Of a DNA stretch of 34,586 nucleotides, positions 1 through 34,586 are shown in pieces. This stretch comes from Flaviaestuariibacter sp. (GTDB lineage: Bacteria; Bacteroidota; Bacteroidia; Chitinophagales; Chitinophagaceae), in assembly GCA_028288515.1 (NCBI GenBank), contig JAQBNP010000149.1, forward strand, positions 1 through 34,586, read 5' to 3'. Position 1 is the first letter of the stretch; every line of letters starts with the position of its first letter. The notes beneath the pieces are model-generated. The model was not told where the DNA came from. It saw only the letters and a list, made by a program, of their open reading frames with translations, and searched no databases. A program made the translations under genes and the position numbers.

Positions 1-1724
1 TTATCAACGAGGCGTGCTTTCAGTACGGCACGCTGGTCAACGTGGTCGTCATTATCCTTGGCAAGGCGGATGACGAGCTCGTCGGTGTTGTAGGTTTTCT
101 TTACGTTGGCAGGCTCGCGCTCTTCGAGGATGGCGAGGACGTTTGCGAAGTCGGACCGGAACCGTTCCAGCTTCGGGTCGTTTGGAACGTAAACCAGCTT
201 GCGACGGATCAGGGGCACGCCGGCCGCCTCGGCAAACGTGCTGTAGGAAAGAGATGCATAGGGGTATGAAGCGGAGACGCCCTGCTCCACGATATCTTTC
301 GCGAAGGTCTGGCGAAGGTCCGCCGGGATCGCTGCTTCGGGGAATTTTTCGATCGAGCGCAGCGCCCATTCCTTGCCGTTCTTGTCCTCCAGCCGGAGGG
401 ATTTGGTTTGCTTGCCGCCGCCCTTGCGAACGGGCCTCATGCCACCCTGCTCCTTGGTGAGGTCAAGCACGGGAACGGTTACGGGCTGCGTCCACTCCTT
501 CCGGTAGTTGCGCCCGACGAGAGCGTTCCGAAGCCAGCCTTCCTCAAGCTTGTCGTTGGCAGCAACGGTGACGGTTTCGGGCAGCGGTCCGATCGAATCG
601 TTGTACACCGGCGCCACCGTTTGCTTGATCGTCATCACTTCACGGTTGTAGTTGGGCGTGGCAAGGTTGGGGCTGGTCAGGTTGTAGAATTTCGTGTTGA
701 CCTTTCCGCTCTTTGTCACTTCGACCATGCTGAAGCCATAGTTCACGTCGGCATACAGGAGGTTCTTGTTGTTGCGGCGAACGCGTGTGAGCTCGGCCAC
801 CGCGCCACTGACGATGAACGGCATGCTGTCCTTCATCAGGAGCTGCTGGCTGTGGTCGTGGCCGGCAACAGACATGGTGTTCGGGTGGCGGCGCAGGACC
901 GTTTCGATCTCCTTGGCCATGGCCCGGTATACCGGGTGGTTGAAGTCCTGGACGGTGCCGAACACGCCGCGGGCGAGCGGGTAAACAGAGCCGATGATCG
1001 GGAGAGGGATATAGAGTCCTTTGACCGCTTCCGCAAACGGGAAAATATGTTGCTTCCAGGTATAGGCGCCGCCGTGAACGCCCTCGGAATAGAGAGGGTG
1101 GTGCATGGCCAGCATCACGAGCTGGTTGGGGTGGGTGTTGATGATCTCTTCGAGCTCGATGGTGAATTCGTCGAGGGTTTTGGTTTGGCAGTTGGAGCCG
1201 GGACCGGGCTTGTCATGGACGTACAGGAACCATTGGCTGTCTGCCAGAACGACCACGAGTTGTGTATCTACCTCTACAGTAATGGGACCGGGGCAGCCGT
1301 TGGTTGGCCACGCTTCAACGTTGGAGAGCTGTTGCCCATTGATATAATCAACTTGGTTCTGGACGCGTTGCCACCCGCCGATCTTGCCGTTCCACCAGTC
1401 GTGGTTACCGGGAATGAAATAGGCTTTTGCTTTTTTGTCTTTTACGAGGCTGATCTCGTAGTCCATGATCTGCTTCGACACCTGGTAGTCGGGCTCGCCT
1501 TCTGTCGGGAGGCCGTAGGGATAGATATTGTCGCCCAGGTAGATCGCGATATTGCGCTCATCGTTCCAGTCCACGTTCTTCTTCAGCCAGTCGACCACGG
1601 GATGGAAGCCGTTTACGAGGTCGCCGGCGTCGCCGAGGAGGAAGATGCGGTGACGCACGCTGTCGATCTGTGCGTGCGCGGTTATACCAATCAGGATCAG
1701 GGCCAGGCTCAGGACTTTTTTCAT
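1..1724 (-). CDS. Metallophosphoesterase (calcineurin-like), C-terminus runs off the left edge
   Basis: Reverse-strand reading from ATG at 1724 (MKKVLSLALILIGITAHAQIDSVRHRIFLLGDAGDLVNG..) stays open to position 1. It contains the motifs GDAGD, YLGDNIYPYGLP, IPGNHDWWNG, MHHPLYS and AGHDHSQQ, and an N-terminal signal peptide. It is absent from the ORF track because it is open at the window edge. Confidence 0.88.
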   Translation of the reverse strand, partial: MKKVLSLALILIGITAHAQIDSVRHRIFLLGDAGDLVNGFHPVVDWLKKNVDWNDERNIAIYLGDNIYPYGLPTEGEPDYQVSKQIMDYEISLVKDKKAKAYFIPGNHDWWNGKIGGWQRVQNQVDYINGQQLSNVEAWPTNGCPGPITVEVDTQLVVVLADSQWFLYVHDKPGPGSNCQTKTLDEFTIELEEIINTHPNQLVMLAMHHPLYSEGVHGGAYTWKQHIFPFAEAVKGLYIPLPIIGSVYPLARGVFGTVQDFNHPVYRAMAKEIETVLRRHPNTMSVAGHDHSQQLLMKDSMPFIVSGAVAELTRVRRNNKNLLYADVNYGFSMVEVTKSGKVNTKFYNLTSPNLATPNYNREVMTIKQTVAPVYNDSIGPLPETVTVAANDKLEEGWLRNALVGRNYRKEWTQPVTVPVLDLTKEQGGMRPVRKGGGKQTKSLRLEDKNGKEWALRSIEKFPEAAIPADLRQTFAKDIVEQGVSASYPYASLSYSTFAEAAGVPLIRRKLVYVPNDPKLERFRSDFANVLAILEEREPANVKKTYNTDELVIRLAKDNDDHVDQRAVLKARLVD

Positions 1725-1732
1725 CACGGTCA

Positions 1733-2593
1733 TTATTTTGTCGGGTGGTGTTTATAGGGGATGCGCAGGAGGGTTGGCTTTCCAAGTTTTGCCTCGTTCG
1801 ACACGTACATATCGCCGTTTGTTGCAAAAGCAATGCCTTCAGGTTGCGGGTAGAGGGTTGGATTGAGGCGGTAGGCTTCCTGGACCTTCCCCCGCAGATC
1901 GGTGATGACCAGCAGGTTACCCGATGAGGCGAGGATATAGAGACGCTTTTCGAAGGGGTGGATGGCAAGTGCGGACGGATTGAATTCGACCTTGCCGTCC
2001 TTGAGCACGTCGCGGACCGACTGGGAGGAGATGGTAAAGAGCGGTGTGCGGTCGAATGTTCGTGTTTTCGGGTCGAAGCGGAAGGCTGTCCGCTGGTGCT
2101 TTCCCTTTTCAAAGGCACATGATTTGCATAAAATGACGAGGCCCTTTGCTGTTGAGTCGTAATAAAGCGTTTCAAAGTCGTTCTTGTCGGTTGACCAGAA
2201 GGGATAGCTGGTAGAAACCAGGCCGGAATCGGAAGGCTGGATCGCGACCACAGTTCCATTGCTGATCAGCGTATACACGGTGCTGTCCACTTTTACCACG
2301 TCCTCGAAATCGGCTGAAGGCAATTCCGGATCATAGTAGTCGCTTACTTTACCATCCAGCGTCAGGGCATAGATCTTTTTCTTGTCGTCGGCGATGGCCA
2401 GCAGCTTGTTCTCCGAGGCGAGGTAAAAGATTCCGGAGATCTCGTTCAGCTTTTTTTCGAGGATCATCTTTTGCGGGCGACGCATGAGGTAGTCGCGGGG
2501 AGAGCCCGGGTTCCAGAGAAGCTGGCAGGCGGAGCCGAAAAGAGCGACGGCGCAAACTGAGCAGGCAAGGGTTTTATAAAGAGATCGATTCAT
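1733..2593 (-). CDS. SdiA-regulated-like beta-propeller lipoprotein/exported protein
   Basis: 286 aa ORF with N-terminal hydrophobic signal ending in GSAC; internal text NEISGIFYLASENKLLAIADDKKKIYAL...PEGIAFATNGDMYVSNE resembles the SdiA-regulated/NHL-like family. Confidence 0.7.
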   Translation of the reverse strand: MNRSLYKTLACSVCAVALFGSACQLLWNPGSPRDYLMRRPQKMILEKKLNEISGIFYLASENKLLAIADDKKKIYALTLDGKVSDYYDPELPSADFEDVVKVDSTVYTLISNGTVVAIQPSDSGLVSTSYPFWSTDKNDFETLYYDSTAKGLVILCKSCAFEKGKHQRTAFRFDPKTRTFDRTPLFTISSQSVRDVLKDGKVEFNPSALAIHPFEKRLYILASSGNLLVITDLRGKVQEAYRLNPTLYPQPEGIAFATNGDMYVSNEAKLGKPTLLRIPYKHHPTK

Positions 2594-2625
2594 GTTTCAG
2601 TAAATTTATAACGTAACAGCGCGAT

Positions 2626-3849
2626 ATGATGGACAATAAAGCACAGATATTAAACGAAGCCCAGGCCTATGTCACCGAGATCTTTCACAAGGAGGTTGAC
2701 CCGCAGTTCGTCTTTCATAACCTGGAACATACACAGCAGGTAGCGCGTGCTGCCGACGAGATCGCGGCCCATTACCAGATCCCGGAGGACGACCGCTTCG
2801 TTCTTATTCTCGCTGCCTGGTTCCATGATACCGGCTTCAGCAGCGGCAAAGCGGAAGATCATGAGAAGGAAAGCCTGGGCATCGCAACCGAATTCCTGCT
2901 GTCCAAGAACGTCGACCCGGAAGTGATCCAGCGCGTATCGTCGTGCATACAAGCAACGCGTATGCCACAGTCCCCCCTGAGCCAGGTCGAAAAGATCATG
3001 TGCGATGCGGACCTGTATCATCTCGGCACACAGGATTTCAAGAAGATGAACGTCCAGCTGAAGGCCGAGCAGGAGGCGTACTTCAAAAAGGAATTCGGCC
3101 GTAAAGAATGGCGACAGCGCAATATAGACTTTCTTGAGTCGCACCAATATTTTACGGATTACTGCCAGCAAAAGCTGGAGCCGCAGAAGCAGGAATGGAT
3201 CCGGCAACTTCGCAAGAAGCAGGGAGATAAGGGTGTGAAGCACACGCAGGAAATGGAGATCTCACCGTATTCATTTGGCAAGGAAAGCAACTTCACAAAC
3301 CCGAAGGCAAAAGAGGATAAGTCCGTGGAGCGCGGCGTGCAGACGATCTTCCGCATCACGTCAAACAACCACATCAACCTGAGCGAGATGGCCGACAAGA
3401 AGGCCAGCATCATGATCTCGGTGAACTCGATCATCGTGTCGCTGATCTTCTCGGTCGTTCTCGGGCGCCTCGAATATTACCCGCACCTCATTGTGCCGGC
3501 CCTGCTTCTCACCGTGGTGTGCGTATCAGCGATCACGTTTGCGGTGCTGGCCACACGTCCTTCGATATCAACCGGTCGCTTCACGGAAGACGATATCCGC
3601 AACAAAAAAACGAACCTTCTTTTCTTTGGTAATTTTCACCAGATGGAACTCGAAGAATACAATTGGGCGATGGGCGAGCTGCTGCGGGACAAGGACTATA
3701 TCTATAACAGCATGATCAAGGATATCTATTTCCTTGGCGTGGTGCTTGCGCGAAAGTACAGGCTGCTGCGCATCTCCTACAATATCTTCATGTTCGGTAT
3801 GATCCTCGCCGTGATCGCGTTCGGCGTGGCGAGCTACCTGGGAAGCTAG
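2626..3849 (+). CDS. HD domain phosphohydrolase fused to Pycsar-effector-like transmembrane module (PycTM/DUF5706)
   Basis: 407 aa. N-terminal HD motifs (HNLEHT, WFHDTGF, CDADLYHLG). C-terminal NHINLSEMADKKASIMISVNSIIVSLIFSVVL...RPSISTGRF..KTNLLFFGNFHQMELEEYNWAM...LARKYRLLRISYNIFMFGMILAVIAF matches my recollection of PycTM-family text, with two N-terminal TMs and one C-terminal TM in that module. Confidence 0.82.
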   Translation: MMDNKAQILNEAQAYVTEIFHKEVDPQFVFHNLEHTQQVARAADEIAAHYQIPEDDRFVLILAAWFHDTGFSSGKAEDHEKESLGIATEFLLSKNVDPEVIQRVSSCIQATRMPQSPLSQVEKIMCDADLYHLGTQDFKKMNVQLKAEQEAYFKKEFGRKEWRQRNIDFLESHQYFTDYCQQKLEPQKQEWIRQLRKKQGDKGVKHTQEMEISPYSFGKESNFTNPKAKEDKSVERGVQTIFRITSNNHINLSEMADKKASIMISVNSIIVSLIFSVVLGRLEYYPHLIVPALLLTVVCVSAITFAVLATRPSISTGRFTEDDIRNKKTNLLFFGNFHQMELEEYNWAMGELLRDKDYIYNSMIKDIYFLGVVLARKYRLLRISYNIFMFGMILAVIAFGVASYLGS

Positions 3850-4135
3850 GGAATGGGGGAGTGAATACTGAATACTGAATGAAGTGGAATGCGCAATGAT
3901 CGATGCGCAATGTTCGATGTTCGGGAGCGCGAAAATGGAACATTGATTATTGATCATTCCTTCCTTCCCATCCCCCTCCTGTTCTCTTTCTTTGAATACC
4001 CAGCTTCGAGTCCCCTGCTGAATACCTGGGAAGAATTTTCAATTTCCATCGCTCCGGTCGGGCCCGCAGTTCCTGCGTCGGAGGCGCCGGCGAGCCGGGT
4101 TGAAAGCTCCGTCGCCGATCGGAGATTACTTTCGA

Positions 4136-4220
4136 TGCCAGGTTGTCAGATAAATTGGTGGCGGAAGCTCCGCCGCGTGCCCGCGGACCCTCCAATCGAA
4201 GTTTTTCTGACAAACTGGCA
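4136..4220. repeat. 85-bp imperfect palindromic intergenic element
   Basis: TGCCAGGTTGTCAGATAAA (4136-4154) is the reverse complement of TTTTTCTGACAAACTGGCA (4202-4220) at 17/19 positions. Nested ATTGG/CCAAT and GGCGGA-agc-TCCGCC stems lie in between. Confidence 0.7.
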
Positions 4221-4649
4221 ACTGGGAAGCTTCCCTTCGGTGGCGGAAGAGCCGCCGACCGTCCGGCGCTGAATTCTTTCTCTCGTTACACAGGGAATTT
4301 GCCGCAGGAGATGCGCGGGGTGGATGGGACCGAAGGAAATGATCATTCATCGAGGACCAATGTTCGCAGCTGAAGTCGGTGGGAGGCCTTCGGGTGAGCA
4401 TGGAAAATCGAACATTGATTGTTGACGATTCTTTGCCGCTATTCCTTGCCCGCACCCACTGAAAACGCCCGTCTCGGGTCCCTGCGGGATGACAGCGTGA
4501 AAGTGCAGGAGATGGCTTCGTTCCTCGCCATGACGGCCAGCTCTGGAATCGACTGACTCACCACTCACTATTCACTCCTTTGCGCTCCTTCGCGCGCTTC
4601 GTGGCTTAGTGGTTCAAATGAGCAATCTTAAATGAGCATCTCCCCCTGA

Positions 4650-6494
4650 TCAGCAGAATGCGCGGATCGACTCGATGATCTCCGCTTTCGTGATCGGTAC
4701 ACCCATGATCTTGTTGAACGCTTTTGCATCCACCAGGTATTGATCGCGGATGATGCGGATCAACTGGCCATTGTTGATCTCCGGGACCAGCACCGTTTCG
4801 TAATTTTTGAGGATATCGCCCAGGTTCCGTGGGAACGGCCGCAGGTAACGCAGATGTGCATGCGCAACTGATAATCCTTCCTCCAGTAATTCAGCAACCG
4901 CCGTCTTGATCACGCCATAGGTCGATCCCCACCCGAGCACAAGCACCTTGCCGGAGACGGGCCCGTTATCGAGCTCCTGCTCGGGAATATTGAACGCGAT
5001 CTTGTCCACCTTCTCCTGCCGGATCTTTACCATCAACTGGTGGTTCTCCGGATCATAGCTCACATTGCCTGTAATATTTTCCTTTTCGAGACCGCCGATG
5101 CGGTGCTCCAGGCCAGGCGTACCCGGAACCGCCCAGGGGCGCACCAGATTTTCGTTGCGGAGATAGGGTTGGAATTTCGGCTCGTTATGGCCAAGCTCCG
5201 TCTTGAAGCTCACATGGATCGGCCGCAGGCTGTCCGTATTCGGGAATTGCCATGGCTCGGCGCCGTTGGCGATATAGCCGTCGCTCAGGAAGATCACCGG
5301 CGTCATATGCTCTACTGAAATGCGCACCGCTTCGTACACGGCCTCGAAACAGTCTGAGGGAGTCGATGAAGAGACAACAGGGATGGGGCTTTCCCCGTTG
5401 CGCCCGTAATAAGCCTGCAGGAGGTCGCTTTGCTCTGTCTTTGTCGGCAGGCCGGTTGAGGGGCCGCCGCGCTGTACGTCCACGATCAGCAAGGGAATCT
5501 CGAGAATCATCGCGAGGCCCATCGCTTCGCTTTTCAGCGCCATGCCGGGGCCTGATGTGGTGGTGACACCAAGGTGCCCGCCATACGATGCGCCGATCGC
5601 CGCCGTGATTCCGGCGATCTCGTCCTCCGCCTGGAAGGTGCGCACGCCAAAATTCTTGTGCTTGCTCAGCTCGTGCAGGATATCCGAGGCGGGTGTGATC
5701 GGATAGGTACCGAGAAAGATGGGCAGGCCGCTTTTCACCGATGCCGCAATGAGGCCATAGGCCAGGGCCTGGTTCCCCATGATGGAGCGGTACATGCCGG
5801 CTTTGATGCGTGCCTTGTCGACCTTATACTGTGTGGTGAAGGTCTCCGTCGTATCGCCGTAGTTGTAGCCGGCACGGAGGACCTTCAGGTTGGAATCGAG
5901 GATCTCGGGCTTGCGGGAAAACTTCTCCTCGAGGAATTTTTCGGTGCTGGCGATATCGCGACCGTACATCCAATAGAGGAACCCGAGCACGAACATGTTC
6001 TTGGCGCGGTCCTTCTCCTTGGTGCCCATCTGGAAATCCTTCAGGGCCTCGCGCGTCATCTTGGTGATGTCCATGCGGATCACTTCGAAGGCTTCCAGGG
6101 CGGGCTCTTCCAGGGGATTGACGCCGTCTACGTAATTGGCGAGGCGGAGGTTCTTGGCATCGAAGCCGTCCGTATTGACGATCAGCTTGCCGCCTTTTTT
6201 CAGGTGCTTGATATTTGTCTTGAGGGCGGCCGCGTTCATCGCCACAAGCACATCCCAGGCATCGCCGGGGGTGTGAATGCTTTCAGAGGAGAAGCGAAGC
6301 TGGAAGCCGCTGACGCCCGGGATGGTACCCTGTGGCGCCCTGATCTCGGCAGGAAAGTCGGGGAAGGTGGAGAGGTCGGCCCCGAGAAGGGCGGTGTTGT
6401 TGGTGAACTGGGTGCCCGTGAGCTGCATGCCGTCGCCGCTGTCGCCGGCAAACTTGATGACCACGTCCTGTACGATCTCCTGCTTGCGTTCCAT
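4650..6494 (-). CDS. korA: 2-oxoacid:acceptor oxidoreductase subunit alpha (gamma-alpha fusion, KorA-type)
   Basis: Long ORF; likely start at 6494 (MERKQEIVQDVVIKFAGDSGDGMQLTGTQFTNNTALLGADLSTFPDFPAEIRAP..) with TAnnTTTG just upstream. Contains FQAEDEIAGITAAIGASYGGHLGVTTTSGPGMALKSEAMGLA. Confidence 0.92.
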   Translation of the reverse strand: MERKQEIVQDVVIKFAGDSGDGMQLTGTQFTNNTALLGADLSTFPDFPAEIRAPQGTIPGVSGFQLRFSSESIHTPGDAWDVLVAMNAAALKTNIKHLKKGGKLIVNTDGFDAKNLRLANYVDGVNPLEEPALEAFEVIRMDITKMTREALKDFQMGTKEKDRAKNMFVLGFLYWMYGRDIASTEKFLEEKFSRKPEILDSNLKVLRAGYNYGDTTETFTTQYKVDKARIKAGMYRSIMGNQALAYGLIAASVKSGLPIFLGTYPITPASDILHELSKHKNFGVRTFQAEDEIAGITAAIGASYGGHLGVTTTSGPGMALKSEAMGLAMILEIPLLIVDVQRGGPSTGLPTKTEQSDLLQAYYGRNGESPIPVVSSSTPSDCFEAVYEAVRISVEHMTPVIFLSDGYIANGAEPWQFPNTDSLRPIHVSFKTELGHNEPKFQPYLRNENLVRPWAVPGTPGLEHRIGGLEKENITGNVSYDPENHQLMVKIRQEKVDKIAFNIPEQELDNGPVSGKVLVLGWGSTYGVIKTAVAELLEEGLSVAHAHLRYLRPFPRNLGDILKNYETVLVPEINNGQLIRIIRDQYLVDAKAFNKIMGVPITKAEIIESIRAFC

Positions 6495-6727
6495 GGCCGC
6501 AAAGGTACGGCAGAGGGAATATCGAATACGGAACAGGGGCAGGCGAATGTCGAAGGTTATGCTAATTCCGCCCAGGTCCTTCGCCCGGATAAAGCAGTCC
6601 CTGGTGCATGGTTCATTCCCTTCCCCATCCCGTACCCCCGAACATTGACATCGATCAACGATCAAGGCTTATTGGCGGACTTCCCTTCTCCTCCATTCAA
6701 ACGACGACAGGGCATCCACTCGAAATT

Positions 6728-7414
6728 CTATGGTTTCGACACCTTCTGCTGCGCCCTTTGCCCACCTGCGATCCGCTTCAGCACATACATACACAGCAGG
6801 GCCCAGGCGAACCCGAGGCAGAAGCCGGCCAGCACGTCGGACGCATAATGGTAGCGCAGCACGATCCGGCTGATGCCGATGCTCACCGCGAAAAAGAAAA
6901 AGAAGAGCGAGAGCACCCATTTCAGGCCGGCCTTCCACTGGGTGTTCCAGACGATGTAGATCATCACTGTGCAAAAGATAAAGGAGCAAAGAGCGTGGCC
7001 GCTCGGGAAACTGTAATTGGTGAGGCGGGCCAGCAATGGGAACTCGGGCCGCTGCCGGTGAAAGACATTCTTCAGGCTGAACATGAGCACGGTACTGCTC
7101 ACCCCCACAATGCCGATGTCGAGCGCATAACGGCGCTTGCGACGCCAAAGGAAATACGCCACCAGAACGGCATAGGCCGGCAGGAAGAACTTTGGCGACC
7201 CGAAAAAGCTGAGAAAGGCCATCCACCGGACGACCTGGGGCGTTGTATAGCTCTTGAAAAAGGCAAAAACGTGGCTGTCGAAGAGATCCTCGTTCTCCAC
7301 CACCACCTCCTGCGCCAGGAACCCAAAAATAAACAGGGCAAGGGCGAACAGGAGCACAGCAGCCAGGATCTTGAGAGAGACCTTCTTCGTTTCTTTTTTT
7401 ACCTCTTCCTCCAT
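6728..7414 (-). CDS. PAP2 superfamily phosphatase (membrane)
   Basis: Phosphatase motifs KNVFHRQRPE, YSFPSGHA and SRIVLRYHYASDVLAG; multiple TMs. Start chosen at MEEEVKKETKK (7414), preceded by GGAGGG. Confidence 0.88.
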   Translation of the reverse strand: MEEEVKKETKKVSLKILAAVLLFALALFIFGFLAQEVVVENEDLFDSHVFAFFKSYTTPQVVRWMAFLSFFGSPKFFLPAYAVLVAYFLWRRKRRYALDIGIVGVSSTVLMFSLKNVFHRQRPEFPLLARLTNYSFPSGHALCSFIFCTVMIYIVWNTQWKAGLKWVLSLFFFFFAVSIGISRIVLRYHYASDVLAGFCLGFAWALLCMYVLKRIAGGQRAQQKVSKP

Positions 7415-7491
7415 GTACCCTCCTCCCTGCAAATGAAACGCCATGGCAATCCACCAGTTTTCCACAATGAGCAGAATGCGTAAAAACCCTA

Positions 7492-7522
7492 TTGCACTGC
7501 CGGGAGCGCGATTGTATGTTTG
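7492..7522 (+). promoter_or_regulatory. Candidate Bacteroidota-type promoter (TTG-N20-TATGTTTG)
   Basis: TTG at 7492-7494, 20-nt spacer, TATGTTTG at 7515-7522 (consensus TAnnTTTG); upstream of the 33-aa ORF at 7633. Confidence 0.45.
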
Positions 7523-7632
7523 TCCCCTCAACGGGCAGCTTGCCCGACCCTTATCCGACCCCAATCCCTTCGAAAGATCATAGCGTCCATTATTCTGTGT
7601 GCATTTATCACCGTAAACGTACCTACCCCGCT

Positions 7633-7734
7633 ATGAAACAAAAACAACTACAAAAAGACCACGGCAAGGACCTCTACCACGCCGTGCTGATCCTCATCGC
7701 CCTCTGCGTCCTCCTGGCGTACCTGCGGGTATGA
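7633..7734 (+). CDS. Small single-TM membrane protein (33 aa)
   Basis: MKQKQLQKDHGKDLYHAVLILIALCVLLAYLRV: polar basic N-terminus plus one hydrophobic segment; candidate promoter upstream, Rho-independent terminator directly downstream. Confidence 0.5.
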   Translation: MKQKQLQKDHGKDLYHAVLILIALCVLLAYLRV

Positions 7735-7739
7735 GCAGG

Positions 7740-7775
7740 CAAAAAAATCCCCTCTTTCGAGGGGATCAATTTTTT
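7740..7775. terminator. Bidirectional Rho-independent terminator
   Basis: AAAAAAATCCCCTC-TTTC-GAGGGGATCAATTTTTT: 8-bp perfect stem flanked by A-run and T-run. Confidence 0.88.
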
Positions 7776-7792
7776 CAGGCGTTTGGAACGGT

Positions 7793-7891
7793 TTAGGTTT
7801 TCGGTTTAATGTGGATCGCCTGGATTTCGATCTTTCTAAGGATTGTTGGATTCGGTTTTTCGTTGGAATTTGGATCCTGTTCAGCTTTCAT
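7793..7891 (-). CDS. Candidate small ORF (32 aa), hydrophilic N-terminus
   Basis: Reverse strand ATG AAA GCT GAA CAG GAT CCA ... TAA encodes MKAEQDPNSNEKPNPTILRKIEIQAIHIKPKT; located between the response regulator stop and the shared terminator; below the ORF-track size cutoff. Confidence 0.35.
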   Translation of the reverse strand: MKAEQDPNSNEKPNPTILRKIEIQAIHIKPKT

Positions 7892-7990
7892 TGGATTCGG
7901 ATACTGTAATAATACGAGGAAGGAGGGAGCATGGTTTTCCAGCGCATCAGAATTTCCATAGTTTAGGAGAAAAGCCTTAGAACAACCTAG

Positions 7991-8449
7991 TCAGGCCACC
8001 TCATAGGCATGGTATGCCCCATCAACGTGGTAGCGTTCAGCGATCGCGTCCGGCTCGCTCCAGTCCATTTCCAGGATCTGGCGAAGTGAGGTAACGAGCC
8101 CCTCATACGACGATGGCTTGCGGAGGTACAGGTGAACACCCGAGCCGAAGGCGCGGCTGACCTGCGTGGGCTGGTCGGAACAGCTATACATCACCACCGG
8201 AAGGTGGGCATGGCGGGACAGGCCACGGATCTCGGTCACACAGTCGAAGCCACTTTTCTTCGGCATATTGATGTCCATGAAAACGATCTGGGGATGGTTG
8301 CTGTCGAGGGCAGGCACGAGCTCGTCGCAGTCGCTGACGAACTGGAGGGTGATCGCCGGGTCGACATCGGAGAGCGCCTTCCGGAACAGGAAGCAATCGT
8401 CCGGGTCGTCGTCGACCAACATGATGTTGTGAATACGTCTGGCGTTCAT
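7991..8449 (-). CDS. Single-domain response regulator (CheY-like REC)
   Basis: IHNIMLVDDDPDDCFLFRKAL (acidic triad), IVFMDINMPKKSGFD (phospho-Asp), VVMYSCSDQ, YLRKPSSYEGL. Start taken at MNARRIHN (8449). Confidence 0.9.
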   Translation of the reverse strand: MNARRIHNIMLVDDDPDDCFLFRKALSDVDPAITLQFVSDCDELVPALDSNHPQIVFMDINMPKKSGFDCVTEIRGLSRHAHLPVVMYSCSDQPTQVSRAFGSGVHLYLRKPSSYEGLVTSLRQILEMDWSEPDAIAERYHVDGAYHAYEVA

Positions 8450-8668
8450 AAGCGTTATTTTACGGTCGCGCGGTAGCAAGGTTGAATCAAAGGCGGTCCG
8501 TTACGAAGGGCCAGTGAGAATACAATGAAGGTATACCAGCCAGGCAGCCATTCGGTGTTAAAAGCGGCGCCCCGCCTGTATCCTGTAGACGAGCCCAAAC
8601 ATTTGCCCGCCGAAACAACAACAGTCAACTACTTTTATGGTTCAACCCCTTTCTAAAATCATACAACT

Positions 8669-9079
8669 ATGGTACGTCACGCAACAGCCGTCTGGAACGG
8701 CTCTGGAAAAGAAGGAAACGGCACGCTCAGCACCCAAAGCGGCGTGCTTGAACAAACGCAGTACTCGTTCAATACGCGCTTCGCCGATGGCAAAGGCACC
8801 AACCCCGAAGAGCTCGTTGCGGCCGCTCATGCCGGGTGCTTCACAATGAAGCTGAGCTTCGTCCTCAACGAGGCGGGCTTTACCGCCGATAAGCTCGAAA
8901 CGCGCTGCGAGATCACTCTCGACAGCGGCGCCATCACCAAGTCTCACCTGACCGTCACCGGCACCGTGCCCGGTATCAGCCAGGAGCAATGGGACGCCGC
9001 CGTTAAAAACGCGGAGGCCAACTGCCCCATCTCAAAGCTGTACAACACCGAGATCAGTACAGACGCCACGCTGGGATGA
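8669..9079 (+). CDS. OsmC family peroxiredoxin
   Basis: MVRHATAVWNGSGKEGNGTLSTQSGVLEQTQYSFNTRFADGKGTNPEELVAAAHAGCFTMKLSFVL...CPISKLYNTEISTDATL: OsmC motif with both active Cys. Confidence 0.93.
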   Translation: MVRHATAVWNGSGKEGNGTLSTQSGVLEQTQYSFNTRFADGKGTNPEELVAAAHAGCFTMKLSFVLNEAGFTADKLETRCEITLDSGAITKSHLTVTGTVPGISQEQWDAAVKNAEANCPISKLYNTEISTDATLG

Positions 9080-9098
9080 CCCACACCATTATAAAAAA

Positions 9099-9123
9099 GC
9101 CCCGCAGAAGCGGGGCTTTTTTT
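9099..9123. terminator. Rho-independent terminator (likely bidirectional)
   Basis: A-run, GCCCCGC-agaa-GCGGGGC, T7. Confidence 0.9.
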
Positions 9124-9133
9124 ATGCTCATCC

Positions 9134-10252
9134 TCACAGGCGCTTTAAAAAAAAGTCCTTATTGAAGCGAAGAAAAACAGAGTACCCATATTCCAGAAAC
9201 CGGTTCTTCAGATCGTAATAAGGCTCGAGCCGCATATCGATGGCCACGTTCGGGAACAGCTGCTTGTCATAGATCAGCGTGGCGAACAAAAGCTCCCGGT
9301 CGGGCTCGCCATACCCGGCGATCTTTTCTGAAATAGAATTGTACAAAGGCATGCCGACCGGGCCGAAGAACCGGTGACCGCGCCAGTACCGAAGATCAAG
9401 GTCAATGTTAATGCGGCTTCGGAATGTGATGCTCGACAGCCAGCCCGTCCCGTGGTTATAGAGCTGGAGCTTGTTGCCCGAAATATTGCGGTAGTAAACA
9501 AAGTGATGGTCGGTATTGATGCCGCGCAGAAAGCCACCGTCCGTGCTCGCTTTCAGCGAGAGACCGATGGCCGTGTTGAAGAGGGATTCGATCGGGTCAG
9601 GGGAGCTCGAGATCTGTCCGCCCTTGTGCGCGATGAGCATCTGCGCAGGCAGTTCGAGGGTCACGCGCGGGCCTTTGATCAGCCGCGTTCTCGTGGAGAA
9701 ACCAGTTGTCAGCTCTTCGCGAAAGGGGTCGTTCAGGATGATCGACTTTCGCCAGTCGATGAACCAGTCCATCCAGAATCGACGCTTATCCAGCGTCAGT
9801 TGCAGGCCCTGCTCGTTCCGGCTTGTGATGATGCGCTCGGGGTTATAAAGCGGCTCTATGAAGCGGTGATTCAGTGCACCCTGCAGGGTTCCCATGAGAA
9901 AGGTCAGTCCCTTCTTTTGATATTTGGCCGTGAACACCGGCTCGACCGTCACAAGACCGGGCCGGCCGAATTCACGACGAAGAAAAATACCGCCGCGAAA
10001 GGAGATGCGCTCGTTCAGCTGGTAGTTCAGCTGGGGTACAAGCTGGTAGCCGAGAAGCGTATAGCTGAGCGGAATATTGCCGAACCACTCATAGTTGCGG
10101 AGATAGTTCAGATTTTCGATGGTGAGGCTCAAACGCCCGGAATCGGCGGGCTGCAGGTTCGCCGTATCGCGGAAGAGGGGGTAATCGGTTTGCGCCCCGG
10201 CAGGGAGGCGCACCAAACAGGCAAGCACAGCAAGCACCGTCAATTTTCTCAT
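9134..10252 (-). CDS. Putative outer membrane beta-barrel/exported protein of unknown function
   Basis: 372 aa, signal peptide (MRKLTVLAVLACLVRLPAGAQ), alternating amphipathic strands with aromatic girdles, C-terminal FLRFNKDFFLKRL. Confidence 0.65.
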   Translation of the reverse strand: MRKLTVLAVLACLVRLPAGAQTDYPLFRDTANLQPADSGRLSLTIENLNYLRNYEWFGNIPLSYTLLGYQLVPQLNYQLNERISFRGGIFLRREFGRPGLVTVEPVFTAKYQKKGLTFLMGTLQGALNHRFIEPLYNPERIITSRNEQGLQLTLDKRRFWMDWFIDWRKSIILNDPFREELTTGFSTRTRLIKGPRVTLELPAQMLIAHKGGQISSSPDPIESLFNTAIGLSLKASTDGGFLRGINTDHHFVYYRNISGNKLQLYNHGTGWLSSITFRSRINIDLDLRYWRGHRFFGPVGMPLYNSISEKIAGYGEPDRELLFATLIYDKQLFPNVAIDMRLEPYYDLKNRFLEYGYSVFLRFNKDFFLKRL

Positions 10253-10427
10253 AAGATCAGCACGTTTCGTTTAAGGGGAGAAAGGTAGAAAAGAAAGGCG
10301 TATGAAAAGACAGGCCCACAAAGGGCCGTGTACCCCGCTGTCATTTTGAAGTGCCGAACTGCTGAATCGGCAGTTGAATCTTCGCGAACCGGCATGGTTT
10401 TTCCCCTTTTTCGATCAAACAATTGTT

Positions 10428-10637
10428 ATGGCAAACAAACAAACTCCGCAAACCGATAACGGTCGTAACCAGAACCGCGGCAGCAGCGGCAACAACAATC
10501 AGAAAGGTGGCAATGGAAATAGCCGCCAGACGGAAGGCATCGTACAGCCGGCCGGCAACCAGTCGGAAAGCAGCAAAGGGGGCGCAGGAAACTCCCGCCA
10601 GGGCAACACCGGTGGCGCTGCCAGGAGCGGACGCTAG
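10428..10637 (+). CDS. Small disordered N/G/S/Q-rich hydrophilic protein (69 aa)
   Basis: MANKQTPQTDNGRNQNRGSSGNNNQKGGNGNSRQTEGIVQPAGNQSESSKGGAGNSRQGNTGGAARSGR; no aromatic, Cys or Leu residues. Start chosen at internal ATG 10428. Confidence 0.6.
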   Translation: MANKQTPQTDNGRNQNRGSSGNNNQKGGNGNSRQTEGIVQPAGNQSESSKGGAGNSRQGNTGGAARSGR

Positions 10638-10700
10638 GCCCGTTTCCATCCGTACCAGCATCGATCTTCACCCCATTCAATCATCAGAAAATTGTGAGTT

Positions 10701-10955
10701 ATGGAAAATTCGAAGGGACAAAACAAGTCAGGACAGCAGGATCCGAATACAGACCTGCAGCGTGAGCGCTTATCCAATGGCGACAACCTTGGCGGCCAGC
10801 AAAACACCGGCAGCGGTATGCGCAACACATCCGGTGGCACAACCGACGTGGGTCGTAACACGCAGGGTGGCGCAGGTGGCCGCAGCAGCTCCGGCATCTC
10901 CACGAAACGCAGTGTGAGCGGCTCCGATTTCGACGGACAGGTATCACCGGAATAA
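10701..10955 (+). CDS. Small disordered G/S/N/Q-rich hydrophilic protein (84 aa)
   Basis: MENSKGQNKSGQQDPNTDLQRERLSNGDNLGGQQNTGSGMRNTSGGTTDVGRNTQGGAGG...; followed by its own terminator. Confidence 0.6.
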   Translation: MENSKGQNKSGQQDPNTDLQRERLSNGDNLGGQQNTGSGMRNTSGGTTDVGRNTQGGAGGRSSSGISTKRSVSGSDFDGQVSPE

Positions 10956-10967
10956 GAGGTCAGGGTG

Positions 10968-11010
10968 AGTCCTTGCACGCGTGGCAGAGCTGCGTGTGCA
11001 AGGACTTTTT
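10968..11010 (+). terminator. Rho-independent terminator
   Basis: AGTCCTTGCAC ... GTGCAAGGACT perfect 11-bp stem followed by TTTTT. Confidence 0.8.
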
Positions 11011-11170
11011 GTGCCAGTCGGTCCTGTTGACTTCCTTCCTCAAACGAAAGATCGGTTGAGCTTGGCTCAGTCCAGGCCCGCCTTTCACGGCTTTCAGCCG
11101 GGGCCGGGGCACGAGTTTTTTACTGTCCTCGGTACTCTTAACAATTCTTCCTTATTTAAAACAATCTGTT

Positions 11171-11605
11171 ATGGACAATCAAAGAAACCAGCAGGATCAG
11201 GGCCGGACATCAAACCAGGACTCGCAGAACCAGCAGGGCCTTGGCGGCCAAAGCCAGCAGACAAGCGGCGGCATGGACAGCGGAAATGAGCGTGGCATGG
11301 GCAACCAATCAGAAGGCGGCATGGGCGGCTCACAATCGGGCATGGGCGGCTCCGGTATGGACCAGGGCGGCTCCCAGCGCGGATCCGAAGGACTCGGCGG
11401 ACAGAGCCAGGGAACGAGTGGCTCACAGGGCGGCTCTCAGTCCGGAATGGGCGGCCAGTCCGGCATGGGCGGCGAAAGCGGTCGCTCTTCTGGCTCCGAC
11501 TACGGCTCTTCTTCAGGTGGCACTGATCTTAACAGCGGCGACTCGGGCCGGGGCGGCAGCAGCCAGTCCGGTGGTGAATCCGGCCGCGGAGAGGGCGACA
11601 TGTAA
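11171..11605 (+). CDS. Small disordered G/S/Q/M-rich repeat protein (144 aa)
   Basis: MDNQRNQQDQGRTSNQDSQNQQGLGGQSQQTSGG...GGSQSGMGGSGMDQGGSQRGSEGLGGQSQ...SGMGGQSGMGGESGR; repeated (Q)SGMGG units; own terminator downstream. Confidence 0.65.
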   Translation: MDNQRNQQDQGRTSNQDSQNQQGLGGQSQQTSGGMDSGNERGMGNQSEGGMGGSQSGMGGSGMDQGGSQRGSEGLGGQSQGTSGSQGGSQSGMGGQSGMGGESGRSSGSDYGSSSGGTDLNSGDSGRGGSSQSGGESGRGEGDM

Positions 11606-11640
11606 GCAGCCCCATTGCTTGTTATAGCGAATGAATGAAG

Positions 11641-11671
11641 GCGCCCCGTATAAATACGGGGCGCTCTTTTT
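11641..11671 (+). terminator. Rho-independent terminator
   Basis: GCGCCCCGTA-taaa-TACGGGGCGC then CTTTTTG: perfect 10-bp stem. Confidence 0.9.
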
Positions 11672-11730
11672 GTCGGCTCTGTATTTGCATCGTTTCGATC
11701 AATAACGGGTAACCTCAAAAATGAATTGCG

Positions 11731-11928
11731 ATGAAAGATGAAAAGAACGACAGGCCTCTCGCCTACCCCAAGCCAACAGAAACGGACAGCCAGATGAAAG
11801 AGCAGGGCGAATACCTGCAGGGCGACAGCAGCCGCCTGACGGAACAGCAGGGAGGCAACGACGCGCGCCAGGACATCCAGCAGATGAAGGATGCCAACGA
11901 ACAGAATACGACGGAAGGGATCCCGTGA
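11731..11928 (+). CDS. Small hydrophilic charged/Gln-rich protein (65 aa)
   Basis: MKDEKNDRPLAYPKPTETDSQMKEQGEYLQGDSSRLTEQQGGNDARQDIQQMKDANEQNTTEGIP; polar throughout, no hydrophobic core. Confidence 0.6.
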   Translation: MKDEKNDRPLAYPKPTETDSQMKEQGEYLQGDSSRLTEQQGGNDARQDIQQMKDANEQNTTEGIP

Positions 11929-12220
11929 GAGAAGTTAGTCAACAGGAAGAAAGAGCGCCGCATGCCGGCATGGATGGCGTGTGTGTATGCGGGACCGCTC
12001 GATACTCAGGTTTCGATGCGTAGTGATCAAATGAGAGGGCGTAAGAAGAAGGACGATCCACAGACTACCCTCAATCGAGCTTCGAAACTTGAATACTCCC
12101 GTCGGCCTTTCAGACGAATCGACGGCGGTATTCGACACTCACGGTAAACCTCAACCGTTCATTGAGTATCGATCATGGAACATCGAGGCATTCCTCATTC
12201 AACCCAGTCCCTTCACCGGC

Positions 12221-14014
<1,794 letters not shown>

Positions 14015-14075
14015 ACAATTTGTCCAGGTGAAACAGCAAAACGCGTTGGCGCAAAATACGGGCGCCCCACGCTAA

Positions 14076-14100
14076 AATAAAAAATCCCGCGGGTGCGGGA
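14076..14100 (-). terminator. Rho-independent terminator for the TPR gene
   Basis: Reverse strand: TCCCGC-accc-GCGGGA followed by TTTTTTATTTTA. Confidence 0.75.
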
Positions 14101-14110
14101 CTTAAAAACA

Positions 14111-15121
14111 TTAGCGACCTGCGTAGTATTGCCCCGGCGGCAGCTTGAACACCCTGCTTTTCTGGAAGGCGTTGAATTTGGCAAATGCTTCAGGGTGGGT
14201 GCGTGTCCAGTTCTCATACGCCGCGAGGTTGTCGGTCGTCGTGAAGAGCCACTGGTTGTACGCTTCGAACATGCCTTCCCGGATCAGCTGCTGCTGGTAA
14301 TCGAACAGCTTGAAGGGAAACTTCATGTCCTGGTTTTTGAACCAGTCGAGGATGAAGCGGGTGCGCACCATCGTCAGAACATCGATGCTGACTCCATTGG
14401 CGAGCAGGCCAGCCTGGCGGCCCATCGTTTCCAGATAAGCACGGCTGAAGTTGGTGAGCTTCTCCTGGTCCTTCACCATGTCTGCATCGGCAAACAGTTT
14501 TTCCTTATAGCCCGAAAGCAGGAGTTGCTTCATATTGGCCGCACGGTCCGTGAGGCTTTCCATATTGATGAAGACCTCGCCGTAGATCAGGCTCCACGTC
14601 TTGTCCTTTGTATAATAATAGAAGAGAGCGGCATTGTAAAAATTACCCGCATAGGACGGGTCAACGCGGATGCCTTTCTCCCATTCAACAAGAGCGTCGG
14701 CATCTTTCTTTGCCCACAGCAGCTCACCGTACTCACTGTGCAGCGCACCGCTGTTCGGAAACTTCTTCAGCGCCTTTTTATACATCTTCTCGGCATCCTT
14801 TACTTCCTCGAGCGCCTTGTACACGTTGCCGCCGATCTGGTACGACTGGGCATCTGCCGCGTCATTGTCGAGCAGGTTCTTCACGACGTCGAGCGCCTTG
14901 GCGTAGTCGCGCTTATAATACAGGGAAAGCGCGAGGTCTTTCTGCATCTCCAGGTTGTTCTTGTCGGTCTGCAGGGCACGCGTCAGGACGAGCACGGCAT
15001 TGTCGAAATCCCCTGAGCGCATGAAGCTGCGGGCGGTTTCCTGTGGGGTCTGCTCCTGCGCAAACGATGCAAGGGCAAGCGTGACAAAACTGAAGGCGAG
15101 GGCGATCTTTTTCATGAGCAT
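14111..15121 (-). CDS. TPR-repeat exported protein
   Basis: Signal peptide (MKKIALAFSFVTLALASFAQ); TPR-like AVLVLTRALQTDKNNLEMQKDLALSLYYKRDYAKALDVVKNLLDNDAADAQSYQIGGNVYKALEEVKDAEKMYKKALKKFPN. Start could be 15115. Confidence 0.78.
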   Translation of the reverse strand: MLMKKIALAFSFVTLALASFAQEQTPQETARSFMRSGDFDNAVLVLTRALQTDKNNLEMQKDLALSLYYKRDYAKALDVVKNLLDNDAADAQSYQIGGNVYKALEEVKDAEKMYKKALKKFPNSGALHSEYGELLWAKKDADALVEWEKGIRVDPSYAGNFYNAALFYYYTKDKTWSLIYGEVFINMESLTDRAANMKQLLLSGYKEKLFADADMVKDQEKLTNFSRAYLETMGRQAGLLANGVSIDVLTMVRTRFILDWFKNQDMKFPFKLFDYQQQLIREGMFEAYNQWLFTTTDNLAAYENWTRTHPEAFAKFNAFQKSRVFKLPPGQYYAGR

Positions 15122-15219
15122 GTATTAATGTCCGTCGACGGTGTTTCTCCGGGCAGACAAATTAAGCGGAAAAACGACTGGCATGCCAACGCCGCCGCAT
15201 AAAATAACAAATCTTTCCC

Positions 15220-16440
15220 TTACAGCAGGTGGGTCAGAAGACCGTCGCGCAGCTTAGGCTCGAACCAGGTGCTTTTGGGAGGCATGACATTGCCACTGTC
15301 GGCGATATCGAACAGCTGCTGAATACTGACCGGGTACAGGCTGAAGGCAACGCTCGCAGCGCCGCTGGTCACGCGTTCTTCCAGGGCTTTGAGTCCGCGG
15401 ATGCCACCCACGAAATCAATACGGGCGTCGGTCCGCGGATCGCCGATAGCGAACAGCGGCGTAAGAATCTTCTCCTGCAGGATGGTCACGTCGAGAACCC
15501 CGATCGGGTCGGTTCCATAGCGGCCCGCGCGGGCCGTGAGCCGGTACCACTTCCCATTGAGAAACATGCCGAATGTATGAAGCTCGGAAGGCGCCACCGC
15601 AGCCTCGCTGTCAGCCACGTCAAAGTCCTGGCGAAGGCGCTGCAGAATGTCGTCCACGGAAAGCCCGTTGAGGTCTTTGACCACGCGGTTATAGTCGAGG
15701 ATGGCAAGCTGGTTTGCCGGGAAGATGGTCGTCAGGAAAAAGCGGGCGTTCTCACTGCCGGGCATCTGCTGGCTCACCTTTGCTGCTGATGCTGCGCGAT
15801 GGTGCCCATCGGCGATATAGGTAAAGGGGATCTTTTCAGCGAACAGGTTGGTGATGACGTCGATTGTCGATACGCCATCAACGACCCACACGGTATGCGC
15901 CACGCCGTCATCGGCAGTAAAGCTGTATGCTGCGTTGTGGTGCGCTTTCCAGTGAGCGAACACATCGGTCAGTTCCTTGCTGTCCTTGCAGGCCAGGAAG
16001 ACATTGCCGGTCTGGGCCTTGATCGTGGCCATATGGCTGATGCGGTCCTGCTCTTTCTCGGGCCGCGTGTATTCGTGCTTCTTGATGACGTCGTTGAAAT
16101 AATCCTGCACCGAGGACACGCAGACAAGCCCGGTCTGGGTACGGCCGCGCCAGGACAGCTCGTAGATATAATAGCACGGAGCGTCATCCTGGAACAGCAC
16201 CTTGTTGTCGATCAGGTGCTGAAGGTTTTGTGCCGCGCGGTCATAGACCTCCTGGGTATGAATGTCAATGTTTTCGGGGAGGTCGATCTCGGATTTTGTC
16301 ACATGAAGAAACGACAGGAGATTGCCGGCCGCTTCGGCGCGCGCTTCAGCGGAATTCAGCACATCATATGGTTTCGACGCCACCTGCGCGGCGTATTCGT
16401 TATGCGGTCGCAAGGCACGGAAAGGTCTGATCTGGGCCAT
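15220..16440 (-). CDS. DUF1015 family protein
   Basis: MAQIRPFRALRPHNEYAAQVASKPYDVLNSAEARAEAAGNLLSFLHVTKSEIDLP... YIADGHHRAASA; TAnnTTTG box at 16456-16463. Confidence 0.9.
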   Translation of the reverse strand: MAQIRPFRALRPHNEYAAQVASKPYDVLNSAEARAEAAGNLLSFLHVTKSEIDLPENIDIHTQEVYDRAAQNLQHLIDNKVLFQDDAPCYYIYELSWRGRTQTGLVCVSSVQDYFNDVIKKHEYTRPEKEQDRISHMATIKAQTGNVFLACKDSKELTDVFAHWKAHHNAAYSFTADDGVAHTVWVVDGVSTIDVITNLFAEKIPFTYIADGHHRAASAAKVSQQMPGSENARFFLTTIFPANQLAILDYNRVVKDLNGLSVDDILQRLRQDFDVADSEAAVAPSELHTFGMFLNGKWYRLTARAGRYGTDPIGVLDVTILQEKILTPLFAIGDPRTDARIDFVGGIRGLKALEERVTSGAASVAFSLYPVSIQQLFDIADSGNVMPPKSTWFEPKLRDGLLTHLL

Positions 16441-16619
16441 AAAAAGGAATTGCTGCAAACCTAGCAAATTTTAAGAGGCCGCCCGCCGCTCAACTCATTC
16501 CACGCATTTGACAATTCATCGCGTACGACCTGTCAAGGAATTCCTAATTCCGGACCTTTTAACAAAAACTACGTAACGGTCGCGCTTGCTTTGGCGTATC
16601 ACAATCAAAATCAATTTAT

Positions 16620-17312
16620 ATGAAGCTAACTCTATCATTTGCACTCGCCGCCTCGCTGTTCATCACCTCCTGCGGTGTCAACAAAGACGTCTACAAATCA
16701 TCCGACTTCGGTGAAAAAGCAACCGCGCACAAGACTGTCGCCATCCTGCCGCTGAAGATCACGCAGACCGGCTATGTCGGAAAGAAAGAGACCGAAGAAG
16801 GCATCCGCGCCGCCAATGAAAAATGGGGCTACACGTTCCAGGAGTCACTCCTCACCTACGCCCTGAAGCAAACGGGAAAGCACAGGAAGTCGCCCGTCAC
16901 CAGCTTCCAGTCCATCCAAAAAACAAATGCGCTTCTGAAAGATGCCGGACTCGATATTGAAGCGATGTACGCCAAGCAGCCCGAAGAGCTGGCCCACCTG
17001 CTCGGTGTCGACGCTGTGATCATGACCACACTTGAAAAGGACAAGAACGTCAGCGATGGCGTGGCCTACGGTGTTGCCGGCGCCCGTGTCATCCTCGGAG
17101 CCATCGGCAAGCCCGCCACATCCGCAGCCAGATCCTCGATGTCCATGAACGCCTCCGACATCAACATGAACTGCTACCTGTACAACGGTACAGACAGCAA
17201 GCTTCTTTGGAAAACATTCCGGAAAGGTGGCGCCGACCTGCCCCACGAGGTCAACGGGATCGTTGAATATTACAGCAACTGGATCGCCAAGAAATTGCCA
17301 TACCGCAGTTAA
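16620..17312 (+). CDS. Putative lipoprotein of unknown function
   Basis: Signal peptide and lipobox MKLTLSFALAASLFITSCGVNKD; KTVAILPLKITQTG..; LAHLLGVDAVIMTTLEKDKNVSDGVAYGVAGARVILG resembles surface lipoproteins of the GNA1162/CsgG-like type. Confidence 0.65.
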   Translation: MKLTLSFALAASLFITSCGVNKDVYKSSDFGEKATAHKTVAILPLKITQTGYVGKKETEEGIRAANEKWGYTFQESLLTYALKQTGKHRKSPVTSFQSIQKTNALLKDAGLDIEAMYAKQPEELAHLLGVDAVIMTTLEKDKNVSDGVAYGVAGARVILGAIGKPATSAARSSMSMNASDINMNCYLYNGTDSKLLWKTFRKGGADLPHEVNGIVEYYSNWIAKKLPYRS

Positions 17313-17333
17313 ATACGTGCGCTTTTAGGGAAG

Positions 17334-17364
17334 AGGTTGGACCGCAGGGTTCAACCTTTTTTTT
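17334..17364 (+). terminator. Rho-independent terminator overlapping the 3' end of convergent serC
   Basis: AGGTTGGACC-gcag-GGTTCAACCT, T8. Confidence 0.8.
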
Positions 17365-18448
17365 GCGCCACATGCCGCATCAAAGACGTCAGCGCTTCCA
17401 CGCTTTCATAGGGCAGCGCGTTGTACAGCGACACCCGGAAGCCGCCCGCCGTGCGGTGGCCCTTAACGCCGACCATGCCTTCCGCGGCGCAGGTAGCAAG
17501 GAATTCTTTTTCCTGCGCCGGGTCGTCCATCACGAAGCAGACATTCATGCGACTGCGGTCTTCACGGTCAACCGTGCCGCGGAACAGGGGAAGCGCATCG
17601 ATTGTGTCATAGAGAAGCTTCGCCTTGCGCTCATTCTCCACTTCGATCGCCGCAACGCCACCCCTGGCCTTGAGCCAGCGAAGGGTCAGCATGCACAGGT
17701 ATACGGCAAAAACAGGCGGCGTGTTGAGCATCGATCCGGCCTCGATGTGGTTTCGGTAATCCATCATTGTCGGCAGCGGTCGATTGACCTTGCCGAGGAT
17801 CGTTTGATCAACGACCACGACGTTGACGCCTGCGGCCCCAATATTCTTCTGCGCACCGGCATAGATTAGACCGAACCGGTTGAAGTCCACCCGGCGGCTG
17901 AGAATATCGCTGCTCATATCGGCAACAAGCGGCACGTCCTTCTCATAGAACAGGTCGAAGTTTGCCCACTGCGTTCCGTAGATCGTATTGTTGGAGGTGA
18001 GGTGGAGATAGGTCGTTCTCGGGTCAACGGAAAACTGCTTCGGAAGGTACGTATAGCCTTTGTCTGCGGAGCTGCACACCACGTCCACGCCCCCATACAG
18101 CCGGGCTTCCTTGACGGCCTTCGACGCCCACACGCCGGTATCGGTGTATGCCGCCCGCTGGCCCTGGTTGAGCAGGTTCATCGGCACCTGGAAAAACTGT
18201 GTCGACGCGCCACCGTGCAGGAACATCACCTCATGGTCGGAGTCAAGGGCCATCAGCTCTTTCAGCTGGCCGATGGCCTCATCCATGATCGGCTGGAACA
18301 GCGACGTACGATGCCCGATCTCGAGGATGGAGAGTCCCGTACCATTGAAATCGAGGAGGGCGGCGCTGGCTTCCTGGAATACGGAGCGCGGGAGGATCGA
18401 CGGACCCGCATTGAAATTATGAACCGTTTTCTGTGTCGTTGTCTCCAT
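17351..18448 (-). CDS. serC: Phosphoserine transaminase
   Basis: HNFNAGPSILPRSVFQEASAALLDFNGTGLSILEIGHRTSLF... LHGGASTQFFQVPMNLL ... YAGAQKNIGAAGVNVVVV. Confidence 0.95.
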   Translation of the reverse strand: METTTQKTVHNFNAGPSILPRSVFQEASAALLDFNGTGLSILEIGHRTSLFQPIMDEAIGQLKELMALDSDHEVMFLHGGASTQFFQVPMNLLNQGQRAAYTDTGVWASKAVKEARLYGGVDVVCSSADKGYTYLPKQFSVDPRTTYLHLTSNNTIYGTQWANFDLFYEKDVPLVADMSSDILSRRVDFNRFGLIYAGAQKNIGAAGVNVVVVDQTILGKVNRPLPTMMDYRNHIEAGSMLNTPPVFAVYLCMLTLRWLKARGGVAAIEVENERKAKLLYDTIDALPLFRGTVDREDRSRMNVCFVMDDPAQEKEFLATCAAEGMVGVKGHRTAGGFRVSLYNALPYESVEALTSLMRHVAQKKG

Positions 18449-18485
18449 GTTTCATCGTTGATGCGCTGCAAAGAAACGCATAATC

Positions 18486-19457
18486 CTAATCTTCCCCGCG
18501 ACCGAGAACGACGCCTTTGCGCCACGCGGCATCCAGCGCCTCGAAGGCTTTCTGGTCGGCATCCGAAAAAGGCCTCCCCGCAAGTCCGCCGAGGTCAGGC
18601 TGCCCGGCGTCCACCCAGGCCGTATACCAAAAAGAGGCCACCGCCTGGATGGCCTGGCGCATGCGCCGCTCGACCATGCCGCCAAGCCGCGCATCATAGG
18701 CGATCGTATACGCTTCGGAATACTGCCGCACGATCTTGCCGTTTCTTTCCTCGAACGCGAAGCGCCTGTCCGGGGAAAACCGGCGACTGAGCTCCTTCTC
18801 AACCGAGAGCACGGTATCGGCCGCCGCCGCGCTTTCGAGAACGCGCTGCCAGATCAATGCCGACGGCGCCTTCAGGTAGACCGCCCTGCCGATGAGAAAG
18901 TCCCAGTGGCTGTCGGCGAGCAGCTCAGGCACGCGGCTCTCCCAAAACGCATGGATGCCGCGCTGGTCCGTCAGCTGCCCGTTATGGTTGCTGCAGGCGT
19001 GCAGCGGCACATGGGCGTCGGCGATATAATGGCCGATCTCGGCCGACAGCTTCAGGATCCGCGGGCCATCGCCTTCGCGGAAAGCGGCCGTGAGCCTGGC
19101 TTTCATCACCATCACCCACCAGGGAAGGATGCCATGCTGCCGAAGCGTGTCCTCGGTGTAGCGCGCAACCGCATCCGTCCACCCGCGCGGAAGCGAATCG
19201 AACGGGAAGCGTCCATAGCGGTCAATGTCGATATAGTGGCGGGCGCCTTCTTCGGCCACGGCATAGCGACGCATGTCGGGGTCGACAGCATGATCGGTCA
19301 GGAAGCCGATGGACGGCTTGAAAAGAGCCAGCATCGCCGGCGGCAGGAGGAAGACGGCCATGCCGTTGATGCGGCGGTGACCGAAGAACCCCCAGCAATA
19401 GCAGGGCGTTTGAATGAGCAGGAACAGGGCGAGGACTATCAGGTTACGGTGTGACAT
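18486..19457 (-). CDS. Zinc-dependent phospholipase C / S1-P1 nuclease-like exported protein
   Basis: MSHRNLIVLALFLLIQTPCYCWGFFGHRRINGMAVF... DHAVDPDMRRY ... EGARHYIDIDRYG ... AEIGHYIADAHVPLHACSNHNGQ ... GIHAFWE: metal-binding His/Asp pattern. Confidence 0.8.
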   Translation of the reverse strand: MSHRNLIVLALFLLIQTPCYCWGFFGHRRINGMAVFLLPPAMLALFKPSIGFLTDHAVDPDMRRYAVAEEGARHYIDIDRYGRFPFDSLPRGWTDAVARYTEDTLRQHGILPWWVMVMKARLTAAFREGDGPRILKLSAEIGHYIADAHVPLHACSNHNGQLTDQRGIHAFWESRVPELLADSHWDFLIGRAVYLKAPSALIWQRVLESAAAADTVLSVEKELSRRFSPDRRFAFEERNGKIVRQYSEAYTIAYDARLGGMVERRMRQAIQAVASFWYTAWVDAGQPDLGGLAGRPFSDADQKAFEALDAAWRKGVVLGRGED

Positions 19458-20094
19458 CGGGCTTGACCTTGTCGTCGTCGACATTCGTCACGCCCCCGCT
19501 GATGGCAAATTTCATGGCATCTGTCGCGGCGACATTGGTGATGTGACGAACGCGCGCCACCGGCAGCAGGTAGACATTGCCGGCGATCGAATAGGCCATG
19601 GGAATATACACCGCTACATAGTCTGTAAAGCCGAAGTTTTCCACCCGTTCCTGTGTGATAAATCCCACCCGCCAGACATCCGTATCGTCGATATTGGCAA
19701 GCACCGGCTTGTTGAACTTCTTTTTCTCGCCGGCAAATGCCTCGAAGAAGTCTTTGACGGTCGAATAGATAAAGCGGATGCCCGGCGTTTTGCTCAGCAG
19801 GCTGTCGAACAGGTTGAAGGTCTTGAGCTTGATGAAGAAGGCGCTGAGGTAGCCCAGCAGGCAGATCGCCGCAATGATGATGAGGAAGCCAAGGCCGTAG
19901 TTCTGGATGCGGACACGCCCATCGGGGCCCTGCGTGGCGAAGATCGGCAGCAGGTCGTCGATGGAGGTGACGATCCAGTAAACGGCATAGAACGTAATGG
20001 CAACGGGCGCGATCACGAGCAGTCCCTGGAGGAAATATTGAAATAATTTACCAGGTCGGAAGCGTTCCGGCCCCGTCGGCTTCAGTTCATCCAT
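19444..20094 (-). CDS. DUF502 domain-containing membrane protein
   Basis: ELKPTGPERFRPGKLFQYFLQGLLVIAPVAITFYAVYWIVTSIDDLLPIF...; two TM segments; TAnnTTTG (20099-20106) sits just before ATG 20094, so the downstream of the two possible starts is preferred. Confidence 0.85.
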   Translation of the reverse strand: MDELKPTGPERFRPGKLFQYFLQGLLVIAPVAITFYAVYWIVTSIDDLLPIFATQGPDGRVRIQNYGLGFLIIIAAICLLGYLSAFFIKLKTFNLFDSLLSKTPGIRFIYSTVKDFFEAFAGEKKKFNKPVLANIDDTDVWRVGFITQERVENFGFTDYVAVYIPMAYSIAGNVYLLPVARVRHITNVAATDAMKFAISGGVTNVDDDKVKPDVTP

Positions 20095-20144
20095 ACAACA
20101 AAGGTAACCGCGCAGTTCATCCATAAAAATGCGCAGTTCATAAA
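20083..20144. repeat. Triple direct repeat of (G)CAGTTCATCCATA across the DUF502 start
   Basis: CAGTTCATCCATA at 20083-20095 and 20113-20125, degenerate CAGTTCATAAAA at 20133-20144. Confidence 0.7.
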
Positions 20145-20155
20145 AAAATAACGTC

Positions 20156-20183
20156 GGAAACTTTGGCTACGAAAAAAGTTTCC
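20156..20183. promoter_or_regulatory. Candidate TetR operator palindrome
   Basis: GGAAACTTT-N10-AAAGTTTCC, perfect 9-bp arms, within the promoter of the adjacent tetR-type gene. Confidence 0.7.
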
Positions 20184-20192
20184 ATAGTTTTG
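20162..20192 (+). promoter_or_regulatory. Bacteroidota-type promoter for the TetR gene (TTTG-N19-TAGTTTTG)
   Basis: TTTG 20162-20165, 19-nt spacer, TAGTTTTG 20185-20192 matching TTTG/TAnnTTTG; ATG 9 nt downstream. Confidence 0.7.
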
Positions 20193-20201
20193 CGGCCGAT
20201 T

Positions 20202-20816
20202 ATGGAGCCAAAAGAACGCATCCTCGCTAAAGCCCACGAGCTGTTCCTCCGCTACGGCATCCGGTCTGTTTCGATGGACGATATCGCCGCGCAAACCGGC
20301 ATGTCGAAAAAGACGCTGTACCAATATTATGTCGACAAGGAAGAACTGGTCAGCGCCGTCTTCACCGCCATCCTGGACGAAAAGAAATGCCAGTGCCTCG
20401 ACGACAAGAGCGGTGCCGACAACGCGCTCCACGAGGTCTTCCTTGCCTTCGACCGCGTGCAGGACATGTTTGCCACCATGAACCCGTCCGTCCTCTTCGA
20501 CATGGAGAAATACCATGCGCCGACGTTCACCAAGTTCAAGGCCTTCCAGAATAATTTCCTGTACAGCCTCATTAAGGCCAACCTGGAGCGCGGCATCACC
20601 GAGGGCCTCTACCGCCCGGAGATCGACATCGACATCATGACGCGCTACCGGATCCACAGCACGATGCTGTCGTTTTCACAGGACATCTTTCCAAACAACC
20701 GTACCCAGCTCGTTCACATCGAGCAGCAATTGCTGGAGCACTTCCTCTATGGGCTTGCGACACCGAAAGGCGACAAGCTCATCGAAAAATATAAAAAACA
20801 ACGAACCAAAAAATAA
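20202..20816 (+). CDS. TetR/AcrR family transcriptional regulator
   Basis: MEPKERILAKAHELFLRYGIRSVSMDDIAAQTGMSKKTLYQYYVDKEELVSAVF: canonical TetR HTH; heads an RND efflux operon. Confidence 0.93.
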   Translation: MEPKERILAKAHELFLRYGIRSVSMDDIAAQTGMSKKTLYQYYVDKEELVSAVFTAILDEKKCQCLDDKSGADNALHEVFLAFDRVQDMFATMNPSVLFDMEKYHAPTFTKFKAFQNNFLYSLIKANLERGITEGLYRPEIDIDIMTRYRIHSTMLSFSQDIFPNNRTQLVHIEQQLLEHFLYGLATPKGDKLIEKYKKQRTKK

Positions 20817-20817
20817 G

Positions 20818-22203
20818 ATGATGACTCAAAAGAAAGGAATGGTCACCGTGTTTCTCCTCCTGCTTCTCGGAAGCGCAGGGGCGCAGCAGCGGTACGAGCT
20901 CTCCGTCAGGGAAGCCGTTGACCTCGCTTACAAGAATGTTGTGGATGTCAAAAACGCCGAGATCGACTACCGCATCCAGGAAGCTCAGAACAAAGAGATC
21001 ACCGGCCGCGCTCTGCCGCAGGTGACAGGCTCCATCGGGGCGCAATATTACGTGCAGCTCCCCACCATCCTGTTCCCGAACGGCCAGGATGCGGCCATCT
21101 ACGGAGTGTTGCTTAAAGAGGGGCTCCTGCCCGCGGGTACCGTTGTGCCGCAGCCAACGCTCTCACCCGTTTCGTTCCAGCAGCCATGGAACCTCAGCAT
21201 CGGCGCAACCGTACAGCAGCTCCTCTTCCAGCCAGACGTGTTCGTCGGCCTGCAGGCACGGAAGACCTCCCTCGCCCTCTCCCGCGCCCAGCTCGAGCAA
21301 ACAAAAGAGCGCGTCAAGGACTCCGCCTACCGGCGCTACTACGCGATCCTCATCGCGGAAAAGCAACTCCAGTTTTTGGATTCAAGCATCGTGCGACTTG
21401 AAAAGCTGCACCATGACCAGACGATCCTGTTCAAGAACGGGTTTGCCGAGAAGCTCGACCTGGACCGGACCGAAGTGCAGCTCAATAATCTCAGGTCAAC
21501 CCGCAACATCGTGGACAACGGCGTGAGCATTTCCTACGCGGCCCTGAAATTTGCCATCGGCGTTTCGCAAAAAGATACCGTGATCCTGAAAGAAGAGCTG
21601 ACGCCGGAAACGCTCAAAGAAGGCATCCTGGACCAAAGCTTCGCGTATGAGAACCGCGCCGAGATCCGGACGCTGCAGATCGCGCGCGATTTCCAGCAGC
21701 TCGACGTGAGGCGCAATAAGCTCGCCGCCCTTCCCACCGCCGCTCTGGCCGGCAACTATTCCGTCAATGCGCAGGGACAGAAATTCTTTACAGACAAGAA
21801 TACACGTTGGTTGAAAAGCTCTTATATCGGCGTCAATATCAGCGTGCCCATCTTCGACGGGTTCCAACGAAAATACCGCACCCAGCAGGCGCAGCTTCGC
21901 GTCGATAAGATCGACAACAACATCACGTTTGCCAAGCAGGCCATCGACTTCCAGCTCGAAGCTTCCCAAACAAGCCTGAAGAGCGCGCTGCTCAACCTCG
22001 ATGCGCAGGAGCGAAACCTCCAGCTGGCCCTCCGTGTCTACAGCCTGACGAAGATCAAGTTCGAGCAGGGACTCGGCAGCTCTTTCGAAGTGCTGCAGGC
22101 CGATGCCGACTACCAGCAGGCACAGTCAAACTATTTCAATGCCCTGTACAACGCCACTGTGGCCCGCATCGGGTACCAGTCCTCGCTGGGCAGATTACAA
22201 TAA
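20818..22203 (+). CDS. TolC family outer membrane efflux protein
   Basis: Signal peptide; YELSVREAVDLAYKNVVDVKNAEIDYRIQEAQNKEITGRALPQVTGSIG; GLGSSFEVLQADADYQQAQSNYFNALYNATVARIGYQSSLGRL. Confidence 0.92.
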   Translation: MMTQKKGMVTVFLLLLLGSAGAQQRYELSVREAVDLAYKNVVDVKNAEIDYRIQEAQNKEITGRALPQVTGSIGAQYYVQLPTILFPNGQDAAIYGVLLKEGLLPAGTVVPQPTLSPVSFQQPWNLSIGATVQQLLFQPDVFVGLQARKTSLALSRAQLEQTKERVKDSAYRRYYAILIAEKQLQFLDSSIVRLEKLHHDQTILFKNGFAEKLDLDRTEVQLNNLRSTRNIVDNGVSISYAALKFAIGVSQKDTVILKEELTPETLKEGILDQSFAYENRAEIRTLQIARDFQQLDVRRNKLAALPTAALAGNYSVNAQGQKFFTDKNTRWLKSSYIGVNISVPIFDGFQRKYRTQQAQLRVDKIDNNITFAKQAIDFQLEASQTSLKSALLNLDAQERNLQLALRVYSLTKIKFEQGLGSSFEVLQADADYQQAQSNYFNALYNATVARIGYQSSLGRLQ

Positions 22204-22233
22204 CCATCCACTGACTTCTTAAATAAACGACAG

Positions 22234-23391
22234 ATGAAAAAAAGCATATACGGTTTCATTCTCCTTGGGCTGCTGGCAGCCTGCAACAACGGGAAAAAGG
22301 ACAACGACGGCGATTTGAACGACAAGAAGGCAAAGCTCGAAAAGCTCCGCAAAGAGCAGCAGGATATCACCGCCGAAATGACCAAGCTCCAAAAAGAGAT
22401 CGCCCTTCTCGACACATCCGTGAAGAGCACCGGCAATCCGAAGCTCGTGACACTGGCGCCGGTGCAGGATCAAAATTTCGTGCATTATGTAGACCTCCAG
22501 GGTCGCATCGACGCGACGAATATTTCCTATGTCGCACCACCCAACGGCGCCGGCGGCATCGTGACGGCACTTTACGTCAGGCAGGGCGACAATGTCCGCA
22601 AAGGACAGGTACTGGCCCAGCTCGATGCCTCCCTCATCCGCCAGCAGATCGAGCCATTGCGCGTGCAGCTTGCCGCCGCCGAAGATGTATACCGCCGGCA
22701 AAAGAATGTGTGGGACCAGGGCATTGGCACCTACCAGCAGGTGCTCTCCGCGAAGACGGCCGTTGATAACCTGCGGAAGCAGATCGGCATCGTCCAGAAG
22801 CAGGCAAGCCTGATGACCGTCACAGCACCCGCGTCCGGCGTCGCCGACCAGGTGAACGTACGCGTCGGAGAAGCCTTTATGGGCGCGGGTCCAACAGGCC
22901 CCCAGATCCGCATCGTCAACACCGGCACACTGAAGATCATCGCCGACGTTCCCGAAAACTACCTGGGCCGGATCGGTGCGGGCAGCAACCTGCGCATCAC
23001 GCTTCCCAATATCAACAAGGTGTTCACGGCGAAAGTGAACGTGGCTGGCAAGATCATCGATCCAAGCAAGCGTACCTTCTATATCGAGGCGCCGATCCCC
23101 GCCGACCCCGCATTCAAGCCCAACCAGATCGCGGTGGTGCAAGTGCAGGATTATTCCAAATCTGCTGCGGTCACGATCCCCGTTAACACGCTCCAGAACG
23201 ATGAGAAAGGCAAGTTCGTGATGGTGGGCGTGATGGAAAATGGCAAGCTCATCGCCCGCAAGCGCGCCGTCGTGATCGGCGAATTGTACCAAGGGCAGCT
23301 TGAGGTTCGCAGCGGGCTCCAGGCCGGCGACCGCCTCATCACGGAAGGCTTCCAGAATCTATACGACGGCCAGCTCATTACCACTTCATAA
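22234..23391 (+). CDS. Efflux RND transporter periplasmic adaptor subunit
   Basis: Lipobox GLLAACNNG; GRIDATNISYVAPPNGAGGIVTALYVRQGDNVRKGQVLAQLD; VTAPASGVADQVNVRVGEA. Confidence 0.93.
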   Translation: MKKSIYGFILLGLLAACNNGKKDNDGDLNDKKAKLEKLRKEQQDITAEMTKLQKEIALLDTSVKSTGNPKLVTLAPVQDQNFVHYVDLQGRIDATNISYVAPPNGAGGIVTALYVRQGDNVRKGQVLAQLDASLIRQQIEPLRVQLAAAEDVYRRQKNVWDQGIGTYQQVLSAKTAVDNLRKQIGIVQKQASLMTVTAPASGVADQVNVRVGEAFMGAGPTGPQIRIVNTGTLKIIADVPENYLGRIGAGSNLRITLPNINKVFTAKVNVAGKIIDPSKRTFYIEAPIPADPAFKPNQIAVVQVQDYSKSAAVTIPVNTLQNDEKGKFVMVGVMENGKLIARKRAVVIGELYQGQLEVRSGLQAGDRLITEGFQNLYDGQLITTS

Positions 23392-23426
23392 GACGAACCA
23401 ACGAACCACCAGCATAAACTTCCTTT

Positions 23427-26400
23427 ATGACCAGTCCACTACCGAACCCGCTCGACGGGGTCGATCCGAAAACAAAGAAATTCAAGCCCACGACCTGGAG
23501 CATCAAGAACCGCACGACGATCTACCTCCTCATGCTGTTCGTGACCATTGCGGGCGTGTTCCAGTTCATCACCCTGCCGAAAGAACAGTTTCCCGATATC
23601 GTGATCCCGAACATCTATGTTCAGACGATCTATGCGGGCAACACCCCCCGCGATATCGAAAACCTCGTCACCCAGCCGATCGAGAAAAAGATCAAGAGCA
23701 TCTCCGGCGTGAAGGTGAATAAGGTCACGAGCACCTCGCAGCAGGACTATTCCACGATCATCGTCGAGTTCGATACAGACGTCGATACCGACATCGCCCT
23801 TCAAAAAGTGAAGGACGCGGTGGACAAGGCCAAGACCGACCTGCCCAAAGACCTCACCCAGGAGCCGATCGTACTGGAGGTCAGCCTGTCAGACCAGCCC
23901 ATCATGTACGTGAACCTGAGCGGCAACTATGACCCGGTGCGATTGAAAACATATGCCGATGAGATGCAGGACCGCCTCGAGGAGCTGCCGCAGATCAACC
24001 GCGTAGACATCGTAGGCGCACCGGAGCGCGAGTTCCAGATCAACGTCGACAACCAGCGCATGCAGACCGCCGGCGTTACCTTCGACGACATCGCCGGAGC
24101 CGTTTCCCGCGAGAACCTCGATATCTCCGGCGGCCAGCTGGAGGTTGTCAATATGCGCCGCAACCTGCAGTTGAAAGGACAGTTCAAAACCGCGTTCGAT
24201 ATCCAGGGGCTTGTGATCCGCAACAGCAGCGGCGCGCCCATCTACGTGCGCGATATCGCCGATGTGCGCGACACCATCAAGGAGCGCGAGAGCTTTGCGC
24301 GCCTCAACGGCAAGCCCGTCATCACCCTCAACGTGGTGAAGCGCTCCGGCGAGAACCTGATCGAAACCGCTGCGGGTGTGGACAAGGTCGTGGAGGAGCT
24401 CAAAAGCTCCTTCTTTCCGAAAGACCTCGACGTCGTCATCACGGGCGATCAAAGCATCAACGCACGCAACTCCTTCAACGAGCTGGTGAACACCATCGTT
24501 ATTGGTTTCATCCTCGTGCTCGTGATCCTCATGTTCTTCATGGGTGTCGTCAATGCCTTCTTCGTGGCGCTCAGTGTGCCACTGAGCATCTTTGTGGCCT
24601 TCCTGTTCATCCCGGGCGCCGAGCTCATCGCCGGCTCAGCGGTGACCCTCAACTTCATCGTTCTCTTTGCGTTGCTGTTCGGTCTCGGCATCATCGTCGA
24701 CGACGCGATCGTGGTGATCGAGAACACGCACCGCATCTTCATGGAAGGGCGTGGACGCCTGAGCTCCGAGAAATCGGCGATGATGGCGGCCGGCGAGGTA
24801 TTCGTGCCCGTGCTGGCCGGTACCGTCACAACCCTTGCTCCATTCATTCCGCTTCTCTTCTGGCCCGGCATCATCGGCAAATTCATGATCTACCTGCCGA
24901 CCATGCTCATCTTCACGCTGGCAGCATCGCTTGTGGTGGCTTTCATCATGAACCCCGTTTTCGCTGTCGACTTCATGAACCATGAAGAAGGCGTGAAAGA
25001 ACCGAAGTCCGCCATCTTCCGCAAGAAGAGCCTTTGGGCAGCACTCGCCTTCGGCATCCTGCTTGACCTGATGGGCGCTACTTTCTTTGGCAACCTGATC
25101 CTGTTCATCCTGGTGCTGGCCATCTTCAACCGCTTTATCCTGGACGACGTGATCCATGCCTTCCAGAACCGCGTGCTGCCCGGCATCATGCGTCGCTATG
25201 AGCGCCTCCTGAATTGGTCGCTCCGCGGATGGCGCCCTGTGCATCTTTTGCTCGGCACCTTTGTCCTGTTCATTCTCAGCATCGTCATCTTCGGCATCGC
25301 TGCCAGCACCCAATGGGTAAAGGTGGTCTTCTTCCCGAAGGCAGATCCGAACTTCATTTATACGTATATCAAGCTCCCGGTCGGCACCGACGTTGAGTAT
25401 ACCGACTCCATCACGCACGTGCTCGAAGGCCGCGTGTACAAAGTGCTGGGCATGGAGAATGGAAAGAAGAACCCGATCGTGGAAAGCGTTATTTCCAATA
25501 CGGCGATCGGTGCGGCGGACCCCAGCAGCGGCGACCGAAGCACGCGCTCGGAGCTCGGCCGCATCCAGGTTTCCTTTGTTGAATTTGAAAAGCGTCACGG
25601 TGTTTCCACGGCGCCCTATCTCGATTCGATCCGCAGTGTCGTTCGCGGCATCCCGGGCGCAGAGATCTCCGTGGCGCAGGAATCGAGCGGCCCGCCCACC
25701 GATCCGCCCGTTAATATCGAAGTTGCGTCCGAAGACATCGACGCCCTCATCAAAACATCGGTCAGCCTGAAGAACTATCTCGACTCGGTGAACGTACCGG
25801 GCGTCGAAGAGCTTAAGATGGATGTTGACCTGAGCAACCCCGAGATAACCCTTCGTGTCAACCGCGAACGCGCCCTGATCGAAGGCGTATCCAGCGCGCA
25901 GATCGGTATGCAGATCCGCACCGCCCTCTTCGGCCGGGAGGTATCCAAGATCAAGGAAGGCGAGGACGAATACAAGATCCAGCTGCGCAACCAGGAGGTT
26001 CAACGCAAGAACCTTTCGGACCTCCTGAACATGACGGTATCCTTCCGCGATTTCAGCGGACAGGTCAAGCGCATCCCGATCAGCTCGCTGGTGTCTGTTG
26101 ACTTCACCAGCACGCAGGGCAGTGTGAAGCGAAAGAATTTCAAGCGCGTCATTTCCCTTCGCTCCAACGTTCTTGAATCAAAGGGCTACACCGCGCAATC
26201 CGTTAACACGCAGCTCACCGGCATCCTGGCAGGCTTCCGCAACAAGCCGGAGAACGTGACCATCTCTCAAACGGGCGAAGGCGCGCAACAGGCTGAAACA
26301 GTTGCTTTCCTTGGCAAAGCGCTGATGTATGCGCTCGGCATCATCCTGCTGACCCTGGTGATCCAGTTCAACTCGATCAGCAAGCCGATCATCATCCTCA

Positions 26401-27083
26401 CCGAGATCCTCTTCAGTGTGATCGGCGTCTTGCTCGGCTTCAGCCTCACCGGCATGAGCGTTTCCGGCATCTTCACGGGCCTCGGCATCGTTGGCCTGGC
26501 GGGGATCGTCGTCAAGAACGGGATCCTCGTGATCGAATTCGCCGAAGAGCTCCGGCAGCGCGGACTCAAGACACGAGCGGCCATCATCGAGGCAGGCAAG
26601 ACGCGGATCATCCCTGTCATGCTCACGGCGCTCGCGGCGATCTTCGGACTGCTGCCGCTTGCTGTCGGCTTCAATATCGACTTTGTTGAAATGTTTGCAA
26701 GCTTCAGCCCGCATATCTTCTTCGGCGGCGACAGCGCTCGCTTCTGGGCACCGCTGGCGTGGACGCTGATCTTCGGCCTCATCTTCGCGTTCTTTATGAC
26801 GCTGTTCGTCCTGCCCGGCATGTACCTCATCACGGAGCGTCTGCGTCGCCCGATGCGGCGGATCTTCGGGGGCAAATGGGTATCGCTGGCGGGTCTGCTT
26901 CCCCTTGCGTCCATCGGCATGCTGATGCTCGGACAAGGCATCGCTGCGCTGGTGTTCTTTCTCGCATTCCCAGCGATGCTGATCATCACCATGGTCGTTC
27001 ACCGACGCGACGTTGCACGACGGAAGCGTAAGCTCGCCGGAAGCACCACGATCAATAAAGCATTTACCGGAAGCTGGTTATAG
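23427..27083 (+). CDS. Efflux RND transporter permease subunit (HAE1/AcrB-like)
   Basis: 1218 aa; NRTTIYLLMLFVTIAGVFQFITLPKEQFPDI; LFGLGIIVDDAIVVIENTHRIF (DD proton relay); LAGIVVKNGILVIEFAEELRQRGLKTRAAIIEAGKTRIIPVMLTALAAIFGLLPLA. Confidence 0.95.
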   Translation: MTSPLPNPLDGVDPKTKKFKPTTWSIKNRTTIYLLMLFVTIAGVFQFITLPKEQFPDIVIPNIYVQTIYAGNTPRDIENLVTQPIEKKIKSISGVKVNKVTSTSQQDYSTIIVEFDTDVDTDIALQKVKDAVDKAKTDLPKDLTQEPIVLEVSLSDQPIMYVNLSGNYDPVRLKTYADEMQDRLEELPQINRVDIVGAPEREFQINVDNQRMQTAGVTFDDIAGAVSRENLDISGGQLEVVNMRRNLQLKGQFKTAFDIQGLVIRNSSGAPIYVRDIADVRDTIKERESFARLNGKPVITLNVVKRSGENLIETAAGVDKVVEELKSSFFPKDLDVVITGDQSINARNSFNELVNTIVIGFILVLVILMFFMGVVNAFFVALSVPLSIFVAFLFIPGAELIAGSAVTLNFIVLFALLFGLGIIVDDAIVVIENTHRIFMEGRGRLSSEKSAMMAAGEVFVPVLAGTVTTLAPFIPLLFWPGIIGKFMIYLPTMLIFTLAASLVVAFIMNPVFAVDFMNHEEGVKEPKSAIFRKKSLWAALAFGILLDLMGATFFGNLILFILVLAIFNRFILDDVIHAFQNRVLPGIMRRYERLLNWSLRGWRPVHLLLGTFVLFILSIVIFGIAASTQWVKVVFFPKADPNFIYTYIKLPVGTDVEYTDSITHVLEGRVYKVLGMENGKKNPIVESVISNTAIGAADPSSGDRSTRSELGRIQVSFVEFEKRHGVSTAPYLDSIRSVVRGIPGAEISVAQESSGPPTDPPVNIEVASEDIDALIKTSVSLKNYLDSVNVPGVEELKMDVDLSNPEITLRVNRERALIEGVSSAQIGMQIRTALFGREVSKIKEGEDEYKIQLRNQEVQRKNLSDLLNMTVSFRDFSGQVKRIPISSLVSVDFTSTQGSVKRKNFKRVISLRSNVLESKGYTAQSVNTQLTGILAGFRNKPENVTISQTGEGAQQAETVAFLGKALMYALGIILLTLVIQFNSISKPIIILTEILFSVIGVLLGFSLTGMSVSGIFTGLGIVGLAGIVVKNGILVIEFAEELRQRGLKTRAAIIEAGKTRIIPVMLTALAAIFGLLPLAVGFNIDFVEMFASFSPHIFFGGDSARFWAPLAWTLIFGLIFAFFMTLFVLPGMYLITERLRRPMRRIFGGKWVSLAGLLPLASIGMLMLGQGIAALVFFLAFPAMLIITMVVHRRDVARRKRKLAGSTTINKAFTGSWL

Positions 27084-27107
27084 ACAGGATGTCTCCTTTA
27101 GAATGGC

Positions 27108-27135
27108 AGCGGCTCAGAAATGAGCCGCTTTTTTT
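27108..27135 (+). terminator. Rho-independent terminator of the RND operon
   Basis: AGCGGCTCA-gaaa-TGAGCCGCT, T-run. Confidence 0.9.
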
Positions 27136-27344
27136 GTGCATGTTCATCCCCGGTTTGCCAAGCCCGGCAGGAAGTCTTGTTCATGAATCGTTGGTTGAGA
27201 TGATGCCTGCCATTAAACGGTTGTGTATGCGCGTGCCATCGTCCGGATTTTGCAGCCAAACGAATCGGAAGGTTGCTGAAACTGCCTTTCACGATTTGCC
27301 GTAATTACTCAAAATCTTCTCTCTCACTCATTAAACCATTCACT

Positions 27345-28088
27345 ATGGATCCGCAATCACCTGTGGCACAGAACAGCTCTGAACGGTCTCCGCTGGAGGC
27401 CAGAATGCATCGCCGGAAATTCTTACTCTTCAGCGGGGCAGCTGCCTCCGCAGCTCTGATCGGAACGGCGTGCAAGAAACATGATGATCCCACCCCTTCG
27501 TCAAACGGTATCAACCTCGGCAGCGGCGACGTCGGCATTCTCAATTATGCGTATGCGCTGGAGCAGCTGGAAGCGGCCTTCTACACGCAGGTCGTAGCGA
27601 ACGGAAGCTTCACAACAGCCTTCTCGCCGCTCGAGCAGGAATACCTGAAGGACGTGCGCGACCACGAGATCGCTCACCGCGAATTCTTCAAAGCGGCCAT
27701 CACCGCTGCCGCACCCTCGCAGATCATTCCAGCCCTAGCCGTCAACTTCAGCACGATCAACTTCTCCGACCGTACCTCGGTTCTGAACACGGCAAAGACC
27801 TTCGAAGACCTCGGCGTTGCCGCATACAACGGCGCGGGCAAGCTTCTCGTAAACCCCGACTACCTGACCATTGCAGGCAAGATCGTTTCCGTAGAAGCAC
27901 GGCACGCGGCGCTCATCCGTGACCTCATCGCCAACGGCTCCTTTGCAGACCTGGTGTCACTCCAAGCCAGCTTCGGCGCCAACAACGCCAACGGTCTTGA
28001 CGGCGCCCTCAACCCGCCGCAGGTCCTGGCGATGGCCGGTGCGTACATCACCACGCAGATCGACGCGAGCAATCTTCCCACTTCATAA
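27345..28088 (+). CDS. Exported ferritin-like domain protein (Tat/lipoprotein signal)
   Basis: RRKFLLFSGAAASAALIGTACKK signal; LNYAYALEQLEAAFYTQVV...RDHEIAHREFFKAAI...FEDLGVAAYNGAGKLL...VEARHAALIRDL: di-iron ferritin-like (Ferritin_2-like) motifs. Confidence 0.88.
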   Translation: MDPQSPVAQNSSERSPLEARMHRRKFLLFSGAAASAALIGTACKKHDDPTPSSNGINLGSGDVGILNYAYALEQLEAAFYTQVVANGSFTTAFSPLEQEYLKDVRDHEIAHREFFKAAITAAAPSQIIPALAVNFSTINFSDRTSVLNTAKTFEDLGVAAYNGAGKLLVNPDYLTIAGKIVSVEARHAALIRDLIANGSFADLVSLQASFGANNANGLDGALNPPQVLAMAGAYITTQIDASNLPTS

Positions 28089-28099
28089 AACCCGAAATC

Positions 28100-29008
28100 A
28101 TGAACGTACAGAATATCCTCAACGAGATTGAAAAAGTAGATCCCGAGGTTTACGACAGGTTAGACTCCCGCCGCGACGTCATGCGCCGGTTCAGCTTCCT
28201 CGGAAAAACACTGGCTCTCGCCGCCATCCCGGCTGCCTTCGGCTCCATGCTGAAGAAAGCATATGGCCAAAGCACCGCCTCGGATATTGTCGATGCCCTC
28301 AAGTTTGCCTACCTCCTGGAAAACCTGGAGGCTGAATTCTATAAGAAGGTTGTGTCCAGCTTCGCAACGGTGGGCGTTCCATCCGGCCCGGCGCAAACAG
28401 CGCTTACAGTGATCCGCGATCATGAGATCGCACACGTCAACTTCCTGAAGACCACGCTCACAACGGGTCTTGGTCAGACCGTGCCGACATACACCGCGGC
28501 AAGCTTCGACTTTACAGGCGGTGCCGGCAGCGGTAACGGCCCGTTCGCTGCCGCTTTCATGGCCGGTGGCTACCCGGTCCTTCTTGCCGTCGCACAAACG
28601 TTTGAAGATACTGGTGTCCGCGCGTATAAAGGACAGGCGCCACGCCTGATGAGCAATAACGATGTGCTCACGGCGGCCCTGCAGATCCACTCCGTAGAAG
28701 CACGGCACGCCGCCCATATCCGGCAGATGCGCCGTAACCTCACTGGAACCAACCTGGTTCCTGCAGGCACGACGCTGCAGCCATGGATCACGCTGAAGCA
28801 AAGCGGTATTGCCACGGGCAACGCCGGCGCTGATGCCGCCATCCAGGCAAGCTACAACGGCGAGGAAGTGACAACGCAGGCAGGCGTGAACATCGTCGGC
28901 ACGTTCGGCGGTATCACGATCTCAGCAAACGAAGCGTCCGAAGCCTTCGATGAGCCGCTGACGAAAGCAGAGGTCACGTCCATTGTGACGCCGTTCCTTG
29001 TTCCGTAA
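28100..29008 (+). CDS. Second exported ferritin-like domain protein (paralogue)
   Basis: SRRDVMRRFSFLGKTLALAAIPAAF Tat-like signal; LKFAYLLENLEAEFYKKVV...RDHEIAHVNFLKTTL...FEDTGVRAYKGQAPRL...VEARHAAHIRQM. Confidence 0.88.
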   Translation: MNVQNILNEIEKVDPEVYDRLDSRRDVMRRFSFLGKTLALAAIPAAFGSMLKKAYGQSTASDIVDALKFAYLLENLEAEFYKKVVSSFATVGVPSGPAQTALTVIRDHEIAHVNFLKTTLTTGLGQTVPTYTAASFDFTGGAGSGNGPFAAAFMAGGYPVLLAVAQTFEDTGVRAYKGQAPRLMSNNDVLTAALQIHSVEARHAAHIRQMRRNLTGTNLVPAGTTLQPWITLKQSGIATGNAGADAAIQASYNGEEVTTQAGVNIVGTFGGITISANEASEAFDEPLTKAEVTSIVTPFLVP

Positions 29009-29029
29009 TCTAGATTGGTGAATAAGACG

Positions 29030-29058
29030 GGGCGGTGCTTTTGCATCGCCCTTTTTTT
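29030..29058 (+). terminator. Rho-independent terminator
   Basis: GGGCGGTGC-tttt-GCATCGCCC, T7 (one G-T pair). Confidence 0.85.
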
Positions 29059-29308
29059 AGGTAGCATAGCCCTTCCGCTCCCAGTGATCCTTGATCAGCT
29101 TGCCATCGCGGTCGTGCTTCAGCGTGCGTGCGTAGCGGTCTCCCTTGATGGTGCCGTCCTCCCGCGCCGTACCGACGAACGCCTGGATGGCTCGGCCCTC
29201 ATCGTCTGTCTTTGCAACGATATCGTATCCCTTCACCTTCAGCGTTACGGTTGTTGAGGGCGTGAAAACCTTGTTGAGCTGCTTGAGGAGAACGTCGCCG
29301 AGCTTCAT
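29057..29308 (-). CDS. Small hypothetical protein (83 aa)
   Basis: MKLGDVLLKQLNKVFTPSTTVTLKVKGYDIVAKTDDEGRAIQAFVGTAREDGTIKGDRYARTLKHDRDGKLIKDHWERKGYAT; folded-looking composition, directly follows a terminator facing it. Confidence 0.65.
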   Translation of the reverse strand: MKLGDVLLKQLNKVFTPSTTVTLKVKGYDIVAKTDDEGRAIQAFVGTAREDGTIKGDRYARTLKHDRDGKLIKDHWERKGYAT

Positions 29309-29393
29309 TGCTTTTTATTGATGCACTGCCAAGAGAGTGCCGGAATGATCGCCAAAACGGAAGCGGTTGAGACCCACGGCGTACGATTAAGAA

Positions 29394-29684
29394 ATGAGAC
29401 GGTGGCAAAAGGAAGAAGCGCTTGCACGGATCCTCGAACAGATGCGCGCGAAGCTACCGGGCAAGGTGTTCGATACGGGCGACTCAACCGTGTAGGTACG
29501 GGACGTGCAGCTGCGTGGTGGTATCTTCTTCATTGGCTGGGTCATGCATGCAGCCGTGGACAATGCGATCCATGTTCATCATTTCCCCGGCTGGGTGGCC
29601 AGGGAGTTCGGTATCCGTCACGATTCCATTCAGCTGGCCCGTCTTGATCTTTTAGGCCACCACCCCGATGAGAACGCACCGTGA
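29394..29684 (+). pseudogene. 97-codon small ORF interrupted by one in-frame TAG
   Basis: MRRWQKEEALARILEQMRAKLPGKVFDTGDSTV-TAG(29493)-VRDVQLRGGIFFIGWVMHAAVDNAIHVHHFPGWVAREFGIRHDSIQLARLDLLGHHPDENAP-TGA. The frame is otherwise open and protein-like on both sides. Confidence 0.4.
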
Positions 29685-29893
29685 ACCAAAAGAAAACAAT
29701 GGTGCATGTGGTTGAACGCTCAATGTTCAACGATCGGCTTTAGAGGCCTGACAAGGTTTCCTGTCCTTGACCTGGCGCTTTGAAAGATGCTGGGGCAATT
29801 CGCTGCACCTGTTGAACGGAACAGTGCTCGTTGAAAAATGACTACGTTCGTAAGCGTGGCATTCTCACAGCGCCCCATCGGCAGAGACAACCT

Positions 29894-29933
29894 CAAAAAA
29901 AGAAACCCCGGCAGCTTTCGCCACCAGGGTTTC
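29894..29933 (-). terminator. Strong Rho-independent terminator downstream of the M16 peptidase
   Basis: Reverse strand GAAACCCTGGTGGC-GAAA-GCTGCCGGGGTTTC: 14 continuous pairs (including G-T wobbles), GAAA tetraloop, T7. Confidence 0.85.
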
Positions 29934-29972
29934 CCATTCGATCAGGTTCAGTGAACAGGGTTGAATCGAGTC

Positions 29973-30007
29973 ATTCACCATTCACTATTCACGATTCACT
30001 ATTCACT
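29973..30007. repeat. ATTCACN heptad tandem repeat (5 units)
   Basis: ATTCACC ATTCACT ATTCACG ATTCACT ATTCACT. Confidence 0.85.
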
Positions 30008-30012
30008 ACTCC

Positions 30013-32865
30013 CTAGAACTCTTTCTTTTCGGTCACTTTCTTACCGTCGGCATCGAGCTCAACGACTTCGTAGCCGAGCTTCTTGATGCTTTCGAGGATG
30101 CGGGCACGATCGCCAACGAGCAGGATATTCATCTTGTTCGGCTGGAGGTATTTTTTCGTGCTCTTATCGATGTCGGCCTTCGTGATATTGTCCAGGATCT
30201 TGCGCTGCTGCACCGTATAGTTGGCAGGCAGGTTGTAATCAAGCACACGGCGGATGAACGCTGCTTTCTGACCGGGCGTCTCGTAGCGGAGGGCATCGAA
30301 CTGGCCGATGGCGCTCTTCATGGAAGCGATCTCGGCAGGTGTGACACCGGCGTTGAAATAGTTCTTCATTTCCTGCATCACCTCGGCAAGGGCGCTGTCG
30401 GACGCGTCGGCGCGGATGCCGGACGCGAAGCGGAAGTCACCGGTGTATTCGTTACCGGAGAAGCTGCTGTTCGCGCCATATGTCCAGCCTTTGTCCTCGC
30501 GCAGGTTCAGGTTCAAACGGCTGTTGAAGTCGCCGCCGAGCGAGTAGTTCGCCAGCGATGCTTTGTAATAGTCGCCTGTTGCATCCCATTTCAGTCCTGT
30601 ATTGTAACCGACACGGAACTCCGTCTGGGCGCCTTTCGGAACATCCACCATGAACACCTTCGTCTTGTCGACAACAGGGGCCGGGTCAACTTTCGGCAGA
30701 TCGATCTTCTTGTTCGGAAGCTTCGACAGGAAGCCGAGCTTGGACAGGATCTCGTCCTGCTTCACGTCACCAACCACAACGAGCTTCGCATCGCGTGATG
30801 TCATGTAGTTGGCGTAATAATTCTCGATGTCCTGGAGCGTAATGTTCTTGATGGTTTCTTCGGTGCCGTTCTGGCTGATGCCCAGGATATGGTTCGGGCC
30901 GTAGTTCACCTTGGCGAACACGGCGTCAGCGATGGCGGCCGGCTGGGCCTTCATCTGCTTCAGACCCTGGATGCGCTGTGTCTTCAGGCGGCTGAATGTC
31001 TCTTCTGTGAACTTCGGGCTCAGCACGCGCTCCTGGAGGATCGCGAGCGTTGCATCAAGGTTTTTCTTCAGTGTTTGTACGGTGAACGTGATCCCGTTGA
31101 GACCGCTGTTCACGTTGACGGACGACCCCATGCGCTGGAGCTCCTGGGAGAGCTGCTCGGCGGTGTGCGATCTTGTTTCTTCGTTCATCATCGTTGCAAA
31201 CATGCTGGCGAGACCAGCCTTCGAGAGGTCGTTTGCCTGCAGCAGGTGGCCGCCCGGAATGGTGAGCGTCAGGGTAACCGTCGGGATCTCGTTGCTTTCC
31301 GTACCGATGACCTTGATGCCGCTGGGCAGGTCCTTGCGCCAGAAAGCAGGCACTTTCACGACGGGTGTAGGTCCGGCAGCAGGCATCTTGGTGCGATCCA
31401 GGTTATCTTTTGCCTTCACATAATGGAGGCCTTCGTAACCGTAGTTCGGCTTGCTGTAATGCGATGAATCGATCGTATAGTTCGGCGCGGCGGCAACAAC
31501 CTGCTCCTGTCCTTTCGGAACAACGCTGAGGATCACGGCTCCTTTGCCCTTGATATATTGGTTGTAGACGCGCATCACGTCGGCAGCTGTGACCGATGTG
31601 TACATGGCCAGCTCTTCGGCGAGCTTGTTCGGGTTGCCCGTGAACGTCTGGTAGGCTGCCAGCTGGCTCACCTTGCCGGACACGCTTTGCAGGCCGTTGA
31701 TCACCTGCGACTCATAGCTTCCGGTGAACTTCGCGATATCGGCAGCCGAGGCGCCACGCTTCTCGAATGAGTCCAGCGCGGAGCGATACAGGGCTTCCAT
31801 ATCGGCGAGTGTTTTGCCAGGGAGGGGTGCGAGGACGACGGAAAATTCGCCGGACAGCTCCTGGTTGTTCTGGCTCGCGTTGGCGATGAGACCAAGCTGC
31901 TTTTTCACGATCGTCTGGTACAGAACGGAGTTCTTGCCCTGGCCGAGGATCTCGGCGAGGCAGTCCAGTGCAGCCATGTCCCGATGGTAGTTCGGAACGG
32001 TCGGGTACGTGATGTAGAGGCGTGGCTGGCGTGCATAGTTATCTACCTGGGTAACGTAGCGGTTCGTGGTCACAACCGGGTCCGGAACCTGCACGGGGCT
32101 CACTTCTGGACCGCGTGGGATGGAGCCGAAATATTTCTCGACAAGCTTCACCACTTCGGCAGGCTTGACGTCGCCGCCGATCGTAAGGGCCGCATTGTTG
32201 GGGCCGTACCAGCGGAGGAAGAAATTCTTCAGGTCGTTTACATTCACACGGTTCAGGTCCTCGACATAACCGATCGTCATCCAGGAATAGGGATGCCCGT
32301 ATGGGTAGAGGTTTTTGGAGATGCTCTCGCCGGCAAGGCCGTAGGGAGCGTTGTCATAGCGCTGGCCGCGCTCGTTCTTGACAGTGGAACGCTGAATCTC
32401 GAATTTCTTTTGCGTTACAGCATCAAGGAAGAAGCCCATGCGGTCGGATTCGAGCCAGAGCATTTTCTCGAGCTGGTTGCTCGGAACGGTCTCGAAGTAG
32501 TTGGTGCGGTCGCGGTTGGTGCTGCCATTGAGCGTGCCACCGGCTTCCGATACGATCTTGAAATGCTGCTCGTCACCGACGTGGTCGGAGCCCTGGAACA
32601 GCATGTGCTCGAAGAAGTGGGCAAAGCCGGACTTGGCGATCTCCTCGCGGGCGGAGCCGACATGGTAGGTCACATCGACGTGAACGACGGGATCGGAATG
32701 GTCCTCGTGAACGATGAGCGTGAGGCCGTTGGGGAGAACATACTTCTCATAAGGGATCACAAGCTCGGACCCTTTTTTCGTCACTTTCTCGACCAGCTTT
32801 GCCTGCGACCAGGCGCTGCCGCTGAGCAGCAGTGCGCCGGCAAAGACCAGGAAACGTTGTTTCAT
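30013..32865 (-). CDS. M16 family zinc metallopeptidase (two-domain insulinase/pitrilysin-like), exported
   Basis: 950 aa; signal peptide; HXXEH in FAHFFEHMLFQGSDHVGDEQHFKIVSEAGGTLNGSTNRDRTNYFE; second M16 domain IPTVTLTLTIPGGHLLQANDLSKAGLASMFATMMNEETRS. Confidence 0.94.
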   Translation of the reverse strand: MKQRFLVFAGALLLSGSAWSQAKLVEKVTKKGSELVIPYEKYVLPNGLTLIVHEDHSDPVVHVDVTYHVGSAREEIAKSGFAHFFEHMLFQGSDHVGDEQHFKIVSEAGGTLNGSTNRDRTNYFETVPSNQLEKMLWLESDRMGFFLDAVTQKKFEIQRSTVKNERGQRYDNAPYGLAGESISKNLYPYGHPYSWMTIGYVEDLNRVNVNDLKNFFLRWYGPNNAALTIGGDVKPAEVVKLVEKYFGSIPRGPEVSPVQVPDPVVTTNRYVTQVDNYARQPRLYITYPTVPNYHRDMAALDCLAEILGQGKNSVLYQTIVKKQLGLIANASQNNQELSGEFSVVLAPLPGKTLADMEALYRSALDSFEKRGASAADIAKFTGSYESQVINGLQSVSGKVSQLAAYQTFTGNPNKLAEELAMYTSVTAADVMRVYNQYIKGKGAVILSVVPKGQEQVVAAAPNYTIDSSHYSKPNYGYEGLHYVKAKDNLDRTKMPAAGPTPVVKVPAFWRKDLPSGIKVIGTESNEIPTVTLTLTIPGGHLLQANDLSKAGLASMFATMMNEETRSHTAEQLSQELQRMGSSVNVNSGLNGITFTVQTLKKNLDATLAILQERVLSPKFTEETFSRLKTQRIQGLKQMKAQPAAIADAVFAKVNYGPNHILGISQNGTEETIKNITLQDIENYYANYMTSRDAKLVVVGDVKQDEILSKLGFLSKLPNKKIDLPKVDPAPVVDKTKVFMVDVPKGAQTEFRVGYNTGLKWDATGDYYKASLANYSLGGDFNSRLNLNLREDKGWTYGANSSFSGNEYTGDFRFASGIRADASDSALAEVMQEMKNYFNAGVTPAEIASMKSAIGQFDALRYETPGQKAAFIRRVLDYNLPANYTVQQRKILDNITKADIDKSTKKYLQPNKMNILLVGDRARILESIKKLGYEVVELDADGKKVTEKKEF

Positions 32866-33159
32866 AAATAGAGTTTTAGTTTTAGTCAGAAGAGCCCAAA
32901 GTAACGGATTCGATATGATATATTATTGCCACTTATCATTTAATCATTATTTCTAATTTCTGGTTTCTCAACGGCGCCCGGTGGCGTTCTGCTCACCGCT
33001 GCATCCACCCGACACGGGTCGAAAAGAGAGGGTGGGACAAGGCACGCAGAGCACGCTGAAGCACAACCTGAACTCTTCCGTGCGCTTGGCTTGCGATCCG
33101 TTCGCTCTTTGGGCGCTTTGCGTTTGAGGTTGTCCAGCCTAAAATTTCTCTCGTTCCGG

Positions 33160-33405
33160 GTTCCCGGCATCCGTGGCGACTTCGGCAACACCCGTGGCGG
33201 GTTCGGCAACGCGCGTGACGGATTCGGCAACGATGCTGGAGGCTTCGGCAGGCACTCTGAAACATTTGGCAACGGCCGTGACAGTTCCGGCAACGGCCGT
33301 GGCGCCTCCGGCAATGCCCATGAACCGCTCAGCAAGGATGGTGACAAATTTCGCAACGCTCCCGCCGGTTCCGGCGACGTCCGTGACAACTTCGGCAACC
33401 GCATC
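33160..33405. repeat. 21-bp minisatellite, about 12 phased units
   Basis: TTCGGCAACACCCGTGGCGGG / TTCGGCAACGCGCGTGACGGA / TTCGGCAACGATGCTGGAGGC / ... / TCCGGCGACGTCCGTGACAAC / TTCGGCAACCGCATC. Units start exactly every 21 bp from 33181 to 33391, with a degenerate unit upstream. Confidence 0.9.
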
Positions 33406-33537
33406 TTTTTGGTGCTGCGACGACAGGGAAAAGGGGTTGGATTGACGACTTTAAATGGAACCGCCCTAAACGCAAAGAGCGCGGCGTGCGCAAGGAAACC
33501 GCAGAGACGACCTAGCTTTGCCTCAAAACCACCTCTC

Positions 33538-34326
33538 ATGGCCCACGAAATAGACTACCGCATCCACGGTGAAGAAATGCAATGCGTGGAGATCGAGCTC
33601 GACCCCAGCGAAACTGCCATCGCCGAAAGCGGCGCCTTCATGATGATGGACGACGGCATCGAGATGCAGACCATCTTCGGCGACGGAAGCCAGTCACAGG
33701 GCAGCGGCCTCCTCGGCAAGCTCTTCTCCGCCGGAAAGCGTGTCCTCACCGGTGAAAGCCTCTTCATGACCGCTTTCACCAACATCGATACAGGCAAGCG
33801 CCGCGTGTCATTTGCGTCTCCCTATCCGGGAAAGATCATCGCACTCGACCTGCTGCGTCTCGGCGGCCGCATGATCTGCCAGAAGGATGCCTTTCTGTGT
33901 GCCGCCAAAGGAGTCAGTGTGGGCATCGAGTTCCAGCGTCGCCTCGGTACGGGACTCTTCGGTGGCGAAGGCTTCATCATGCAAAAGCTCGAGGGAGACG
34001 GCATGGCATTCGTCCACGCCGGGGGACATATCATCCAGAAAGACCTGCGGCAGGGCGAGATCCTCAAGATCGATACCGGCTGCATTGTTGCCTTCACCCC
34101 AACCTGCGACTACGATATCCAGTTTGTTGGCGGCATCCGCAATACCTTCTTCGGGGGCGAGGGTCTTTTCTTCGCCACCCTCCGGGGGCCGGGCACCGTC
34201 TGGATCCAGTCACTCCCCATCAGCCGGCTTGCCAGCCGCGTGCTGCAGTACGGCACCACGCAGCGTAAGGAAGAAGGCGGCATCCTGGGCGGCATCGGGA
34301 ACATGATCGATGGAGATGGATGGTGA
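33538..34326 (+). CDS. AIM24 / TIGR00266 family protein
   Basis: [82 protein letters not shown]... [38 protein letters not shown]. Confidence 0.92.
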
Positions 34327-34413
34327 GAGTGATTCTAAATTTTCGATTCTTAATTTACGATTTTAGATTGGCAAAATCTGCAAGTGCAGATTGGCAATTG
34401 CAGATTCTTGCGC

Positions 34414-34441
34414 ATTCACCATTCACCACTCACCACTCACC
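34414..34441. repeat. ATTCACC/ACTCACC heptad repeat
   Basis: ATTCACC ATTCACC ACTCACC ACTCACC, followed by three ATTCGTAGTNC-like 11-mers. Confidence 0.8.
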
Positions 34442-34529
34442 ATTCGTAGTGCATTCGTAGTTCATTCATATTTCAGCCGTACCATACTCATAGATAACTC
34501 AGACCAGACTCATAGCACACACATACCTG

Positions 34530-34586
34530 CTTCGGACACCCTTCGGTCATGCTTCGGTCATCCTTCGGTGATCCTTCGGTGATCCT
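34530..34586. repeat. 11-bp tandem repeat running off the right edge
   Basis: CTTCGGACACC CTTCGGTCATG CTTCGGTCATC CTTCGGTGATC CTTCGGTGATC CT. Confidence 0.9.

Follow-up and report, generated by a model that had tools for sequence, protein, structure and literature searches.

The locus examined here raises a simple question: are four short, low-complexity reading frames that follow one another on the same strand real genes, and if so, in what circumstances would a cell make their products? The window, by which we mean the whole 34,586-nt stretch of Flaviaestuariibacter DNA that was analysed, carries the four ORFs on its plus strand at the positions and with the lengths given in an initial annotation made from the letters alone. 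Gene A (10428-10637) encodes a basic, G/N/Q/S-rich protein of 69 aa; gene B (10701-10955) encodes 84 aa with a conserved C-terminal TKRxVTGSDxDGQ; gene C (11171-11605) encodes 144 aa with 33% Gly (32.6%) and (Q)SGMGG repeats; and gene D (11731-11928) encodes an acidic protein of 65 aa with a conserved N-terminal RPxxYPKPTETDSQ...QxEY. We consider it fairly probable that A-D are undescribed hydrophilin-type protectants belonging to a general-stress regulon, which is possibly driven by sigma-54 or by a second RpoN.

Conservation and coding status

Of the 18 other genomes of the genus that were searched, all have gene D and 14 have B (E ≤ 1), and C adjoins D in 17 (profile search of excised loci). 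Many loci of the genus also have in common the flanking genes for OsmC, an LpxZ-like protein, an acyl-CoA ligase, a TPR protein and a protein that we take, from reading its sequence, to be SerC-like. The neighbour at 9134-10252 on the minus strand matches the NCBIfam LpxZ model at 184 bits, well below the 460-bit cut-off. Between the window and its closest relative, pN/pS is 0.19 for A, 0.26 for B, 0.28 for C and 0.16 for D, compared with 0.15 for the neighbouring OsmC gene, and it rises to about 0.6 in more distant pairs; these values are rough because synonymous sites are near saturation. D is the most conserved of the four. Frame conservation and substitution ratios, which the initial annotation had proposed as the means to judge the ORFs, both speak for coding, with frames kept across the genus and pN/pS well below 1. 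A-D are genuine genes under purifying selection.

Composition of the four proteins

The near-absence of hydrophobic and aromatic residues that was first noticed in these proteins holds up when counted: V, I, L, F, W, Y and C together make up 2.9% of the residues of A, 9.5% of B, 2.8% of C and 10.8% of D. All four proteins are predicted to be unfolded by the charge-hydropathy rule, in agreement with the disorder expected of them. Hydrophilins are defined by a glycine content above 6% and a hydrophilicity index above 1 (PMC7448490), and we took the latter as a Kyte-Doolittle mean below -1. The means of the window proteins lie beyond this limit in every case (A -1.71, B -1.36, C -1.39, D -1.74). 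Glycine amounts to 21.7% in A, 20.2% in B, 32.6% in C and 7.7% in D, and it exceeds 6% in every orthologue of B and C and in the family that occupies the A slot. The window D narrowly qualifies, as one of 3 of 19 D sequences above the limit, with the other 16 below it. A, B, C and their orthologues are thus hydrophilins by composition; D is as hydrophilic as the other three, yet most of its orthologues fall below the glycine limit.

Separate families with no support for a common ancestor

Profile searches place the four proteins outside the curated families. No Pfam or NCBIfam family matches the window proteins at E ≤ 1, no Pfam family, LEA and KGG (PF10685) included, matches any of the 54 aligned B, C and D proteins at 0.01, no PHROGs family matches the window proteins at 0.1, and no solved structure matches the profiles of B and D. 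The window A represents a separate family found in five close genomes (the window and orthologues in four). Eight other species have in this slot a different small basic protein, recognised by QNRYGxGRxxSGSDG..NH (for example at L057:5901-6083, L059:10979-11167 and L062:8880-9068, among others). Orphan paralogues of B occur elsewhere in some genomes. C retains the conserved segments GLGGQSQGTSG and SGDSGRGG.

The four genes had been ascribed to repeated duplication and diversification, and a shared N-terminus, MxNxQxxQxD, had been noted. In profile-profile comparison B shows no kinship with C, with D or with the A-slot family, nor does C with D, so descent of these families from one ancestor by repeated duplication is unsupported, and the N-terminal resemblance is a likeness of composition.

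Terminators and transcription units

A Rho-independent terminator follows B at 10960-11012 on the plus strand (-32.8 kcal/mol, z -6.7, then a T run), and a terminator-like hairpin lies between C and D at 11640-11665 on the same strand (z -5.0 when folded over 11634-11676). Across 15 genomes, the latter shows compensatory changes on both sides in 7 of its 11 pairs, and 91.8% of the cells are paired, as against 25-50% when the structure is slid along the alignment. The two terminators reported at 10968 and 11641 are both real. The four largely independent units that had been proposed are not supported: A and B are 63 nt apart with neither a terminator nor a promoter-like element between them and are probably co-transcribed as one unit, and D has no such element of its own. 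Expression of D may depend on transcripts that read through the C-D hairpin, or on another promoter.

An upstream element shared with stress genes

The promoter-like element is GGCATGGTTTTT at 10391-10402 (plus strand), 37 nt before the ATG of A, and GGCACGAGTTTTTT at 11108-11121 (plus strand), 63 nt before the ATG of C. Since it is found upstream of both, A-B and C appear to form two units with a common type of promoter. In the form GGCA[CT]-N2-5-TTTT, the element precedes 11 of 13 A-slot genes, 16 of 18 C orthologues, where it is nearly always at -58 to -65, 6 of 17 B genes and 0 of 19 D genes. Shuffled upstream regions would yield 0.16 occurrences for A and 0.34 for C, and the background is 4%. 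Orthologues are not independent, and binomial tests on such counts consequently overstate significance.

We observed the same element upstream of recognised stress genes. In its looser form, GGCAY-N2-5-TTT, which precedes 5.8% of 1128 background genes, it stands upstream of 21 of 25 KGG (YciG-like) genes in the genus, 13 of 19 DUF892 genes and 12 of 16 CsbD genes, the last nearly always 37-41 nt before the ATG. The window's own genome has a KGG gene with the element at -71, a CsbD gene with GGCACAGTTATTTC at -36 and a DUF892 gene with GGCACG shortly ahead of its likely start. Exact matches to GGCAYARTTTTTT in four genomes lie at KGG genes, a DUF892 gene, two BON-domain genes and small hydrophilic genes, among others. 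In one genome (G016; element-bearing loci L189:13877-17245, L200:11997-13517, L212:5201-5419 and L214:18223-19008) the element is also found ahead of what we take, from reading the sequences, to be a trehalose synthase-like gene and genes for an HtrA-like protease, a further small disordered protein and a TerB-like protein. OsmC was considered as a further member of the regulon and rejected, the element being absent before OsmC in 9 genomes. Over 800 kb of one genome, the enrichment of the element before genes is weak (12 occurrences, where scrambled cores give 1-10), and it is the sets of orthologues that carry the case. It is well supported that A(-B) and C share this element with the KGG, DUF892 and CsbD stress genes, and A(-B) and C would be transcribed from promoters of which the element forms part.

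A possible role for sigma-54 and a second RpoN

What might read such an element? Sigma-54 promoters have GGCAY as their -24 half, and this sequence is present at 10391, at 11108 and across the orthologues. We lean slightly towards recognition by sigma-54, in which case the element would be a sigma-54 promoter with an altered -12 half. TGGCAY is an exact match to the -24 half; where the element lies 32-34 nt from the ATG of an A gene, the distance leaves room for a -24/-12 promoter followed by a leader and hardly for a -35/-10 promoter; and GG-N10-GC is found in a few sites of the genus (for example at KGG loci L231 and L233) and ahead of the DUF892 gene of a genome with a single rpoN. To the alternative that the element is the site of some other regulator, or a variant promoter of the sigma-70 class, serving the same stress regulon, with the rpoN2 locus as a coincidence, we give somewhat less than an even chance. 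It draws on the -12 half: in both window elements, which also lack the T before GG, the GC expected ten bases after GG is missing, and among the stress-gene sites of the genus GC stands there in 3 of 49, most having TT or TC at positions 13-14. The gap from GGCAY to the T run is moreover not constant, and the element precedes a D-like gene in a single-rpoN genome, which also rules out that RpoN2 is strictly needed for it.

Outside the genus, G occupies position 13 in 8 of 15 GGCAY sites of DUF892 genes, as against 3 of 49 stress-gene sites within it; these sites were chosen by hand, and the comparison of genomes with and without the second rpoN gives a trend in the -12 half and no clean switch. 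At five KGG loci (L225, L226, L237, L241 and L242) the element takes the variant form GGCAY-N2-TTTTGTTG(C), in which a TTGC-like block falls two bases past the sigma-54 spacing.

All 41 genomes searched have rpoN, and two copies occur in 16 of the 19 genomes of the genus, the window's own (G000) included; the three with one copy are 62-85% complete. The second copy forms its own clade and has the same RpoN box as the first, ARRTVAKYRE, with a helix-turn-helix that reads STVSRITCNKY as against STVSRVANSKF in the other copy. It lies at L127:6339-9436 in the window's own genome (and at L129, L131, L133, L135, L137, L144, L145 and L139), downstream of YtxH and holin-like genes, and is followed by a response-regulator activator of the NtrC type with Sigma54_activat and HTH_8 domains and then by a PAS histidine kinase. 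In 14 genomes this second rpoN has a DUF892 gene within 8-12 kb. A second rpoN with activator and PAS kinase is also seen in at least two other genera (G020, and G033 by count), and in one genome of another genus that carries a second copy, DUF1328 and holin-like genes at the rpoN2 locus have the element upstream. Counted over whole genomes, 61 in all, the loose element GGCAYANNNTTTTT shows no excess that follows rpoN2.

The second RpoN, together with the adjoining activator and kinase, may read the element, a proposal that we advance tentatively and hold to be rather less probable than recognition by sigma-54 as such. Somewhat more doubtful still is the full model, in which a divergent RpoN2 with its own activator and kinase, and with -12 recognition changed from GC to TT, would act as the general-stress sigma factor with A-D as its dedicated, undescribed effectors. 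Paralogous sigma-54 factors are known to differ in their promoters, at -11 for RpoN1 and RpoN2 of Rhodobacter sphaeroides and at -12 in Bradyrhizobium japonicum (PMC3162934). The situation here is similar in combining a second rpoN with a promoter variant in the -12 half, but those paralogues serve other functions, and the link to stress genes here comes from sequence only. In enterobacteria, the general-stress regulon of RpoS (sigma-S) takes in yciGFE and ytjA (PMC5437024). The same kinds of genes (KGG, DUF892 and DUF1328) come under one regulatory element here, although the element differs and its regulator is a candidate.

Protectants, adaptors or condensates

Because A-D lie behind the same element as known stress-protection genes, they are probably protectants made under stress. 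The initial annotation had likened them to hydrophilins and suggested a general-stress role, and this idea gains independent support from the hydrophilin composition of A, B and C together with the element that A and C share with KGG, DUF892 and CsbD genes; it fits D less well, given the glycine content of most D orthologues. A-D would then be four small, probably cytoplasmic, intrinsically disordered proteins that accumulate in stress and shield other proteins or retain cytoplasmic water.

Similar proteins are known from other bacteria. YciG, a protein with KGG repeats, is an RpoS-dependent hydrophilin in Salmonella (PMC5437024). Like the hydrophilins of this kind in Salmonella and E. coli, A-D are small, Gly-rich, very hydrophilic and disordered, and A and C stand behind the element that also precedes the KGG genes of the genus. 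They differ in having no sequence relation to KGG or another Pfam family, in the low glycine (mostly below 6%) of the D orthologues and in being known here from sequence alone. DtpA and DtpB of Acinetobacter baumannii are described, in a paper that cites Green et al. 2022, as disordered hydrophilins in a conserved stress gene cluster with katE (PMC13232832). A-D resemble them in kind, as clustered disordered hydrophilins, and differ in that a desiccation role was shown there and is inferred for A-D. A limited literature search found no direct precedent for hydrophilins or stress sigma factors in Bacteroidetes.

The conserved short motifs suggest that B and D may in addition bind partners. Both diverge freely outside their invariant motifs (GSDxDGQ in B, YPxP...D...Q.E in D), and the divergent D-like genes seen in seven further genera of the family keep the motif YPxP...D.Q...Q.EF[IL] alone. 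These observations favour the alternative that A-D are disordered adaptors or scaffolds and not bulk protectants, in which the C-terminus of B and the N-terminus of D bind a specific partner, such as a ribosome, protease or nucleoid factor, when the cell is under stress. We nevertheless regard this as rather unlikely, as A and C are compositional and not motif-like over most of their length, and the neighbouring genes, which differ outside the genus, suggest no partner. Less likely by a wide step is that C forms condensates through phase separation of its Q/G/S/N repeats in stress. Its composition is prion-like, with Q, S and N beside the abundant Gly, but the usual sticker residues in phase separation are aromatic residues and Arg, and C lacks them, being almost free of aromatics (one Tyr) and poor in Arg. 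Finally, the possibility that A-D are non-coding low-complexity DNA with ORFs open by chance, which their low complexity and lack of a database family might invite, is negligible in view of the conserved frames, the pN/pS well below 1, the genus-wide motifs and the gene-like hairpins and upstream elements.

Under the reading that we prefer, of hydrophilin-type protectants in a general-stress regulon, four anonymous low-complexity ORFs become defined conserved families that are linked to recognised stress genes by a shared upstream element. The second RpoN with its adjoining activator and kinase is a concrete candidate for running the general stress response in these bacteria. If the sigma-54 reading is true, this would be a natural case in which a paralogous sigma factor with changed -12 recognition has taken over a stress regulon.
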